From Cyclobacteriaceae bacterium (GTDB taxonomy: Bacteria; Bacteroidota; Bacteroidia; Cytophagales; Cyclobacteriaceae), in NCBI GenBank assembly GCA_016786495.1, contig JAEUUJ010000081.1, positions 1 to 64,000 of the forward strand: 64,000 nt of DNA, written 5' to 3'. The notes beneath the pieces are model-generated. The model made no database searches. It was not told the origin of the DNA and was given only the letters and a program-made list of their open reading frames with translations. The translations under genes and the position numbers were made by a program. The first letter of the stretch is position 1. Every line of letters begins with the position of its first letter. Of the stretch, positions 1 through 64,000 are shown one piece after another.

Positions 1-8
1 AACATCTC

Positions 9-689
9 ATGGACGAAACAAGAAGCAGGCTGGTGCTGGCCGAACAAAAAGCAAAAGACCTTTTTCAGGCAATCGAAACCCGGGGCCTGATCATTCCCGG
101 CAAATCCGAAAGCCAGCTCTGCCGGGAGATTGTTCAAATAGCCAAAGACGACTTCGGCATCACCGACCATTGGCATAAGAAGATCGTCAGGGCCGGCATC
201 AACACGCTGCAACCGTTCATGGCCGATCCACCAGACCGCATCATCCAGGATGACGACATCGTCTTCTTCGATTTCCACCCCGTGTTCGAAGGCTGGGAGG
301 CCGACCTCGGCCGAACCTACGTGGTGGGCAACGATCCGCGTAAGCTCAAAATCAAAAAAGATATTGAGGCCGCCTGGCACGAAGCCAACGACTGGTATTT
401 TAAACAAACCAAACTTACCGGTGCGGAGTATTTTCACTACGTAACCGACCTCACCAAACGGTATGGCTATGAATTCGGCAATGCCATTGCCGGACATATT
501 GTAGGCAAGTACCCGCACGAACAACCAGACGACCCCAACGACATGTGCCTGGACGTCCACCCCGACAACCACACCGATATTTTTCAGCTCGATAAGCTTG
601 GCAACAAACGCCACTGGATACTCGAGCTCCAGTTCGTAGATCGCAAGAATAACATTGGCGCGTTCTTCGAACAATTGCTGACGCGCTGA
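9..689 (+). CDS. M24 family metallopeptidase (single-domain)
   Basis: A 226-residue protein of the M24 (methionine aminopeptidase/Xaa-Pro peptidase/creatinase) fold. Asp88 and Asp99, spaced as in the M24 metal-binding motif, lie in DFHPVFEGWEADLGRT; His163 (AGHIVGKYPHE) and Glu206 (WILEL) are candidates for further metal ligands. It lacks the N-terminal creatinase domain of classical prolidases, so it is only the catalytic domain. No signal peptide is visible, so it is probably cytoplasmic. The ATG lies eight bases into the window, so upstream signals cannot be judged and a longer N-terminus is not excluded. It converges on the RNase H gene with an 11-base gap and no obvious terminator. The substrate is unknown. 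Confidence 0.8.
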   Translation: MDETRSRLVLAEQKAKDLFQAIETRGLIIPGKSESQLCREIVQIAKDDFGITDHWHKKIVRAGINTLQPFMADPPDRIIQDDDIVFFDFHPVFEGWEADLGRTYVVGNDPRKLKIKKDIEAAWHEANDWYFKQTKLTGAEYFHYVTDLTKRYGYEFGNAIAGHIVGKYPHEQPDDPNDMCLDVHPDNHTDIFQLDKLGNKRHWILELQFVDRKNNIGAFFEQLLTR

Positions 690-700
690 GGGATAAGCAC

Positions 701-1156
701 CTACTCCATATTCAGCTCGTACCAGCTGTCGGCCGGTAAGTTGCCGCTCTGTGCAGCCTGAACCGCCAGCACATCGCAGCGTTCATTCTCCGGATGACCC
801 GCATGCCCTTTCACCCACACAAACTTCGGCTTAAATTTTTTATGAAGGGGTATGTAGCGTTTCCACAAATCCGGGTTCGCCTTCTTGGCAAAGTTTTTCT
901 TTTCCCAGCCCCAGATCCAGCCCTTCTCAACCGAGTCAACTACATACTTCGAGTCGGAGTAAATGGTAATCGGAATGCCGTCTTTCTTAATCGCCTCCAG
1001 GCCCACAATCACAGCCAGTAACTCCATCCGGTTGTTGGTAGTCAGGCGAAAGCCGGCAGAGAATTCCTTCTCATGCTGGCCGTATCGCATAATAGTACCA
1101 TACCCTCCCGGCCCCGGATTGCCCTGCGCAGCGCCATCGGTATAAATGCGGATCAT
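701..1156 (-). CDS. rnhA: Ribonuclease HI
   Basis: A 151-residue RNase HI, which degrades the RNA strand of RNA-DNA hybrids during replication and repair in the cytoplasm. The acidic active-site set is complete: Asp7 in IYTDGAAQGNPGPGGYG, Glu45 in NNRMEL, Asp68 in YSDSKYVVDS and Asp128 in ENERCD, with His121 in the flexible GHAGHPEN loop. The reading frame is open about 45 codons further upstream, but family alignment fixes the start at the ATG at 1156 (MIRIYTDG). That ATG overlaps the stop codon of the upstream CotH gene as ATGA, so the two are translationally coupled although their functions look unrelated. Confidence 0.95.
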   Translation of the reverse strand: MIRIYTDGAAQGNPGPGGYGTIMRYGQHEKEFSAGFRLTTNNRMELLAVIVGLEAIKKDGIPITIYSDSKYVVDSVEKGWIWGWEKKNFAKKANPDLWKRYIPLHKKFKPKFVWVKGHAGHPENERCDVLAVQAAQSGNLPADSWYELNME

Positions 1157-4100
1157 TCCTTGATAATCTTTAACGTCTTGAACCGGTTGCCCGATTGAAG
1201 GCGCAAGATATAAATCCCCGGAGGATTGTTTACCAGCGACAATTGCTGCTGCGTTACATTCGAAAACTGCTGAACCGGTCTTCCCAGGCAATCCGAAAGC
1301 AAAACATCAATCGGACGCGGTGAATCGATCGTCAGATAATCTTTTACGGGATTGGGATATGCGCTGATCAGCAGGTCATCATTTTCAAAACCGGTGATGA
1401 TTTCATTTAAGGCATCGGGCGTACTCACTTTCGTGAACACAAAAGGTCCGGTAGCATTCGGGATTCTGCTGAAAGAGCCTTCGATCCGTTGAGCATTATA
1501 AACGTATTCATTAATCGTGTGAATGTTTTCGCCAAGCTTTTGATAAAGGCCAACGGCTTCACCATCGTTCGAGAGTTTAAAGCCCAGATGATCCGGCCCC
1601 TGCGCAACATCTTCATCAGCCCACAGAATTTTGTAGCTGCCCGGCTGCAGGGTACCAACTCCCGCAGGAAGTTGATACTTCGTACGGTTGTTCAGGTTAT
1701 CGGTCAGGTACAAACCACCGAGGTTCACCGCTTGTGTTCCTGCATTGTATAATTCAATCCAGTCTTCAGCCTCACCGTTGTTATCGAGCAGCGAAGAGGG
1801 CGCAGTACTGATTTCGTTGATGATGATGTTGTTGATGATCGTTCCGAAAGGTTCAAAACTGGCTTCGTAGCTGATATCCGAAACGGCGGTGTCAAGCTGA
1901 ACAGGTTCTGTAGACGTTTCGACTGTTTGGCTTCCCAGTTTTACCGTACTCAGGTTCAGGTCGAAACTAAGATCGGAACTGCTGGCATTGATCTGGTGAA
2001 CTTCTACCGCCAGAACATTGGTGCCGGGTTTAATCAAACCTTTCGGGATGGTAAAGGCAGTGTAGGTACCTTCAATCGTGCCATCAAGCGCAAATGTCGA
2101 GTAGGTGATTGTTCCGCCCGGCATCAGCATCCGCGTCATCTCCACACCGTTGAGATAAATAACGGCTCCGTCATCCACCAGAATGTTTCCGCTCAATGCT
2201 GCAAAACCAACCGTATCGGCAACCGAAAACGTTTTGCGGAAATACGTTGTGGTAAACTTGTTGTTTGCATCCGGTCCGTAACTCACAACCGTTGCCTCAT
2301 CGCCTTCGCCATAGCCAAGTTGCGCAGAGCCGGAAGCCCAGGTGCCATCGTTAAAGGCTGACGTGTTCCAGTTCACAGGCATGCTTCCCTGATCGAAATA
2401 TTTCCACGTAGTTCCTGAACTGATCAGCGGCACAAATTGCGATTGTCTTTTGCTGATCTTCCATTCCTTGAAAGCATATCCGAGTGCCGGAACGGGCTCA
2501 ATCCTGACAGGCAGGTTTTTAAAATAGGGTTGGGTGGCATTGGCCCCGGCTGTTACACCGTTAAGCTTTAATTGTCCTTCGCCCTGCGCCACGCTGGTGG
2601 AGATGTTAACCTGTTCATTCAAGCCAAAAAAATCGGCCATGTGCTGTCGCATGAATGGAGTGCGTGCCGTTGCAAAGTCACGCAGCCGTTGCACTTCCCA
2701 GTTCCAGCCATTCATGTCGCCCCACCAGCGCGTTCTATGGTAGGGCATCTCCTGCGCAATGCGCGATTGAAACTGGTTAACAATGCTGATCACCCGATCG
2801 GGATGAAAGGTAGTATTTAACGCAGTGTTCATGGTTTGAATAAACCGTGCTCTGAACAGCGGATTCTCCAGGCAAAAACGAATGTGCTCGGTTGACCACG
2901 GTGGATTGGGCCAGCCCGGACCATCGGTTGCGGTAGCAAAGCTCAGCGTAGGATGGGCAGGATCGCCCACCAGATAAAAACCGAAATCGGTATCCCACAA
3001 AACCCAGCGAAACTTTCCGTTCACGGAAGCATCGCGCCAGTACTTCATGTTGTTGCCGGGCCAGTCGGTGTTGGCAAAGTAGATTTGGCACACCAGATAG
3101 TTAATGTATTCCTGAATGTCGATGTGCTGATCGATGAAGTCGTACGCTTGTTGTGTTGTGCGGTTCATGCCCGCCAGGGTGTTCTTATAGTTCACGTACC
3201 CTTCGTACGATCCTTCCAATGCGTTCTGGTCCCACGTTTCAATTAAATCAAGATTGTCCCGATCAACGTTGTAGTTGCTTTCGAAAAAGTCAGCATCAAT
3301 TTTCTCCCGAAGATTTTGAATGCCCATGTACTGTCCGTTCAGATACAGCACAGCCGGTTGATAGTCCATGTAATCGATGTCCATCTGGCCAACCGGTAAT
3401 GCTTGCATGAACGCATCGCGGAACATGGTTACATTAAAGTCGTTACCCGAGTTGCGCAGCATCAGCGCACCAAACTGGTTGATGTTCTTATTCGGAAAGA
3501 ACTTGTAATTCATGATGTTGCTGCCATATTTATCGCGGGCTTTAATGGCAAACGATTTTTGCGGCTGGTTGCGTGAGCAATTGCCCCCGATCCGCACATC
3601 CACCTCCTGATTGAACAGACGGTTTCCGTCTTTGTCGTAGTACTCAAACACCGCGTGACGGGCCCAGTCCTGGTTCCAGTTAACGGGATTCCCGTTACAG
3701 TAGCCGGGCACACCGTTCGTTCCTTCAACATAAATTCCGATCGTGTTGTCGTAGAGGTATTCCGGCTTCATGGAAATTGATACTACTGGCAGAGAGAAAG
3801 CGTGTTCATTGATAAAATACGTTTGAGTTTCTGTTTCACCCGGCAGAAACCCGGCGAGGAATGCTTTTGCTTTTACGGTTTGGGTTTGACTAACGGTAAA
3901 CGGTGTGCTGTACAGAGCCGAAATGGTGGTAGGCTCGCTGCCGTCAACGGTGTACCGGATTTCTGCTCCTGCCTTGCTGTGCGTCAGGGATACTTGTACG
4001 GGTGCAGCATAGCGTCCTCCGCTAACAGAGAATCGGGGTTTATCCAGTTGTTGGGATGCACTTGCGGGATTGTTGCCCGTGGCGGGCGTAGGAAAAGACA

Positions 4101-4539
4101 AGTATGCCCACGCGCCTGTGCCATTGGTGACGCGGCCATACGAGATGTTCGTAAACTGTTTTGGAAAAGTAATCTTGTCCATCAGTTGTCCGGAACTGTT
4201 AGACACCACCACATCTTCACCTTCGCTGTCGAGTGAGAAGTTGGTATGCCTTCCGGTGTTTTCATCATCACACCAGAAAATAATAAACCCGTTGGCGGGA
4301 ATGGTTGTGTTTGCCGGAACGCGCCATTTCAACGGAGTGTTCTCGTCATCCGACAGATAAAAACCACCGATGTTGACGGGCGATGAGCCAGTGTTTTGTA
4401 ACTCAATCCACGAAGAGAAATTAAAAAATTCGGGATCGAAGTTTATGTCGGCATTCGCCGGACAAATTTCATTGAGTACCACCTGGCCCGAGGCCGCGGA
4501 GGCGATTAACAGCAACAGCACAAAAGACAGCTTCTTCAT
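1153..4539 (-). CDS. CotH kinase family surface protein with lamin-tail domains and T9SS type A sorting domain
   Basis: A secreted protein of 1128 residues. In order: signal peptide (1-19, ending SAASGQ), lamin-tail domain (LTD, about 20-130, VVLNEICPAN), a chitobiase/Fn3-associated domain (about 165-255, EIRYTVDGSEPT), a CotH-kinase domain (about 255-635; KSFAIKARDKYG and WDTDFGFYL), a beta-sandwich region, a second LTD (from about 900, IINEISTAPSS) and a C-terminal T9SS type A sorting domain (about 1055-1128, SAYPNPVKDYLTID). CotH of Bacillus spores is a surface-protein kinase; kinase activity here is inferred from family. The start is the ATG at 4539, since the frame upstream has no signal peptide. 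The gene lies 48 bases after the TolC-like gene and has its own TAAGTTTGC box. It is coupled to rnhA by ATGA. Confidence 0.88.
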   Translation of the reverse strand: MKKLSFVLLLLIASAASGQVVLNEICPANADINFDPEFFNFSSWIELQNTGSSPVNIGGFYLSDDENTPLKWRVPANTTIPANGFIIFWCDDENTGRHTNFSLDSEGEDVVVSNSSGQLMDKITFPKQFTNISYGRVTNGTGAWAYLSFPTPATGNNPASASQQLDKPRFSVSGGRYAAPVQVSLTHSKAGAEIRYTVDGSEPTTISALYSTPFTVSQTQTVKAKAFLAGFLPGETETQTYFINEHAFSLPVVSISMKPEYLYDNTIGIYVEGTNGVPGYCNGNPVNWNQDWARHAVFEYYDKDGNRLFNQEVDVRIGGNCSRNQPQKSFAIKARDKYGSNIMNYKFFPNKNINQFGALMLRNSGNDFNVTMFRDAFMQALPVGQMDIDYMDYQPAVLYLNGQYMGIQNLREKIDADFFESNYNVDRDNLDLIETWDQNALEGSYEGYVNYKNTLAGMNRTTQQAYDFIDQHIDIQEYINYLVCQIYFANTDWPGNNMKYWRDASVNGKFRWVLWDTDFGFYLVGDPAHPTLSFATATDGPGWPNPPWSTEHIRFCLENPLFRARFIQTMNTALNTTFHPDRVISIVNQFQSRIAQEMPYHRTRWWGDMNGWNWEVQRLRDFATARTPFMRQHMADFFGLNEQVNISTSVAQGEGQLKLNGVTAGANATQPYFKNLPVRIEPVPALGYAFKEWKISKRQSQFVPLISSGTTWKYFDQGSMPVNWNTSAFNDGTWASGSAQLGYGEGDEATVVSYGPDANNKFTTTYFRKTFSVADTVGFAALSGNILVDDGAVIYLNGVEMTRMLMPGGTITYSTFALDGTIEGTYTAFTIPKGLIKPGTNVLAVEVHQINASSSDLSFDLNLSTVKLGSQTVETSTEPVQLDTAVSDISYEASFEPFGTIINNIIINEISTAPSSLLDNNGEAEDWIELYNAGTQAVNLGGLYLTDNLNNRTKYQLPAGVGTLQPGSYKILWADEDVAQGPDHLGFKLSNDGEAVGLYQKLGENIHTINEYVYNAQRIEGSFSRIPNATGPFVFTKVSTPDALNEIITGFENDDLLISAYPNPVKDYLTIDSPRPIDVLLSDCLGRPVQQFSNVTQQQLSLVNNPPGIYILRLQSGNRFKTLKIIKE

Positions 4540-4571
4540 CACGTTCTGACGTATAGTATTAATAATGACCT

Positions 4572-4580
4572 GCAAACTTA
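4572..4580 (-). promoter_or_regulatory. Bacteroidota -7 promoter box for the CotH gene
   Basis: TAAGTTTGC on the minus strand is an exact match to the Bacteroidota sigma-factor -7 element TAnnTTTG(C). It sits in the 48-base gap after the TolC-like gene, 32 bases upstream of the CotH ATG. No clear TTTG -33 box was found, so it may be a secondary promoter inside the cluster. Confidence 0.45.
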
Positions 4581-4587
4581 TGTAACC

Positions 4588-5826
4588 TTAATCCGCGAGC
4601 GTTTCGAGGTTACGCGACAAATAATTGGTGAGCGGCAACTGCTGTAGCGCATCCGTACTGGCAAGCCACTCGGTATAGGTTATTAAAATGTTTTGCCTGA
4701 GCTTCAGCGCAAGTTCTTCCAGTTTGATCAGGTTGCTTTTGAACCTGACGCTGGCTACCGGATTGCTTTTCTGAATGGTACTGAGTGTGCGGGCCAACGA
4801 ACTTACGTTGAGCGCATTTATTTTTTCTTCAATTCTGCGATGGCTGGCAATCAGATCACGAAGTTGTTCACGCAACCTGACCTGGTCTTTGCTTGTTTCA
4901 ACCTTTGCTTCTTTTAATTCCTGCTGCGATTCAATCGACTCAAGCCTGCGCTTGGTCATGTCGCCTTTGTTCGGATTAAACACCGGGATCGTTACCCCCA
5001 GCCCAACGCTCCAGGGTTTTCTGCCCTGATCGATGCGGAAGTCCTGGTACTTCGCCTGAATGTAGCCGAAGTTGATGTTGTTTCGTTCCAGTTTGAATTC
5101 GCGGTCTGCGAGATCAATTTTCTTTTGATAGTATGAGAGTGTGGTTGCCTCGGGCATGGTTGCCTGCAAACTGTCGAGCAGCTTTTCGATCTGGGGTATC
5201 GTGATAACTTCTGAAAGATTCCACTGCCTGGCACTTTGGGCGGCATCCGGAAAAATAGCGGCAACTTTTCGAATGGCATTCTCCGCTTCATACAATGCTT
5301 CATCGGCTTCCACCGACTTATCCATTTCCTCAAGCTTCAGATCGACATAATCTTCACCATCAAAATAACCTGACAGTTGTTGTTTCTCTAACATCGACAA
5401 CGATGTCTGCGTAAGTTCAAGTTTGCGTTGCGCGAGGTCGCGCAGGCTCGCATACATCACCAGTTCAACCACCAGGGTGTAGCGCTGCACGAGGCTATTC
5501 TTCAGCACGATGCCCTTTTCAAGTTCGATGCTGGATTTGAGCTCTTTGAAGTATAGGTTGTTCTGCCGCACTTCCCACGGATTGGAGGGATTCAGGCGAA
5601 GCGCATATTCCTGCCGGTTGGGATCAAGTTGGTTGCTTTCTGTTCTCAACTCGAACTTTTGTACCGGTGCAAGGCGGTAGGGCCGTTTATTGAGATAATC
5701 AACCTGCAGGTCGAACATGCTTACGGCAGGATCGTTTTTGGCAGCGCTGATAAAACTTCCGAACCCGGATTGAGCCGGAGCGATGCGTATGATAAAAACC
5801 AAAACGATAAACAGCGTCAGCCTCAT
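4588..5826 (-). CDS. TolC-like outer membrane channel protein
   Basis: A 412-residue protein with a signal peptide (1-19, ending IAPAQS) and long helical segments rich in Leu, Glu and Lys, as in TolC-family outer membrane channels. The stretch SVGLGVTIPVFNPNKGDMTKR (about 270-290) has the G-x-x-x-P-x-F-N-x-x-x-G pattern typical of the TolC strand-to-helix junction. It would form the outer membrane duct of a tripartite exporter. The gene starts four bases after the HlyD-type adaptor stop, so the two are surely co-transcribed. Similarity to well-known TolC proteins is weak by eye, so the family call is moderate. No pump gene is adjacent. Confidence 0.7.
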   Translation of the reverse strand: MRLTLFIVLVFIIRIAPAQSGFGSFISAAKNDPAVSMFDLQVDYLNKRPYRLAPVQKFELRTESNQLDPNRQEYALRLNPSNPWEVRQNNLYFKELKSSIELEKGIVLKNSLVQRYTLVVELVMYASLRDLAQRKLELTQTSLSMLEKQQLSGYFDGEDYVDLKLEEMDKSVEADEALYEAENAIRKVAAIFPDAAQSARQWNLSEVITIPQIEKLLDSLQATMPEATTLSYYQKKIDLADREFKLERNNINFGYIQAKYQDFRIDQGRKPWSVGLGVTIPVFNPNKGDMTKRRLESIESQQELKEAKVETSKDQVRLREQLRDLIASHRRIEEKINALNVSSLARTLSTIQKSNPVASVRFKSNLIKLEELALKLRQNILITYTEWLASTDALQQLPLTNYLSRNLETLAD

Positions 5827-5830
5827 GATG

Positions 5831-6844
5831 TTACCGGATTAACACTTTTTCGCCATTGGCAAAATTGTTGGAAGACGGAATCTCAATGAATACTTCTCTT
5901 CCGAAGGCTTTCACGGCAGTCGACTTTTGCAGAATATCCGGTAATTGTGTTACGGCTCCGTAGCCGATCACGCGACCGGAAGTTTTGATGGAGCTGTTTC
6001 CATAAGCTGATACACGAACGGAGTCGCCTACGGCAAATGTATTATTGTTTTTTCCGGCCAGGTAGCCGATCACGGTTGTGGGATGCACGGGAGTAATGGA
6101 GAGCAAATCGGTATATGAACTCACTTGCTCACCGGGCTTCACATAAACGTTTTTCACTACGCCGTCTGAACCGGCATATTTCACCAGTTTACTTTTTTCG
6201 GTTTTCAATAAATCGAGTTCCTGCTCCAGGAGTTTGATTTGATTGTTAAGCAATTGCTGTTCGATGAAGCCTTCCTGGCGGATGTCAGCTTCTTTGATAA
6301 CCATGGCTTGTTTGTGCTGCGCCTTTTGTTTGTAAAGCGAATTAAGTTTAACGCGAAGCGGGTTATCGGCTTCATTCCACACCGAAGTATCGCTGTCGGT
6401 GGCGAGTTCCTTGGTTAGTTTTTTATTCAGTTGAATGTCGCTTTTGGTTTGCGCGATTTCAGTTTCGAGTTCTTCAAGCGGAATCCCCTGATCGGCACGC
6501 AGGTAGTCTACCTGTGCCTGAATTAACCGGGCCTTGCTTTGACGTTCATCTTTCAGCAGGGCAATTCGGTTGGTGATTTTATCAATATCCATGTCGAGTT
6601 CGGTGCTGCCGAGGTCAATCAGTAATTGGCCTGTTTTTACCTGCTGCCCCGGAACTACCTGTACCGCCTTCACAAGGGCTGATCGTTCGGAATTGATTTT
6701 ATACTCTTTAACCTCGGTTATCCCGATGGATGAATAGTCGCTGCCACGAAAGTACCGGGCGCTAATCCAGATCATGGCCGCAAAGATGATTGCCACCAGA
6801 ACGTAAAACCAGTTAATGCCGGAGGTGTGTTTGTCGTTAGGCAT
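5831..6844 (-). CDS. HlyD-family periplasmic adaptor (membrane fusion protein)
   Basis: A 337-residue adaptor with one N-terminal transmembrane helix (about 11-31, FYVLVAIIFAAMIWISA), a half-lipoyl segment (VKAVQVVPGQQVKTGQLLIDLGS, about 55-77), a long coiled coil (about 80-235), the second half-lipoyl motif (GVVKNVYVKPGEQVSSY) and a beta-barrel domain. Such proteins bridge an inner-membrane transporter and a TolC channel. The usual partner pump (ABC, RND or MFS) is missing; the upstream gene, which overlaps its start by eight bases, is a DUF4956 membrane protein, and the downstream gene is TolC-like. The substrate is unknown. Confidence 0.82.
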   Translation of the reverse strand: MPNDKHTSGINWFYVLVAIIFAAMIWISARYFRGSDYSSIGITEVKEYKINSERSALVKAVQVVPGQQVKTGQLLIDLGSTELDMDIDKITNRIALLKDERQSKARLIQAQVDYLRADQGIPLEELETEIAQTKSDIQLNKKLTKELATDSDTSVWNEADNPLRVKLNSLYKQKAQHKQAMVIKEADIRQEGFIEQQLLNNQIKLLEQELDLLKTEKSKLVKYAGSDGVVKNVYVKPGEQVSSYTDLLSITPVHPTTVIGYLAGKNNNTFAVGDSVRVSAYGNSSIKTSGRVIGYGAVTQLPDILQKSTAVKAFGREVFIEIPSSNNFANGEKVLIR

Positions 6845-7508
6845 TGTTGGGTTCGTTTACCGTGATTTTGGGTTGACTCAATCCTTCTACCACTGTCAGC
6901 GCGTTAAACAATACATCTTTCTCCTGTTCTTTATGGAACGTGATGGCGTACTGATAACGGGTTTCTCCGTTTTTTGAAACGTTAATCGTCACCAGCCGAT
7001 GTGCAGCCGTGTGCCGCTCAATGATGGCGATCACGGCATTCAGGTCTTGTGTATTCTTCAAGTTGAAGAACAACATATTCGGACTGGTAAAACTCCGGAA
7101 AGGCGACATGTGTAGCAATGCGGCTATTACGCAGAATAGTATCGTGCCGGCAAATGATACGGTAAATCCGTATACACCTACCGCGAGGCCGGTGCTGAGC
7201 GCAGCAAAAAGGAATAGTACATCGCGGGGGTCGTCAATGCGCGTGCGAAACCGGATAATGGCCATAGCACCAAATACGCCAAGCCCGCGGGCCAGGCTGT
7301 CGCCAATGGCCATCATCACCATCGCAGTCACAATCGAACCCAGAATAAGCGATTGGAAAAAGTTCTTTGGATAATATTCTCCTGTAAAGGTGAGCCTGTG
7401 TGTTACGGCAATAATTGACGAGAGCACAAAACTCCATGCAAAACAGTACAGAACATTAATCAGTTGAGGGTACTCATATACCGGCTGATCGGGGAATAAT
7501 TCAAACAT
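6837..7508 (-). CDS. DUF4956 family integral membrane protein
   Basis: A 223-residue protein with about four transmembrane segments (roughly 18-38, 50-70, 74-88 and 96-134) and a soluble C-terminal domain of about 80 residues. The conserved DUF4956 core is GVFGAMAIIRFRTR followed by DDPRDVLFLFAALSTGLA (78-110); GAxxIRFRT also resembles the MgtC/SapB membrane family, though homology is only a suggestion. Members of this family are known beside CotH and VTC-type polyphosphate polymerase genes; CotH is here but no VTC gene is. The gene follows the LTD lipoprotein by 21 bases and overlaps the adaptor gene by eight. Function is unknown; it occupies the place where an exporter would have its inner-membrane component. 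Confidence 0.82.
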   Translation of the reverse strand: MFELFPDQPVYEYPQLINVLYCFAWSFVLSSIIAVTHRLTFTGEYYPKNFFQSLILGSIVTAMVMMAIGDSLARGLGVFGAMAIIRFRTRIDDPRDVLFLFAALSTGLAVGVYGFTVSFAGTILFCVIAALLHMSPFRSFTSPNMLFFNLKNTQDLNAVIAIIERHTAAHRLVTINVSKNGETRYQYAITFHKEQEKDVLFNALTVVEGLSQPKITVNEPNNA

Positions 7509-7529
7509 CGGTTACGGTTGTTAAATCTC

Positions 7530-8783
7530 TTAATTGTTGGACGCTCCCGGTGTAGGGCTTGTAAACTGTTGCCATGTTGAGCCGCCATTGATGGTTGCAC
7601 CGAACGATTTGTTATCGTCCTGCGCTCCGAATGTCTTGCTGTTGATCAACCGGCCATCGATATAAAACAATCCAACCGCTTCACCTGTTTTGCTCAACTT
7701 GAAACTCATGTGCAACGGGCCCTGGCTTCCTTGTTCATCGGCCCAGAATAATAAGAATCCACCCGCTGGAATTGTTACCCCGTTTGGGATTTTTGATTTG
7801 AATGGATCATTCAAATCGTCTGACAAATACATGCCGCTCAGGTCAATCGTTGAACCGCTGCTGTTGTAGATTTCAATCCAGTCGTCAAACTCGTCAACCC
7901 CGCCATCGTCATCCGGGCAGCAGGTGGTGCTGGACGCCATAATCTCATTAACATGAAGTGCAGGCAATGCATCGTTGTTTAACAGGTAATGGTATGAATC
8001 GGCCGGTGCATCGAATGGCTTGTAGCTGACGGCACCTGTTGTACTTTTTGCTTCCACATAATAATTCATCGTGCCGGTAACGCCCGCGCCCTGTGCCGGA
8101 ATGGTGGCGGTGTAGTAGTTGCCAACCTTCGGCATCGCCACTGACGTGAACGCTCCACCCTCAAAACTGTAGAAGAGTTTTACCGTACTGAGCTGAGCCG
8201 TGTTGGTAAGTTCAGCCTGAATGGTGACCACCTGATTCAACGCAGGTACGGTAGGCGTACGGATAATAGTTGTAATGGCCGGCGCGTCTGAATCGTTATT
8301 GGAAGCGCCCTGACTTGTATTTCCGGAAACTGCAAGATTATCCGACCCGTCAGGGTAACGGCCATACGACTGACCATTGTCGAGTTTAGGATACGTGACC
8401 GCTTCTGCGATTTCTCCGCTGCCGTTTTTCAGCGTTACGGTTTCTCCGGTCGACGAGAGTTTGAAATTGGTATGTAAACCAGTGTTGGTATCATCGCAAT
8501 AGATAATGAGATAGCCGTTGGCCGGAACGGTTGTTCCCGCGGGCAGCGTATATTCGGCATCGCCATCGTCCTGAATGCGATACCCGCTAATGTTCTTCTG
8601 ACTGCCGGTTGAATTGTAAAGCTCAACCCAGTCGTCACCCGAAGCCGAAATCTCATTAATGAAAAGTCCTTCCGCGGCCGTGATATCCGGATCGTTGTCT
8701 TCGTCTGATGAGCAATTATTGAAAATTAGAAGCGTGCAAAGCGCAGTGCACGAGAGAACAAACTTCACGATATTCTTCACCAT
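7530..8783 (-). CDS. Lamin-tail-domain lipoprotein
   Basis: A 417-residue lipoprotein. The signal peptide ends in LLIFNNC (Cys24) and is followed by SSDEDNDPD, an acidic run like the Bacteroidota lipoprotein surface-export signal. Two lamin-tail domains follow, at about 40-165 (LFINEISASGDDWVELYN) and 275-417 (LHVNEIMASSTT ... DDWIEIYN), separated by an Ig-like domain (about 175-265). The DDWVELYN/DDWIEIYN motif is shared with the CotH protein of the same cluster. There is no T9SS sorting domain. It is first in the leftward cluster, 21 bases ahead of the DUF4956 gene, so it may be a substrate or surface partner of the adaptor/channel pair. That role is inference. Confidence 0.82.
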   Translation of the reverse strand: MVKNIVKFVLSCTALCTLLIFNNCSSDEDNDPDITAAEGLFINEISASGDDWVELYNSTGSQKNISGYRIQDDGDAEYTLPAGTTVPANGYLIIYCDDTNTGLHTNFKLSSTGETVTLKNGSGEIAEAVTYPKLDNGQSYGRYPDGSDNLAVSGNTSQGASNNDSDAPAITTIIRTPTVPALNQVVTIQAELTNTAQLSTVKLFYSFEGGAFTSVAMPKVGNYYTATIPAQGAGVTGTMNYYVEAKSTTGAVSYKPFDAPADSYHYLLNNDALPALHVNEIMASSTTCCPDDDGGVDEFDDWIEIYNSSGSTIDLSGMYLSDDLNDPFKSKIPNGVTIPAGGFLLFWADEQGSQGPLHMSFKLSKTGEAVGLFYIDGRLINSKTFGAQDDNKSFGATINGGSTWQQFTSPTPGASNN

Positions 8784-8876
8784 TTTTTCGAAATAAAACC
8801 CTACAATAACAATCTGTTAAAGGTAAGGTAATATTCGAAAAAATACACACGCCAGCCTGAGCCCGGCTTATGGGTG

Positions 8877-9446
8877 TTAGGCAGGGAATACGTTGTCTTT
8901 AAATATCTTAACCGCTATCGCGAGCAGGATCACACCAAAGATTCTTCGTAGTACTGCAAAACCTGCTTTGCCGATCACCCGCTCCAGCCATGCCGATAAC
9001 CGTAGCACCGCATACACGAAAACCAGGTTGATCACAATGCCGACCAGAATGTTGATTTCGGCATAAACAGCGCGGAGCGAGAGGATGGTAGTCAGGGTTC
9101 CTGCACCGGCAATCAGCGGGAAGGCAATCGGAACAATAGAACCTGTGCCTTTGGCATCCGGATCGTCTTTAATCAGGGTAATGCCGAGAATCATTTCCAT
9201 CGCTACAATGAAAATGACAATCGCACCGGCTACGGCGAACGATGCCACGTCAAGACCAAACAGGTTAAGAATGGATTGGCCGAGGTAAAGAAATGCAATC
9301 ATCAAGACGGCAGAAATGATGGTAGCCTTTTCGGCATGTATTCGCCCTTCGCGTTTGCGGATGTTAATGATAAACGGGATGGAACCCAGGATATCAATCA
9401 CAGAGAATAGAATAAGGGTTACCGAAAATATTTCCTTGAAATTCAT
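8877..9446 (-). CDS. MarC family integral membrane protein
   Basis: A 189-residue protein with about six transmembrane segments covering most of its length, matching the small MarC (UPF0056) family in size and pattern. Visible family features are an N-terminal helix with LFSVIDILGSIPFII and the central GTGSIVPIAFPLIAGAGTLTTI (about 101-122), where the PxAxPLxAGPG-like signature is found. MarC was once linked to multiple antibiotic resistance, but that has been withdrawn and the transport role remains unknown. It follows the TPR gene by 25 bases in the same direction. Confidence 0.9.
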   Translation of the reverse strand: MNFKEIFSVTLILFSVIDILGSIPFIINIRKREGRIHAEKATIISAVLMIAFLYLGQSILNLFGLDVASFAVAGAIVIFIVAMEMILGITLIKDDPDAKGTGSIVPIAFPLIAGAGTLTTILSLRAVYAEINILVGIVINLVFVYAVLRLSAWLERVIGKAGFAVLRRIFGVILLAIAVKIFKDNVFPA

Positions 9447-9471
9447 GTCGCAAAGCTACAGAAAAAGAAGC

Positions 9472-10137
9472 TTACCGCTTGGGTTTCGAAGATTCTTCGA
9501 GGCGCTGTAAAAAGTCTTTCGACAATTGATGGTCAGGGTCAACCGCCAGTGCCCGGTTAAAATACTGTTTCGCGGAGTGGAGGTCGCCCAGCTTCAGGTA
9601 ACATTCCCCGATCGAAAACTCGGCCAGCGCACTGTAGGGGTGGATGGTCAGCGACAATTTGAAATCATCGATTGCGTCCTTCCACCGGCCCAGGTCCATT
9701 TTGCAGAATGCCCGGTTGTCGAGGGCCTCATACAGTGTCGGGAAAAGATCAAACGCCCGGGTATATTTTTCAATGGCTTCTTCGTGCTTTTTCTGATCCG
9801 TTAATGCATAGCCTTCATGAAAGTAACGGGTGGCTTCTTCAATGATTGAATCCATGTTCTGCGTTTGGCGAAGGTATTCGTGATAGCCAATCAGTTCTTC
9901 ATCGCGCACGCGGCTTTTTTTAAACAGAACAGGATTTTCAAATCCGTTTTTATCAATCGGAAAATGGTGGATGAACACGGTTAGTGCTTCAACCTTTTCA
10001 GGGTCTGGTAAATGTTCAGCGGGCGAATAGCCCAAGACATGATAGGTACCGAAATCGCGATCCACCTTCAGCACTTTGTGGAGATGGTATTTGTTTTCGA
10101 TGCGGGTATAGAAGATATCGCCTTCGGTAAATTCCAT
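9472..10137 (-). CDS. TPR-repeat protein with N-terminal beta domain
   Basis: A 221-residue probably cytoplasmic protein with no signal peptide. The N-terminal half (1-100) has a small domain beginning MEFTEGDIFYTRIENKYHLHK. The C-terminal half contains about three tetratricopeptide repeats (about 112-215), for example YTRAFDLFPTLYEALDNRAFCKMDLGRWKDA and IGECYLKLGDLHSAKQYFNRALAVDP. TPRs mediate protein-protein contacts; the partner is unknown. It lies between the antiporter gene (51 bases upstream) and marC (25 bases downstream) on the same strand, so the three may form one transcript. Confidence 0.75.
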   Translation of the reverse strand: MEFTEGDIFYTRIENKYHLHKVLKVDRDFGTYHVLGYSPAEHLPDPEKVEALTVFIHHFPIDKNGFENPVLFKKSRVRDEELIGYHEYLRQTQNMDSIIEEATRYFHEGYALTDQKKHEEAIEKYTRAFDLFPTLYEALDNRAFCKMDLGRWKDAIDDFKLSLTIHPYSALAEFSIGECYLKLGDLHSAKQYFNRALAVDPDHQLSKDFLQRLEESSKPKR

Positions 10138-10188
10138 AGCGGTTGTGGGAACGCCTGTGAAGATACGTGTTTATCTGGTATGCGCGTG

Positions 10189-11439
10189 TTACTTAACCCG
10201 CTTGTTTGGTTTTTGCATCTGCGTAAGCTTGCCCACCGTGAGCCCCTGGACAACGATGGAGAATACCACCACGTAATACGTAATTGCCATGAACAAATTG
10301 TGATGCAAATGGTCGTCAATCGTTAGGGCAAGTGCAACGGAAACACCTCCGCGTAAACCTCCCCAAACCAAAATAGTGATGGTTCGGGCATCGAACGTGC
10401 CGATGTTGGGAACGAATTTGATGGGCAGCCAGATGGAAAAGAACCTGGCCAGCAGAACAATGAGGATGGTGAGCGGGCCGATGATCCAATACTGCTGCAG
10501 GTTCGGTATCAGTAACAACTCGAACCCGATGATGAGGAACAACATCGCGTTCAGAATCTCATCGATCAGTTCCCAGAACTTGTCGAGGTAATCTTTATCT
10601 GCAGCAGACATCGCCACCGCTTTACCGTAGTTTCCGATAACAAGTCCTGCCGCGACCATCGTTAACGGTCCGGAAATGTGCAGCATGCGCGTGATCAGAT
10701 AGCCACCCATCACTACGGCCAGCGTAATCATCACGGTTACGTTGTAACTGTTGATTCTTTTAATCCCCTGCGAGGCTATGTATCCAAGCAGAAGGCCCAT
10801 GAGCAGTCCGCCTCCGGCTTCCTGAAGAAACAATCCGCTGATGTGCAGAAACGTCAGGTCTACTTCGCTTCCCCGGGCAAGTTGCAGCAACACGGCAAAC
10901 AGCACTACCGCAACACCATCATTGAACAGCGATTCACCGGCAACTTTTATTTCGAGTGATTTTCGGATGCCAGCTTTTTTCAAAATGCCGATTACTGCAA
11001 TCGGATCGGTAGGGGAGATGAGTGCGCCAAATACCAGGCATTCAATGAAGGGAATGGTAACGCCCAGTAAGATGAAGGTGAAATACATCATCGTACCCAC
11101 AAAGAAGGTAGAGATGATTACACCCACCGTAGAAAACATCATGACCGGGATGCGTTGCTTGCGCAGATCGTGGAGGCTGATGTGAATCGCTCCGGCAAAG
11201 AGCAGGAAGTTCAGCATAGAACCCATGAGTACTTCCGTGAAGTCAACACTGGCAATGATATCGGTGAAACCGGTAAACATATCGGGATACGATTTACCCG
11301 CGATTACGAGGCTGATGGATACAAGCATGGCCAGAAGCATGATGCCAATAGCCGATGGCAACTTCAAATACCTGAGGTTCAGGTATGAAAAGATGGCCGT
11401 AAGCACAATCAGGACCGAAAAAGAATAGTATAACTCCAT
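10189..11439 (-). CDS. Na+/H+ antiporter, CPA1 (NhaP-like) family
   Basis: A 416-residue cation/proton antiporter of the inner membrane with about 12 predicted transmembrane helices. The family signatures are clear: SPTDPIAV (142-149), and GESLFNDGVAVVLF (168-181) whose Asn173-Asp174 pair is the ion-binding ND motif. The later segment TITILVWGGLRGGVSVALAL is also typical of NhaP/NHE proteins. The long C-terminal RCK-type regulatory tail found in some relatives is absent. It probably contributes to pH and sodium homeostasis. It is first of a possible three-gene leftward unit with the TPR protein and MarC. Confidence 0.92.
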   Translation of the reverse strand: MELYYSFSVLIVLTAIFSYLNLRYLKLPSAIGIMLLAMLVSISLVIAGKSYPDMFTGFTDIIASVDFTEVLMGSMLNFLLFAGAIHISLHDLRKQRIPVMMFSTVGVIISTFFVGTMMYFTFILLGVTIPFIECLVFGALISPTDPIAVIGILKKAGIRKSLEIKVAGESLFNDGVAVVLFAVLLQLARGSEVDLTFLHISGLFLQEAGGGLLMGLLLGYIASQGIKRINSYNVTVMITLAVVMGGYLITRMLHISGPLTMVAAGLVIGNYGKAVAMSAADKDYLDKFWELIDEILNAMLFLIIGFELLLIPNLQQYWIIGPLTILIVLLARFFSIWLPIKFVPNIGTFDARTITILVWGGLRGGVSVALALTIDDHLHHNLFMAITYYVVVFSIVVQGLTVGKLTQMQKPNKRVK

Positions 11440-11657
11440 AGTTCCGTTTGCCGGACTTTAAAGATAGCAAAAACTGCTATTAAATGATGAAGGCCAACCC
11501 GTCTGGCCAGCCTTCAACCCCTGTAGTTACTCTAAACCTCAACTACGAAGAACGATGCTGTCATTTATCAAAAATGAATAAAGCATAACAGCAATAATAA
11601 CAGAGAAGCACAAGCCTGCGAGGCAGCAGGATGCTCATGCACAGAAAGCAAATTGGA

Positions 11658-11984
11658 TCAGATCAGATAGGTACAGTTCAGCTTGAACAGCGGTTCGTGT
11701 AATGGCCGCGTGTTTCCGTTGTTGTGAGAGCAACCGGAAAACTGTTGTGTAAGAATGCTGGTGAGGAAAGAAAAGTCGATCAGTTCGACTGCCAGGAAGG
11801 TACGATGGTTTGATTCTTCAATCTCTTCCGAATCCTCTGTGAAGAGCACATCCAGGCAGATGCCTGCCTCATGATGGATGGAATGGTAAGAAGCCTTAGT
11901 GTTGGCAGTTTGTTCCTGAATGCCCGCCTGCGCAATCCCGAAGGATATGAATTGAATGAACAGGACGATAATGATGGAACGCAT
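11658..11984 (-). CDS. Small secreted protein of unknown function
   Basis: A 108-residue open frame starting with a good signal peptide (MRSIIIVLFIQFISFGIAQA). The mature part is about 88 residues with no domain I recognise; it contains three cysteines (CLDV, GCSH, NCTY) and a hydrophobic C-terminus FKLNCTYLI. It stands alone: about 220 bases from the antiporter gene and 71 bases from the aminotransferase gene end. The signal peptide and lack of a better alternative support it; the absence of a family assignment leaves it tentative. Confidence 0.5.
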   Translation of the reverse strand: MRSIIIVLFIQFISFGIAQAGIQEQTANTKASYHSIHHEAGICLDVLFTEDSEEIEESNHRTFLAVELIDFSFLTSILTQQFSGCSHNNGNTRPLHEPLFKLNCTYLI

Positions 11985-12055
11985 GTGGCTGACGATAAGG
12001 CAAATGTCACAACATTCTGCAGAAATTTGAAAAAATCGGAAAATTTAATTTTGCC

Positions 12056-13117
12056 TCACCGATTCAGATTCTGAAGAAACTTTGTGAGCGATTTTATCTC
12101 CCGGTCGGTAATGGCGGGGAAATTGGCAATCCGAAGCGTGGTCGGTTTGAGATCGCCATAGCCATCACCCAGCAGGAAGCCTGCGGCCTTTGCCGATTTT
12201 TTGATCTTCTGAATAGTTTTTTCATCGGCCGTCAACGGCAGAACCGTGAACGAGCGTACGGCTTCATTTCGGATCAGGTGGCTGAGTTTTGGTTGCTTCG
12301 CCAGTACCGCCAACCATTGGTGGTATCGGTTCACCAAAATCTTATGAATGGCAGCGATGGGTTTCACGTCTTCCATCACCCGCATCAACAAATAAATGCC
12401 CAGCACATTCGGGGTACAGGAGGTTTGCCACTTGAGCATCATGTCGGTCATAAAAACCGCACTGTTATAAAATTGCCGGTTGTTGATTTCATGGGCGCGA
12501 ACAATGGCAACTGGCGAGCAAATCATTATTCCGAGGCCTGCCGGTAATCCAAAACACTTTTGAACAGAGGCAAGCCAGATGTCGGCTGCGGAGAAATCGA
12601 GTTTAATACCTGCGAGCGAGGAGGTTGCGTCTACAGCAATCAGATGCTTGGGATTGCTTGTGCGAATGCCTTTGATAATTTCATTGCTTACCTGGGTTCC
12701 GTTCGAAGTTTCGTTCTGTGTAATGCAGATCAAATTATGTTCTCCTTCAAACACCGACTGTCCGGGATTCAACGCGGTTTCCCGCCCAAAGGGTAAAGCC
12801 GTTGCTCCCGGTCTGATCTTGCGGGTGTACTCGTACCACTTTTCACCGAACGCTCCATTATAAAGGTGAAAGCTTTTGTGGGTGATCCACGACTGTGCCA
12901 CCACTTCCCAGCATTCGGTGGCAGACGAAGTAAACAAGATGGTGTACTCTTTCGGAATGGCAAGCTTCTGCTTCAGCAGCGTTACGGTTTTCTTCATCAA
13001 TGCCATGAACTCAGTACTGCGGTGGTTCATGCTCAGTATTCCGCTGGTGTGTGCGTCTTTTACATACCTGGGAATGTTGTCATATACGCGTGAAGGGCCG
13101 GGATAAAAGGAAATCAT
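12056..13117 (-). CDS. Class V aminotransferase (phosphoserine aminotransferase-like)
   Basis: A 353-residue PLP-dependent enzyme of aminotransferase class V. The N-terminus SFYPGPSRV resembles the FxPGPxxL opening of SerC and serine-glyoxylate aminotransferases; the PLP Asp lies in LIAVDATSSLAG and the Schiff-base lysine is Lys187 in SVQKCFGLPAG. The likely reaction is transamination of 3-phosphohydroxypyruvate in serine biosynthesis, but class V enzymes are hard to separate by eye, so no symbol is given. The start is the ATG at 13117; longer frames add residues unlike the family. It lies seven bases after aroQ, in one operon. Confidence 0.8.
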   Translation of the reverse strand: MISFYPGPSRVYDNIPRYVKDAHTSGILSMNHRSTEFMALMKKTVTLLKQKLAIPKEYTILFTSSATECWEVVAQSWITHKSFHLYNGAFGEKWYEYTRKIRPGATALPFGRETALNPGQSVFEGEHNLICITQNETSNGTQVSNEIIKGIRTSNPKHLIAVDATSSLAGIKLDFSAADIWLASVQKCFGLPAGLGIMICSPVAIVRAHEINNRQFYNSAVFMTDMMLKWQTSCTPNVLGIYLLMRVMEDVKPIAAIHKILVNRYHQWLAVLAKQPKLSHLIRNEAVRSFTVLPLTADEKTIQKIKKSAKAAGFLLGDGYGDLKPTTLRIANFPAITDREIKSLTKFLQNLNR

Positions 13118-13124
13118 GTGGATC

Positions 13125-13556
13125 TTACCTCGCTGCGTTCTTCTGCAATGCCCATTGAACTGCCAGTGCATATCCCTCCATGCCAAAGCCCGTAATCAAG
13201 CCGGCACATTTAGAGGTAATCAGGCTTGTGTGCCTGAATTCTTCCCGGGCATAAATATTGGAGATGTGAACTTCCACCACCGGAGTTTTGATGGAGGCAA
13301 TGGCATCGTGCATAGCGATAGATGTGTGGGTATAGGCGCCTGCATTCAGTATGATCGCGTCAAATGAAAATCCTGTTTCCTGCAACTTGTTGATGATCTC
13401 ACCTTCCACGTTCGACTGATAATAACTAAACGTTACCTGCGGGAAACGCTTTTTCAGGTCTTCGTAAAAGGCATCAAATGTTTGGCTGCCGTAAACTTCG
13501 GGTTCGCGCTTTCCGAGCAAATTCAGGTTCGGCCCGTTGATGATCTGGATTTTCAT
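13125..13556 (-). CDS. aroQ: Type II 3-dehydroquinate dehydratase
   Basis: A 143-residue type II dehydroquinase, which converts 3-dehydroquinate to 3-dehydroshikimate in the shikimate pathway. Diagnostic motifs are INGPNLNLLGKREPEVYG (6-23) with catalytic Tyr22, NAGAYTHTS (substrate-binding Asn and Thr-His), and VEVHISNIYAREEFRHTS containing the catalytic His and Arg region. Length is normal for the family, whose members form dodecamers. It is first of a two-gene operon with the class V aminotransferase, and is divergent from xerD with only 30 bases between start codons. Confidence 0.97.
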   Translation of the reverse strand: MKIQIINGPNLNLLGKREPEVYGSQTFDAFYEDLKKRFPQVTFSYYQSNVEGEIINKLQETGFSFDAIILNAGAYTHTSIAMHDAIASIKTPVVEVHISNIYAREEFRHTSLITSKCAGLITGFGMEGYALAVQWALQKNAAR

Positions 13557-13572
13557 GGCTCCTAAGTTAAAA

Positions 13573-13580
13573 TAATTTGC
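13573..13580 (+). promoter_or_regulatory. Probable -7 box for xerD
   Basis: TAATTTGC resembles the Bacteroidota -7 element but has one base fewer between TA and TTTG. It lies seven bases before the GTG start of xerD, in the 30-base divergent gap with aroQ, so an xerD leader would be nearly absent. Confidence 0.3.
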
Positions 13581-13586
13581 ACATTT

Positions 13587-14504
13587 GTGTCATCGTTGCA
13601 CACTGTGAACTGGGACTTACACATAAAAGGATTTGGTCATTACCTGAAGCTGGAACGCTCTTTGTCGGAAAATTCCATTCAGGCGTACGTCCGGGATGTG
13701 GAGAAGCTGAAGCAGTTTATGGAGGGCGACCATCCGAAAGTCAGTCCGCTTACGCTCACCACAAAACATCTGCAGGGCTTTCTGCAGTACATTAATGAGC
13801 TGGGCATGAGTGCGTATAGCCAGGCCCGGATTCTTTCCGGCATCAAGAGTTTCTACAAATACCTGATGTTTGAAGAGCTGATTACGAAAGATCCAACCGA
13901 GTTGATTGAAGGGCCGAAGATAGGCCGCAAACTGCCGGATACGCTGAGCTATCCGGAAATTGAAAGCCTGTTGAACGCCATTGATCTTTCAAAACCGGAG
14001 GGAGGAAGAAACCGCGCCATGCTTGAGGTTTTATACAGTTCCGGGCTACGCGTATCGGAATTGGTAGAGCTTAAGCGCACCAACGTGTATTTCGATATCG
14101 GATTTTTACGTGTGATCGGAAAAGGTAATAAAGAGCGACTCGTTCCGATTGGTCGCGATGCGATGAAGTATTTAAAGATTTACCTCGAAGAAATCCGTGT
14201 ACACATTCCGGTGCAGAACGGGTATGAGGCGGATGTGTTTTTGAATAAACGCGGAAAGCGGATTACCCGCGTTTCTGTATTCAATATGATAAAAGAACTA
14301 GCGCAGCGCACGGGTCTGAAGAAAACAATCAGTCCGCATACGTTCCGGCATTCGTTTGCCACGCACTTGATTGAAGGCGGGGCTGACCTTCGGGCGGTTC
14401 AGGAAATGCTGGGGCATGAGTCGATTACGACTACCGAAATTTATACGCATCTCGACCGGGATTACCTGCGCCAGGTGATAACGGAATTTCATCCGCGAAA
14501 GTAA
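13587..14504 (+). CDS. xerD: Tyrosine recombinase XerD/XerC type
   Basis: A 305-residue site-specific tyrosine recombinase, the size of chromosome-dimer-resolving Xer proteins that act at dif with FtsK. It has an N-terminal SAM-like DNA-binding domain (about 8-100) and a catalytic domain with Arg155 (SSGLRVSEL), His251 and Arg254 (SPHTFRHSF), His277 (MLGHESI) and the nucleophile Tyr286 (EIYTH). The start is GTG at 13587; an alternative GTG at 13605 (VNWDLHIKGF) would also give a full family N-terminus. Nothing mobile is nearby, so a housekeeping role is likelier than an integrase. It is followed after two bases by the DUF4136 gene. Confidence 0.9.
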   Translation: MSSLHTVNWDLHIKGFGHYLKLERSLSENSIQAYVRDVEKLKQFMEGDHPKVSPLTLTTKHLQGFLQYINELGMSAYSQARILSGIKSFYKYLMFEELITKDPTELIEGPKIGRKLPDTLSYPEIESLLNAIDLSKPEGGRNRAMLEVLYSSGLRVSELVELKRTNVYFDIGFLRVIGKGNKERLVPIGRDAMKYLKIYLEEIRVHIPVQNGYEADVFLNKRGKRITRVSVFNMIKELAQRTGLKKTISPHTFRHSFATHLIEGGADLRAVQEMLGHESITTTEIYTHLDRDYLRQVITEFHPRK

Positions 14505-14506
14505 AA

Positions 14507-15115
14507 ATGGTATCTTCCCTTAAATCATGGGTTATGAAAGCATGTATCGTGAGCGCATTGTTGTGTGTGCTGAGTATTTCCGTATCAGGTCAGGATTTTA
14601 AAACCTCTACGCGGAAAGGTATTGATCTCAAAAAGTACGACACGTTTACCATTGTTCGGGGGGAGGTGATCACGAGTGAAGACAGTAAGCTCGACAAAGA
14701 TCAGTTTTATAAAGACTTCGTGCGGATTGCGGTTAAGGAGCTTGAAGCGCGGGGATATAACTATGTAGCGGATTCAACTGCAACACTTTCGTTGTCGTAT
14801 GTAGCCGAGACATCGCGTGTCGTGGAATCGGAAAATGTTGGGCCGCTGGGGCAGATGCCACAACGTAATGCGGGAGATGTACAAACCCAAACGTGGTCGC
14901 GCGATTTTACGCGGGGCTCGTTAATCATTTCTGCGGAGGTTGGTAAGTCCGGGGAGGCGGGGCAAAACAATCAGGTATGGTCGGCAGAAGGATCGATGGA
15001 TGTTGCCCGAACGCGGGGAGGTAATGTATTGGAATATGCAATTAAAAATGCATTGCGGGATTTTCCCAGTAAGTTCGAGAAGGAAAAGAGACGGAAGCGC
15101 AATAAAAAAGGCTGA
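14507..15115 (+). CDS. DUF4136-like secreted protein
   Basis: A 202-residue exported protein. The signal peptide ends SVSGQ (about residue 29), and the ATG at 14534 (MKACIV) is an equally good start. The mature part has the DUF4136 pattern: KKYDTFTIVRG early, then FVRIAVKELEARGYNYVADSTATLSLSY, then a strand giving WSAEGSMDVA and a C-terminal helix IKNALRDFPSKF. It ends in a very basic tail (KEKRRKRNKKG). Function unknown. It follows xerD by two bases, so it shares that transcript; its stop codon lies in the left arm of the bidirectional terminator shared with the next gene. Confidence 0.75.
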   Translation: MVSSLKSWVMKACIVSALLCVLSISVSGQDFKTSTRKGIDLKKYDTFTIVRGEVITSEDSKLDKDQFYKDFVRIAVKELEARGYNYVADSTATLSLSYVAETSRVVESENVGPLGQMPQRNAGDVQTQTWSRDFTRGSLIISAEVGKSGEAGQNNQVWSAEGSMDVARTRGGNVLEYAIKNALRDFPSKFEKEKRRKRNKKG

Positions 15116-15138
15116 CGAACATGTCAGCCTTTTATTTT
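15105..15138. terminator. Bidirectional intrinsic terminator
   Basis: The inverted repeat AAAAAGGCTGAC/GTCAGCCTTTT with a short loop is flanked by T-rich sequence on both strands. It separates the convergent DUF4136 and beta-barrel genes. The DUF4136 stop codon (15113-15115) is inside the stem. Confidence 0.85.
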
Positions 15139-15154
15139 TATGTCTTAGACAAGC

Positions 15155-15613
15155 TTATCTAAGCTTGAACTTGGCACCGAAAAATAGGCCGAGCTGATCG
15201 GCATCGCCCAGTACAAACTTCACTTCCGTGAAGGGTTCCCAGCTCTTACCAATGTTAAAGTTTGCACCCGCACCGAGGTTAAGGCCTACTTCACTTTCAC
15301 CATCAAAGCCGTCTGCTTTGGCATTAAACAAGTTAATACCGGCCAATCCGTAAAAATCAGCTGAACCTGCCTTTGTAAAATAGTAGTTTGCGTTCACGTT
15401 AAATTCCCAAACGCTTGCATTGTCTACAAACCAGTATACAAAACTTGGAGCAACAGAAACTTTTGAATTGATATTGAATTCACCATTTACTCCTAATCCC
15501 AGTTGCTCCACATCTGTTCCATAGCCGAGCATTACACCAATTTTCTGGGCATTGGAATCGTACGATGCAATCATGCACACGATAAAGGCCAGCGCCACTC
15601 CTAATTTTTTCAT
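15155..15613 (-). CDS. Outer membrane beta-barrel (porin-like) protein
   Basis: A 152-residue exported protein with a signal peptide ending SYDSNAQ. The rest alternates polar and hydrophobic residues in strands, for example VSVAPSFVYWFV, VWEFNVNANYYF, EVGLNLGAGANFNIG and LGLFFGAKFKLR, and ends in a strand as outer-membrane barrels do; about eight strands fit an OmpX/OmpA-type small barrel. The ATG at 15613 is chosen; one at 15625 adds four residues. It has an exact TAGCTTTG promoter box back to back with that of pyrD. Its ligand or role is unknown. Confidence 0.75.
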   Translation of the reverse strand: MKKLGVALAFIVCMIASYDSNAQKIGVMLGYGTDVEQLGLGVNGEFNINSKVSVAPSFVYWFVDNASVWEFNVNANYYFTKAGSADFYGLAGINLFNAKADGFDGESEVGLNLGAGANFNIGKSWEPFTEVKFVLGDADQLGLFFGAKFKLR

Positions 15614-15645
15614 ACGTTGAGTCATATTTGGTTTTTAATTGATTA

Positions 15646-15653
15646 CAAAGCTA
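15646..15653 (-). promoter_or_regulatory. -7 promoter box of the beta-barrel gene
   Basis: TAGCTTTG on the minus strand exactly matches TAnnTTTG, 32 bases upstream of the ATG at 15613. It directly abuts the opposite-facing box of pyrD. Confidence 0.5.
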
Positions 15654-15661
15654 TACTTTTG
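15654..15661 (+). promoter_or_regulatory. -7 promoter box of pyrD
   Basis: TACTTTTG exactly matches TAnnTTTG, 23 bases upstream of the pyrD ATG. A TTTG at 15627-15630, 23 bases further upstream, could be the -33 element; the usual spacing is nearer 19-21. Confidence 0.5.
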
Positions 15662-15684
15662 AGCCGAAAACCGCCTGCATCCCC

Positions 15685-16719
15685 ATGTACAAATTCCTGT
15701 TTCGGCCAATTCTTTTTTTGATCGATGCCGAACGTGTTCATCATCTTGTTTTTAAGCTCTTATCCCTTGCCGGAAAAATGCCCGGAGTAAAATCTTTACT
15801 CGGTTCAATTTTCACCTATAAACATACAACCCTCGGGAGAAACATTCTCGGCCTGCATTTCGAAAATCCCGTTGGACTCGCTGCCGGGTTCGATAAAGAC
15901 GCCAAACTGATCGATGAATTGAGTTGCTTCGGGTTCGGTTTTATTGAAATCGGAACGCTGACACCCAAACCGCAGCCGGGTAACGAAAAACCGAGGCTTT
16001 TTCGCCTGAAGGCTGATCAGGCCTTGATTAACCGGATGGGGTTCAACAACGGAGGTGTTGTTCAGGCAGCAGGGAGACTCAAAAAAAGAAAATCAAAAGT
16101 TATTGTTGGAGGTAACATCGGTAAAAATAAAATCACCCCAAACGACCAGGCTTTTACAGATTACACTAAATGTGTTGATGCCCTGGATGGATTAGTCGAT
16201 TACTTTGTTGTGAATGTAAGTTCACCAAATACACCGGGCTTGCGGGAGTTGCAGGAGAAGGAACCGTTGCGAAAACTGCTGGCCGATGTGAAAGCACTTA
16301 CGCTTTCGAAAACAAATCCGAAGCCTGTTTTGCTGAAGATTGCTCCCGACCTAACCACATCGCAGTTAGACGACATCGTTGAGATTCTGCTGGAGACAAA
16401 AACCGATGGGGTTATTGCTACGAACACCACTATTTCCCGAGAAGGACTTGCCACACCCGCTGGTGAATTAAACGCTATCGGCAATGGCGGCTTAAGCGGC
16501 AAGCCGTTACGCGACCGTTCAACGGAAGTAATTAAATACCTGCGCGAAAAACTGGGCCCGACCTATCCGATTATCGGAGTAGGCGGCATCATGACTGCCG
16601 AAGATGCGGTTGAAAAAATCAACGCCGGTGCCGACCTTGTTCAGATCTACACCGGCTTTATCTATGAAGGGCCGGGAATTGTGAAAAAGATTAACAGACT
16701 GATCAGGAATCAGTCTTAA
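15685..16719 (+). CDS. pyrD: Dihydroorotate dehydrogenase (quinone), class 2
   Basis: A 344-residue class 2 enzyme that oxidises dihydroorotate to orotate with FMN and membrane quinone in pyrimidine synthesis. It has the class 2 N-terminal membrane-associating helices ([21 protein letters not shown]), then [12 protein letters not shown], the NRMGFNNGG substrate motif, [10 protein letters not shown] with the catalytic Ser, [11 protein letters not shown], and the FMN phosphate-binding [11 protein letters not shown] and YTGFIYEGP. Length is normal. pyrF lies about 37 kb away in the window. It converges on the PorP gene with only three bases between stop codons. Confidence 0.97.
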
Positions 16720-16722
16720 TTT

Positions 16723-17637
16723 TTAGAAACTCATCACCGAGTTGCTTTCATGGAATGTCAGGATCGCAGTTCTGAATCCGATCGTAATTTCGTGTGTTGT
16801 AAAGTTTGATCCAACCGAGTTGCCTGTTGGGACCTCGAATACATAGCCTACGCGGAACGAATTCCTGACCATGGCCTGAAGCATAATTCCATACGTATTA
16901 AAATTGCGCGTTACGAATCCCGCCTGATAGTTTTCAAACAGAATAAAAGACGCATTTACATCTACCGATGCGGGTGAGTGCTCCGTTAACTTGACAAGCG
17001 CGGAAGGTTTAAACCGAACGCGATCAGCTACAAAAAACAAATAAGATCCCATCACATAATAGTGTTGTGAATACACGGCTACGCTCATGTCTGCCTCATG
17101 AACATTTGCCTTCAACATTCTCGGAACAGAAAATCCGACATAAAAGGTATGAGAGGATAAAATTATACCCGCTCCAAGCGTGGGATTGAGTTTGCTTGCA
17201 GCGCCATCGAACAAAGGGTCTCCGGGGTCATACGGGTTAACCTTCGAATTATCAATTTTATAGTTGATCGCGCCAGCCTGAAGACCAAACGACAGTACTT
17301 TGTTGTTGTCAATCTTGATCCGGTATGCATAGGTCGCCATAAACTCGGTGGTTGTGCTGTTTCCGATTTTATCCGATACAAACATGACTCCGGTTGCCAT
17401 TCGGTTATCGAACAGTGAAACATGACCATTCAGGTTAACCGTTTTTGGACTGCCCTCAAGTCCGGTCCACTGGTGCCGGTAGCTCATGTTTACATTAAGA
17501 TCTTTCGTGAATCCGGCATACGCGGGATTGATAACAAAAGGATTGTTAATGTATTGTGCGTATAGCGGATCTTGTTGGCAGAAGGCTACAGTACAGACTA
17601 AAAAGACCAGCACGATGAGGATGAGGGATTTTTTCAT
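16723..17637 (-). CDS. PorP/SprF family T9SS outer membrane protein
   Basis: A 304-residue protein with a signal peptide (ending CTVAFC) and the family opening QQDPLYAQYINNPFVINPAYAG, followed by outer-membrane beta strands and the C-terminal GSNFTTHEITIGFRT region. PorP/SprF proteins are outer-membrane components tied to the type IX secretion system, often encoded beside a cargo protein with a type B sorting domain, whose attachment they assist. That is the arrangement here: it starts 13 bases after the 1562-residue cargo gene. It is clearly paralogous to the PorP encoded at 32849-33754. Confidence 0.92.
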   Translation of the reverse strand: MKKSLILIVLVFLVCTVAFCQQDPLYAQYINNPFVINPAYAGFTKDLNVNMSYRHQWTGLEGSPKTVNLNGHVSLFDNRMATGVMFVSDKIGNSTTTEFMATYAYRIKIDNNKVLSFGLQAGAINYKIDNSKVNPYDPGDPLFDGAASKLNPTLGAGIILSSHTFYVGFSVPRMLKANVHEADMSVAVYSQHYYVMGSYLFFVADRVRFKPSALVKLTEHSPASVDVNASFILFENYQAGFVTRNFNTYGIMLQAMVRNSFRVGYVFEVPTGNSVGSNFTTHEITIGFRTAILTFHESNSVMSF

Positions 17638-17649
17638 GGTGTGACGGGG

Positions 17650-20600
17650 TTAGCGTTTTAGTTCCAGAAAGCCGGTTCGACTTTTCCCGGATGCGAAGAT
17701 GATTTTGTAGAAGTAGGTGCCTGAAGGTAGTTTATCACCGGTATTGCTCTCCCCTTTAAACACGTTGGATGTGTTGTTGTAATTTTTAGTCTGAAACACT
17801 TCATCGCCCCAGCGATTGTAAATACTTACGGTGTTGCGTTGCGTTTCGGGAAGCAGTTCGATGTACTGAATGAAAAAGATTTCGTTTTTCCCATCTCCGT
17901 TTGGAGAAACAGCGTTATAAATTTTAATCTGCCCGCCCAGCTCAATGGTTACGGCTTGTTCGGTACACAGATTGGTTAGGTCGCAAATCCCAACCGTTAC
18001 CCGATCCGTTCCGGAGAATGCTATGCCCGAATAGTCGATGTTTAGATTGAAACCTTCAAGCGTGGCAGAAGCCCCGCTTTGGGGTTGCTCAATAATTTGC
18101 AACGATGCAGGATCAAGGTCACTTTCGGGGTCGGAGATTAAATTCTCCAGGTTGATAGCGACAATCCCGTTAACGAATGCAGTAGCTACTGTACTTTCTA
18201 CGGAGGGAGCCGTGCAGCTTTTTATCGATGCCACTATAGAGGTTTTGTTGCTTTCGCACGTTCCGTCATGTATAGAAGCCGAAAACGTTTTTGCCGATGT
18301 TAAATTGGCGACAGCAAGCATACTGTTTACCGCACCCGAAATGATCGTAGCGCCATCGTACCAACGGTATTGTCCGTCCGCTCCACCCGTTGCTGTAAGC
18401 GTTATCTCCGACCCAGGGCAGACAGGGTTAACGGGCTGAACAATCGGTGAGGTTGGCAACGGCAACACGGTACCGATAACTTCGGTGCGTGCGCTTTCGC
18501 AGGTGCCATTGTTAATAGCAACCCAGAAAGAAGTTGTGTTGGTTAACGCTGGCGTATTAAAGGTCGCGTTTTGCTGGGTGTCGGGTGTACCTCCACTGGC
18601 TGCGGTGTACCACCGGTATTGCCCGTTTGTTCCGCCACTGGCTACAATAGAAATGCTGGTTCCGCTGCAACCGCTATTACTGATTGCACTGGGCGCTGCT
18701 GGCGGAGTGTTGACAATAGCATCAATTTGCGTTCGACTGCTTTCGCAGCTGGTGGCTATGTCAAAAACGGAAACATAATAAGATGTGGTCAACGTAAGAG
18801 TTGGCGTAGTAAATGTGGAAGTCGAGCTTAAGGAAGAACCGCCTGAGGCAGCATCATACCAGCGATATTCTTGTGTGCCTGTGGCGCCTGTTGCCGAAAG
18901 CGCAACGGTTCCTGTTCCGCAACGATTTATGCTCGGTGCAGTGGGTGGTGCAGGGGGTGTACAAGCGGTAACCGAAACAATGAAAGGTTCTGAGGTTAAG
19001 GTTAAACCGGTGACCAGTGTATTTGTAATAACGACATGATAACTTCCGGCATCTGTTAGCTGTGCATTCGCTTTTGTAAACTGCATAGAAGTTTCCCCGA
19101 CAACAGGTGCTCCATCCTTATACCACTGATAGACATTTTGAGTGCCACCCACTGTAAACGGTACGGTTAACGTACTTCCAACGGAAGTGGAAACCGCTCC
19201 GCCTTGAAGCTTGGCTTGAGGTGTGTAAGTGAAGCCAGCCTTGCCAATGTTTGGTTCAAGGTCTCCGAAATCGAGATGATTATTACTCACTGACAATTCA
19301 CCGATTGACGGATGCGTGAAAGCGGGTATGCGGGATATCCTATTATTCTGAACCCCAAGCCAACGCATAGAAGGCCCAAAGGATGATGGAATTTCGCCCT
19401 CTAAATTATTCTCCTGTGCATAGAACCACCATAATTTGGTGATGGTATTATATTCAGTTGGAATAGGTCCACTCAAATCGTTATAGCTAATATTGAGGGC
19501 CTCAAGAGAAGTTAAGTTACCGAGCGAAGGGGGCAGGGTTCCCGTTAAGTTGTTTCTGTGAACATAGAGCGCCACAAGGCTTGTATAGTTACTCAAGGAC
19601 GCAGGCATTGTCCCGGTTAATTTATTACCGTGTAGTTGCAAGCTGGATAAGTTGGGTGAATAGGTTGTAGGAATGTTACCCGTGAGCTGGTTTTCGGAAA
19701 GCCATAAATTTCTTAACTTAGGCAATGCTGCCACTCCGGGCGGAATAGACCCGGTTAATCCTGTAGTACCGCTGCTGGCGAGGTCTACAAATGCGCCACC
19801 TCGCAATTCAAGGAATTCTAAGTTTGATAAATTAGAAAGCTCAACCGGTATATCTCCAGTAAGTGAATGACTACCCAGGATACGAAGCATTCTCAGTTCG
19901 GTAAGGTTACCCAGGGAGGCGGGAAGTGTTCCGGAATATTGTCCCCATAGTTCGAGTACTCTAAGTTTTGTTAGCGTCCCTAACTCGGGTATCACGCTCC
20001 CGGATATGTTGCTAAGTAACGAGCTGCCTCCCTTTAGAATAAGTGTATCAAGTTCTGTCAGATTCTGAAGTTCAATCGGTAAAACTCCAGTCATGTTAGT
20101 TGTTCCGATGTTGCCAATTTTAACTCCAGTTATGTGACACCCGCGAACCGTAACACCAAACCAGGTGCTTTCGTCCGGACTTAACCAATTTTGGTTGGCG
20201 ACCCCCCAGTTAGGGCCATCGGTTGCGTTGTAAAGTGCTATTAATGCATTTCGCTCACTTAACGGTACACAAGATCCTGAGGATAGAATATCGGTGAAAA
20301 AGGGAGTCGTTGTTGTTCCATAAGTGATGCCGTTTCCGGTCATTCGTGTACTGCTATTCAGCACTTCTATTCCCTGCCCCTGCCCGGCCTCATCCAGTTT
20401 AAAATAGGCCTCGAGATTAGGCTCGGTTCCGACAAGTGCAAAACATCGGTAGTCATTTATTTCCTGTAACGTTCGCTGAGTTGTCCAAAACCTGACCTCA
20501 TCAATTTTTCCGTGGAAGCCTACTCCCCATCCTTCTTCCCCGCCAATTGATAACCACGAGCCAAAATTTGTAGTTGGTGTTGCGCCATAGACAAACTCAA

Positions 20601-22338
20601 CTCCATTCTTATAGAAATAAATATTATCAGACGTATAAACAACAGCTACGTGTTGCCATTGATTAGGGGTGGCCTCCACTGGCATCCAGATATCCGAACC
20701 TGTATAAACGCCAAAGTTTGAAGTGCCTCCAGGTATGATAATTCCCCTGGAACCGGATACGATGACCTGGGTTTGTAAGTGATTTATTCGTAATGGATAA
20801 ACCCAAGCTTCTATCGTTGTGCTAGGGTAAACGTTTGCGTAGTCGTTTACCGCAGTGGTGATCACATCGTTTAGTCCATCAAGAAAGCAGGCGTTGCCGG
20901 GAGGGGGTGTGGTACAATCTGAGGGAGTTACGGTGAAGTCTTGCATGCTGGTAACCGTAACGCCTCCGGACGTTACAGAAATTGGTCCCGAGGTTGCGCC
21001 CGCAGGTACTGTTATTGTTAATGTGGTTGAAGTATTGGGGGCACTTACAACCGCTGGAGTTCCGTTTAACTTAACTACGTTATTGGAAGCTGTCGGATCG
21101 AAACCGGTGCCGGTTATTGTTACCGTTGTATTAACATACCCCTCGAGCGGTGAAAATGATTGAATGGCGAGTTGTGGAAGCAGCAATCTATTCAGCGTCG
21201 AGCCATCCGGGAAACTTGCTGCCAATACTAAATTCCCATCGGGCTGAAGCACAGCATCTGCCGCATAGGGACTCGTCAACGGGCTGGTAAACGTATTGTC
21301 CGTACTTCCATCAGCGTTTAAACGAACGACTCCTTTATTTGAACCTGACCAAATTTCGTTGCCACAAACGATAACCTTGCCGCTTTCCGTTACATCCAAA
21401 CTCGTTATTGATCCAAACGAACTAATGCCTAAAGCAGGCGTATAGCCGGTGTCTTCTGTTCCATCCGCGTTATATCGATTTAATCGCGAAGGATACATGC
21501 TTTCGCCAATGGATTGCAGCCAAACGAAATAGATTTTATTATCAGGTGATATCTTGGCAATATTTCCTAAGCCGCCTGCGAAAATTGTTATGAATGGGGG
21601 AAGCAACGCGGGGCTAAATGAAGGATCAATACTTCCATCGACGTTGAATCTCGTGAAAACTACTCCTCCTGGCCCACCAAGTGCAATTGGTTTTCCATCA
21701 TTCTGCACTGCGAGAATTCCGTAGTTGGGAGTTGTTGGATTAAAACCAGTGTCGAGACTGCCATCCGGATTGAGCCTGGCAATGCCTGATAGTGGAACCC
21801 CATCATAAGAAGTAAAAGCGCCACTGATGTATATTTTATTATCCGATGTATTGATTAGTGCTCTGGTAATTGGCCCATCTACATGTATGCGGGGGTTGAA
21901 ATTGTCAACGGTACCATCACTGTTAAACCGAACAATATCCGTTCTCGGTACTCCATGTACTGATGTAAACTGTCCCACAACGATAATCCGGTCAGAATTG
22001 TCAATCAGCAGATGACGATCATACGCGAAACCCGAATTGACAAATCCGCTGGTAGTGGTAAAGAAAGTAGGGTCAAAGGTTCCGTCGGCATTTAGTCGTG
22101 CAATTCCCTTGGCCGGATTGCCGTCATACGAATCCATGAAGGCATTAACCACGATGATTTTGCCAGTTGATTGCCGTCCGATTTGATTAACATATTGATT
22201 CCCCGATGTAAATGATGGATCAATGGTTTGAGCGTTGCCTGAATACCCAAAGAGCAGTGCAAGAATTATTGCAAATGACCGGAATCGACTTTCAGTGCGC
22301 ATAGGTTCAGGTAATTTGTGACTAAGGTTAGATTTCAT
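17650..22338 (-). CDS. Multidomain T9SS cargo: delta-60, IPT, LamG, LRR and Ig-like domains, type B sorting domain
   Basis: A secreted surface protein of about 1562 residues. In order: signal peptide (ending SGNAQ); delta-60-type propeller repeats (about 20-385; repeated xxDPSF and RLNxDGSxD); an IPT/TIG domain (about 388-470); a LamG-like lectin domain (about 480-635, TTIEAWVYPL and DEVRFWTTQRT); leucine-rich repeats (about 690-1030, LTGxIPxxLSNL); an Ig-like domain; three T9SS-type Ig repeats with QYRWY/EYRWY (about 1125-1370); a cadherin-like module (about 1373-1468); and the type B domain (YNAVSPNGDGKNE ... IYNRWGDEVF). Likely an adhesin or ligand-binding protein. Start at 22338; 22302 is an alternative. 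It is followed by PorP. Confidence 0.88.
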   Translation of the reverse strand: MKSNLSHKLPEPMRTESRFRSFAIILALLFGYSGNAQTIDPSFTSGNQYVNQIGRQSTGKIIVVNAFMDSYDGNPAKGIARLNADGTFDPTFFTTTSGFVNSGFAYDRHLLIDNSDRIIVVGQFTSVHGVPRTDIVRFNSDGTVDNFNPRIHVDGPITRALINTSDNKIYISGAFTSYDGVPLSGIARLNPDGSLDTGFNPTTPNYGILAVQNDGKPIALGGPGGVVFTRFNVDGSIDPSFSPALLPPFITIFAGGLGNIAKISPDNKIYFVWLQSIGESMYPSRLNRYNADGTEDTGYTPALGISSFGSITSLDVTESGKVIVCGNEIWSGSNKGVVRLNADGSTDNTFTSPLTSPYAADAVLQPDGNLVLAASFPDGSTLNRLLLPQLAIQSFSPLEGYVNTTVTITGTGFDPTASNNVVKLNGTPAVVSAPNTSTTLTITVPAGATSGPISVTSGGVTVTSMQDFTVTPSDCTTPPPGNACFLDGLNDVITTAVNDYANVYPSTTIEAWVYPLRINHLQTQVIVSGSRGIIIPGGTSNFGVYTGSDIWMPVEATPNQWQHVAVVYTSDNIYFYKNGVEFVYGATPTTNFGSWLSIGGEEGWGVGFHGKIDEVRFWTTQRTLQEINDYRCFALVGTEPNLEAYFKLDEAGQGQGIEVLNSSTRMTGNGITYGTTTTPFFTDILSSGSCVPLSERNALIALYNATDGPNWGVANQNWLSPDESTWFGVTVRGCHITGVKIGNIGTTNMTGVLPIELQNLTELDTLILKGGSSLLSNISGSVIPELGTLTKLRVLELWGQYSGTLPASLGNLTELRMLRILGSHSLTGDIPVELSNLSNLEFLELRGGAFVDLASSGTTGLTGSIPPGVAALPKLRNLWLSENQLTGNIPTTYSPNLSSLQLHGNKLTGTMPASLSNYTSLVALYVHRNNLTGTLPPSLGNLTSLEALNISYNDLSGPIPTEYNTITKLWWFYAQENNLEGEIPSSFGPSMRWLGVQNNRISRIPAFTHPSIGELSVSNNHLDFGDLEPNIGKAGFTYTPQAKLQGGAVSTSVGSTLTVPFTVGGTQNVYQWYKDGAPVVGETSMQFTKANAQLTDAGSYHVVITNTLVTGLTLTSEPFIVSVTACTPPAPPTAPSINRCGTGTVALSATGATGTQEYRWYDAASGGSSLSSTSTFTTPTLTLTTSYYVSVFDIATSCESSRTQIDAIVNTPPAAPSAISNSGCSGTSISIVASGGTNGQYRWYTAASGGTPDTQQNATFNTPALTNTTSFWVAINNGTCESARTEVIGTVLPLPTSPIVQPVNPVCPGSEITLTATGGADGQYRWYDGATIISGAVNSMLAVANLTSAKTFSASIHDGTCESNKTSIVASIKSCTAPSVESTVATAFVNGIVAINLENLISDPESDLDPASLQIIEQPQSGASATLEGFNLNIDYSGIAFSGTDRVTVGICDLTNLCTEQAVTIELGGQIKIYNAVSPNGDGKNEIFFIQYIELLPETQRNTVSIYNRWGDEVFQTKNYNNTSNVFKGESNTGDKLPSGTYFYKIIFASGKSRTGFLELKR

Positions 22339-22366
22339 GGATACGATCAATTTCTCTGTCTGTTGA

Positions 22367-22382
22367 AGCGAGTTGCCTCGCT
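22367..22382 (-). promoter_or_regulatory. Leader hairpin upstream of the large cargo gene
   Basis: A perfect inverted repeat AGCGAG-TTGC-CTCGCT lies 28 bases before the ATG at 22338. It would form a small GC-rich hairpin in the 5' leader. No T-run follows, so it is not a classic terminator. Confidence 0.3.
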
Positions 22383-22490
22383 GAGGGAAACTTGATAAAT
22401 CAAAACTCAGGTAAACATATGAGAGCACTATGACTAAAATGGCAGATTTGATGCCTTTACATATCCCACGTTTGTACTATCCTGCATTTA

Positions 22491-22502
22491 GGGCTAACGC
22501 CC
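22491..22502. promoter_or_regulatory. Palindrome in the divergent control region
   Basis: GGGCTAACGCCC (arms GGGC/GCCC, loop TAAC) lies in the 250-base gap between the divergent cargo/PorP operon and the sensor kinase. It is immediately before the TACATTTGC box facing the kinase, where a regulator could act on that promoter. The arms are short, so it may be chance. Confidence 0.25.
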
Positions 22503-22503
22503 G

Positions 22504-22512
22504 TACATTTGC
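22504..22512 (+). promoter_or_regulatory. -7 promoter box of the sensor kinase operon
   Basis: TACATTTGC exactly matches TAnnTTTGC, about 75 bases upstream of the kinase ATG. A TTTG at 22471-22474 is 29 bases upstream, wider than the usual -33/-7 spacing, so support is partial. Confidence 0.4.
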
Positions 22513-22588
22513 CAAATGGTCGCTATCTTGGTAGACTGGACTTGGGTGGAGTTTGTCCCCCCGGAGTTCTTAACATAGGTATTACGCT

Positions 22589-25552
22589 ATGCGCGGTTTG
22601 CTCTTTCTGATATTGTTCCTTACGGCATGGATGTGTTGCGCGCAGCGTTTTACCCAGCTTCATTACGATATTAGTAATGGGCTGCCCGATAACAAAGTGT
22701 TGACCGCGTTTCAAGACAGCCGTGGCTTTATGTGGTTTGGATCCACCGCGGGATTAACTCGTTTTGATGGTGTCAATTCGCGGAATTACTTCTCAACCTC
22801 AGATTTATCGTTAGCAACGGCTTGCATAGTCGAGCCGGAACCAGAGCGCCTTGCCATTACCAGTGCGTGGAAAATTATTCAAATGAACACGCTCACGCAT
22901 CAATTCTTTCAGACCCCGTCTTTTGTCAATCGCCGGGCATATAGCATAAATAAAATTTCCAAAAACAGATTTTTAGTTGCTAGTGTTGATACTTGCTTTT
23001 TGACCGATCTGGGTTTTAAAATTCTGGAGATAATCGTACCACCCCCCGGCTCCGCACCCAGGCTAATAGTTGGGCACGAGCTTAATCGCGACAGGTTTCT
23101 TATCGGCAATTCCCTGGAGCACTATCTGTATGATGCCAGGAAAAAGGAGTTTGCACCGTTTACGATTTTGAGTCCGCCCGCTATTGATCACCTCGGATTT
23201 CAGTACTACGATAGTGTGAATCAATGGCTTTACTTCTCCAATTATTATAACGGTATGTATCGTTATTCGCTACAAGGAAAAAAGTTGAAGCATTGGGAAA
23301 TCGGCGGGCATAATTCAATCGCTCCGATGAGTGATCAGTGTTTATGGTTTGGTTCCGTAACGGGTAATTCTTCTTTAATTCTAAATTTGAAGAACGACCA
23401 AGAGACACCCGTCAGAATCGATAATAAATCAGAGTATTCGGCTCATCAACTTTTTACGGATAATCAGGGTAGCCATTGGATGGCATCGGATGCCGGTGTT
23501 ACGCGACTCATCCCAACCAGCAAGCTGATACACACCTGGGACAGTTTTGATATGAATCTAAGCCGGAACACTTTCCCGTTGACAATTCTAAAAGGAAAAG
23601 ATCAACGCATTTACATGTCAATGTTTCAAACCCCTTTCTTATTTCAGTTTGACAATGAAAAGGATGACTGGAAACGCATCAGCAAAGATCTTATTACTCA
23701 AATTTGGTGTGCCAATGTCATGGGCAATGATCTTATTTTTACCGGGGGTCAAACTACCCGTTTTACGTTGTATAACCCAATCAAAGGTTTGATGCGGGAT
23801 TCAACGGATTTTTTAAAACCGTATTTTCCTAATTCAGACATCCTAATCCTGGCGTTCAAACACAGCAATGGCGACCAATGGTATAGCGCGAATAGGGGTG
23901 GGGGATTTGTTCGCGTGAGTGCGAAAGACAACACGATACATCATTATACCAAGGATGGGCCCAAGGGTCGGTTTAGTTGGAGCTACTATGCTAATTATGC
24001 CGAAGATGCCGCGGGAGACTTGTGGTTTGGTGTAAATAAATCGCACTTTTTATTACATTGGAATAAAAGAACCGATTCATTCTCGGAGATTTTTTTCGAT
24101 ACCATCCCCGGGTATAAAAAAATTAATAGCGGAATCAATCGCATCATTCGTGATAACGAAAACAATCTATGGATTGGCTTTGACGCCACCGGTGTTGTTA
24201 AGTATGACCACCTCCATAATCGTGCAACGCATTACACCTATGAAGATGGCTTGACTTCGGGCGCCGTTGGTTCAATGGCTTTTGATGCTAAAGGACGTTT
24301 GTGGATTGGCACTAGAAATGGCCTGAATTGTCTAATCGTAAAAGAAAACAGGATCCGAACGTTTACGAAGATGGATGGGTTGAAAGATGATGAATTTCGG
24401 GAAGCCTGTATGTTCTATGACAGCGCTGAAAATAAACTTTGGGTTGGAAGTACGACAGCCGTAATGCGATTTGACCCGGATTCGCTACTTGCGAAAGCGA
24501 CCCATAAAGTCAACGTTTATCTCGATGAAATTCATGTTAATGGTAAACCGCTTGTACACAATCCCAACGAGCAGCTCAATCTTAGCTTTGAGGAGAATAA
24601 TGTTCATTTCAGGTTTGTGGCGGTTAACCTTGATCTAAGAGAAGTTCAACTCAGTTATCGGTTGGATGGCCAGGATGAGACCTGGGTTAGTAGTCTTACC
24701 GGTACGTCTGCTACTTACGCTAACCTTGATCCGGGTCAGTACACATTCACAGTGAAAGCTAATTACCGCGGTTCGCTGGATGATTTTATCCTTTCAAAAC
24801 CATTCACGTTCGTAGTTGCCACTCCATGGTTTATGACTTGGTGGTTTAGGTTGTTAATAGTCGTCAGCGCTGTTCTCTCAACGGTTTTGCTGGTCAGGTT
24901 CTACTACGCACGAAAGGCTGAGAAGCAACGTCTTGTTCTTGAGAAGGAAGGAGCGGTTGAGAAAGAGCGTACCCGAATCGCCACTGATATGCACGATGAT
25001 TTCGGGGCGAGCTTAAGCCGGATCAAATTCATCAGCGAGAAAATAAAGTTAAAGGAGGGACTTGATTCTGATCTGGATAACGACTTGAGCAAAATTTCCA
25101 GCTACAGCGATGAAATGGCCGGAAAGATGAACGAAATTGTTTGGGCATTAAATGAACGATTCGATTCGGTGGAGGACCTTGTCAGTTTTTGCCGATCATA
25201 TGCAGCGGAATACCTGGATCATCATAAAATTGAACTGGATTTTAGTTCGCATGGCATCACGGGTGTTCGGTTGCGTGGAGAAGCAAGGCGAAACATTTAC
25301 CTGGTGTTGAAAGAAACTTTGCACAATACGATAAAGCATGCGGGAGCAACCCGTGTAAAGATAACTTTCGAACAGTCCGAATTTTTGCAAATTGACTATT
25401 CCGATAACGGAAAGGGCTTTGACTTGAGTTCAATACGCCCGTTTGCCAACGGGCTGAGTAATATGGAGAAAAGAATGCAGGATATAAACGGCTCATTCGA
25501 TCTGATCGTGAGCAATGGCGTCAAAATCCGGCTCAACGTTCCGATTGGTTGA
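22589..25552 (+). CDS. Beta-propeller sensor histidine kinase (HisKA_3 type)
   Basis: A 987-residue two-component sensor. After a signal peptide (ending CCAQ) comes a large periplasmic region of propeller repeats (about 20-640; GLPDNKV, FMWFGSTAGLTRFDG and LWIGTRNGLNCL are typical reg_prop motifs), a Y_Y_Y domain (about 640-727), one transmembrane helix (about 750-772), a HisKA_3 domain with phospho-acceptor His802 in RIATDMHDDFGASLSRI, and a HATPase domain. Similar sensors in Bacteroidota often detect glycans, but here no DNA-binding domain is fused: the NarL-type regulator is separate, 20 bases downstream. It is divergent from a T9SS cargo/PorP operon, a plausible target. Confidence 0.92.
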   Translation: MRGLLFLILFLTAWMCCAQRFTQLHYDISNGLPDNKVLTAFQDSRGFMWFGSTAGLTRFDGVNSRNYFSTSDLSLATACIVEPEPERLAITSAWKIIQMNTLTHQFFQTPSFVNRRAYSINKISKNRFLVASVDTCFLTDLGFKILEIIVPPPGSAPRLIVGHELNRDRFLIGNSLEHYLYDARKKEFAPFTILSPPAIDHLGFQYYDSVNQWLYFSNYYNGMYRYSLQGKKLKHWEIGGHNSIAPMSDQCLWFGSVTGNSSLILNLKNDQETPVRIDNKSEYSAHQLFTDNQGSHWMASDAGVTRLIPTSKLIHTWDSFDMNLSRNTFPLTILKGKDQRIYMSMFQTPFLFQFDNEKDDWKRISKDLITQIWCANVMGNDLIFTGGQTTRFTLYNPIKGLMRDSTDFLKPYFPNSDILILAFKHSNGDQWYSANRGGGFVRVSAKDNTIHHYTKDGPKGRFSWSYYANYAEDAAGDLWFGVNKSHFLLHWNKRTDSFSEIFFDTIPGYKKINSGINRIIRDNENNLWIGFDATGVVKYDHLHNRATHYTYEDGLTSGAVGSMAFDAKGRLWIGTRNGLNCLIVKENRIRTFTKMDGLKDDEFREACMFYDSAENKLWVGSTTAVMRFDPDSLLAKATHKVNVYLDEIHVNGKPLVHNPNEQLNLSFEENNVHFRFVAVNLDLREVQLSYRLDGQDETWVSSLTGTSATYANLDPGQYTFTVKANYRGSLDDFILSKPFTFVVATPWFMTWWFRLLIVVSAVLSTVLLVRFYYARKAEKQRLVLEKEGAVEKERTRIATDMHDDFGASLSRIKFISEKIKLKEGLDSDLDNDLSKISSYSDEMAGKMNEIVWALNERFDSVEDLVSFCRSYAAEYLDHHKIELDFSSHGITGVRLRGEARRNIYLVLKETLHNTIKHAGATRVKITFEQSEFLQIDYSDNGKGFDLSSIRPFANGLSNMEKRMQDINGSFDLIVSNGVKIRLNVPIG

Positions 25553-25572
25553 TAGCTTGTTGAATACTGATT

Positions 25573-26217
25573 ATGGGGAAAATAAAAGTTGTCATTGTCG
25601 AAGATCTCGAAGAAGTGAGCGAAGCGCTGGCGGAGTTTATTCGGCTGGATAACGAATTGCAGTTGCTGGCCTCGTACCGAACGGCCGAGGCTGCTCTCGT
25701 AGAAATCCCGTTACTCAAGCCCAATATTGTGATCATGGACATCAACCTTCCCGGAATAACCGGGATTGAGTGTGTACGGAAACTAAAACCCGGTTCACCC
25801 TCCACACAGTTTATGATGTTGACTGTTTACGAGAACAATGAACAGGTTTTTGAGGCACTGAAGGCCGGAGCAAACGGATACTTGCTGAAAAGCGCATCAC
25901 CCTCCGAAATAATTGCCAGTGTTAAAGAACTGCATCACGGGGGCTCACCGATGAGTACAACTATTGCCCGTAAGCTCGTAGCCTTGTTTCAGGAAGAACA
26001 TACGCAGCGCGATGAAGCAGCTGTATTGACTCCACGCGAAAAAGAAGTTTTACAAAGTCTTGCTAAAGGAATGTTGTATAAAGAAATAGGAGATCAGCTG
26101 GGCATTAGTTTCAATACTGTTCGGCAGCATATTTCAAAGATTTATGAGAAGCTTCATGTGCAGAATCGAACGGAGGCAATTAATAAAGTATTTGGCCGGG
26201 GCGCCCGCAAACCCTGA
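25573..26217 (+). CDS. NarL/FixJ-family response regulator
   Basis: A 214-residue regulator with an N-terminal receiver domain (1-120; phospho-acceptor Asp56 in VIMDINLPG, acidic pocket IVEDLEE, switch Thr in MMLTVYE, Lys in YLLKSASP) and a C-terminal LuxR-type helix-turn-helix (about 148-208; TPREKEVLQSLAKGMLYKEIGDQLGISFNTVRQHISKIYEKL). It is the obvious partner of the kinase 20 bases upstream and probably binds DNA as a phosphorylated dimer. A strong terminator follows the stop codon. Confidence 0.95.
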   Translation: MGKIKVVIVEDLEEVSEALAEFIRLDNELQLLASYRTAEAALVEIPLLKPNIVIMDINLPGITGIECVRKLKPGSPSTQFMMLTVYENNEQVFEALKAGANGYLLKSASPSEIIASVKELHHGGSPMSTTIARKLVALFQEEHTQRDEAAVLTPREKEVLQSLAKGMLYKEIGDQLGISFNTVRQHISKIYEKLHVQNRTEAINKVFGRGARKP

Positions 26218-26220
26218 CAA

Positions 26221-26262
26221 AAAAATAAAGCCCGGATAAACCGGGCTTTACGTTTCTTTTTT
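26221..26262. terminator. Bidirectional intrinsic terminator
   Basis: AAAGCCCGG-ATAAA-CCGGGCTTT (26227-26249) is a perfect nine-base-pair hairpin flanked by A-rich sequence on the left and T-rich on the right, so it can end both the regulator transcript and the convergent oligopeptidase transcript. Confidence 0.92.
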
Positions 26263-26270
26263 GCGATACT

Positions 26271-28433
26271 CTATTCCTTTATTCCTGCCAGGTCCAGGAT
26301 AAATGCATATTCCTGTGCAGTCTCGCGGTAGACTTTAAAGCGACCGGTTGTTCCGCCATGACCGGTTTCCATGTTCGTGCGGAGCAACAAGGTGTTATTA
26401 TCAGTTTTCATATCGCGGAGTTTAGCCACCCACTTGGCGGGCTCCCAATATTGAACTTGTGAATCGTGCAGCCCCGTTGTCACCAGCATGTTTGGATAGT
26501 TTTGAGCTTTCACCTGATCGTAGGGAGAATATTCCAGCATGTACATATACGATTCCGGATTTTTCGGATTGCCCCACTCATCGAACTCGCCTGTTGTTAA
26601 CGGAATGCTCTCGTCCAGCATCGTGGTAACAACATCAACAAACGGCACAGCGGCAATTACTCCTTTAAATAAATCGGGACGCATGTTCACCACAGCGCCC
26701 ATCAGCAAGCCGCCTGCACTTCCGCCTGAGGCGAACAGGTGCTCAGGCGTGGTATATTTTTCTTCGATCAAAAATTCAGCACAGTCGATGAAGTCTGTGA
26801 ACGTGTTTTTCTTTTTGAACATCTTCCCGTCTTCATACCACTGGCGGCCCATTTCCTGTCCGCCACGGATGTGCGCGATGGCATAAACAAATCCGCGGTT
26901 AAGCAAGCTTAGTCGTGTTGACGAGAATGCCGGATCCATGCTGGCTCCGTACGAACCATAGCCGTACAGCATGGTGGGATTGGTTCCGTCTTTTTTGATT
27001 CCTTTTTTATAAACGATCGACATCGGGATTTGCGTGCCATCCTTGGCGGTAGCCCAAAGTCTTTCGGTTTGGTAATCTGCCGGATTATACCCGCCGACTA
27101 CTTCCTGTTGCTTGAGAAGCTTCCGCTCGCGCGTCTTCATGTTATAGTCGTAGGTTGAATTGGGCGTGGTCATCGAGGTGTAGCCGTACCGAAGCAAGTC
27201 GGTGTCGAAATCAAGATTGGTCGAGGAGAAGATCGTGTAAGCTGGCTCTTCGAACTTCATGTAGTGCTCTTCATTATTCTTTTGATTCATGATGCGGAGC
27301 TGCGTGCTGGCTTTTGAGCGTTCGCTCACAACCAGGTAGTCTTTGAAGATATCGATACCCTCGAGAAGTGTGTCATCGCGATGCGCAATTTTTTCTTTCC
27401 AATTCGCTTTGTCGGTTTTGGTGTCAGGCGTTTCCATCAGGCGAAAGTTCAGCGCGTCCCAATTGGTGACGATGTAGAATTTATCCTGATAGTGGTCGAT
27501 GGAGTACTCCAGTCCGCGTTCGCGCTGGGTGAAGTTTTTCCATTTTCCGTCAGGTGTGTTGGCATCCAGAATCTGATAGTCGTTGGTTAACGTACTTCCG
27601 GATGCAATCACTAAGAACTTCTTCGACTTTGTTTTATAGATCGTAGTGTTAAACGTATCATCCTGTTCTTCGTAAACGATCACGTCTTTTTTCGGAGAGG
27701 TTCCAAGCTTGTGCTTCATCACCCAGCGGGGCAGGAGGGTAACGGAATCTTTACGGCTGTAGAAAAGTGTTTTGTTATCGTTGGCCCAGGTGAAACTTCC
27801 GGTAGTGTTCGTGATCGGTTCGCCTACCAGTTTGCCCGTTGCCAGATCTTTCACATACAGGGTATAGCGTCTGCGGCTTACGGAATCTTCGCCATAGGCA
27901 AGCAACTTGTTGTCTTCACTAACTTTTAACCCGGCAATGGAATAATAGCTGTGACCTTTAGCCATTTCATTGACGTTCAGCAGAATTTCTTCCGGTGCTT
28001 CCAGTTTTTCTTTCTTCCTGCAATAGACCGGATATTCCTTGCCCTCTTCAAAACGGGTATAATACCAGTAACCGTTTAGTTTATAGGGCACCGATTCATC
28101 GGTTTGCTTGATGCGGCCCACCATCTCATTATAGAGCTTTTCCTGTAAGGCTTCCGTGTGCTTGAGTTTCGCCTTCAGGTAGTCGTTTTCGCTCGTGAGA
28201 TAGTTGATTACTTTGGTGGTCACTTCATCTTTCTGCTCGGCATTCTTTTGCTCTTCAGAGAGCTTCATCCAGTAGTAGTTATCGATGCGGTTTCCGGTAA
28301 GCGTATCGGGTTTCTTTTCGGCAATCGGTGGAGCAAGCTCGTCTTTCTTTGCTTCCTCCCGGGCAGGGTTACAGGCGTTCATAATCAAGGCAGCGCATAT
28401 TGCTGCGTAAAGGTATCGTAATGATTTATTCAT
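26271..28433 (-). CDS. S9 family prolyl oligopeptidase / oligopeptidase B-like lipoprotein
   Basis: A 720-residue serine peptidase of family S9A. An N-terminal propeller (about 60-430) precedes an alpha/beta-hydrolase domain with nucleophile Ser572 in SGGSAGGLL, Asp in GLHDSQVQYWEP and His in METGHGGTTGR; YGSYGASMDP and HIRGGQEMGRQWYEDGK are oligopeptidase B (PtrB) hallmarks. The N-terminus carries a lipoprotein signal (AALIMNACNPAREE), so the enzyme is exported and lipid-anchored, unlike the cytoplasmic E. coli enzyme. The start is the ATG at 28433; the frame upstream would place residues before the signal peptide. It probably trims basic peptides in the envelope. Confidence 0.9.
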   Translation of the reverse strand: MNKSLRYLYAAICAALIMNACNPAREEAKKDELAPPIAEKKPDTLTGNRIDNYYWMKLSEEQKNAEQKDEVTTKVINYLTSENDYLKAKLKHTEALQEKLYNEMVGRIKQTDESVPYKLNGYWYYTRFEEGKEYPVYCRKKEKLEAPEEILLNVNEMAKGHSYYSIAGLKVSEDNKLLAYGEDSVSRRRYTLYVKDLATGKLVGEPITNTTGSFTWANDNKTLFYSRKDSVTLLPRWVMKHKLGTSPKKDVIVYEEQDDTFNTTIYKTKSKKFLVIASGSTLTNDYQILDANTPDGKWKNFTQRERGLEYSIDHYQDKFYIVTNWDALNFRLMETPDTKTDKANWKEKIAHRDDTLLEGIDIFKDYLVVSERSKASTQLRIMNQKNNEEHYMKFEEPAYTIFSSTNLDFDTDLLRYGYTSMTTPNSTYDYNMKTRERKLLKQQEVVGGYNPADYQTERLWATAKDGTQIPMSIVYKKGIKKDGTNPTMLYGYGSYGASMDPAFSSTRLSLLNRGFVYAIAHIRGGQEMGRQWYEDGKMFKKKNTFTDFIDCAEFLIEEKYTTPEHLFASGGSAGGLLMGAVVNMRPDLFKGVIAAVPFVDVVTTMLDESIPLTTGEFDEWGNPKNPESYMYMLEYSPYDQVKAQNYPNMLVTTGLHDSQVQYWEPAKWVAKLRDMKTDNNTLLLRTNMETGHGGTTGRFKVYRETAQEYAFILDLAGIKE

Positions 28434-28610
28434 GGTGAAGTGTTGAGTCATTAAAGTACATCAATCCCCGCCTAACTTGTCAAGCCATTGAGAGAATCTT
28501 TAGTCCTTTTGTCAAGAAACGGGCGGTTAAATTGGCCCGAAAAATGATACGAAAGGCTTTTTTGGTCATTGCAAAATCATTTGACGATCTTGTAAGTAAT
28601 TCCCCCGCGC

Positions 28611-29990
28611 ATGCAAACAAAAATGAAACTTCTGTTGATGCTGCTGGTGCTCACCAGTCAGGCTGTTTTTTCACAATCCGAGACATTTGATCTGGTGACA
28701 TTCACACCACCGGCCGGCTGGAAAAAGGAGACAAATTCCAGTGCAGTTTCTTACGTCATGACAAACCAGGGTAGCCGTCAATGGTGCAGAGTGACCATTT
28801 TTAAGAGTATCGGAAGCAGTGGTGACTTGAATACCGATTTCGATCACGAGTGGAATGAACTGATTACCAAAACTTATACCGGTACGGTTAAACCTAAACA
28901 AGACATAACCGAGGAGGACGGCTGGACTGCGCAATCGGGTGCTAGTGGTTTTATGTGGGAAAAGCAACAATGCTATGCGTTGCTTACCGCGATCAGCGGC
29001 TACGGGAAAGCGCTAAGCATCACCGTGATCATGAATGGTGAAGAGTTTAAACATGAGGTTGAGTTGTTTTTGAGTTCGGTAACGCTTAAAAAACCGGAAG
29101 TACCGGTAGTTGTTCAACCCATTGCTGCCAATGGAAATCAGGCTTCATCAGGAGCTGCCGGCATCACGGTTAAAGAGTCGCCCGGTAATCAGGGCATCAC
29201 ACTCGCCACCACAAACTTCGATGACGGCTGGATATCGCATCCTTTTGCTGATTATGTTAAAGTCACGAAGAATAATACAACTGTGTTGCTTCACTACGCT
29301 ATCGAGATCACCGATGAAATGCGCAGCAGTAATATGGAAGGTTTACTATTCGATCGTTTCATTCTGCCGCGATACAATGTCTCCAATATCCGCAAGTACG
29401 ATCATGGCGGCCCGTGTTATTTCTGTATTTACTTCTTTGAAGCAGATGCAGTCGAGAAAGCCACGGGTAAGCGTGTGCATATCGGATTTCGGGTGATCCC
29501 GAACAACGGCATTGCGCGATGCATTGAAATCATCTCACCCTCGCAGGCCGATTTTCAGCAGACCTTTCCAACGCAGGAAAAAGTGGAGGCGATGTTGAAT
29601 TACAACAAGTTTGCGGTTACCCTGAAAGATATCGTGGGAACCTGGGAAGAAAGCTCCGGCTCGTATGTAAACATGTACAGTACCATTACAGGAGCCTACG
29701 CAGGAATGAATACTGCCTCATCCGCACATAAGTTCATTTTCAGTGCAGATGGGACCTATAAAAGTGAGCACAGTGGTGCGCATGGCATGGTGGGAAGCAT
29801 GCAATTCTTTAGTCAGAAATATTCCGGAAAGGCAACCGTGACGAATTGGGACATTACACTACCCAACCGTTTCAAGGGAGAAACCGATATTTTATGGGCG
29901 CAGTTCGAAGCTGTCCGGGGTGGTCGTGTGTTGCACCTCGTTGAAAAGGACTCGCCGGTAATGGACTATCACCTGGTTAAAACACAATAG
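28611..29990 (+). CDS. Secreted protein of unknown function
   Basis: A 459-residue exported protein with signal peptide MQTKMKLLLMLLVLTSQAVFSQ. The first domain (about 24-165) opens ETFDLVTFTPPAGWKKE, a pattern seen in exported Bacteroidota proteins of unknown role. A Gly/Ser-rich linker follows (about 170-200), then a second domain (about 205-330), then a C-terminal lipocalin-like part beginning IVGTWEESSGSYVNMYS and FIFSADGTYKSEHSG (about 345-459). No catalytic motif was recognised. There is no T9SS sorting domain. It converges on the next gene with an 11-base gap and stands alone on its strand. Another possible start is the ATG at 28623. Confidence 0.75.
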   Translation: MQTKMKLLLMLLVLTSQAVFSQSETFDLVTFTPPAGWKKETNSSAVSYVMTNQGSRQWCRVTIFKSIGSSGDLNTDFDHEWNELITKTYTGTVKPKQDITEEDGWTAQSGASGFMWEKQQCYALLTAISGYGKALSITVIMNGEEFKHEVELFLSSVTLKKPEVPVVVQPIAANGNQASSGAAGITVKESPGNQGITLATTNFDDGWISHPFADYVKVTKNNTTVLLHYAIEITDEMRSSNMEGLLFDRFILPRYNVSNIRKYDHGGPCYFCIYFFEADAVEKATGKRVHIGFRVIPNNGIARCIEIISPSQADFQQTFPTQEKVEAMLNYNKFAVTLKDIVGTWEESSGSYVNMYSTITGAYAGMNTASSAHKFIFSADGTYKSEHSGAHGMVGSMQFFSQKYSGKATVTNWDITLPNRFKGETDILWAQFEAVRGGRVLHLVEKDSPVMDYHLVKTQ

Positions 29991-30001
29991 TACTGGTTGT
30001 G

Positions 30002-31621
30002 TTATCGCTTCAGCGAGATGTAGCCTGTTTTCAAGGTTCCTGACGAAAATCGTATCCGGTAATAGTACGTACCCGAAGGTAACTCTTTGCCGGCATCGCT
30101 CACGCCTGTGAACACCCGGTCGGTATTATTGTAGTTCGAAACCTCGAACACCACATCGCCCCAGCGATTGTAAATTGTTACCCGATTGGATTGTGTTTCA
30201 GCGATAACATCAATGTATTGAAGAATAAAGGCATCGTTTAGTCCGTCACCGTTTGGAGACAGCGCGTTGTAAATCACCAGTTCGCCCACCACTTGAATTT
30301 CGAAGAGTTGCTCCGTACAATTGCCCGCCACATCGCATGCGCGTATGGTTACTTCATCGGTTCCGCTGAACGACTTTCCCGTATAGTCGAGCATAAGCAT
30401 GCCGTTGACAACGGTAACCACGGCTCCGCTCAACGGTTGTCCGACTGCAATAATCGAAGCAATATCGAGCGCACTGCTGGTCGTAATTAAGGGTATAAGA
30501 TCAAGTGTAACTTGCCCTTCAATTTGCGTGGTCAGGGGCACCGGTGTAATCACCGGAGGTGTGCAGCTTGACGGATTGAGCGTAACGGTGACATCGGTGC
30601 GATTGCTTTCGCACGTAGCGGGATCGTAGATGGATACAAAAAATGTTGCATTGCCATTCAGCGGTGGCGTTGTGAAAGACTGACCGGTGAAAAGGATGGT
30701 GCTCGAAATCGCATCGGCATACCAACGGTATTCCTGTGCGCCTGTAGCACCGTTGGCTGAAAGCGTTACAGTGCCGGGGCCACACCGGCTTGCATCGGTT
30801 GCGGTGGGTGCGGCCGGTGGCGTACACGGAATGATCGTGAACGGTTCCTGAAGCACGTTGCTCCAATATCCATTGCTGTCTTTCGCACGAACGTGAAGTG
30901 TGTAGGTGCCGGGTGCCAGCACGGGTAAGTCTAAATTGAAGAGCTGATTGACAGCGGGTGTTGCCGTGAGAGTAACCGAAGTTGCTTGTCCGATTCCCGG
31001 GTCAGTGTCGACAAAATATTCCAGTTTCACGAGGTTGGGTGATAGCAATCCGGATGGAAGCAAATAAAAGCTTCGGGTTGTGAAGAGTGACCATCGCCCC
31101 TGATCATCGCGTGCCCGAACGCTGATGGTATGAAATCCGGGAGCCAGTGACGCAGTAGGTGCATCAACCGCCAGCGTAACTGCGGATGCCGCTGTGACCG
31201 GGATGGCAGTACCGTTGCCACGCCCCGGATCGCTATCGAAAAAGTACTCAGCCCGCGTTATCGTTAGGGCTGGCGTACCGCTGAATGGATTCGGGATTGC
31301 ATAGAACGATCGGGTAGTTGTTAAACTCCATTTGCCCGTATTGTCTTTCACGCGCGCGTTGAGGGTGTGGAAGCCCGGACCTAACGCACCCGTTGGAATG
31401 GTGAATGATTGGTTGATCGATGCTGCAGGCGTTAGCGCAAGTGCTGTGGCGTTGCCCGTACCGGGATCGGTATCAAAAAAGTACTCGGCCGCAACTACGG
31501 TTTGTGCAGGTGCATCGTACGGGACAATCAGAATCGCAGTGGCAAGCAACAATGTGCCAGGCGAAAGCCGGATTAGCCTGCGTACGATCTGATGGGTAAA
31601 ATACTTCATTGCCCTGCGCAT
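30002..31621 (-). CDS. T9SS cargo with three EYFFDTDPG repeats and type B sorting domain
   Basis: A 539-residue secreted protein. After a signal peptide (ending DAPAQ) there are three tandem repeats of about 75-80 residues starting near 40, 120 and 197, each opening (A)EYFFDTDPGxGN and closing with xxRAKDxxGxWS. A T9SS-type Ig domain (about 264-347, EYRWY), a cadherin-like module (about 354-444) and the type B sorting domain (446-539; YNALSPNGDGLND, IYNRWGDVVF) follow. It is last in a leftward group: PorP, beta-helix protein, then this cargo. The stop of the preceding gene is 16 bases away. Function is unknown; surface attachment through T9SS is expected. Confidence 0.85.
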   Translation of the reverse strand: MRRAMKYFTHQIVRRLIRLSPGTLLLATAILIVPYDAPAQTVVAAEYFFDTDPGTGNATALALTPAASINQSFTIPTGALGPGFHTLNARVKDNTGKWSLTTTRSFYAIPNPFSGTPALTITRAEYFFDSDPGRGNGTAIPVTAASAVTLAVDAPTASLAPGFHTISVRARDDQGRWSLFTTRSFYLLPSGLLSPNLVKLEYFVDTDPGIGQATSVTLTATPAVNQLFNLDLPVLAPGTYTLHVRAKDSNGYWSNVLQEPFTIIPCTPPAAPTATDASRCGPGTVTLSANGATGAQEYRWYADAISSTILFTGQSFTTPPLNGNATFFVSIYDPATCESNRTDVTVTLNPSSCTPPVITPVPLTTQIEGQVTLDLIPLITTSSALDIASIIAVGQPLSGAVVTVVNGMLMLDYTGKSFSGTDEVTIRACDVAGNCTEQLFEIQVVGELVIYNALSPNGDGLNDAFILQYIDVIAETQSNRVTIYNRWGDVVFEVSNYNNTDRVFTGVSDAGKELPSGTYYYRIRFSSGTLKTGYISLKR

Positions 31622-31637
31622 GATGCCAATGTGCCGA

Positions 31638-32708
31638 TCAATTATTCACCGTTGCCTGTATGGTCACCTTGAGTTGAGCGCCCGGCACGAGCGAAGGATT
31701 TTGAATGTTCAGCGTAGTGACTTGTGGAATCGGGGGCGGTGCGCTGGTATCATAACCGCTGCCTGGGGCGCCACCGCTGGGGAAGGGGAATGTTCCGCCG
31801 TAGATGCCAATATCGGTTCCATCGGTTCCTGCATTTTTTCCGGCCGATGAATTTTGAAGCCGGTAGTTAAAGATAGCGTTGTACGTGGTCAGGTTTGCGG
31901 CACTCACAAACTGCGGATCAGTTCCCACAATATTTCCGGACGCTGAATTTGGTCCGCCTGCAAAACTATTGGTAGGCGCAACGTCGCTCACTACGCTGGA
32001 GTTGGTGAGATTGTTGTTGAATGTAATGGAATTGGCAGCAATCACAAACGCACTTGCTGTGGGCCCCGCAAAGATGTTGTTGGTGATGGTAGCGAAGCGC
32101 GTAGATTGTATCGATGCACCGGACGACCGCAGAAAGAGGTTGTGGTCGATAATAACGGACGGCTGCACGAAGGATACGACCGATCTTGAAATGATGTTAT
32201 TCTGAATGAGCACATTGGTGGCAATGCCCGACAACGTAGTAATGTCCAAGCCAATGATGTTATTGACGATTGACCAGCTGTCGCCATAAACTGTGATGCC
32301 GTTGTTGATTTGATTTCGGAAGATTTGAATGTCGTCAACGGGTTGGATGTTGGCTACTGAGATGGACGGAATCCGGAAGCCGGCGATTACCGTGCCCGAT
32401 GAGTTGTTTCCGGAATTGTCGTTACTCAGGGTTAAACCATTAAACAATACAGTTGACAAATTTAGTTGGTTGGCAGAATTATAGCCAGCGCCCAGCAGCA
32501 CCAGGCGTTTATTGACTACTACACTTTCATTGTAAGCCGTTGAACTTCCATTAACGTAAATGGTATCGCCTGATGTGGCGGCATTAATCGCTGCCTGAAT
32601 GGTGGCGAACTGTGCCGGGCGGTTCGGATCGTTGCTGACCGTGCGGATGGTTGCCTGACTGGCGGTGATCGAAAGAATCAGGACGATGGGTATCAGATAG
32701 TGTTTCAT
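31638..32708 (-). CDS. Secreted right-handed beta-helix protein
   Basis: A 356-residue exported protein with signal peptide MKHYLIPIVLILSITASQA. The segment FATIQAAINAATSGDTIYVNGS (about 34-55) is the usual opening of pectate-lyase/NosD-like beta-helix domains, and the following Asn- and Val-rich rungs (NNIIS, NNIFAG, FNNNLTNSS) fit a parallel beta-helix. Its C-terminus (VPGAQLKVTIQATVNN) has no T9SS sorting domain, unlike the next gene 16 bases downstream. It may be a carbohydrate-binding or lyase protein; no catalytic residues can be assigned. A dyad GTTATTTTAATAAC lies just upstream of its ATG. Confidence 0.8.
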   Translation of the reverse strand: MKHYLIPIVLILSITASQATIRTVSNDPNRPAQFATIQAAINAATSGDTIYVNGSSTAYNESVVVNKRLVLLGAGYNSANQLNLSTVLFNGLTLSNDNSGNNSSGTVIAGFRIPSISVANIQPVDDIQIFRNQINNGITVYGDSWSIVNNIIGLDITTLSGIATNVLIQNNIISRSVVSFVQPSVIIDHNLFLRSSGASIQSTRFATITNNIFAGPTASAFVIAANSITFNNNLTNSSVVSDVAPTNSFAGGPNSASGNIVGTDPQFVSAANLTTYNAIFNYRLQNSSAGKNAGTDGTDIGIYGGTFPFPSGGAPGSGYDTSAPPPIPQVTTLNIQNPSLVPGAQLKVTIQATVNN

Positions 32709-32713
32709 CGCGA

Positions 32714-32727
32714 GTTATTTTAATAAC
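32714..32727 (-). promoter_or_regulatory. Dyad abutting the start of the beta-helix gene
   Basis: GTTATT-TT-AATAAC is a perfect six-base inverted repeat ending six bases before the ATG at 32708. It could be an operator or a leader hairpin that covers the ribosome-binding region. Confidence 0.3.
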
Positions 32728-32848
32728 CCGAAAATACACGATTTCAACACTAAAAGTTGCGTGCCTGCGTAGCGTTACGATTAAGTTTTTGTGCTAAAAA
32801 CAGGGGATTTTTCAGAACATTTAAATCGCAGAATTGTTACCCGCGCTG

Positions 32849-33754
32849 TTAAAAGTTACTGATGGTTGTCTCGTGAAAGCGCAGCACCGATAGCCGGATT
32901 CCCAACGAAATTTCATGTGTGGTGAAATTACTGCCGACTGACTTATTGGTGGGTAACTCGAACACGTATCCAAACCGAAACTTCTCGCGATAGAGTGTCT
33001 GAAGCATCACCCCGTACGTTTTAAAATTCCGGGTAAACACACCCGCTGTGTGAACGCTGTTCAGGATGATATTTGCGCCAATATCGGCTGAGGGGGTTGC
33101 GCCTTTTACAGCACGTACCAGCGCGGTAGGTTTGAACTTTACCTGCTCGTTCAAATAAAATACGTAGGCCCCAAAGAGGTAGTAATGCTGGTTGTACAAT
33201 TCAAACTCGCTGTCGCCTGCACTGAATTTTGTCGGGAGCATCCGCGGAACCGAAAGGCCGATCAAAAAATCCGAACCTTTTAGAATCACCCCTGCGCCAA
33301 TGTTTAGCGTAGTGCCGCGCTCGTTGTTCAGAAAGGCTTCGTCACCTTCGTCATAGATGTTGAGGTCGGCATTGTCGATCCGGTAGTTTAGCAGTCCGGC
33401 CTGCATGCCGAAGCTCAATTGCCGGTCGTGACCGAGGTCAAGTTTATAGGCAAAAGAGGCATTCACTTCCGTGTTCCTGGTATTGCCGATTTGATCGTGT
33501 GAAAACGTAAAGCCGACACCCGCCTTGTTTTGAAGAAGTGATGAACTTCCGTTTAGATTAAAGGTGTTCGGCTGCCCTTCGATCCCTACCCACTGGATGC
33601 GGTAACTGCCGGTGACGTTTAGATTGTTACTCAGTCCTGCGTAAGCCGGATTAATCACCAGCGGATTAAGCATGTATTGCGAATAAATCGGATCTTGCTG
33701 CGCGATAGCTGAAAAACTAATGATGAGGAATGCAAGGGATAGTAATTTCTTCAT
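32849..33754 (-). CDS. PorP/SprF family T9SS outer membrane protein
   Basis: A 301-residue PorP/SprF protein: signal peptide (MKKLLSLAFLIISFSAIAQ), then QQDPIYSQYMLNPLVINPAYAG, beta-barrel strands and a C-terminal SVGSNFTTHEISLGIR region nearly identical to that of the PorP at 16723-17637. It should assist T9SS delivery or anchoring of type B cargo such as the protein two genes downstream. The start is the ATG at 33754; the frame is open another 60 bases but those residues precede the signal peptide. A degenerate CACATnATnATGTG site lies 56 bases upstream. Confidence 0.92.
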   Translation of the reverse strand: MKKLLSLAFLIISFSAIAQQDPIYSQYMLNPLVINPAYAGLSNNLNVTGSYRIQWVGIEGQPNTFNLNGSSSLLQNKAGVGFTFSHDQIGNTRNTEVNASFAYKLDLGHDRQLSFGMQAGLLNYRIDNADLNIYDEGDEAFLNNERGTTLNIGAGVILKGSDFLIGLSVPRMLPTKFSAGDSEFELYNQHYYLFGAYVFYLNEQVKFKPTALVRAVKGATPSADIGANIILNSVHTAGVFTRNFKTYGVMLQTLYREKFRFGYVFELPTNKSVGSNFTTHEISLGIRLSVLRFHETTISNF

Positions 33755-33809
33755 ACCGCGAACGTTTTTTTGACTGTTCAAGGTGGTCATAAACCTCTTG
33801 CCGGTAAAT

Positions 33810-33823
33810 CGCATAATGATGTG
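33810..33823. promoter_or_regulatory. Degenerate copy of the CACATnATnATGTG palindrome
   Basis: CGCATAATGATGTG differs by one base from the pattern found exactly at 44526 and 47305. It lies 56 bases upstream of the PorP ATG (minus strand) and 48 bases upstream of the divergent exporter ATG. Confidence 0.3.
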
Positions 33824-33870
33824 ATGGAACCTTCTTTGCTGGCTTTCCGTTCAAATCTTCTTTGAGTTAC

Positions 33871-35127
33871 ATGAGCGACAGGCAGAAATACTACTTTTTT
33901 ATTATCCTGATTCTTGGGGCCCTTGCGACCATCAGCCCGTTCTCGATTGACATGTACCTCCCGGGATTCCCCGCTATCGCGCTCGACTTAAATACGTCCA
34001 TCGACCAGGTTCAGCTTTCACTCACGGCTTATCTCGTGGGAATAGCCGTTGGTCAGTTGTTGTACGGCCCGTTGCTTGACCGCTTCGGCAGGAAACGTCC
34101 GTTGTACGTAGGACTCATCATTTATATCCTGGCGTCTATCGGCTGTGCATTTACGGAGTCGATCCATGCACTGATTTTCATGCGCTTCCTTCAGGCGCTG
34201 GGCGGATGTGCGGGTATCGTGTCCGCGCAAGCATTGGTGCGCGACCTTTTTCCGGTTAGCAAAACTGCGCAGGCCTTTGCACTAATCACGCTGGTAATTT
34301 CCGTATCACCCATGATCGCCCCAACTGTGGGAGGGTACGTAACGGCACACATTGGCTGGCAATATGTTTTCGCCATTCTCGCGGTCATCACACTCTTAAT
34401 TCTTACCGCGTCATATTTCTTTCTGCCGAAAGGCCGCGGAGCCGATCCGACCGTTTCGCTGAAGCCAAAAGCGGTTGCGAAGAACTTTTATGAAGTGATC
34501 CGCAATCCGCAGTTTCTGGTGTATGCCGTTACCGGTGGCATCGCTTCGGCTGCACCCTTCGCATACATTGCAGGTTCGCCCAGCGTGTTTATGGATATCT
34601 ACGGACTTACCGAGCAGCAGTACGGCTGGGTGTTTGCGTTACTTGCTTTCGCGATGATCGGGTCAACCCAGTTGAATCACATCATCCTCAAAAAATTTAC
34701 GAGCGAACAGGTAATTCGTTTTGCCTTGTTCTATCAAACGTTCATGGGATTGTTGCTCGTGGCCGGTGTATACTTCGAGGTGTTCAATGTTTACACACTG
34801 ATTGCGATGATGTTCATTTTCTTTGCCGGCCAGGGCATTACCGGGCCGAATGCAACCGCGTTATCGCTGGCGCCATTTTCGAAGCAGGCCGGAAGTGCTT
34901 CGGCCTTATTTGGCAGCTGGAGGTTAGGAGCGGGCGGCATTATCTCGGCGATTGTTAGTTTATTTCATAACAATACGGCATTGCCCATGGTGACCACGAT
35001 GGCAGCTTGTGCGATTGTCGGCTTGACCATCCTATCCATCGGGAACTTTCGCGTGAAATACAAAGCGAAGAAACAACAGGTGGATGAAGCTACATCCATT
35101 ATTCATCCAGCCTCGCAAGCGGAGTAA
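33871..35127 (+). CDS. MFS multidrug efflux transporter, Bcr/CflA family
   Basis: A 418-residue inner-membrane exporter of the drug:H+ antiporter-1 (12-helix) major facilitator family. Bcr/CflA features are the opening FFIILILGALATISPFSIDMYLPGFPAIA, the loop 2-3 motif YGPLLDRFGRKRPLYVGL and the antiporter motif C region VSPMIAPTVGGYV. Likely substrates are bicyclomycin, sulfonamides or small metabolites, but specificity cannot be read from sequence. The ATG at 33871 is chosen over a TTG three codons upstream. Its stop codon directly abuts that of the convergent DUF1080 gene with no base between them. Confidence 0.92.
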   Translation: MSDRQKYYFFIILILGALATISPFSIDMYLPGFPAIALDLNTSIDQVQLSLTAYLVGIAVGQLLYGPLLDRFGRKRPLYVGLIIYILASIGCAFTESIHALIFMRFLQALGGCAGIVSAQALVRDLFPVSKTAQAFALITLVISVSPMIAPTVGGYVTAHIGWQYVFAILAVITLLILTASYFFLPKGRGADPTVSLKPKAVAKNFYEVIRNPQFLVYAVTGGIASAAPFAYIAGSPSVFMDIYGLTEQQYGWVFALLAFAMIGSTQLNHIILKKFTSEQVIRFALFYQTFMGLLLVAGVYFEVFNVYTLIAMMFIFFAGQGITGPNATALSLAPFSKQAGSASALFGSWRLGAGGIISAIVSLFHNNTALPMVTTMAACAIVGLTILSIGNFRVKYKAKKQQVDEATSIIHPASQAE

Positions 35128-35817
35128 CTACGGCAATTCCTTAATCCCAATATTCCGGTACTGATGCTTGGCGCCCGGTGCCCACGACTCCAAATGATCC
35201 CACTTGCCGGCAGACGATGAATACAGGGCAGTCCAGTGCGACTGCAACCCGATCATCCCCTCGGTAGCCTCGTTGATAAAATCGTTCTTCGGCTGCGTGA
35301 CGTCCCACATTTCAACATCATTAATCCACAATGTAAGGTGCGGAATGTCACCCGTCATCCGTAACCGGAATGAATTCCATTCGCCCGGCTTCCATACCCT
35401 GGCCAGTTTTTCGGCCCGCACCGAGTTACTCACCGGCATGCGCTCTCCATATAAACTTCCGGTACTTTTTGCCAGTTCATCAAGCTCAATCTGGTAGGCC
35501 ACTCCGCTTTCGGTTGAACGAATGAAAATGCCGCCATTGGTGTACAGATCGATTTTCACTTCAATGTATAGTTCAAAATTCCCGTACTTCTTATCGGTCA
35601 GAAGTACTCCGCCCTGTCCGTAAGGTTGTTGCGTTACCACGATCACCCCGTTCTCGACCCGGAAGTTTGGCGTGGTGCCCTGATGGGTGGTTCGGCTGAC
35701 GTGCCAGCCCTTCAGATTTTTTCCGTTGAAAATAGGTTTGAATCCTTCGGGCAGTTGGGCCAACGCAGCAGCGGATGTGAGTGTGAACAAAATGAACAGA
35801 TACGTTTTCATATTCAT
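35128..35817 (-). CDS. DUF1080 (3-keto-disaccharide hydrolase fold) secreted protein
   Basis: A 229-residue exported protein with signal peptide MNMKTYLFILFTLTSAAALA and the DUF1080 domain over the rest: LPEGFKPIFNGKNLKGWHV at the start, then LLTDKKYGNFELYIEVKI, NGGIFIRS, WNSFRLRMTGDIPHLTLWINDVEMWD and GMIGLQSHW. The fold is concanavalin/glucanase-like; some members are 3-keto-glycoside hydrolases. It is last of a three-gene leftward operon with a cytochrome c/dehydrogenase lipoprotein and a SUMF1-fold protein, and its ATG overlaps the previous stop as ATGA. The operon suggests extracytoplasmic sugar or polyol oxidation. Confidence 0.88.
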   Translation of the reverse strand: MNMKTYLFILFTLTSAAALAQLPEGFKPIFNGKNLKGWHVSRTTHQGTTPNFRVENGVIVVTQQPYGQGGVLLTDKKYGNFELYIEVKIDLYTNGGIFIRSTESGVAYQIELDELAKSTGSLYGERMPVSNSVRAEKLARVWKPGEWNSFRLRMTGDIPHLTLWINDVEMWDVTQPKNDFINEATEGMIGLQSHWTALYSSSAGKWDHLESWAPGAKHQYRNIGIKELP

Positions 35818-36626
35818 TTTGTTTTTGGTTTAGCTTCCATCACAATGCGGAAACCTATATCAAATCCGTTACCCGGACCGGCCGAATGGTTCATGTAGGT
35901 AGCGTTCTTCACATCTCCGGTAAATGAAGATCCCTTCAAAACATGCTGCTTACCTTTTTTTGGCGGAACCGGATCGGCAAAGATTTTTTCGTTGTAAACA
36001 TCGTGAACCCATTCCCAAACATTTCCGAGCATATCATGTAAACCCCATGCATTTGGTTTTTTGGAACCAACCGCGGTGGTTGTTTGGCCTGACAGTACAG
36101 CGGTTTCAAAAATTTCTTTCCACGCAATATCGTCTTTGTTCCCCGCCCGGGCTGCGTATTCCCATTCAAATTCCGCGGGCAGCCGGTAGGTGTGCTCCTG
36201 ATCAAGCTTGTTCAGTTTTTTCAGGAATTGCTGAACTTCCTTCCAGGTTACGTTTTCAACCGGATGGTTGTTCACATCGTCTGAAACTTTACTGGCGGTG
36301 AACACGGATGGATTTGTTCCCATCACCGTTGTCCATTGGGCTTGCGTTACTTCAAACTTGCCGATGTAATAAGGTTTGTCGAGGGTTACTTCGAAACCGG
36401 GCATGTACGCAGCTTTGGCGAGCTTCTCGGCTTTTGTGTAAAGCGAATCGGGCAGACGGTTGTTCGGATCATCGGGGCGGTCAACAGTGGGCTCAAACTT
36501 TCCAACCGTCATTTTTCCCGGCTGAATCAGAACGAACTCCATCCCGATGGAATTGGTAAATGTGTTGTCTTGCGCACTTCCTGCAAGCGCTGCAAGTACC
36601 AACAACACCATCAATCTGCTCTTCAT
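35814..36626 (-). CDS. SUMF1/FGE-fold protein lacking cysteine
   Basis: A 270-residue exported protein with signal peptide MKSRLMVLLVLAALAGSAQ and a formylglycine-generating-enzyme (SUMF1) fold: IGMEFVLIQPGKMTVG, PYYIGKFEVTQAQWTTVMG, HPVENVTWKEVQQFL, YRLPAEFEWEYAARAG, AWGLHDMLGNVWEWVHD and GFDIGFRIV are the family blocks in normal order. It contains no cysteine at all, so it cannot carry the active-site thiol pair of true formylglycine-generating enzymes and is more likely a structural or binding protein, as other SUMF1-fold proteins are. It starts two bases after the dehydrogenase gene and overlaps DUF1080 by four. Confidence 0.9.
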   Translation of the reverse strand: MKSRLMVLLVLAALAGSAQDNTFTNSIGMEFVLIQPGKMTVGKFEPTVDRPDDPNNRLPDSLYTKAEKLAKAAYMPGFEVTLDKPYYIGKFEVTQAQWTTVMGTNPSVFTASKVSDDVNNHPVENVTWKEVQQFLKKLNKLDQEHTYRLPAEFEWEYAARAGNKDDIAWKEIFETAVLSGQTTTAVGSKKPNAWGLHDMLGNVWEWVHDVYNEKIFADPVPPKKGKQHVLKGSSFTGDVKNATYMNHSAGPGNGFDIGFRIVMEAKPKTK

Positions 36627-36628
36627 GG

Positions 36629-38893
36629 CTACTTTTTGTTTCTGTCGCGATCCCAGTTTGTGTTTTCCGCGCGTCCCAGTTTTCCAATCTCAAGCGAACG
36701 CAGTGTGGTGCCGCCATCAACTTTGTACTGCGTGAAGCTGCGTACCTCTTTTACTTCCTCAACGGTCACTACCGAGGATTGATTACCGAGATCACTGCTG
36801 TTGCGAATGTAGCTGAGTACCGAAGCGATGTACTCGTCTGTGTTGCCGGCCATAGCAGGCATCACGTTCGGATAGGTTTTACCATCAACCGGACCTTGCA
36901 GGCCCAGTAACATCAACTGAATCAGGGCAATCTTGTCGCCTGTGACGCGTGCAGAACCCACCAGCGGAGGAGCCGGCATGGGATTACTGCCAATTAAGAT
37001 ACCTTTCCCGTCGGGCCCGTGACACGAAGAACAAAGTTGTTTGTAGTGTATGGCACCTTTGGAAACGAGATCGCGTTCCGCAGGGGTTAAGTTTTTGATG
37101 CGCGCCCGTTCAGCTTCTGTTTTGATTTTTGTTTCCTGGAAAACTTCGTACGAAAACTGCATGAGTTCATTGTCAGGGTTGGCAGTCAACAGGTCTTTAA
37201 CAATTTGCTGTGCAGCTGCTGATTTATTCGTTCGCAGCGACAGCATCAGTTGAATTTTTACATCCGCGCTTGCGTCCTGTTGAAGTTTACCCAGTTCATT
37301 AATCACTTCAGCATCGTTCTGGTTAAGATACAATTCGCTGGCCCACACCGCAGTTTTTCGAACGTTCGCATCCTGATCGGCCAAAGCGTTAATCAAAGTA
37401 GCCTTGTCGAGCGACTCCAAACCTTCGAGTGTCCAGATTGCGTGAATACGCGCCAACGGGTTGTTGTCTTCCAACGCCATCTTTTTCAGTTCAGGAACCA
37501 CCGACTTGTCGTTCCGTACGATGATCGTTTGCTGTGCCATGTCGCGCCACCAGCCGTTTGGATGCCCTAAATGTTTCACCAGTTCAGCCGGAGTTTCATT
37601 GAGCATGTTCGGTTTAACCGTGTCGCGTTTGAAGTTGTCGTGCACGATGCGGTAGATGCGGCCCATCCCGCGAATTTTATCAAGACCGAGTTCGGCAATT
37701 TTTCCCGCAACGTATGATCCGGGTTGTGTCCATTCGCTTTCCTGAATAATGCCGTGATACATGTCGACGATGTAAAAACACCCGTCAGGGCCGGTGTAGG
37801 TATTCACCGGGCGGAAGTTCATATCCGCGGAAGCGAGCCATTCCTTTTCATGATAAGCCGGCTCAATCACCAGCTTACCGTTTTGGTTGCGAACTTTTCC
37901 CCGCTTAATCACGCGGGCAACCGGTTCAGGAATAAAATAATCGCCAACCATGTCCGCCGGAAGGCGATCGCCCCGAAAAACAACCTGGCCTGCACCGGAA
38001 GTAAAATGAATTAACGTGTTATCATCACGTCTTCCTTCGGGACCGGTGTTGGCATCTACGTTCCCGATTACCGGCCACAAATAGGTAAAGTCTTCCGTGT
38101 ACTGGTCACGCAGATTTAACGAACCGTAGGCAGGCATTTGCTGAATCTGAACAGCCGGTAAACCCGGGCCGGCTTCTGAAAAATACAAGCGGCCATAGTT
38201 GTCGTTGGTCAGCCCCCATTGGCCGAACATGTGATCAACCAGTGTGTCGACCACCAGTTTTCCATTTTTGTATTTGTACCGCAGATTATCGCGCGAAGGG
38301 TAAATCCAGTTGTCGAGGTTCCATACGAAGCCCCCGTTTTGGTGCTCGAGATTGCGCGAGTCGATGGTATTGTTTTCGAAAACAATTTTCTTCTGATCGG
38401 CGACACCGTCACCGTTTGTGTCTTTGTAACTCCAGATGTGCTGGGCGTTTGTAACGGTGATGTACACCTCATCGCCCACCGGAAGAACGGTTCGTGGCAA
38501 CACCAGGCTGTCAACAAAAATGGATGACTTATCCATCCGGCCATCACCATCGGTATCTTCCAGCCGCATCACGCGACTTGTCGGCTCATATTCTTCTGTA
38601 CCGTTCGCATCCTTCATGTACGTGTTCATCTGAACCACGTAGAGCCTGCCGTTTCCATCCCATGCCATGGCAACAGGCTCCTGCACCATGGGTTCGCTGG
38701 CCACCACTTCGGCATGATAGCCGGGCGGTAACTGAAATTTCTTAACGGTTTCTTCGGGAGAAAGGGGTGTCGGGTCGGGATTGGCGGTAATGAATTTTCG
38801 CTCAAAGCCGTCTGCATCGCGTTTCTCTGGAGATGAACAGCTGAACAAGGTGAGCAGAAAGAACAGGATTATATAGAGTCGGTTGGCAGACAT
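36629..38893 (-). CDS. PVC-type membrane-bound dehydrogenase with HEAT repeats and cytochrome c domain, lipoprotein
   Basis: A 754-residue lipoprotein (signal ending LTLFSC, Cys19, then SSPEKRDAD). An N-terminal six-bladed propeller domain of the sugar-dehydrogenase-like type (about 50-430) opens FQLPPGYHAEVVASEP and has VAMAWDGNGRLYVVQM and EDTDGDGRMDKS calcium-like loops. HEAT-like repeats (about 445-585) follow, then a class I cytochrome c domain with the heme-binding CSSCH (about 628-632) and an axial Met candidate in NVMPAMAGN. It probably oxidises an unknown sugar or alcohol outside the cytoplasm and passes electrons to the respiratory chain. First gene of the operon with the SUMF1-fold and DUF1080 genes. 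Confidence 0.88.
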   Translation of the reverse strand: MSANRLYIILFFLLTLFSCSSPEKRDADGFERKFITANPDPTPLSPEETVKKFQLPPGYHAEVVASEPMVQEPVAMAWDGNGRLYVVQMNTYMKDANGTEEYEPTSRVMRLEDTDGDGRMDKSSIFVDSLVLPRTVLPVGDEVYITVTNAQHIWSYKDTNGDGVADQKKIVFENNTIDSRNLEHQNGGFVWNLDNWIYPSRDNLRYKYKNGKLVVDTLVDHMFGQWGLTNDNYGRLYFSEAGPGLPAVQIQQMPAYGSLNLRDQYTEDFTYLWPVIGNVDANTGPEGRRDDNTLIHFTSGAGQVVFRGDRLPADMVGDYFIPEPVARVIKRGKVRNQNGKLVIEPAYHEKEWLASADMNFRPVNTYTGPDGCFYIVDMYHGIIQESEWTQPGSYVAGKIAELGLDKIRGMGRIYRIVHDNFKRDTVKPNMLNETPAELVKHLGHPNGWWRDMAQQTIIVRNDKSVVPELKKMALEDNNPLARIHAIWTLEGLESLDKATLINALADQDANVRKTAVWASELYLNQNDAEVINELGKLQQDASADVKIQLMLSLRTNKSAAAQQIVKDLLTANPDNELMQFSYEVFQETKIKTEAERARIKNLTPAERDLVSKGAIHYKQLCSSCHGPDGKGILIGSNPMPAPPLVGSARVTGDKIALIQLMLLGLQGPVDGKTYPNVMPAMAGNTDEYIASVLSYIRNSSDLGNQSSVVTVEEVKEVRSFTQYKVDGGTTLRSLEIGKLGRAENTNWDRDRNKK

Positions 38894-39023
38894 AGCGATG
38901 CTAAATAAAAAGGCACACTAATGTGGATAATTATTTTTTCCCGCACAATCGAATACCTGTAATCTGCTTACAGGCTTTATAAACCGTTGATATAGTTCCT
39001 CGAAAAACGCGACCGAAATTCAA

Positions 39024-39031
39024 TACCTTGC
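39024..39031 (+). promoter_or_regulatory. Probable -7 box of the M28 peptidase gene
   Basis: TACCTTGC resembles TAnnTTTGC with one T fewer, 21 bases upstream of the ATG at 39053, within the divergent gap from the dehydrogenase operon. Confidence 0.35.
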
Positions 39032-39052
39032 AACCTGATTAACCGATAACCC

Positions 39053-40495
39053 ATGAAAAACCTCTCTGCTCTTTGCCTCGGCTTGCTGTGCATTTGTTTC
39101 TCGTGCAAGGAAGAAAGCCGCCCCGAAGTATTTTCCAGAATCAATACCGAAGTAACGCAAAACTCAAAGGCTTATTCAACGCTGAAGGAAGCCACCTCAA
39201 CGATTGGTCATCGCCTCACCGGATCGGCAAACGGTTCGAAGGCAGAAGAATACACGTTTAATAAATTTAAGGAATACGGTTTTGAGGACGTGAAGTTTCA
39301 GGAGTTTGAAACGAAAGCCTGGGCACGCGGAACCATCGCGGTAACCATTGATGGCGATAGCGTGAAAGCAGTAACACTCGGCCATGCACCCGTTTCTGCG
39401 GATGTCACGGGAGAGCTTGTTGACATGGGCAACGGCTTGGATGCAGACTACAAAGCAAACCCCGGAGCGGCAAAAGATAAAATTGTTCTCATTTATATCG
39501 GAGTGCTGGAGGGTAGTGCCGAAGGAACTAAAAATTTACACCGCAGTGAAAAGACTGCTATTGCCATTAATAATGGAGCGAAAGGCGTTATTATTTTTAA
39601 CCAGGTCGACAAAGGCGTGCTGCTGACCGGAACGGCTTCTGTTACCGGGGAGCTGATTCCCATTCCTGCGATTTGTATTGCGAAAGAGAAGGGCTTCGAA
39701 CTGAAAGAAAAATTAAAAGCCGGTAAGAAGGTTCAGGCGCACATCACCATGACGAACCACAGTGATGTGATCAAAGCAAGAAATGTAGTGGCCACGTTGA
39801 AAGGCTCGGAACTTCCGGATGAGAAAATCATTATCGGCGGCCACCTCGATTCATGGGATTTGGCAACGGGTGCGATCGACAATGGAATCGGATCCTTTGC
39901 TGTGCTTGACATTGCCCGGGCATTTCAGGCAAACAAACTTAAACCAAAACGCACCATCCAGTTTGTGATGTTCATGGGCGAGGAGCAAGGCTTACTCGGA
40001 TCAACACACATGGTGGAAGAAGCTGTGAAAGACGGTTCCATTGAAAACATCAAGTATATGTTTAACATTGATATGGGCGGGAATCCGATTGGTGTAAATG
40101 CAGGTGGCAAGTTGAATGATACCACGTTCTTTACGTCTATCGGCACGGATATCATGGCGATTGACACGATTTACAAGAATAAATTCAGCAACCGTTCGGG
40201 ATTGCACAGCGACCATCAGCCGTTTATGCTGGAAGGTGTTCCGATCCTGAGTGTTACCAGCAACCTCGATCGATCGATCTATGGTTGTTATCATTCTGAT
40301 TGCGATGATTTTAATTTGGTGAACGAGGCGCACATTCGTAACACCGCCCGTTTCGGAACCATGATTTTGTTTGCGCTGGCTAATGCCGATAAACTCCCTG
40401 CCGATAAAATGGATAGTGAAACCACCAAGCAGTTTATGATTGAAAACGGTCTCGAGGAGCCGTTGCGAATTGCGGGTGAATGGAAGTGGAAGTAG
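39053..40495 (+). CDS. M28 family metallopeptidase lipoprotein
   Basis: A 480-residue exported aminopeptidase-like enzyme. A lipoprotein signal (LLCICFSC, Cys18, then KEESRPE) is followed by the catalytic domain with a protease-associated (PA) insert (about 115-235). Zinc ligands are visible: GGHLDSWD and GAIDNGIGS (His and Asp), GEEQGLLGS (Glu), MFNIDMGG (Asp) and RSGLHSDHQPF (His). Relatives include plasma glutamate carboxypeptidase-type enzymes; the dipeptide substrate is unknown. It is divergent from the dehydrogenase operon and ends at a strong bidirectional terminator. Confidence 0.92.
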   Translation: MKNLSALCLGLLCICFSCKEESRPEVFSRINTEVTQNSKAYSTLKEATSTIGHRLTGSANGSKAEEYTFNKFKEYGFEDVKFQEFETKAWARGTIAVTIDGDSVKAVTLGHAPVSADVTGELVDMGNGLDADYKANPGAAKDKIVLIYIGVLEGSAEGTKNLHRSEKTAIAINNGAKGVIIFNQVDKGVLLTGTASVTGELIPIPAICIAKEKGFELKEKLKAGKKVQAHITMTNHSDVIKARNVVATLKGSELPDEKIIIGGHLDSWDLATGAIDNGIGSFAVLDIARAFQANKLKPKRTIQFVMFMGEEQGLLGSTHMVEEAVKDGSIENIKYMFNIDMGGNPIGVNAGGKLNDTTFFTSIGTDIMAIDTIYKNKFSNRSGLHSDHQPFMLEGVPILSVTSNLDRSIYGCYHSDCDDFNLVNEAHIRNTARFGTMILFALANADKLPADKMDSETTKQFMIENGLEEPLRIAGEWKWK

Positions 40496-40514
40496 GGGTT
40501 CTTAACCTGAAATA

Positions 40515-40543
40515 AAAAATGTCCTGCTCGTCAGGACATTTTT
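40515..40543. terminator. Bidirectional intrinsic terminator
   Basis: AAAAATGTCCTG-CTCGT-CAGGACATTTTT is a long perfect hairpin with T-runs on both strands, between the convergent M28 peptidase gene and the cargo gene at 40562. Confidence 0.92.
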
Positions 40544-40561
40544 GTTTGACGGAGCCTTCGG

Positions 40562-43500
40562 CTATTCCCGTTTCAGTGACAGGTACCCGGTTTTAGTTTT
40601 GCTACCCGACAATTCTATTTTATAATAGTATATCCCCGATGGCAGTTCTTTGCCGTTCTTGTTCAGGCCTTTGAATGCACGATCGTCATTGTTGTAGTTA
40701 TCGATTTCAAACACAAGATCGCCCCAGCGATTAAATACACTGACGTGATTGTTCGAAAATAATTCGATGTTCGCGATGCGCATCATGTCGTTTTTGTTAT
40801 CTCCATTGGGCGAAATGGCATTGTAGATTATCACATCGCCCTCAACTTCAATTGATAGAACTTGCTGCGCACACGCACTCAACAAATCACATACTTCAAT
40901 CGAAACGCGGTCTACACCTATGAAGATCACGGAACCGTAGTCGAGTACCAATTCCGACGAGGCGTTGATGCTGGCTGCTGCACCCTGTTCGGATGTATTG
41001 CTTGTTAAAGAAAGTGTGCTTACGTCCAGGTTGTCGTCCGGATCGCTGAGCAGGCTCAGCAGTTCAACAGTTACGATTCCATTAACGGGTACACTGGCGG
41101 TGGTGGATGAAATTACCGGGGGCTGATTAACCGTTGTCGTAACGGTAAAGTCGTTCGTGCTTGTTGCGGTCATCCCATCTACCGTCACCGAAATTTTTCC
41201 GGAGGTTGCTCCGGCAGGCACTACTACCGTAATCGAGGTGGCAGTACTTGCCGAAACTACTGCGGCTACTCCATTGAACTGAACGATATTGCCGGCGGGT
41301 GTGGTACTGAAGTTGGTGCCGGTGATCGTTACGGTTGTGCCCACCGCGCCCGAAGTTGGTGTAAAAGAAATGATCGTGGGCGCAGGTGTGGCGGCGCAAA
41401 TTGTGCCTGATGGTGTGTCACCTGTAATCGTCCAACCCTTTGTTGTCGTCAGATTAGTTCTTGCCGCTACGGCATTGGTGCCGTATTGCCTTCCGGTGGC
41501 TCCAAGTGTTCTGCCATTGGGTGTAGTTGCATTGGCACTCCAACCTATTACTGTGGCTGAATAATTCGTGCAATCCAGTCCATTATCATCAAACATAAAT
41601 CTAAGGTCAACCCCTGGATTTAAAGTCCATGCACCGAGGTTTTGGTTAAAGGCAGTAGCCTGTTCAAACATACCCAGCATGCTTGTAACTGCCCCTGTAT
41701 TCCACGAGCTTAAGTTTTGATTAAATGCGCTTGCTCTCGAAAACATTTGGCTCATCGTGGTAACTGCTGCAGTATTCCACGCCCCGATGTTTTGATTAAA
41801 GACACTGGCAAATTTGAACATACCACTCATATTGGTAACGGCTGCGGTATTCCACGCGCCAATGTCCTGATTAAATGCGGTCGCTTCTGAAAACATGTTC
41901 GACATATTGGTAACCGCCCCGGTATTCCATGAACCAATGTTTTGGTTAAAGGCATAAGCTTCCGTAAACATATCCGACATGTTGGTGACAGCACTCGTGT
42001 TCCATGCTCCAATGTCTTGATTGAAGACATCTGCATAGAAAAACATACCACTCATATCGGTAACGGCTGCCGTATTCCATCCGCCAATGGGTTGGTTAAA
42101 AGCCCTCGCGGAAGAAAACATTTCCGACATATTAGTAACTGAGGCAGTATTCCACGCCCCAATGTTTTGGTTAAACGCATCCGTATTGGCAAACATTCGT
42201 TGCATAGTTGTAACTGCCCCAGTATTCCAGGAACCTATGTTGCCGGGTGAATTTAGGATGTCACACCCGCTAAACATTTCCGACATATTTGAAACACCTG
42301 CTAAATTGGGTATATCAACAGCGGTTATCTGCAGATTAAGACAATTTCGAAATGCAGTTTGCATGCTTGTCCAGGCTACGCTGCCCCATTGCTCCACCTG
42401 AATAAGCCGGTTACGATCTGCGCCATTGTTGATGTTGATCCGTTGGAAATTGGCAGGTGCGATCAGCAGGCGAATCGTTGCATTGGTGGGTAAGCCACTG
42501 ATCGTAAGTGTTGCACCGGTCCAGGAGCCACTGCCGGAAGCTGTTCCCGGAGAAATTTCCTGCCAGGTGTAATTAACGGTGCCGCTGGTAGCGGTGCCAA
42601 AGGTTAGTTGTGTAGCCCCGGACCCGGTCGTGGCGAGGTTCCACTGCGTTACAAAATTATCCGTCACAATGAAGTCCAGTGTACTGCTGGCTGTAACACA
42701 ATCTGTCGTAACCGAAACTTTTCCGTTGGTCGCTGCCGCGGGAACAGTTACGGTAATGCTGGTGGCTGTGCTCGCGGTAACAACCGCTGCTGTTGAATTA
42801 AAGGTTACCGTGTTGCTGGCCGGAGTAGTACTAAATCCGGTCCCGGTGATGGTAATTGTACTTCCGGGAACGCCTACCGATGGTGATACGGATGTTACAT
42901 TCAGCGGTGTGGCGACAACCTGCGTAAGTTTCACGGTAAACGCATCGTCAGCTCCCGCACTGGTCAGGTTTGCTGTACAAGCACCCGGATCAAAGTCGGC
43001 AGTGCCTTGAAACCAGCCCGATACATAAATGTTGTCGGAACCATCGGTCGAAATACCAAAACCCTGATCGTCAAGCGTGCCGCCCATGGCGCGTGCCCAC
43101 GCAAAATTTCCATTCTCGTCAAACTTCGACACGAAAATATCATCGTTGGCTCCTGAAGCTGATACGTTGAAGGTGCCGGCTCCCGGATCAAAGTCAACGG
43201 TATTAACGAAGAACCCCGTCAGGTAAATGTCACCGGTTGTGCCAAGGCAAATACTGAAAGCCTCATCGTAACCGGTACCTCCGAACGATTTTGCCCAAAC
43301 GAAATCTCCATCGGTTGACATCTTCAAAAGATAGGCATCGTAGCCTCCTGCGGGTGTAAGGTTGAATGTGCCGGTACCGAAATCAAAATCGGTAGTACCC
43401 GAATACCGGCCACTGCTATACACATTGCCGGAAGCGTCCACGGCAATCTTCCGACCGTAATAGCCATCGGTGTAGTAGGTAGAGGTGCTGTTCACCATGG

Positions 43501-44413
43501 CCTTTGCCCAGACAAAATTTCCGTTGGCGTCAAGCTTGGAAAAGAAGACGTCCCAACCGGTTGATCCGCCTACCGATGTTAGATTAAACGTACCCGCTCC
43601 CGGATCAAAATCTACTGTGCCTAAGAAGTAGCCGGTCGTATAAATGTTTCCGGCAGCATCCAGGGCAACGCTGTAGCCCCGGCTCTCCAATACATTTCCG
43701 ATGTCTTTGGCCCAGATGAAATTTCCATCGTTGTCGAGCTTCAGAATAAAAATATCTTCCCAGTCTGCGGTGAGAAAGAACGTACCCGGTCCCGGATCAA
43801 AATCCCGTGCACCGCCCTGATAATAGAAGCGGCCCACCACATGTACGTTGCCCGTTCCGTCAACCAATATGCTGTAACCATGATCAAACCATGTACCGCC
43901 AAGGATTCCCTTTGCCCAGACAAAATTTCCGGATGCATCGTATTTGGCGATGTAGATGTCGGTCTGACCGGCAGACGTCATGTTAAAAACGCCCGGCCCT
44001 GGATCGAAATCTGCTGTGCCGACAAATCCTCCGGTGATGTACACATTTCCGGTTGCATCGATCGCAATGGCCATGGGCGAGTCGCCTCCGGTTCCGCCAA
44101 CTGATTTTGCCCAAACAAGATTTCCATTCGCATCCAGTTTCGACATGAAGATGTCGGAACTTCCTGCAGAGGTGAGGTTTGACACTCCTGCACCCGGGTC
44201 AAAATCAACGGTACCGGTATAATAGCCTGTGGTGTACACATTGCCTGCAGCATCTGCAACCATATCGCGGGAGCGATCAGCACCTGTTCCACCGGTCCGT
44301 TTGGCCCAGTTCAGGATAGCGGTTTCCTGCGCAAAACCTCCCGTACTACAAATCAAAAGCAAGGCGAGGCTTGCGGTCGGAATCAGTTTTAATGCCCAGT
44401 CCCCTGTTTTCAT
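40562..44413 (-). CDS. T9SS cargo: SBBP propeller, IPT domains, BspA/26-residue repeats, type B sorting domain
   Basis: A 1283-residue secreted protein. In order: signal peptide (ending STGGFAQ); a propeller with seven SBBP-like blades (about 34-493), each with DFDPGxG and DANGNFVWAK; an IPT/TIG domain (about 500-583); a linker domain; a run of 25-residue repeats of the bacterial surface (TIGR02167/DUF285, BspA-like) type, about 694-930, consensus FNQNIGAWNTAAVTNMSxMF; a second IPT/TIG (about 1010-1093); a cadherin-like module (about 1098-1189); and the type B sorting domain (YNAISPNGDNKND, FNRWGDLVF). Probably a cell-surface adhesin. Start at ATG 44413. An exact CACATnATnATGTG site lies 113 bases upstream. 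Confidence 0.88.
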   Translation of the reverse strand: MKTGDWALKLIPTASLALLLICSTGGFAQETAILNWAKRTGGTGADRSRDMVADAAGNVYTTGYYTGTVDFDPGAGVSNLTSAGSSDIFMSKLDANGNLVWAKSVGGTGGDSPMAIAIDATGNVYITGGFVGTADFDPGPGVFNMTSAGQTDIYIAKYDASGNFVWAKGILGGTWFDHGYSILVDGTGNVHVVGRFYYQGGARDFDPGPGTFFLTADWEDIFILKLDNDGNFIWAKDIGNVLESRGYSVALDAAGNIYTTGYFLGTVDFDPGAGTFNLTSVGGSTGWDVFFSKLDANGNFVWAKAMVNSTSTYYTDGYYGRKIAVDASGNVYSSGRYSGTTDFDFGTGTFNLTPAGGYDAYLLKMSTDGDFVWAKSFGGTGYDEAFSICLGTTGDIYLTGFFVNTVDFDPGAGTFNVSASGANDDIFVSKFDENGNFAWARAMGGTLDDQGFGISTDGSDNIYVSGWFQGTADFDPGACTANLTSAGADDAFTVKLTQVVATPLNVTSVSPSVGVPGSTITITGTGFSTTPASNTVTFNSTAAVVTASTATSITVTVPAAATNGKVSVTTDCVTASSTLDFIVTDNFVTQWNLATTGSGATQLTFGTATSGTVNYTWQEISPGTASGSGSWTGATLTISGLPTNATIRLLIAPANFQRININNGADRNRLIQVEQWGSVAWTSMQTAFRNCLNLQITAVDIPNLAGVSNMSEMFSGCDILNSPGNIGSWNTGAVTTMQRMFANTDAFNQNIGAWNTASVTNMSEMFSSARAFNQPIGGWNTAAVTDMSGMFFYADVFNQDIGAWNTSAVTNMSDMFTEAYAFNQNIGSWNTGAVTNMSNMFSEATAFNQDIGAWNTAAVTNMSGMFKFASVFNQNIGAWNTAAVTTMSQMFSRASAFNQNLSSWNTGAVTSMLGMFEQATAFNQNLGAWTLNPGVDLRFMFDDNGLDCTNYSATVIGWSANATTPNGRTLGATGRQYGTNAVAARTNLTTTKGWTITGDTPSGTICAATPAPTIISFTPTSGAVGTTVTITGTNFSTTPAGNIVQFNGVAAVVSASTATSITVVVPAGATSGKISVTVDGMTATSTNDFTVTTTVNQPPVISSTTASVPVNGIVTVELLSLLSDPDDNLDVSTLSLTSNTSEQGAAASINASSELVLDYGSVIFIGVDRVSIEVCDLLSACAQQVLSIEVEGDVIIYNAISPNGDNKNDMMRIANIELFSNNHVSVFNRWGDLVFEIDNYNNDDRAFKGLNKNGKELPSGIYYYKIELSGSKTKTGYLSLKRE
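41618..42246 (-). repeat. 75-base tandem coding repeats (BspA/DUF285 type)
   Basis: Eight full units and one partial unit of 75 bases encode 25-residue repeats around FNQNIGAWNTAAVTNM. The units differ at many positions, so this is an old, diverged array; it stays in frame throughout and lies wholly inside the cargo gene. Confidence 0.85.
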
Positions 44414-44525
44414 ATGGCGCTGTAGTTTGATGAGGTGCTGCAATTCTGCGCAGCCGATCTGGAAAACCGCACTGCATAAAGACGTCTTGGCCTTTAAAGG
44501 TAACGAAAGATCAGCACGTACGAAT

Positions 44526-44539
44526 CACATCATCATGTG
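44526..44539. promoter_or_regulatory. Palindromic candidate operator (CACATnATnATGTG)
   Basis: CACATCATCATGTG has perfect five-base arms. It lies between the two type B cargo genes, 24 bases upstream of a TACCTTTA -7-like box (44495-44502, minus strand) for the gene starting at 44413, that is just upstream of where a -33 element would be. The same pattern recurs exactly at 47305-47318. Confidence 0.45.
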
Positions 44540-44542
44540 AGC

Positions 44543-47269
44543 CTAACGCCTGAGGCTAAGGTAACCCGTTCGCGTTTTCAGGCTCCCGGGGAACTCTATT
44601 TTATAATAATAGATACCCGAGGGAAGGTCCTTGCCACCGTTACTAACGCCTTTAAACACCCGGTCGGTATTGTTGTAGTTAGAAACATCAAACACAACAT
44701 CGCCCCAGCGGTTATAGATAGAAACGGTGTTCTCATTCGCATCCGGGATCACGTCAATGTATTGGATGAGTAATATCTCGTTTTTGCCGTCACCGTTTGG
44801 TGAGATGGCATTGTACACGGTGATGTCGCTGCCCGTTTCGATGACAATGTCCTGTTCGGTACAGGCACCCTCGGTATCGCACACACGTAACGTCAAAGAC
44901 TCCGTCCCTGAAAAAGGTGTTTGCCCATAATCAATAATGAGGTAACCGTTTTCAATGTAGGCTGATGCTCCGCTGCTGGGCGGAGTAATAATGCTGGCCG
45001 TAGAAAGATCAACGTTATCTTCAGCATCGGAAATGATATCGGGCAGGTAAATTGAAATCCTTCCCTGGATCGGAGCGGATTGAACGGTGGCTGCAATGGC
45101 CGGTGCACTGTTGTTACTGGTTGGCAGAAGATACTCCCCATAGCCGAATCGTTGAATGCCATTAATCGGATAAACGAAGTTTCCACCGACTAATAACTTT
45201 CCTCCCGCCACGGCTAGTGCCCGGATGGAACCTTCCCCTTGCTCAACATCTTCTAGGTCGGGTTGCCAGGCCGCGAGTTGTCCCGTAGTACCATCAAGAT
45301 GAACAAGGCCCGGTGAGAAATTACCGCCCAAGAAAATAGAATTGTTGTTGACCGCTACCGACAAAATGCCTATTTGAACAGGCTTCCAGGTGTCCGCGAC
45401 ACCCGTTACGGGATGCACCCGCCTGACGATGTCATTACCCGAAAGGTCATTACCAATAACGTACACGTAAGAGTTTGTTATCGCGGCAATACGCGGATTG
45501 AAGGCATCCGCAAAGTCATCTATTTGCGGATTCCAGGATAGTAAAGCACCGGTTGTTGCATCGAATGCCGTAAAACTATTTCGCGCTTCTCCATTTGCCG
45601 TGAATGAAAATTCACCCGCCACATAGAGGATATTATTCTGTGCCGCCATGGAGGTGACGATGTAATCACTAAGCGCAAGCGGAAAGTTAATCGTGAAGGG
45701 GAGTAAGGCTCCGGTTTCAAGGTCTAATGCGGCAAACCGATTCCTTGTTTCCCCGTTTATGGTCATCGCATTACTACCCTCATCGGCCAGATAGAGTGCA
45801 TTATCCGAAAATGCCCACCCACTAATGGGGTGGTCAATTGTGGCCAGCCAAAAAGCGTCATCGTTTTCTACTGCACCCAGATAGGTTGTACCATCGGAAA
45901 TATTCAAGTAGTAATACAGCACGCCATTCTGAAAGTGAAAATCATAGCTGGCGTAGTACTCACCCGCGGGTGGAGGCGGGATATTTTCGATCCACCCGTT
46001 TTGGCCTGTTCCTGTATCTTCATCAAGGAGGGCGATACCATTCACCGATGAGCCTAAATGCCCGATGATATATCCGCCTACGAAAATATTACCTGCATCT
46101 ACTAAAAGTGTGTTTACCTCACCATAGATTTTTTTATCGCTTGGCTCAAGAACTCCGGTTATCTTATCAACCGAAGCGAGGTGAGGTTGCTGTGCGTCAT
46201 TGACGAGCGTGAACGTGCCGCCGATAAAGAGTTTACTGCCGTCTATGCCTATTGCATTAATCTGGTCGTATCCCAAGAAGTTCGAGTTCGAGTTGCTGAA
46301 GAAAATTAGTTCAAACGGTGTTAAGGTTGACGTTGCCAGTTCAATTCTTGCCACGCGGAATCTTACCACGTTAAATACCCGATCGAACCCGCCTGCCAGG
46401 TAAAGCATGGGACCATCCAGCAGCATGGTTCTTACGCGCCCGTCAGGCCGTGGATTGAAAGCGTCCAATGCCCCGGTGGTTGCATTTACGGCAGCAAAAT
46501 GCCTGCGGCTTGGTGCAGCACCGTTTACATTGTCGAAATATCCTCCGAAATAAACTACACCCGCATGAACGAGGATGCAATTCACTTCGGCCAGTGAGTT
46601 TCCAGTCACAGTAGCATTCCAGGAAGTGGCGAGACCTGTTGTTGCATCCAGTGCTGCAATGTAGGTGCGCGCTTGTCCCCCAATGTTGGAGAAAGCCCCA
46701 CCTGCATACACCGTGCTTCCGGAAACCGTGAGCACATTAATGTATCCGTTCACATCTACCGCAGGATTCCAACTGGTGAGCGTATTGTTGGTTAGATTAA
46801 TAGCAGCTGCACTGCTGCGGGCCGTCCCGTTTACCGATTGAAAGTATCCTCCGAAATAAAGTGTGTTCCCTGATTTACTCAACGCATAGATAAATGTCGA
46901 TTCGCCTGCCGAAACGAGTTCTTCAATTGTTTTATCGGCATGGATGTGAATAATTTTGCTTTCATAGGGAGTTCCCTTATCCCGGATGGCAGCATACCAG
47001 CCTCCGGCTTCATCCGATATGGCCGTTAAAACTTCCTCGTCAATTTTTGGAAAGGTTTCATTCTCTACCAATGAGTTGCTTAGCGACATTGTACCGCCGT
47101 GATAAGCCGGACCGAACCAGTCGAACTCGCCCGCCAGGAGAACCTTGCCGTCACCAGTAGTAATATTATTTACTTTGCCATTGGTTATCCAGGAATCTTT
47201 GAGCGCGGTTTGGGCGTAACCGATGGATAGTACAAACAGAAGAATGGAGAGAAGACCGTATTTTTTCAT
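44543..47269 (-). CDS. T9SS cargo with beta-propeller repeats and type B sorting domain
   Basis: A 908-residue secreted protein with signal peptide MKKYGLLSILLFVLSIGYAQ. Most of it (about 23-713) is a series of about 45-50-residue blades with the pattern VYAGGxFxxIxGxxRxxxAALDxxTGxLxxWNP, as in delta-60/PQQ-like propellers. A cadherin-like module (about 720-810) and a type B sorting domain (YNAISPNGDGKNE, IYNRWGDVVF, LPSGIYYYKI) follow. It lies 99 bases upstream of, and in the same direction as, the next cargo gene. Two dyads precede the start: CACATAATAATGTG and a ten-base-arm inverted repeat touching the ATG. Function unknown; surface display expected. Confidence 0.87.
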   Translation of the reverse strand: MKKYGLLSILLFVLSIGYAQTALKDSWITNGKVNNITTGDGKVLLAGEFDWFGPAYHGGTMSLSNSLVENETFPKIDEEVLTAISDEAGGWYAAIRDKGTPYESKIIHIHADKTIEELVSAGESTFIYALSKSGNTLYFGGYFQSVNGTARSSAAAINLTNNTLTSWNPAVDVNGYINVLTVSGSTVYAGGAFSNIGGQARTYIAALDATTGLATSWNATVTGNSLAEVNCILVHAGVVYFGGYFDNVNGAAPSRRHFAAVNATTGALDAFNPRPDGRVRTMLLDGPMLYLAGGFDRVFNVVRFRVARIELATSTLTPFELIFFSNSNSNFLGYDQINAIGIDGSKLFIGGTFTLVNDAQQPHLASVDKITGVLEPSDKKIYGEVNTLLVDAGNIFVGGYIIGHLGSSVNGIALLDEDTGTGQNGWIENIPPPPAGEYYASYDFHFQNGVLYYYLNISDGTTYLGAVENDDAFWLATIDHPISGWAFSDNALYLADEGSNAMTINGETRNRFAALDLETGALLPFTINFPLALSDYIVTSMAAQNNILYVAGEFSFTANGEARNSFTAFDATTGALLSWNPQIDDFADAFNPRIAAITNSYVYVIGNDLSGNDIVRRVHPVTGVADTWKPVQIGILSVAVNNNSIFLGGNFSPGLVHLDGTTGQLAAWQPDLEDVEQGEGSIRALAVAGGKLLVGGNFVYPINGIQRFGYGEYLLPTSNNSAPAIAATVQSAPIQGRISIYLPDIISDAEDNVDLSTASIITPPSSGASAYIENGYLIIDYGQTPFSGTESLTLRVCDTEGACTEQDIVIETGSDITVYNAISPNGDGKNEILLIQYIDVIPDANENTVSIYNRWGDVVFDVSNYNNTDRVFKGVSNGGKDLPSGIYYYKIEFPGSLKTRTGYLSLRR

Positions 47270-47270
47270 G

Positions 47271-47292
47271 TTCAAATCTGGACAGATTTGAA
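47271..47292 (-). promoter_or_regulatory. Ten-base inverted repeat directly before the start codon
   Basis: TTCAAATCTG-GA-CAGATTTGAA has perfect ten-base arms and ends one base before the ATG at 47269. As RNA it would form a hairpin covering the ribosome-binding region; as DNA it could be an operator. Confidence 0.5.
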
Positions 47293-47304
47293 GTTTCCTG
47301 AAAT

Positions 47305-47318
47305 CACATAATAATGTG
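47305..47318. promoter_or_regulatory. Palindromic candidate operator (CACATnATnATGTG)
   Basis: CACATAATAATGTG lies 36 bases upstream of the ATG at 47269, in the 198-base gap between the cargo gene and the response regulator gene. It is the second exact copy of the pattern at 44526-44539. Confidence 0.45.
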
Positions 47319-47467
47319 AGTTTCTTGCTGGTGCATTTGAATGTCTTTTTTGAAAAAGAAAATCTTCCTGTTAATTCGAAATTTTATCAAACCGATGATG
47401 CATCAGATGGATACGCCAACAACGAAGTTGTGAGATCGCCGGCATCGTTAAAATGAAAATGTACCAG

Positions 47468-48097
47468 CTATACTAATTTTTCGTGAATAGCTTTACTCAC
47501 TGCCTCCGTCTGCGAATGCACCTGAAGCTTCTCGTAGATTTTTTTGATGTGCGTGCGCACGGTGTCAATGCTGATCGCAAATTCCGCAGCAATTAATTTA
47601 TAGCTGTTGCCTTTGCTAAGAGAGGTTAGAATTTCCTTTTCACGCGCGGTAAGTTGATATGGATTTTCGGTAGCGGGTTTGTGCATGGAGGCTAATACCA
47701 TTCGGGCAATGCTGGGCGACATCGGTGCTCCGCCTTCCATCACTTCATCAATCGCATCAAAAAGTTTTGTGGAGATGTGTTTCTTCAGCAAATACCCTGA
47801 TGCCCCCGCCTGTAAGGCTTCGAATACGTGAACGTTGTCGTCAAAAACCGTCAGCATGATGATGGGCACCTGGTTGTTAACCCGTCTTATTTTTTGAACC
47901 GCCTCAATGCCGCTCATGCCCGGCATGTCGATGTCCATCAAAATCAGATCGGGTTTATACGCCCTGAGTTCGGCTTCCACGTTCAGCACGTTTTCGAACG
48001 CTGCCTCCAGTATGAGACCCGGATTGGCTTGAATCATCACGCCCACGCTTTCGCGGAGCAGGGCGTTATCTTCATAAATGAGTACCGATAATTTCAT
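47468..48097 (-). CDS. NarL/FixJ-family response regulator
   Basis: A 209-residue regulator with a receiver domain (1-118; IYEDN pocket, phospho-acceptor Asp55 in LILMDIDMPG, switch Thr in MLTVFD, Lys in YLLKKHIS) and a LuxR-type helix-turn-helix (about 143-203; TAREKEILTSLSKGNSYKLIAAEFAISIDTVRTHIKKIYEKL). It is encoded just after the TPR-containing histidine kinase, its evident partner. The start is the ATG at 48097, not the TTG two codons upstream. An exact TATTTTTG box in the short intergenic gap may give it its own promoter. The T9SS cargo genes downstream are plausible targets. Confidence 0.95.
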   Translation of the reverse strand: MKLSVLIYEDNALLRESVGVMIQANPGLILEAAFENVLNVEAELRAYKPDLILMDIDMPGMSGIEAVQKIRRVNNQVPIIMLTVFDDNVHVFEALQAGASGYLLKKHISTKLFDAIDEVMEGGAPMSPSIARMVLASMHKPATENPYQLTAREKEILTSLSKGNSYKLIAAEFAISIDTVRTHIKKIYEKLQVHSQTEAVSKAIHEKLV

Positions 48098-48139
48098 AGC
48101 CAAAACAGACTGTTACAAAACTGCGGATTTGAAGTCAAT

Positions 48140-48147
48140 CAAAAATA
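48140..48147 (-). promoter_or_regulatory. -7 promoter box of the response regulator gene
   Basis: TATTTTTG exactly matches TAnnTTTG on the minus strand, 42 bases before the ATG at 48097 and just after the kinase stop codon. Confidence 0.4.
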
Positions 48148-48149
48148 CC

Positions 48150-48165
48150 CCGATCATGTGATCGG
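48150..48165. promoter_or_regulatory. Palindrome spanning the kinase stop codon
   Basis: CCGATCA-TG-TGATCGG has perfect seven-base arms and contains the kinase stop codon (48154-48156). It lies directly upstream of the regulator's TATTTTTG box. It shares ATCATGTG with the candidate operator at 44526, so an autoregulatory site is possible; a weak terminator is the alternative. Confidence 0.35.
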
Positions 48166-50160
48166 AATCGAAAGTGAAATGGCCGTACCGGTTCCGGCCG
48201 AAGATTTAAGCTCAAGCTTGCCCCGAAGACTGGTGGCCCGTGCTTTCATGTTCCGTAAGCCGTTGCCGGAAGAAATAACCTCCGCATCAAAGCCTTTTCC
48301 GTTGTCCTGAATAGCCACTTCCAGGGTATCGGCCTGTTTGTTAAAATGAATGGTTATGATACTGGCGCCACTGTACTTGGCGGCATTGTTAACGGCTTCT
48401 TTAAAGATCAGCAATAGATTTTTGCGGGTAGCGGCATCGAGCGTTACCGCGTGAAGGTTTTCTTCACCCGTAAAGGTGTAGCCAATATCCAACGGGTCCA
48501 GAATCTCCGCGGCAAACTCTTTCATTTTGCTGATAACCTGTTCCGGTGAATCGTTGTTGGGATTGATCGACCACACAATGTCCGACATACTTTCCATCAT
48601 GCTGGAAGAATGCTGCGCAATCCGCTGGAAATTTGACGAACTGCCGTTGGCATCTTTCAATGCCATCTGACTGATGATGTTAATGCTTGACAAGGTTGAG
48701 CCGATGTCGTCATGCAAATCGCGCGCGATGGTATTCCGCATTCGTTCCAGTTCTACCAGCCTGCGCGTTTTATTCAGAACCCGGTAACGATTAATCAGCA
48801 GCACACTGATCACGATCACAGAGATCAATGCAACGACAATGATCGTTGTGTTGGCACGCTGCCGGCTGATTTCTGCTTTTTGCAGTTCCTGGTCTTTCTT
48901 AAGCAGTTCAATCTCTTTTTCCTTCTGATCGTTTTTGAACTGCTCTTCCATGGTTCTTAACTGTACCAGCACAGCACTGCCTTCCAGGCTGTCAGTCAGC
49001 GCTTCATGTTTTTTGAGGTACTCAAAGGCTTTTTCGTAATCCTTGTTGAGGGCATAGTATTCACTGAGCCGGTTGTACTCGAGGGCGAGTCCACTTTTGT
49101 CGCCCGACACAATAAATGTGTTAAGGTTATTCAGGTATGCTGTCTCCGTTTGTTTTTTCTTTTGTTCCTCCATGTCAATCCCCATCAGGGCAGACTTCAA
49201 TCGCGTGGATAGCGTACTGTCTCCGAACTGACGCGCACGCGCGAGTCCATCACTAAAAACTTTTCGTGCTTCTGCCGGGTCAGGCTTGCGCATGTAGTTC
49301 ATGCCCATCTGGTGCAGCGTAATAATTTCGTCACCGGCAAGTTTCATTTCACGCGCCATCGCCAAACTCTTCAGGTAGTATTGGTGGGCGGTCTCGAACT
49401 GGTTTCGGTCCTTGGCAACGTTTCCCAAACCCTGCCAGGTGGTGATCAATCCGCGCCTGTCGCCAAGATCTGTTTTCATCGCCAGCGAGCGGTGCAAATA
49501 TTCTTCTGACTTGCTGAGTTGTTTGAGAAAATAATAGTCTGTGGCAAGACCGTGGAGGCAAAACGACTGCCCGCGTTTGTTTCCGAGCTTTTCAAATATG
49601 GTCAACGCCTGTAAATGATACTTCATCGCATTCCGGTAATCTGCCATTTGTGAATACGTGTTGCCGATGTTCAGCAGGGTGCCAGCCTTGTTCTCGTCTT
49701 CCTTGGTCGCCAGCTTCAGGTTTTCAAGAAAGTAGGGCATTGCGCGTTGATACTCGCCCTGTGCTTTGTAAAAAAGTCCGGCTGTTTGGTTGTAGTTCTT
49801 TGGGATCCGGAAGTCTTCCGCATGTGCTTTGGCTAATTTCTCCAATTGTCCGAGGTAATGTAATGCGCTGTCGGTTTGGGTGCCTGATTGAAACATCGAA
49901 ACCATATAACCATAGCCTGCGCACATTCCATACGGATAGTTGAGTTGGCTGGAGGTTCTGACTACCTGTTGGGCATACAAACGTGCCTGGGAAACATCTT
50001 TTCTTAGAAACTCATTGGTGAGTCCGAGCAACGCTTTTACCTCCAGGGTATCGTGCCGGTTCAGGGCCACAATTTGCCGGAGGCTATCGATCATCCGGGT
50101 TTGGCCGTATCCGGAAATACCGAAAGCCAGCAAGGCGACTATGGGTATGGCTCGTTTCAG
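48154..50160 (-). CDS. TPR-containing sensor histidine kinase (HisKA_3 type)
   Basis: A sensor of about 668 residues. A signal-peptide-like N-terminus (KRAIPIVALLAFGISGYGQ) precedes a periplasmic region of tetratricopeptide repeats (about 25-400; NIGNTYSQMADYRNAMKYHLQAL is typical), a coiled coil, a transmembrane helix (about 440-460, TTIIVVALISVIVISVLLI), HisKA_3 with phospho-acceptor His483 in IARDLHDDIGSTLSSI, and a HATPase domain with DNGKGFDAE. No ATG exists in frame before the signal peptide: CTG at 50160 gives the complete peptide, TTG at 50133 a shortened one. The partner regulator follows 56 bases downstream. The TPR region may sense a protein or peptide. Confidence 0.88.
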   Translation of the reverse strand: MKRAIPIVALLAFGISGYGQTRMIDSLRQIVALNRHDTLEVKALLGLTNEFLRKDVSQARLYAQQVVRTSSQLNYPYGMCAGYGYMVSMFQSGTQTDSALHYLGQLEKLAKAHAEDFRIPKNYNQTAGLFYKAQGEYQRAMPYFLENLKLATKEDENKAGTLLNIGNTYSQMADYRNAMKYHLQALTIFEKLGNKRGQSFCLHGLATDYYFLKQLSKSEEYLHRSLAMKTDLGDRRGLITTWQGLGNVAKDRNQFETAHQYYLKSLAMAREMKLAGDEIITLHQMGMNYMRKPDPAEARKVFSDGLARARQFGDSTLSTRLKSALMGIDMEEQKKKQTETAYLNNLNTFIVSGDKSGLALEYNRLSEYYALNKDYEKAFEYLKKHEALTDSLEGSAVLVQLRTMEEQFKNDQKEKEIELLKKDQELQKAEISRQRANTTIIVVALISVIVISVLLINRYRVLNKTRRLVELERMRNTIARDLHDDIGSTLSSINIISQMALKDANGSSSNFQRIAQHSSSMMESMSDIVWSINPNNDSPEQVISKMKEFAAEILDPLDIGYTFTGEENLHAVTLDAATRKNLLLIFKEAVNNAAKYSGASIITIHFNKQADTLEVAIQDNGKGFDAEVISSGNGLRNMKARATSLRGKLELKSSAGTGTAISLSIPIT

Positions 50161-50244
50161 GGGTGCAGGATTTTGATCAAGTTACTAATAAAATTGACGT
50201 CCCCGCAGCGGTGCTCCCACTGTCGCGGGTTGCCAAATTTTGCT

Positions 50245-50252
50245 TAGCTTTG
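50245..50252 (+). promoter_or_regulatory. -7 promoter box of ftsK
   Basis: TAGCTTTG exactly matches TAnnTTTG, 16 bases upstream of the ftsK ATG, in the 108-base divergent gap from the kinase gene. No well-spaced TTTG -33 box was seen. Confidence 0.45.
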
Positions 50253-50268
50253 AATACTTTTTAAACTA

Positions 50269-52722
50269 ATGGCGGAAAACACTTTTAAAACCAACACCTT
50301 CAAGAAGCCTGAAAAAGAAAAGAAGGGAAAAAGCTCAAAGTCGAAAGGAAAATTTAACTGGTCACTCGATTTCCTGAAAGACCCCCGTTTTGTGCTCGCA
50401 ACCGGGTTTGTGCTGATCATCTCTTCCATTTTTCTTTTCGTATCCTTTGTGTCGTTCCTGTTTACCTGGAGTGCCGACATGAGCATTATTGTGCCAAACG
50501 GCGACTCGGGCGTACTGGAAGAAGCAAAGGAAGTTCAAAACTGGATGCGCTACCTCGGTGCATGGAGTTCACACCATATTATATACAATGGCTTCGGCAT
50601 CGGGTCGTTTTCTATCCCGGTACTGCTGTTTATCATCGGATTTAAACTTGCCTTTAAGCGCACACTGCTACCGATTTTCCAGGTTACTGTATTCTCGGTG
50701 TTTGCAGCACTGTGGCTTGGCTTGCTCTTTGGATTTTTAACGCTTAATGTAGAAGGTGAAACCGAATGGAGTTACCTGGCGGGAAAAGTTGGCTTCACAC
50801 TCGCGCAGTTAAGTTATAACATGCTGGGCTGGGGTACATTCCTGTTACTGGTATTGTCGCTGTTCATCTTTATCATTTTCTTCTTCAACGTTACAGCGAT
50901 CAATGCATTTCAAAGCATCAAAGATCCGAAGCCCATGGGTAACGATGCCATCCTGGCTACACCCGAAGCTCCCGCAGAATACACCGATGATAAAGACAAG
51001 TGGGTAAAAGAAGAAAAGACTGCAGTAACGGAACCAATCGTACTGGTTGCGCCACCCGAAGTAAAACCTCCGGTTAACGAAGTGAAGCTTGATCTCGAGA
51101 AGCCGGTCGAAACCAAAAAAGACAATAAGCCCGAGCCGGCCTTTACGATCGAGGAGCCAACCGAAACGGAAGAACTGGCCGAAAAACTTGTGGAAGAGAA
51201 AGGATTGTACGATCCTACGCTCGACCTGAGCAGCTACAAATTCCCGCCTCTTGAATTGCTCAACGAGTATGAAGTCGGCAAAGTACAGGTAACGCAGGAA
51301 GAGTTAAATGCCAACAAGGATAAAATTCTGGCCACGCTTACCAACTTCAAAATTGGTATCACGAGCATTAAGGCAACCATCGGCCCGACTGTAACGCTGT
51401 ATGAAATTGTGCCGGATGCGGGTATTAAAATTTCCAGAATCAAAAATCTGGAAGATGATATCGCGCTGAGCCTGGCTGCATTGGGTATTCGTATCATTGC
51501 ACCCATTCCGGGAAAAGGAACCATCGGTATCGAAGTTCCGAATAAGAACCGCGAAATGGTGAGCATCCGTTCGGTATTGTCTTCACCCGGGTTTGTTAAG
51601 ACAGATAAGGAACTTCCGATTGCGATCGGAAAAACAATTTCAAACGAAGTACTCGTAATCGACCTGGCCAAAATGCCACACTTGCTGGTAGCCGGTGCAA
51701 CCGGTCAGGGTAAGTCGGTGGGCTTGAACGTAATTCTGGCATCGCTCTTATATAAACGCCATCCATCGCAGCTTAAGTTCGTGCTGGTCGATCCGAAGAA
51801 AGTGGAAATGTCGCTGTTCAGTAAAATTGAACGCCACTATCTCGCCAAACTGCCGAACAGTGAAGAAGCGATTATTACCGATACCAAGAAAGTTGTGCAT
51901 ACGCTCAACTCACTGTGCATTGAAATGGAAAACCGGTATGAGATTCTGAAAGATGCCGGTGCACGTAACCTGAAAGAGTACAATGCCAAGTTTGTTGGCC
52001 GTAAGCTGAACCCCAAAGAAGGTCACCGATTTTTACCGTATATCGTGTTGGTGATTGACGAGCTTGCCGACTTGATGATGACGGCCGGCAAGGAAGTAGA
52101 AACACCGATCGCCCGGTTGGCGCAGCTTGCGCGTGCAATTGGTATTCACCTGGTGGTCGCCACGCAGCGTCCTTCAGTAAACGTTATTACCGGTGTGATC
52201 AAGGCAAACTTCCCGGCTCGTCTGTCGTTCCGCGTAACGTCGAAAGTCGACTCGCGCACAATTCTCGATGCGGGAGGTGCCGATCAGTTGGTGGGGCAGG
52301 GCGACATGCTCCTGTCGTCAGGATCAGATGTTATCCGGATTCAATGTCCGTTTGTTGATACACCTGAAATCGAAAAGGTCTGTGATTTTATTGGCGCGCA
52401 GCGCGGCTATGATTCAGCCTATCTGCTTCCGGAATTTGAGGGTGAAGACGAAAGCGGTGCTGCATCGGTTGATTTGGCCGAACGCGATGCCTTATTCGAG
52501 GAGGCTGCCCAGCTCATCGTTAACCATCAGCAGGGAAGCACGTCACTCCTTCAGCGCAAACTGAAATTGGGTTATAACCGGGCAGGTCGTTTGATCGACC
52601 AGCTTGAGGCCGCGGGTATCGTGGGGCCGTTTGAGGGCAGCAAAGCCCGCGAAGTTTTAATCAAAGATCAGCTCAGTTTGGAACAATTATTGAATAGTTT
52701 GAAGGAAAAACACGGTCAGTAG
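50269..52722 (+). CDS. ftsK: DNA translocase FtsK
   Basis: An 817-residue DNA translocase of the FtsK/SpoIIIE family that pumps chromosome termini through the division septum and activates Xer recombination. It has four N-terminal transmembrane segments (within about 40-215), a charged linker (about 225-320), the motor domain with Walker A GATGQGKSV (from about 476) and Walker B YIVLVIDELADLMM, and a C-terminal gamma winged helix (LLQRKLKLGYNRAGRLIDQLEAAGIVGP) that reads KOPS-type DNA sequences. The linker is far shorter than in E. coli FtsK, as usual in this phylum. It is followed by a LolA-like gene and pyrF in the same direction. Confidence 0.97.
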   Translation: MAENTFKTNTFKKPEKEKKGKSSKSKGKFNWSLDFLKDPRFVLATGFVLIISSIFLFVSFVSFLFTWSADMSIIVPNGDSGVLEEAKEVQNWMRYLGAWSSHHIIYNGFGIGSFSIPVLLFIIGFKLAFKRTLLPIFQVTVFSVFAALWLGLLFGFLTLNVEGETEWSYLAGKVGFTLAQLSYNMLGWGTFLLLVLSLFIFIIFFFNVTAINAFQSIKDPKPMGNDAILATPEAPAEYTDDKDKWVKEEKTAVTEPIVLVAPPEVKPPVNEVKLDLEKPVETKKDNKPEPAFTIEEPTETEELAEKLVEEKGLYDPTLDLSSYKFPPLELLNEYEVGKVQVTQEELNANKDKILATLTNFKIGITSIKATIGPTVTLYEIVPDAGIKISRIKNLEDDIALSLAALGIRIIAPIPGKGTIGIEVPNKNREMVSIRSVLSSPGFVKTDKELPIAIGKTISNEVLVIDLAKMPHLLVAGATGQGKSVGLNVILASLLYKRHPSQLKFVLVDPKKVEMSLFSKIERHYLAKLPNSEEAIITDTKKVVHTLNSLCIEMENRYEILKDAGARNLKEYNAKFVGRKLNPKEGHRFLPYIVLVIDELADLMMTAGKEVETPIARLAQLARAIGIHLVVATQRPSVNVITGVIKANFPARLSFRVTSKVDSRTILDAGGADQLVGQGDMLLSSGSDVIRIQCPFVDTPEIEKVCDFIGAQRGYDSAYLLPEFEGEDESGAASVDLAERDALFEEAAQLIVNHQQGSTSLLQRKLKLGYNRAGRLIDQLEAAGIVGPFEGSKAREVLIKDQLSLEQLLNSLKEKHGQ

Positions 52723-52724
52723 GC

Positions 52725-52733
52725 TATTTTTGC
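52725..52733 (+). promoter_or_regulatory. -7 promoter box of the LolA-like gene
   Basis: TATTTTTGC exactly matches TAnnTTTGC, just after the ftsK stop codon and 41 bases before the ATG at 52775. A TTTG at 52698-52701, 23 bases upstream, is a possible -33 element. Confidence 0.5.
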
Positions 52734-52774
52734 CACCGGTTTTAATCAATCTTCCACTAACGGCAGTTTCCCTG

Positions 52775-53416
52775 ATGAAAAAATTCATATTCCTGGCTTT
52801 TGCACTGGTTGCGTTTAACGCGGCTTTCGCACAATACGATGCACAAGCGCTCGCGACACTCGATGCCATGAGCCAAAAATATAAGGCCTTTACTTCCTTT
52901 GAAGCGAACATCACCACTACCATGACCAACGAAACGGAAGGTGTGAAGGAAGAGTATAAAGGAAAGATCACCGTTAAGGGCGACAAATATCGGCTGGTGA
53001 TGAGTGAGCAGGAAATCATCAATAACGGAACTACGCAGTGGACGTACATTCCTTCCGCCAAAGAAGTGACCATCGATAATTACGATGCAAACACCAGCGA
53101 GATCAATCCTTCCAAGATTTATGAAATCTATAAAAAAGGATTCAAATACCTGCACAATGGCGACCGCACCGAAGGTGGTGTAACGGTAGAGGAAATCGAT
53201 CTGGTACCCGAGAAGAAAGATGCACAGTTCTTCAAAATCAAGATGCTCATCAACAAAAAGGATCGCAGTATTCAAAGCTGGACCATGATGGAAAAGAACG
53301 GAACAAACTATAAGTACACGATTTCAAAATTCACTCCGAATGTTGCTGTGGCCGATACGTTCTTTGCATTCGACACGAAGAAGTATCCCGGAGTAGAAGT
53401 AATTGACTTGCGCTAG
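52775..53416 (+). CDS. LolA-like outer membrane lipoprotein carrier protein
   Basis: A 213-residue periplasmic protein with signal peptide MKKFIFLAFALVAFNAAFA. The rest has the LolA-type half-barrel pattern: DAMSQKYKAFTSFEANITTTM, then EEYKGKITVKGDKYRLVMSEQEIINNGTTQWTYIPSAKEVTI, and later FFKIKMLINKKDRSIQSW. LolA carries lipoproteins from the inner membrane to the outer membrane; Bacteroidota often have several LolA-like paralogues, so a role in lipoprotein transport is likely but not proven. The start is the ATG at 52775; the open frame upstream lacks a signal peptide. It is preceded by its own TATTTTTGC box and followed by pyrF after 15 bases. Confidence 0.85.
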   Translation: MKKFIFLAFALVAFNAAFAQYDAQALATLDAMSQKYKAFTSFEANITTTMTNETEGVKEEYKGKITVKGDKYRLVMSEQEIINNGTTQWTYIPSAKEVTIDNYDANTSEINPSKIYEIYKKGFKYLHNGDRTEGGVTVEEIDLVPEKKDAQFFKIKMLINKKDRSIQSWTMMEKNGTNYKYTISKFTPNVAVADTFFAFDTKKYPGVEVIDLR

Positions 53417-53431
53417 TTATAACCGTTGGGG

Positions 53432-54247
53432 ATGAACAAAGCCCGGCTCTTTGAGCAGATCAAAAAGAAAAATTCTTACCTCTGTGTAGGGCTCGACACC
53501 GACATTTCAAAAATTCCCGCGCATCTTCAAAATTCCGCTGACCCGGTTTTTGAATTCAACAAGCAGATCATTGACGCAACGCATGCGTACTGCATTGCCT
53601 ACAAACCGAACATCGCTTTCTACGAAGCACGGGGAGCAAAAGGCTGGGAAAGTCTCGCAAAAACACTCGAGTACATTCCGAACGATTGCTTTACCATTGC
53701 GGATGCCAAGCGCGGTGATATTGGTAATACCTCTTCGCTCTATGCAAAGGCTTTTTTTGAACAAATGAATTTTGATTCGATTACCGTTGCGCCTTACATG
53801 GGGGAAGATTCGGTAAAGCCGTTCCTCGAATTCAAAGATAAATGGGTAATCCTGCTCGCGCACACCTCGAACAGCGGCAGCAGCGACTTTCAATTGATCG
53901 AATCCAAATCAGGAAAAAAACTTTACGAAGAAGTAATTCTTAAATCCCAGCAATGGGGAACACCCGAGCAGTTGATGTATGTGGTGGGTGCTACCCGGGC
54001 CGACAAAATTGCAGACATCCGCAAGCTTGCGCCTGAACATTTTTTCCTGGTGCCAGGCATTGGCGCGCAGGGAGGAGACTTAGCCGAAACATCGAAGCAC
54101 GGACTGAATAAGGAGTGCGGTCTCATTGTTAACTCGACCCGCGCGATCATCTACGCTTCCGCGGATAAAGACTTCGCAACGGCAGCCGGTAACGAGGCTA
54201 AAAAAGTACGTGAAGAGATGTCGTCACTTTTGGATAAATACCTGTAA
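53432..54247 (+). CDS. pyrF: Orotidine 5'-phosphate decarboxylase
   Basis: A 271-residue OMP decarboxylase, which makes UMP in the last step of pyrimidine synthesis. It is the longer type 2 form. Visible motifs are the N-terminal [11 protein letters not shown], the catalytic [10 protein letters not shown] containing the Lys-Asp charged tetrad core, [17 protein letters not shown] and the phosphate-binding [10 protein letters not shown] near the C-terminus. The ATG at 53432 is preferred over a TTG two codons upstream. It follows the LolA-like gene by 15 bases and is followed by a hairpin CTGACA/TGTCAG with a T-rich tail. Confidence 0.96.
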
Positions 54248-54263
54248 ACACCATTAGTCACAC

Positions 54264-54290
54264 CTGACAAATTCTGTCAGTACTTTTATT
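54264..54290 (+). terminator. Probable terminator after pyrF
   Basis: CTGACA-AATTC-TGTCAG followed by TACTTTTATT gives a short hairpin with a T-rich tail 16 bases after the pyrF stop. With only a six-base stem it could instead be an operator for the DUF2851 gene starting at 54358. Confidence 0.5.
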
Positions 54291-54335
54291 CCCGGCTCGT
54301 ACTTTCATTGGATTTCAATTCGCGGTTGGTAAAAT

Positions 54336-54355
54336 CGTAACGTTAAACCGTTACG
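54336..54355 (+). promoter_or_regulatory. Inverted repeat abutting the GTG start of the DUF2851 gene
   Basis: CGTAACG-TTAAAC-CGTTACG has perfect seven-base arms and ends two bases before the GTG at 54358. It would fold over the ribosome-binding region in RNA or act as an operator. Confidence 0.4.
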
Positions 54356-54357
54356 CC

Positions 54358-55632
54358 GTGACCGAATCCTTTCTTCATTACATCTGGCAGCTTCAATATT
54401 TCCGGAAAGCTGATTTAAAAATTTCATCCGGTGAATCCCTTCAGGTACTTGCGCCTGGTTCCCGCAACACCGATGCCGGCCCCGATTTCTCCGGTGCGCG
54501 CATCAGGATTGATAACCTGGAATGGCGCGGAAGTGTGGAGATTCATATTCGCGCTTCGGGGTGGAACGATCACAAGCACAGCACAGACGATGCCTACGAG
54601 AAAGTTGTTCTGCATGTGGTGTGGGAAAATGATAAACCCATCGTTCGCACGGATGGTACGCAAATGCCAACACTTGAATTAAAGGATCGAATTGACCCGG
54701 CATTGTGGAATCGGTACAAGGATTTGTACGTGAGCACGGAACTCATCCCGTGTGGTAATCGGTGGAGCGCTATCCCTGAAATCCACAAACTTGCCGCGCT
54801 CGATAATGTGCTGCTGCAGCGTCTGCAAACGAAAGCACGGATGGTTGAACAATTGCTCGTACGGAACAACAACAATTGGGACCAGACGTGTTATCAACTC
54901 CTCAGTAAAAATTTCGGATTCACCATCAATGCGGAACCCATGCTCAGGCTGGCGGAAGTGGTGCCGTATAAAACGTTGCAAAAGCACATCGATAAAACCC
55001 TGCAGGTGGAAGCGTTGTTATTTGGTGCCGGTGGATTTTTGGAGGACGATGGAGAAGATGAGTACGTTCTCCTGCTGAAGCGTGAGTATGATCTGTTACG
55101 CAGGAAGTACGGGCTCGATGGGCGGCAGATGAATCTGTCGCAGTGGAAGTTTTTGCGACTTCGGCCGGCTAATTTTGCAACCATTCGCATTGCACAACTG
55201 ACCGGATTGCTGGTCGGCCAACAAAATCTTTTCTCGAAAATCATTGAAGCAAGCAATCATAAGCAGGTACTGGCATTGTTTGATGCGGAGCAGTCTGCGT
55301 ATTGGCGAACGCATTATCGGTTTGGTGTAGCGGCCAAGAATCCTGTGGCTCCGCTGGGTCCAGCCAGCGTCCAGAATATTATCATCAACACCGTTGTTCC
55401 GCTGCTGGTGGCGTATGGAAAGATTCACGATGAGAGTTCGTACAAAGAGCAGGCGATCGACCTTTTACAAAACCTTCCGGCTGAGAACAATAAAATTACC
55501 CGGCAGTGGCTTCCGTTGGGCATGAAGGTCAAAACTGCGTTTGACTCACAGGGGTTGATCGAACTCTACAAAAGTTTCTGCATGAAAAGACGATGCCTGG
55601 AATGCGGGGTTGGTTCGTGGCTGATAAAATAA
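54358..55632 (+). CDS. DUF2851 family protein
   Basis: A 424-residue protein with no signal peptide. It matches DUF2851: MTESFLHYIWQLQYF at the start, then VLAPGSRNTDAGPDFSGARIRID, WRGSVEIHIRASGWNDHKHSTD, VVLHVVWENDKPI (together about 30-90), a helical middle and a C-terminal RRCLECGVGSWLIK with two cysteines. The family is widespread in Bacteroidota and its function is unknown. The start is GTG at 54358, agreeing with the conserved N-terminus of the family; no ATG is available there. It begins a likely operon: the membrane protein starts 13 bases later. Confidence 0.88.
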   Translation: MTESFLHYIWQLQYFRKADLKISSGESLQVLAPGSRNTDAGPDFSGARIRIDNLEWRGSVEIHIRASGWNDHKHSTDDAYEKVVLHVVWENDKPIVRTDGTQMPTLELKDRIDPALWNRYKDLYVSTELIPCGNRWSAIPEIHKLAALDNVLLQRLQTKARMVEQLLVRNNNNWDQTCYQLLSKNFGFTINAEPMLRLAEVVPYKTLQKHIDKTLQVEALLFGAGGFLEDDGEDEYVLLLKREYDLLRRKYGLDGRQMNLSQWKFLRLRPANFATIRIAQLTGLLVGQQNLFSKIIEASNHKQVLALFDAEQSAYWRTHYRFGVAAKNPVAPLGPASVQNIIINTVVPLLVAYGKIHDESSYKEQAIDLLQNLPAENNKITRQWLPLGMKVKTAFDSQGLIELYKSFCMKRRCLECGVGSWLIK

Positions 55633-55645
55633 CGATCTTGCGGCC

Positions 55646-56884
55646 ATGCTGGCTGCTATCAATATGCTGTTCCTTGCACTCGCGTGCTTCTGGATTTGGA
55701 AGCGCGATGCGCAGCCTCTTCATAAATTGTTTTGGCCGGCCCTGCTGGTGAAATGTTTGGCCGGCATTGCACTGGGGATTATTTATTCCACGTACTACGA
55801 TCCAAGCGATACGTTTATTTTTTTCAAGCTGGCCTGCGATCAGGCGAATGTAGCCCGGGAAGATTTTGGTACCTACGTCAAGGTTCTGTTTACGCAGGAG
55901 CAGGGTTTTTTTCTGGGTGAATACAGAACTGTATTCTTTTCAAAGATAACCAGTGTGCTTGCGCTGCTGACGGGTAATAACTACTGGATTTCTTCTTTGT
56001 ATTATTCGCTTCTGTCCTTTTTCGGTGCATGGTACCTCTGCAACACGATCGCACGAATTTTTCCGGGTGTAAAAACCGCTGCGGTGCTCGCGTTCTTGTT
56101 TTTACCATCCGCAGTCTTCTGGAGTTCAGGTATTATCAAGGAATCAATCACCATGGCCGGGCTTTATTTTTTAAGCGCGTTGTTTTTAAAACTTTGGAAG
56201 AACGAGAAAATCCCGATTGTCTCCGTATTGCTGGGGATTGTGAGCGTAATCGTAATCTTTAAACTAAAATATTACTACCTCGCGACCTTTATTCCGATCA
56301 CCGTTTCGGTGCTGATCGTAAAATACCTCACGGAAAAACTTTCGGTAAAAAAACCAGTCGCAGTTATAGCACTATGGATGGTGTTGCTGGCTTGCGGATT
56401 TACAGCGATTACGTTTCTCCACCCGAATTTTTCACCGGCCCGCGTATTAACCGTCATTACGTTTAATAACAAAGTATTTATGGATGCCTGCTCTCCGGAA
56501 GATGTCGTGCATTACTACAACCTGGAACCTACGTGGGGCAGTATGATGATCAATGCTCCCTGGGCTTTGATCGCGGGATTGTTCAGGCCGTTTCTTTGGG
56601 AAGCAAACACCGTGTTTAAATTCATTACGGCCCTCGAGAACCTGGCGTTGCTCGCGCTTACCATATTGTCGCTTCGGTATGTGAGAAATCTTTTGCGCAC
56701 TCCGGAATACCTGCTGGTTTTGGCTGTACTGGGCTATTGCTGCGTATTATCCGTTTTTCTTGCGCTATCGACACCTAACTTTGGTACGCTTGCCCGGTAC
56801 GGAGCCGGATACATGCCCTTCTTTGCGTTGTTGGTTTTCAATCAACCGTTTGTTACACGCTGGCTTTCCCGGTTCCACTTGTAG
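55646..56884 (+). CDS. Polytopic membrane protein, possible membrane glycosyltransferase
   Basis: A 412-residue protein with about ten hydrophobic segments spread over its length. Periplasmic loops include the conserved-looking YYDPSDTFIFFKLACDQ near the N-terminus and SAVFWSSGIIKESITMAGLYFL, where the WSSGxxKE sequence resembles that of polytopic membrane proteins of surface-polysaccharide clusters. No catalytic signature can be assigned with certainty. It is encoded between DUF2851 (13 bases upstream) and a PglD/NeuD-like acyltransferase (44 bases downstream), which fits a role in surface glycan synthesis, but that is inference. Confidence 0.75.
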   Translation: MLAAINMLFLALACFWIWKRDAQPLHKLFWPALLVKCLAGIALGIIYSTYYDPSDTFIFFKLACDQANVAREDFGTYVKVLFTQEQGFFLGEYRTVFFSKITSVLALLTGNNYWISSLYYSLLSFFGAWYLCNTIARIFPGVKTAAVLAFLFLPSAVFWSSGIIKESITMAGLYFLSALFLKLWKNEKIPIVSVLLGIVSVIVIFKLKYYYLATFIPITVSVLIVKYLTEKLSVKKPVAVIALWMVLLACGFTAITFLHPNFSPARVLTVITFNNKVFMDACSPEDVVHYYNLEPTWGSMMINAPWALIAGLFRPFLWEANTVFKFITALENLALLALTILSLRYVRNLLRTPEYLLVLAVLGYCCVLSVFLALSTPNFGTLARYGAGYMPFFALLVFNQPFVTRWLSRFHL

Positions 56885-56901
56885 GCTAATAGCGGCCGGT
56901 G

Positions 56902-56910
56902 TATTTTTGC
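56902..56910 (+). promoter_or_regulatory. -7 promoter box of the acyltransferase gene
   Basis: TATTTTTGC exactly matches TAnnTTTGC, 18 bases upstream of the ATG at 56929, so a short leader is expected. Confidence 0.5.
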
Positions 56911-56928
56911 CCTTCTTTATAACAAAGC

Positions 56929-57567
56929 ATGGAAAATCCGGTGATAATATTTGGTGCGGGCCCGCTCGGTCGCACGGCCAAGGAAATTTTTGAAAGCAAT
57001 GGCAATGTGGTGTACGGTTTCCTGGACGACAACAAGAATCTGCACAACAAGGAGATTGACGAGTCGTTCGTTTTGGGCAGCACGGATGATGATGGTTTTT
57101 TGAAGCTCATTGGCAAGAAGTGCGAAGCTTGCCTGGCGGTAGACGATAACCGGCTTCGGAAAAGCCTGGTGAAAATGCTCAACGATGTTCGTCACGTTCA
57201 GCCGGTAAACGCGATTCATAAAACGGCAAACCTGTCGAGCCATGTGGAACTGGGTCACGGAAATCTCATCGACCAGGGTGTGATGGTGGGTGTAGGCACA
57301 AAGATTTCAAGTCATGGTGTGATTCAGTCGGGATGTGTGGTTGGTGCAGAAGTAACGATAGGCAACTACGTGCAAATAGGATCGGGTTCCGTGATCAGTG
57401 CGGGAGTTACAATCGAAGACGAAGCATTTATCGGGTCTGGTGTTACGGTTGTGTCGGGAATAACAATCGGTAAAGGTGCACGGGTTGGGGCTGGTTCGGT
57501 GGTGATCGCACCAGTGAAAGCTGGCGAAACCGTTTTCGGAAATCCTGCTCAGCCGGTTAAGGCATAG
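56929..57567 (+). CDS. PglD/NeuD-type sugar O- or N-acyltransferase (hexapeptide repeat)
   Basis: A 212-residue acyltransferase. The N-terminal Rossmann-like domain (1-80) begins VIIFGAGPLGRTAKEIFES, as in PglD/NeuD, and the C-terminal left-handed beta-helix (about 90-205) is built of hexapeptide repeats such as IGNYVQIGSGSVISAGVTIEDEAFIGSGVTVVSG. These enzymes transfer an acetyl group from acetyl-CoA to nucleotide-linked amino sugars or sialic acid in surface glycan synthesis. The acceptor cannot be told from sequence. The polytopic membrane protein upstream would fit the same pathway. Confidence 0.88.
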   Translation: MENPVIIFGAGPLGRTAKEIFESNGNVVYGFLDDNKNLHNKEIDESFVLGSTDDDGFLKLIGKKCEACLAVDDNRLRKSLVKMLNDVRHVQPVNAIHKTANLSSHVELGHGNLIDQGVMVGVGTKISSHGVIQSGCVVGAEVTIGNYVQIGSGSVISAGVTIEDEAFIGSGVTVVSGITIGKGARVGAGSVVIAPVKAGETVFGNPAQPVKA

Positions 57568-57624
57568 AAAATCTCTCAAAAAATTTAAAACATTACATCC
57601 GTTGAAAGGGTCGGGTAATAACTG

Positions 57625-57634
57625 TACCTTTTTG
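57625..57634 (+). promoter_or_regulatory. Probable -7 box of the nucleoside phosphorylase gene
   Basis: TACCTTTTTG resembles TAnnTTTG with two extra T residues, 13 bases upstream of the ATG at 57648. Confidence 0.35.
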
Positions 57635-57647
57635 TAGCGATTGTCCT

Positions 57648-58511
57648 ATGCCTAAGATTTCCGAAACCGACCTGATCTTAAATCCGGATGGAAGTGTTTA
57701 TCACCTGAACCTGCTGCCCAAGCATATCTCTGATACCATTATCACGGTGGGCGACCCAAGCCGGGTGTATAAGGTTAGCCAGCATTTCGATGATGTTGAC
57801 TTTGAGATGAACAAGCGGGAGTTTATCACGCATGTGGGTCGTTACAAAGGCAAAAAGATTACCGTCATCAGCACGGGTATCGGTACCGATAACGTGGAAA
57901 TATTCTTCACCGAAATTGACGCGCTGGCCAACATCGATCTCAAAACACGCGAACCGAAAAGTCGAAAGAAGAAATTGAAGATCGTTCGCATCGGCACATC
58001 GGGGGCTTTGCAGGAAGATATCCCGTTGGGTTCGCACTTATTTTCAAACTATGCCGTGGGCCTGGATAACTTGATGCAATTCTATGAGTTGCCGATGGAT
58101 GACTTTGAAATGAAAATCGCGGCTGATATTCAATTGAAGACCGGGCTGCCGTTCAGACCGTATGTTGTTGCTGGTTCTGAAACGTTAAAGGAGCAACTGG
58201 GCTTTGATATGATCTCCGGCAACACCATTACAACACCAGGCTTTTACGCTCCGCAGGGCAGGGTAATCCGCGCTCCAAATAAGTTGCCCAAGCTGCTGGA
58301 CGACCTGAACTACTACCACAACAAGAGCAGTGACTTCTGGCTGACGAACTTTGAAATGGAAACGGCCGGATATTACGCGATGGCGAGATTGCTCGGCCAT
58401 GAAGCGCTGAGCGTGAATGCGATCATTGCGAACCGCATAAAGGGTAAATTTTCGAAAGATCCGGAAAAAGTGATCGACTCGCTGATTAAAAAAGTTCTCG
58501 AACGGATCTGA
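57648..58511 (+). CDS. Nucleoside phosphorylase (uridine phosphorylase-like)
   Basis: A 287-residue nucleoside phosphorylase I-type enzyme that splits a nucleoside with phosphate for salvage. The phosphate-binding VGDPSRV (about 35-41), STGIGTDNVEIFFTEI (about 75-91), the strand RIGTSGALQ and the ribose-binding NFEMETAGYYAM are family hallmarks. They fit uridine phosphorylase best, but purine nucleoside phosphorylase activity cannot be excluded. It converges on a small unknown gene across a 56-base gap that contains a repeated palindrome. Confidence 0.88.
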   Translation: MPKISETDLILNPDGSVYHLNLLPKHISDTIITVGDPSRVYKVSQHFDDVDFEMNKREFITHVGRYKGKKITVISTGIGTDNVEIFFTEIDALANIDLKTREPKSRKKKLKIVRIGTSGALQEDIPLGSHLFSNYAVGLDNLMQFYELPMDDFEMKIAADIQLKTGLPFRPYVVAGSETLKEQLGFDMISGNTITTPGFYAPQGRVIRAPNKLPKLLDDLNYYHNKSSDFWLTNFEMETAGYYAMARLLGHEALSVNAIIANRIKGKFSKDPEKVIDSLIKKVLERI

Positions 58512-58519
58512 AAACCTTG

Positions 58520-58555
58520 ATCCGCGGAGACACAGTTGCCCGTATTTCCGCGGAT
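58520..58555. repeat. Inverted repeat of ATCCGCGGA in a convergent gap
   Basis: ATCCGCGGA (58520-58528) and TCCGCGGAT (58547-58555) form a perfect nine-base inverted repeat with an 18-base spacer. The core TCCGCGGA is itself a palindrome. No T-run follows, so it is not a standard terminator, though it separates two convergent genes. Confidence 0.5.
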
Positions 58556-58567
58556 TCCAAACCAAAA

Positions 58568-58822
58568 CTATTGTCCGTTTACAGCGCTGTCCATGCGGAT
58601 GATGAACCGGCCTGCGTTATACGAATCGTTGTTGTAAAATCCTGAAAGAATCCGGTGCGCGATCTGCTCGATGATTAACTCGTCATCGGTTTTCTCTCGC
58701 TTGCCTTGCCAGAAGACGCGGTTGGGGTGGCGTCTCATGTCTTCCACATACATCTTCGCATGATTGAATTGCTCATCCGTGAAGGTGATCGTAAAGCAGG
58801 TTTTTACTTTCTGAGTTTCCAT
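58568..58822 (-). CDS. Small protein of unknown function
   Basis: An 84-residue soluble protein starting METQKVKTCFTITFTDEQFNHAKMY, with a charged helical middle (REKTDDELIIEQIAHRIL) and C-terminus FIIRMDSAVNGQ. The start is the ATG at 58822; the frame is open 32 codons further, but that stretch reads like intergenic sequence next to the divergent M16 gene. I do not recognise a family. The amphipathic pattern and plausible composition make it more likely real than not. Confidence 0.55.
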   Translation of the reverse strand: METQKVKTCFTITFTDEQFNHAKMYVEDMRRHPNRVFWQGKREKTDDELIIEQIAHRILSGFYNNDSYNAGRFIIRMDSAVNGQ

Positions 58823-58954
58823 AATGTCTGGAGTTTTACAATTGTTATGCCAGCTAAAAACTTCTAAGTATAACGAAAAATGCTGTTCGAAGTTTGGGTG
58901 CTGCCCGTTAGCGGGCATTCCTGTTCATCGTTGGGACGGGGAGCCATTAACCTG

Positions 58955-58963
58955 TATTTTTGC
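58955..58963 (+). promoter_or_regulatory. -7 promoter box of the M16 peptidase gene
   Basis: TATTTTTGC exactly matches TAnnTTTGC, eight bases upstream of the ATG at 58972, which implies an almost leaderless transcript. A GTTGG around 58929-58933 sits at about -33 spacing. Confidence 0.5.
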
Positions 58964-58971
58964 CGGCATCC

Positions 58972-60207
58972 ATGAAAAACGAATTCCTTTTTACGCTTCC
59001 AAACGGCATCCGGGTGGTTTACCAGCATGTGCCCACGACCAAAATTGTGCACTGCGGAATCTTCCTTGATGTCGGCAGCCGCGATGAAAATCACGCAAAC
59101 CAGGGGATCGCCCATTTCTGGGAACACATGGCTTTTAAGGGAACGGAAAAGAGAAAATCCTTCCATATCATCAGTAGCCTGGACGCAGTCGGGGGCGAAC
59201 TCAATGCGTATACCGACAAAGAGAAGATCGTGTTTTATGCGTCTGTGCGCGATCAGTATATGGAGCGGGCCATCGATATTCTATCTGACATCACCTTTCA
59301 CTCTGTTTTTCCGCAGGCCCAGATTGATAAAGAACGGGGTGTGATTCTGGAAGAGATGGCCATGTACCTCGACACACCGGACGATTCACTTCAGGATGAG
59401 TTCGATGCCCTGTTGTTTGAGAATCATCCCATGGGAATGAACATTCTCGGCAGGCAGGAAACAGTGTCGTCTTTCATGCGAAAAGATTTTGTTTCCTTTT
59501 TCAAAAATCATGTCGATACAAGCCGCGTGGTTTTCAGTTGTGTGGGTAACATCCCGCCCGATAAAATTGAAAAGCTCGCCACCAAATATTTACGTATTCG
59601 TAAATCAACCCGTAAAGTCGTTCGTGAACGTGCCGTTCGGTACGTGCCACGCGAAAAGGAGGTGACCCGCCCGGTAAAGCAGGGGCGTTGCGCCATGGGC
59701 CGCGAGGCTTACCCGATCTACCATGAAAACCGGATTCCGTTTTATATGCTTGTGAACATGCTGGGCGGACCCGGGATGAACTCGAGGCTGAACATCGCGT
59801 TGCGTGAGAAGTACGGTTTTGTATACTCCGTTGATGCGCACTATGTATCGTACACCGACACAGGGATGTTTGTAATTTATTTTGGAACGGAGATCAGTCA
59901 GTTGGAGAAGTGTATCAGTCTGGTGAAAAAAGAACTGGTTAAACTCATGGACGCTAAACTTTCCGTGCGGCAACTGGCGGCTGCAAAAGAGCAGATCAAA
60001 GGACAACTTGCCATGTCGGAGGAGAACAACCTGAACCAGATGATGATGATGGGCCGAAGCATTCTGAATCGCGGGTATGTACCTTCGCTGGATGAGATTT
60101 TCGGACTGATTGATCAAACAAATGCCAAGAAGATTCAACAAATGGCACAAGAAATGTTTGATCCTGCTCAACTGAGTTATTTGAAAATGATACCGGGTAA
60201 AAAGTAG
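58972..60207 (+). CDS. M16 family zinc peptidase (insulinase/processing peptidase type)
   Basis: A 411-residue single-unit M16 peptidase. The inverted zinc motif is intact: His48-Phe-Trp-Glu51-His52 in GIAHFWEHMAFKGTEKR, with a third ligand among Glu127/Glu128 in ERGVILEEMAM. Two similar halves follow, the second with the family R/Y pair region (NIALREKYGFVYSVDAHY). No signal peptide is seen, so it is probably cytoplasmic. M16B enzymes of this size degrade short peptides as dimers. The start is the ATG at 58972. It is followed after two bases by the O-methyltransferase, so they form an operon. Confidence 0.93.
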   Translation: MKNEFLFTLPNGIRVVYQHVPTTKIVHCGIFLDVGSRDENHANQGIAHFWEHMAFKGTEKRKSFHIISSLDAVGGELNAYTDKEKIVFYASVRDQYMERAIDILSDITFHSVFPQAQIDKERGVILEEMAMYLDTPDDSLQDEFDALLFENHPMGMNILGRQETVSSFMRKDFVSFFKNHVDTSRVVFSCVGNIPPDKIEKLATKYLRIRKSTRKVVRERAVRYVPREKEVTRPVKQGRCAMGREAYPIYHENRIPFYMLVNMLGGPGMNSRLNIALREKYGFVYSVDAHYVSYTDTGMFVIYFGTEISQLEKCISLVKKELVKLMDAKLSVRQLAAAKEQIKGQLAMSEENNLNQMMMMGRSILNRGYVPSLDEIFGLIDQTNAKKIQQMAQEMFDPAQLSYLKMIPGKK

Positions 60208-60209
60208 TT

Positions 60210-60851
60210 ATGGACATTACCAACCCAGCCATTCAAGCGTATTCGGAGGATCACACCTCGCCCGAAAGCGAGCTGTTGAAGAAGATCAATCGCGAAACGC
60301 ACGTCAATGTGATGATGCCGCGGATGCTCTCAGGTCATATGCAGGGCCGGATTCTTTCGATGATCAGTTGCATGATCCGGCCATCGGCTATTTTGGAGAT
60401 TGGTACATACACAGGCTATTCGGCTTTGTGCATGGCAGAGGGATTGAAGCCTGACGGAAAATTAATAACCGTTGACATTAACGAAGAACTCGAAAGTCGT
60501 GTGCGCAATTATTTTAAATATTCCCCGTTCGATGCACAGATCGATTACCGGATCGGAAATGCGCTGGAGATCATTCCTGCACTGAACACCGATTTCGACC
60601 TGGTTTTCATTGATGCGGATAAAGAAAATTATGCGCGTTATTACGATTTAGTGATCAATCGCGTACCTTTGGGTGGGTATATTCTGGCCGACAATGTGTT
60701 ATGGAGCGGGAAAGTGCTGGATGAAAAATCCGATAAAGACACCCGGGCCATTCAGGAGTTTAACAAAAAAGTTCAGGACGATGCCCGCGTAGAGAATGTG
60801 TTATTGCCGGTACGGGACGGAATTTTAGTAATGCGCAAAGTCCGTTCGTAA
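60210..60851 (+). CDS. SAM-dependent O-methyltransferase
   Basis: A 213-residue class I methyltransferase of the catechol/caffeoyl-CoA O-methyltransferase type (Methyltransf_3). Motif I is ILEIGTYTGYSALCMAEGL (about 60-80), the acidic ribose-binding part is LITVDINEELE, and the metal-binding region is FDLVFIDADKENYARYYD followed by GGYILADNVLWSGKVLD. The substrate is unknown; in bacteria such enzymes may act on small phenolics or on hydroxylated tRNA bases (TrmR-like). It starts two bases after the M16 peptidase stop and precedes the lytic transglycosylase by 36 bases. Confidence 0.9.
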   Translation: MDITNPAIQAYSEDHTSPESELLKKINRETHVNVMMPRMLSGHMQGRILSMISCMIRPSAILEIGTYTGYSALCMAEGLKPDGKLITVDINEELESRVRNYFKYSPFDAQIDYRIGNALEIIPALNTDFDLVFIDADKENYARYYDLVINRVPLGGYILADNVLWSGKVLDEKSDKDTRAIQEFNKKVQDDARVENVLLPVRDGILVMRKVRS

Positions 60852-60887
60852 TTTTTTGGAGGCTCATTATTTTTTAAACTCGTTATC

Positions 60888-62630
60888 ATGAAGCTTGCCG
60901 CTGCACTTGTGCTCGTCACCGCTGCCGTATTTGCACAGGCCCCTGAAGTTCCTGACAAAATGCAGTTTGCCGGAATCACGCTTACGATTCGCGATGATGC
61001 CAGACGCGAGATCCAAAAGGATGTTAATATGCTTACGCAATCGGCTAAGCATCATACCATCAAAGTGGAGCGAGCTAAGACTTATTTCCCGATCATCGAA
61101 AAGATTTTTGCAGAAGAAAATGTTCCGGACGATTTCAAATACCTGGTACTTCAGGAAAGCGCGCTGATTGCTGACGCAGTTTCGGTTTCCAATGCAGTGG
61201 GATTCTGGCAATTCAAAGATTTCACGGCCGTTGAAATGGGGTTGCGCGTTGACAAGGAAATTGACGAACGCATGAACATTGTTTCGGCTACGCGCGGTGC
61301 TGCACGCTATATCAAAAAGAACAACTATTACTTTAATAATTGGGTGTATGCGCTTCAGGCGTACCAGATGGGTGCCGGGGGTACCATGAAGGCCGTGAAA
61401 GACTACCAGAGCGGAACGAAGCACATGACCATCACTTCAGAAACCTATTGGTACGTAAAGAAATTTCTTGCGCACAAAATTGCCTTCGAAAATTATGTAA
61501 AAGGCCCGGGCGAAGTAAAAGTGTATACCATCACCAATCGAACGAAACGATCAATCAAAGAAGTGGCAGACGAGTTTGCGATTGATGAGGAACAACTCCG
61601 GCAATACAATAAATGGGTTCGGAAAGATCATATTCCTGATGATAAATCGTACATGCTCTCCATTCCAACAATAGGGGAGTCTGCAAAACGCAATGCAGCG
61701 ATTGCCCGGGCGGAATCGTCAAACCCGTTGGAACCGCCCAAACGTATTGACGCTGAGCCTGCACGTGCTTCAACGACAACGATGATGCTGCACGGGATTC
61801 CGGCCATCAAAGCGATTGCAGGTGAAACACCGTCTGCGTTAGCAAAACGTGCAGATGTTGATTTGTCGGGCTTTTTACGGTACAACGATATTTCAGTGAG
61901 TGATCGAATCAATGCCGGAAAATTTTATTACCTCAAACGGAAGAAGACCCGCGGGCCGGTATCGCACCACGTAGTAATCGTAGGCGATAATTTGTGGTCG
62001 ATCAGTCAGCAGTACGGAGTTCAGCTTCGCAAACTGGAACGATACAATAAAATTGATCGCGACAACACGTTGAAAGAGGGATCTGTTATTTACCTGACGG
62101 GTAAGCGTACGGTGGAAGCGGTACCAGAAGCAGAAGAGCCTGCTGTCGAGATTGAGACGGGCGACACATTCAACTGGACTGTTCAGCCGCAGGCTAACCC
62201 TGTGCCCGATGTTCCGGCAACTCCGCTTCCGCCACAACAAACTCCTGTTGAGCCGAAACAGGAACTAGCGCAGCCTGACTCCGTGAAGGCTGATACTATA
62301 TCGTTTGATCAGCATGTAGTGGTTGCCGGGGAAACCTTGTATTCAATCGCCAAGCGATTTGAGGTGGGTGTGATGCAGGTTGCAGAGTGGAACAACCTCT
62401 CATTGTCGGACGGGATCAAGCCGGGTCAAATTTTACGACTCCGGAAGCCTTCGGAAACGTTAGCAGCGCCCGCAGCCACGGAAGTGATTCACACCGTTAA
62501 GGCATCTGACACGTTGTACAGCATTGCGCGGGAGTATGGTGTTACCATCAAGGAGCTCATGGATTGGAACAAAAAGAAAGATTTCGCGCTTTCGGTAGGC
62601 GAAAAACTCGTGATCGTAAAAAAGCCCTAG
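60888..62630 (+). CDS. LysM-containing lytic transglycosylase (MltD-like)
   Basis: A 580-residue exported murein enzyme. After a signal peptide (MKLAAALVLVTAAVFAQ) comes an SLT domain (about 65-190) with the catalytic Glu in VLQESALI, NAVGFWQFK, and AYQMGAGG. Three clear LysM peptidoglycan-binding domains follow (about 361-402, 475-520 and 535-580; VAGETLYSIAKRF and ASDTLYSIAREYG), and two degenerate ones (about 211-260 and 300-350) may precede them. It cleaves glycan strands of peptidoglycan during growth or remodelling. A Pro/Glu-rich linker (about 405-470) separates the first clear LysM from the last two. Confidence 0.93.
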   Translation: MKLAAALVLVTAAVFAQAPEVPDKMQFAGITLTIRDDARREIQKDVNMLTQSAKHHTIKVERAKTYFPIIEKIFAEENVPDDFKYLVLQESALIADAVSVSNAVGFWQFKDFTAVEMGLRVDKEIDERMNIVSATRGAARYIKKNNYYFNNWVYALQAYQMGAGGTMKAVKDYQSGTKHMTITSETYWYVKKFLAHKIAFENYVKGPGEVKVYTITNRTKRSIKEVADEFAIDEEQLRQYNKWVRKDHIPDDKSYMLSIPTIGESAKRNAAIARAESSNPLEPPKRIDAEPARASTTTMMLHGIPAIKAIAGETPSALAKRADVDLSGFLRYNDISVSDRINAGKFYYLKRKKTRGPVSHHVVIVGDNLWSISQQYGVQLRKLERYNKIDRDNTLKEGSVIYLTGKRTVEAVPEAEEPAVEIETGDTFNWTVQPQANPVPDVPATPLPPQQTPVEPKQELAQPDSVKADTISFDQHVVVAGETLYSIAKRFEVGVMQVAEWNNLSLSDGIKPGQILRLRKPSETLAAPAATEVIHTVKASDTLYSIAREYGVTIKELMDWNKKKDFALSVGEKLVIVKKP

Positions 62631-62712
62631 CCATTTTTAGCTTTTTACCCATTTTTGTCTGGTAAATGACCCCATTTTCATTTGTTTTCCTAAAAACCTT
62701 CGCAAAAAGATT

Positions 62713-62721
62713 TATTTTTGT
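62713..62721 (+). promoter_or_regulatory. -7 promoter box of the receiver protein gene
   Basis: TATTTTTGT contains an exact TAnnTTTG match, about 54 bases upstream of the ATG at 62775. A TTTG at 62681-62684 is 28 bases upstream, wider than usual. Confidence 0.35.
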
Positions 62722-62774
62722 AGCTCATAGGAATATCAAAGGTGACCCTATAACCCCTCTAATCGGAAAATTAA

Positions 62775-63185
62775 ATGGTAGCGGAGACGACCCTGGATTT
62801 GGTGATGTTGGTAGATGACAACGATACCGATAATTTTATCAGTAAACGTATTATTGAGATTACCAAGTTTGCAAAAGGAGTAGAAGTAAAGAGTTCGGGA
62901 AAAACAGCGCTCGACTACTTAAAGGAAAATCAAAATAACATCGAGAAAATACCCAGCCTGATTTTTCTCGACATCAACATGCCTATCGTTGACGGATTTG
63001 TATTTCTGTACGAATTCGAAAAATTCAACGAGCTTGTTCGGAACAAATGCAAGGTGATTATCTTATCGAGTTCGGATAACAAACGCGACATCGACAAGAT
63101 CGTGAACAACAATCACGTGATCAAATTCATCACCAAGCCGCTGACCGAGATCGCGCTTGACGAGATCAAACTCGGAAATCTGTAA
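62775..63185 (+). CDS. Stand-alone response regulator receiver protein
   Basis: A 136-residue receiver domain with no output domain. The acidic pocket is LVDDNDTD (about 12-19), the phospho-acceptor is Asp66 in LIFLDINMP, the switch Ser is in IILSSSDN and the conserved Lys-Pro is FITKPLT. Such single-domain regulators act by protein-protein contact, as CheY or Spo0F do. No kinase gene is adjacent in the window. It converges on the truncated permease gene with a 20-base gap. Confidence 0.92.
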   Translation: MVAETTLDLVMLVDDNDTDNFISKRIIEITKFAKGVEVKSSGKTALDYLKENQNNIEKIPSLIFLDINMPIVDGFVFLYEFEKFNELVRNKCKVIILSSSDNKRDIDKIVNNNHVIKFITKPLTEIALDEIKLGNL

Positions 63186-63205
63186 GAATCGCCATCCGAT
63201 CGCAA

Positions 63206-64000
63206 TCACTCCGACCGCAACACCTTGGCGGGATTAATGTTTGCGCCCTTCAGAATCTGGAAACTTACCGTACCCAGCGCAATGAGCGTGAGAATAACTA
63301 CCGGCACTACAAATAAATCCCACTGAAGGCTGATCCGGAAGGCGAATCCCTGCAGCCATTGATCAATACCATACCACGTTAAGGGTACCGCAATCATACA
63401 TGCGATGATGACGAGTTTCAAAAACTGCCACGACAGCAGTGAGAGGATTCCGCTTACCGATGAACCTAGTACTTTACGGATGCTAATTTCTTTGAGTTTT
63501 TGAGTGGTCGTGAACGAAGCGAGGCCCCATAAACCGAGGCAGGCAATTACGATGGCCAGGATCGAGAACAGACTGAATATCTTTCCGAATTGCTGTTCGG
63601 ACTGATACTGCGCATTGAAAAAATCATCCAGAAAGAAATAGTTGAACGGGTTGCCGGGAAATGCCTCCTTGAACGTAGCTTCCACAGTTTTGATCACTTC
63701 ATTCATGTTGCTGCTGTTGACATGGATAGAATAGTTCCTTCGGGAAATCGTATCAGCTTTTAATAACCAGGGCGAATGCTCGGTTTTTAAGGATGCCCAG
63801 TTGTAATTTTTCAATACCCCGAGTATCGCTACCGAATCGTCACCCAGAATAATTTTCTCTTCAAGGGCCTGCTCCGGAGTTCCGAGATTAAACGCAGTAA
63901 GCGCAGCTTCATTGACCAGTACTGATTCCATGTCTGATCTGTTGGCGATGTTAAAGTTGCGCCCGGCAAGCAGGGTCATTCCATAAGTGTCAACAAAGTC
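63206..64000 (-). CDS. FtsX-type ABC transporter permease, C-terminal part (truncated by window edge)
   Basis: The C-terminal 264 codons of an ABC permease of the MacB/FtsX type; the frame stays open to the right edge and reads DFVDTYGMTLLAGRNFN there, so it is cut by the window and not broken. A periplasmic MacB-type core domain (EVIKTVEATFKEAFPGNPF) is followed by three transmembrane segments, with the family motif FTTQKLKEISIRKVLGSSVSGI after the first and the C-terminal ANINPAKVLRSE. Large tandem permeases of this family in Bacteroidota are usually of unknown substrate, possibly antimicrobial peptides or lipids. Confidence 0.88.
   Translation of the reverse strand, partial: DFVDTYGMTLLAGRNFNIANRSDMESVLVNEAALTAFNLGTPEQALEEKIILGDDSVAILGVLKNYNWASLKTEHSPWLLKADTISRRNYSIHVNSSNMNEVIKTVEATFKEAFPGNPFNYFFLDDFFNAQYQSEQQFGKIFSLFSILAIVIACLGLWGLASFTTTQKLKEISIRKVLGSSVSGILSLLSWQFLKLVIIACMIAVPLTWYGIDQWLQGFAFRISLQWDLFVVPVVILTLIALGTVSFQILKGANINPAKVLRSE

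Follow-up and report, generated by a model that had tools for sequence, protein, structure and literature searches.

The genes for a DUF4956 membrane protein, an HlyD-type adaptor, and a TolC-fold channel form a conserved unit (herein the triad), which in the window (the 64,000-nucleotide stretch of Cyclobacteriaceae DNA analyzed here) lies in a five-gene block with genes for a lamin-tail domain (LTD) lipoprotein and a CotH kinase-domain protein. Gene content, conservation of the triad, a clade of triads without the polymerase VTC, covariation in DUF4956, and coupling to CotH, as read from sequence, suggest that the cluster is an envelope-spanning, polymerase-less conduit that descends from a VTC-DUF4956-CotH system with a VTC synthase-translocase and serves surface CotH kinases, a reading that we credit and doubt in equal measure. 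No description of DUF4956 together with HlyD and TolC was recognized in the one literature collection searched, which does not prove absence in print.

Gene Content and Fold Assignments

The five genes run leftward (1153 through 8783) with gaps of exactly 21, −8, 4, and 48 bases. ORF positions, strand, and domains were recovered, confirming the gaps and protein types given in an earlier note on this DNA:

7530–8783, minus strand: LTD lipoprotein with two lamin-tail domains (PF00932 twice, E 2e-34; Pfam)
6837–7508, minus strand: DUF4956 inner-membrane protein, five helices and an ACT-like domain (PF16316; AF2 model)
7221–7253, minus strand: DUF4956 residues 86 through 96 (RFRTRIDDPRD), site of the K/R92 + D96 signature; the window has D92
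5831–6844, minus strand: HlyD/EmrA-type periplasmic adaptor (PF13437 above cut-off)
4588–5826, minus strand: TolC-fold outer-membrane channel (AF2 model and Foldseek)
1153–4539 (ATG start), minus strand: CotH kinase-domain protein with two LTD domains and a T9SS sorting tail (PF08757, TIGR04183)

The host genome (4.0 Mb, 100% complete) has a single DUF4956 match in a genome-wide search and encodes PPK1; a profile search for VTC (PF09359) found no match anywhere in it. The block is more than a chance arrangement: two same-genus genomes retain it, with dN/dS of 0.017 to 0.049 for its genes in the same-genus comparisons with estimable dS, although dS is mostly saturated and the LTD gene is excluded as not estimable. 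The upstream MarC, TPR, and antiporter genes and the downstream RNase H gene each match just 3 of 75 triad-flanking genes, as expected if the matches come from the window and the two relatives in its genus; they were thus treated as flanks and rejected as parts of the system.

The membrane protein belongs to DUF4956 (E 5e-12; 46.2 bits against a curated cut-off of 30.6), and its AF2 model has a mean pLDDT of 85.4. Foldseek returned no match to this model at E ≤ 0.001; weak matches to ACT domains begin at E 2e-3, and the MgtC C-terminal domain 2lqj (E 0.019, TMt 0.62) matches the C-terminal domain only, which we take to be cytoplasmic. A PDB profile search added nothing beyond weak C-terminal matches, and a viral fold library was uninformative. 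Such matches could mean that DUF4956 is an MgtC-like regulator, whose ACT-like domain senses phosphate or nucleotides and gates export or kinase activity with no channel involved. The MgtC/SapB model NF007431 also matches weakly (E 4e-4, 20 bits against a cut-off of 214), and Streptococcus intermedius SIR_1592, a DUF4956 protein by inference, is described as MgtC-like with an ACT domain in the available part of PMC12345266. Against this, R86 and R88 lie within the membrane part and are invariant (136/136 DUF4956 rows), the operon encodes no other inner-membrane component, and the DUF4956 gene overlaps or abuts hlyD at most loci. We consider a regulatory role improbable and treat DUF4956 as a putative channel.

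The adaptor is of the HlyD type found in tripartite exporters (27.0 bits against HlyD_3, PF13437; cut-off 22.2); it has lipoyl halves and, by eye, one N-terminal membrane helix and a long coiled coil. Its profile (A4) retrieves EmrA (8zar, E 3.5e-10) and MacA (1e-7) from the PDB, making EmrA the nearest solved relative. No Pfam family reaches its cut-off in the TolC-like protein, and a PDB profile search with its alignment found nothing. Its AF2 model (mean pLDDT 86.7) gives 43 Foldseek matches at E ≤ 0.001; apart from 5azs/5azo/5azp, an unnamed Pseudomonas membrane protein, the titles of all of them refer to outer-membrane channels or to efflux complexes that contain such a channel, identifying it as an outer-membrane factor of the type used in tripartite exporters.

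The Triad and the Search for a Pump

The three genes are tightly packed: among linked VTC-less triads the DUF4956-HlyD gap is ≤12 bases in 40/43 and the HlyD-TolC gap ≤11 in 39/43. The window's HlyD family matches at E < 1e-20 in 21 of 195 genomes, each of which also has DUF4956 (next to hlyD in 20, but at an unlinked site in G075), and in a phylum sample of 296 genomes all 19 A4 matches at this threshold adjoin DUF4956; neither sample holds a strong match in a DUF4956-less genome. This strict adjacency fits the earlier proposal that DUF4956 is the inner-membrane partner of HlyD and TolC. A turn motif, G-[DN] at DUF4956 positions 69 and 70, is present in 68/76 rows with HlyD vs. 15/60 without. 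At least 516 loci matched, and those named here are the top 80, so class proportions among them are not population estimates.

No ABC, RND, or MFS gene was detected in the window cluster by Pfam, and none was seen in the neighborhoods of the 42 triads checked. The prediction that the neighborhood would be conserved and free of ABC/RND genes is borne out in the neighborhoods checked, and the pump-less idea of the earlier note therefore survives the comparison. The window shares an EmrA-like adaptor and a TolC-fold channel with EmrAB-TolC and other tripartite exporters but has DUF4956 in place of their ABC, RND, or MFS pump.

The partner of EmrA is an MFS pump, and an adaptor this close to EmrA could likewise rely on a pump in trans. 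The cluster would then be conventional tripartite efflux, HlyD and TolC serving an unlinked MFS or ABC protein that exports a small molecule, with DUF4956 as an accessory subunit. Orphan adaptors exist, and a DcuC-type carrier follows tolC at two near-identical loci (L045 and L072). Pulling the other way are the restriction of strong HlyD-family matches to genomes with DUF4956, the lack of ABC, RND, or MFS genes in the neighborhoods checked, and the coupling to VTC and CotH described below, which this explanation leaves unaccounted for. We judge it unlikely, and a pump in trans is presumably absent.

Probable Descent from a VTC-Linked System

All genomes with VTC in the two samples also have DUF4956: 47/47 VTC genomes of the 296-genome sample and, after reading of the VTC loci, 12/12 relatives. 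Triads that include a VTC gene occur in Delongbacteria, Spirochaetia, Desulfobacterium, Fibrobacter, and Bacteroidota G255, that is, in four other phyla and one Bacteroidota genome (L069, L074, L077, L083, and L162); the gene order in G255 is CotH-DUF4956-HlyD-TolC-VTC-LTD. In a midpoint-rooted DUF4956 tree, a 50-row clade (support 100/100) encloses a VTC-less clade of 44 rows (99/97) that includes the window. The five VTC triads fall inside the former and outside the latter, as expected from common descent with VTC-linked DUF4956, and their position indicates that VTC was probably lost once in the window's clade. That the VTC-less triads form one clade holds just for the window's HlyD and TolC families, because a second VTC-less HlyD-DUF4956-TolC locus (L054, in G146) has other adaptor and channel families; it carries K92 without D96, and its genome has CotH. 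The earlier note was right that VTC is missing here, an absence that extends to the whole host genome, but a system wholly unrelated to VTC is rejected, since VTC-bearing triads exist and the window lies in the clade of probable VTC loss. Rejected too was a Poribacteria upstream gene as a VTC substitute; the upstream genes at L116, L127, L136, and L138 resemble, by eye, the substrate-binding protein and permease of an ABC system.

VTC presence covaries with a loop signature in DUF4956. With VTC scored for each row from six reading frames, K/R92 + D96 occurs in 64/79 VTC+ rows vs. 3/57 VTC− rows, a covariation inflated by shared ancestry; four signature-bearing rows without annotated VTC turned out to hold it. 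Among triads, the signature is present in 7/7 with VTC vs. 0/44 without. The tree and counts leave out L147, L164, L169, and L170 (repeats of other loci) and L146 (no DUF4956); L054, L089, L122, L137, and L143 are also absent from both through the ORF caller or length filter. Six-frame reading of L089, L122, L137, and L143 gave VTC and the full 92/96 signature, and adding the five omitted loci brings the counts to 68/83 vs. 3/58.

HlyD lies beside VTC-DUF4956 in 0/22 Bacillota rows vs. 18/28 others, which we counted in favor of the proposal. TolC was found near just 7/79 VTC rows, and at L160, which is among the seven, it belongs to a different cluster; the HlyD/TolC extension is thus not regular in VTC systems. 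VTC, the sole polyphosphate link, is missing from all triad genomes in two samples (0/21 and 0/18), which we counted against the proposal.

Predicted Surface CotH Kinases and a Candidate Mechanism

The CotH protein (PF08757, E 1e-47) carries two LTD domains, CHB_HEX_C_1, and Por_Secre_tail in Pfam, and TIGR04183 (45.5 bits against a cut-off of 23) identifies a type A T9SS sorting domain. A PDB profile search found no meaningful match. The Asp pair D492/D516 is retained, 24 residues apart, and the N..D and D columns that contain it are near-invariant among 13 CotH rows (alignment A7). In Bacillus subtilis CotH, we take the second Asp to be D251; D228 is catalytic in this spore-coat kinase, according to the portion of PMC7821199 available. 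The window protein resembles Bacillus CotH in domain and Asp pair; unlike it, it is LTD-bearing and predicted to be T9SS-secreted, and its kinase activity is a prediction from sequence.

CotH tracks the VTC/triad system. It is present in every triad genome of two samples (21/21 and 18/18), in 64/65 genomes that have either VTC or a triad vs. 43/231 comparison genomes (a co-occurrence inflated by shared ancestry), and, within family f42, in 21/21 genomes with DUF4956 vs. 0/14 without. CotH also occurs without the system, in 53/162 relatives and 40/222 DUF4956-less phylum genomes. Within 6 kb of the 44 VTC-less triads, LTD genes were found at 11, CotH at 13, and either at just 17; an LTD gene adjoins the triad at L032 through L035, L038, L050, L067, and L086. 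Phosphorylation of the LTD proteins by CotH, which the earlier note proposed, is conjectural. The window's LTD lipoprotein has by eye a lipobox-like N terminus (...LLIFNNC-SSDEDND) and is a putative surface partner or target.

A precedent for the proposed conduit is the eukaryotic VTC complex (Vtc1/3/4), in which the polymerase domain is joined to a membrane channel and, in yeast, synthesis of polyphosphate is coupled to its translocation (PMC9911596, as far as the available text goes). The pairing of bacterial VTC with DUF4956 throughout the 296-genome sample is similar; in contrast, the window genome lacks VTC, and the window adds HlyD, TolC, CotH, and LTD. The ancestral system of diderms would have had a VTC polymerase in the cytoplasm that made polyphosphate or another anionic product of this sort. 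DUF4956 would have passed this product through the inner membrane, and HlyD with TolC would have continued the route across the periplasm and the outer membrane. Secreted surface CotH kinases may use the exported product or act together with it, LTD proteins being their likely partners or targets, and transport would be powered by synthesis or a gradient rather than an ABC, RND, or MFS pump. Within the clade that includes the window, VTC would have been lost and the putative VTC-docking signature would have decayed; the phosphoryl-rich cargo of the conduit might now come from elsewhere, as polyphosphate made by PPK1 or as ATP. Channel function, cargo, energetics, and kinase targets are all conjectural parts of this scheme. 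The further step, that DUF4956-HlyD-TolC is a new class of pump-less tripartite machine that brings polyphosphate or ATP out of the cytoplasm to the cell surface as a phosphoryl donor, is possible but doubtful.

A kinase that works outside the cell depends on a phosphoryl donor, and such delivery, if true, would explain how these enzymes are fueled. The system, whose VTC-linked ancestry goes beyond the earlier note, brings surface kinases together with a family of polyphosphate polymerases, a membrane protein that has been little studied, and a conduit of adaptor and channel. The VTC-less branch is a natural deletion series, and the question of phosphoryl supply becomes testable through single-gene knockouts. 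On DUF4956, residues 92/96 are a candidate surface for contact with VTC, and residues 69/70 one for contact with HlyD.

CotH, polyphosphate polymerase, and DUF4956 genes also adjoin Gram-positive pel operons, where the available part of PMC7112168 names DUF4956; a VTC-type polymerase and CotH likewise occur at the pel loci of PMC12345266 and at Clostridium perfringens NELoc-2 (PMC2879425), with DUF4956 inferred in the text available. Unlike the window, which lacks VTC and has no recognized pel genes, these loci come without mention of HlyD or TolC in those parts of the sources. The system could export or anchor a matrix polysaccharide or adhesin that CotH, VTC, and DUF4956 modify, an explanation we find quite unlikely; no glycosyltransferase family is among the 25 families listed, of 81 (75 triad-flanking genes). 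In its favor, deletion of SIR_1592 or of the CotH-like SIR_1594 lowers aggregation in S. intermedius and alters Pel, which rises in the SIR_1592 deletion and falls in the SIR_1594 deletion (PMC12345266). The available part of this source mentions nothing comparable for SIR_1593, the polymerase mutant; this and the opposite Pel shifts we counted against the conduit proposal.

The five-gene cluster and its predicted proteins

The cluster conforms to the five-gene description in the earlier note, with intergenic distances of 21, -8, 4, and 48 bases all exact. Pfam and NCBIfam confirm the lamin-tail domain (LTD), DUF4956, HlyD, CotH, and the T9SS tail; the TolC-like protein encoded by the fourth gene has no Pfam match above the cut-off. 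Searching Foldseek with its model (mean pLDDT 86.7) gave 43 matches at E ≤ 0.001, whose titles name outer-membrane channels or complexes containing one, the exception being an unnamed Pseudomonas membrane protein (5azs, 5azo, 5azp). The DUF4956 model (mean pLDDT 85.4) pairs five helices with a beta-alpha-beta domain and has no Foldseek hits at E ≤ 0.001. Foldseek gives weak likenesses of its C-terminal domain to ACT domains (from E 2e-3) and to the C-terminal domain of MgtC (2lqj; E 0.019, TMt 0.62), and no convincing match for the membrane part among solved structures; we infer an N-out, C-in topology. In the CotH domain, D492 and D516, 24 residues apart, keep the near-invariant N..D and D columns of an alignment of 13 CotH proteins.

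701-1156: RNase H gene, overlapping cotH by 4 bases
1153-8783, minus strand: the five-gene cluster
8877-11439: MarC, TPR, and Na/H antiporter genes, preceding the cluster

Among the loci fetched, this flanking order is kept only in two genomes (G008 and G011).

Triad conservation and the search for a pump

Linkage of DUF4956, HlyD, and TolC (the triad) is kept across both genome samples in which we checked neighborhood conservation: 195 relatives, counting the window genome, and 296 genomes of the phylum, with the window genome and some others common to both. DUF4956 is matched in 34 of the 195 relatives; HlyD is matched at E < 1e-20 in 21, all of which have DUF4956, and the two genes adjoin in 20. 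The exception, G075, carries DUF4956 alone on one contig (L046) and HlyD-TolC-CotH/LTD with two more CotH genes on another (L146). Weaker HlyD matches elsewhere (E 1e-5 to 1e-3) are read as other adaptors. All 19 matches to the HlyD profile A4 at E < 1e-20 in the phylum sample adjoin DUF4956. Spacing is tight in the 43 linked triads lacking VTC, the polyphosphate polymerase: DUF4956 and hlyD lie at most 12 bases apart in 40, and hlyD and tolC at most 11 bases apart in 39.

The earlier note had proposed a pump-less machine, and no ABC or RND gene was seen inserted in relatives' clusters in the neighborhoods checked. From 42 loci with DUF4956 and the window's TolC family, four of them VTC-bearing, we took 75 same-strand genes in runs with gaps of at most 150 bases, up to four before and six after DUF4956. 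These matched 81 Pfam families, of which the 25 most frequent include LTD (15 members), CotH (11), VTC (3), and DcuC (2) and no ABC, RND, or MFS family; single-locus pump exceptions are possible, as one-member families were not all in these 25. Ten of the 75 genes scanned singly included no pumps (two had no match at all), and a Walker/signature regular expression flagged no triad locus from four genes before to five after. A pump serving HlyD and TolC may instead be encoded in trans. In the near-identical loci L045 and L072, a DcuC-type carrier gene, assigned to this position by length and place, and an M20 peptidase gene appear directly after tolC.

HlyD lies near VTC in 0 of 22 Bacillota rows versus 18 of 28 others (Fisher 8e-7) among the named loci. 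These are the top 80, in similarity to the window's DUF4956, of at least 516 confirmed loci, so their proportions do not reflect those in nature. The adaptor is thus seen only where an outer membrane to cross could exist. TolC is near just 7 of 79 VTC rows.

VTC and the history of DUF4956

The absence of VTC, previously claimed for the cluster, extends to the whole window genome, and no match was found in the 21 triad genomes among the relatives or the 18 in the phylum sample. Triad and VTC occur together in L069 (Delongbacteria), L077 (Desulfobacterium), L083 (Spirochaetia), L074 (Fibrobacter), and L162 (Bacteroidota, G255); the order in L162 is CotH-DUF4956-HlyD-TolC-VTC-LTD, with CotH 123 bases ahead and the others touching or overlapping. 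In a midpoint-rooted DUF4956 tree of 136 rows, a 50-row clade (100/100) contains these five triads and all VTC-less triads of the window's HlyD/TolC families, and the VTC-bearing triads fall outside a 44-row clade (99/97) in which no row has a nearby VTC match. Outside the clade VTC is frequent, and genomes with VTC also carry DUF4956 (47/47 in the phylum sample; 12/12 relatives, once their loci were read), which makes loss of VTC in the window's clade likelier than gain despite the midpoint root.

L054 (genome G146, which has CotH and lacks VTC) is a VTC-less HlyD-DUF4956-TolC locus whose adaptor and channel belong to other families; its DUF4956 has K92 but no D96. It is likely a second, independent VTC-less form, which suggests at least two origins for the arrangement. 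In the same-genus loci L059 and L061-L063, DUF4956 belongs to a different clade (192-217 aa) and is followed by two unassigned proteins, of 341 and 480 aa; VTC was not found within 6 kb. Nor was it within 6 kb of five Poribacteria loci (L116, L127, L136, L138, L144) that pair DUF4956 with CotH and have Q at position 92 where shown, possibly a further VTC loss.

R86 and R88 of DUF4956 are invariant (136/136 rows). Other residues covary with neighboring genes, in contrasts inflated by shared ancestry: K/R92 with D96 is present in 64 of the 79 rows that have VTC within 6 kb versus 3 of the 57 that do not (68/83 and 3/58, in agreement, when five loci left out beforehand are included), and G-[DN] at 69-70, taken as lying at the periplasmic face, in 68 of 76 HlyD-associated rows versus 15 of 60 others. 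Seven VTC-less rows initially bore the 92/96 signature; when all tree loci were searched in six frames, four of these rows (L074, L106, L140, L157) turned out to have a hidden VTC gene, and none turned up in rows lacking the signature. Of the remaining three, L070 and L109 are at contig ends and L090 is not. Among the 15 VTC rows without the signature, five retain K92 and an acidic residue at 96, and ten belong to a divergent RYRT clade. Within triads the signature is present in 7/7 with VTC versus 0/44 without. In one of these seven, L160, the TolC belongs to a neighboring divergent cluster (a 1276-aa protein with HlyD-like and TolC-like genes) that adjoins VTC-DUF4956-HlyD and looks like a separate efflux set.

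CotH coupling, a working model, and published systems

Among the relatives, CotH is encoded in 21/21 triad and 12/12 VTC genomes versus 53/162 others; in the phylum sample, in 18/18 triad genomes, 46/47 VTC genomes (missing from G425), 3/9 other DUF4956 genomes including G146, and 40/222 lacking DUF4956. Within one family (f42), CotH is present in 21/21 genomes with DUF4956 and 0/14 without, and three genera (g185, g198, g213) each show both states with zero exceptions to the pairing. Such joint gain and loss, as read from gene content, argues for a shared pathway in f42 beyond common ancestry. The coupling is looser at the locus level than at the genome level: within 6 kb of 44 VTC-less triads, CotH is found at 13, LTD at 11, and either at 17.

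We propose as a working model that DUF4956 would be the part of a VTC-type synthase-translocase that leads through the inner membrane; in diderms HlyD and TolC would extend this passage, and CotH kinases would stand at its outer end. The window's clade has probably lost the polymerase, and the polymerase's putative docking signature has decayed there, with passage and CotH retained. Candidate cargoes are polyphosphate, which PPK1, encoded in the window genome, could supply, and ATP. Yeast VTC, as described in an extract of PMC9911596, is a precedent for coupled synthesis and translocation.

An extract of a Streptococcus intermedius study (PMC12345266) describes SIR_1592 as having four membrane segments and an ACT domain; we take it to be a DUF4956 protein. 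There, deleting SIR_1592 or the cotH-like SIR_1594 lowered aggregation, Pel rose in the former deletion and fell in the latter, and the extract reports no comparable change for the polymerase mutant SIR_1593. As far as this extract goes, the deletions fit DUF4956 and CotH cooperating independently of VTC and, for S. intermedius, do not fit a straightforward chain of polyphosphate supply. The same extract states that the VTC-DUF4956-CotH trio was reportedly not found outside pel loci; the three genes lie side by side in many of our census loci, some of which may themselves adjoin pel genes. In Clostridium perfringens, CP4_0461 and CP4_0464, labeled tubulin/FtsZ GTPase (222-226 aa) and located beside VTC and CotH genes in the extract of PMC2879425, are probably DUF4956 proteins, judged by size and place.
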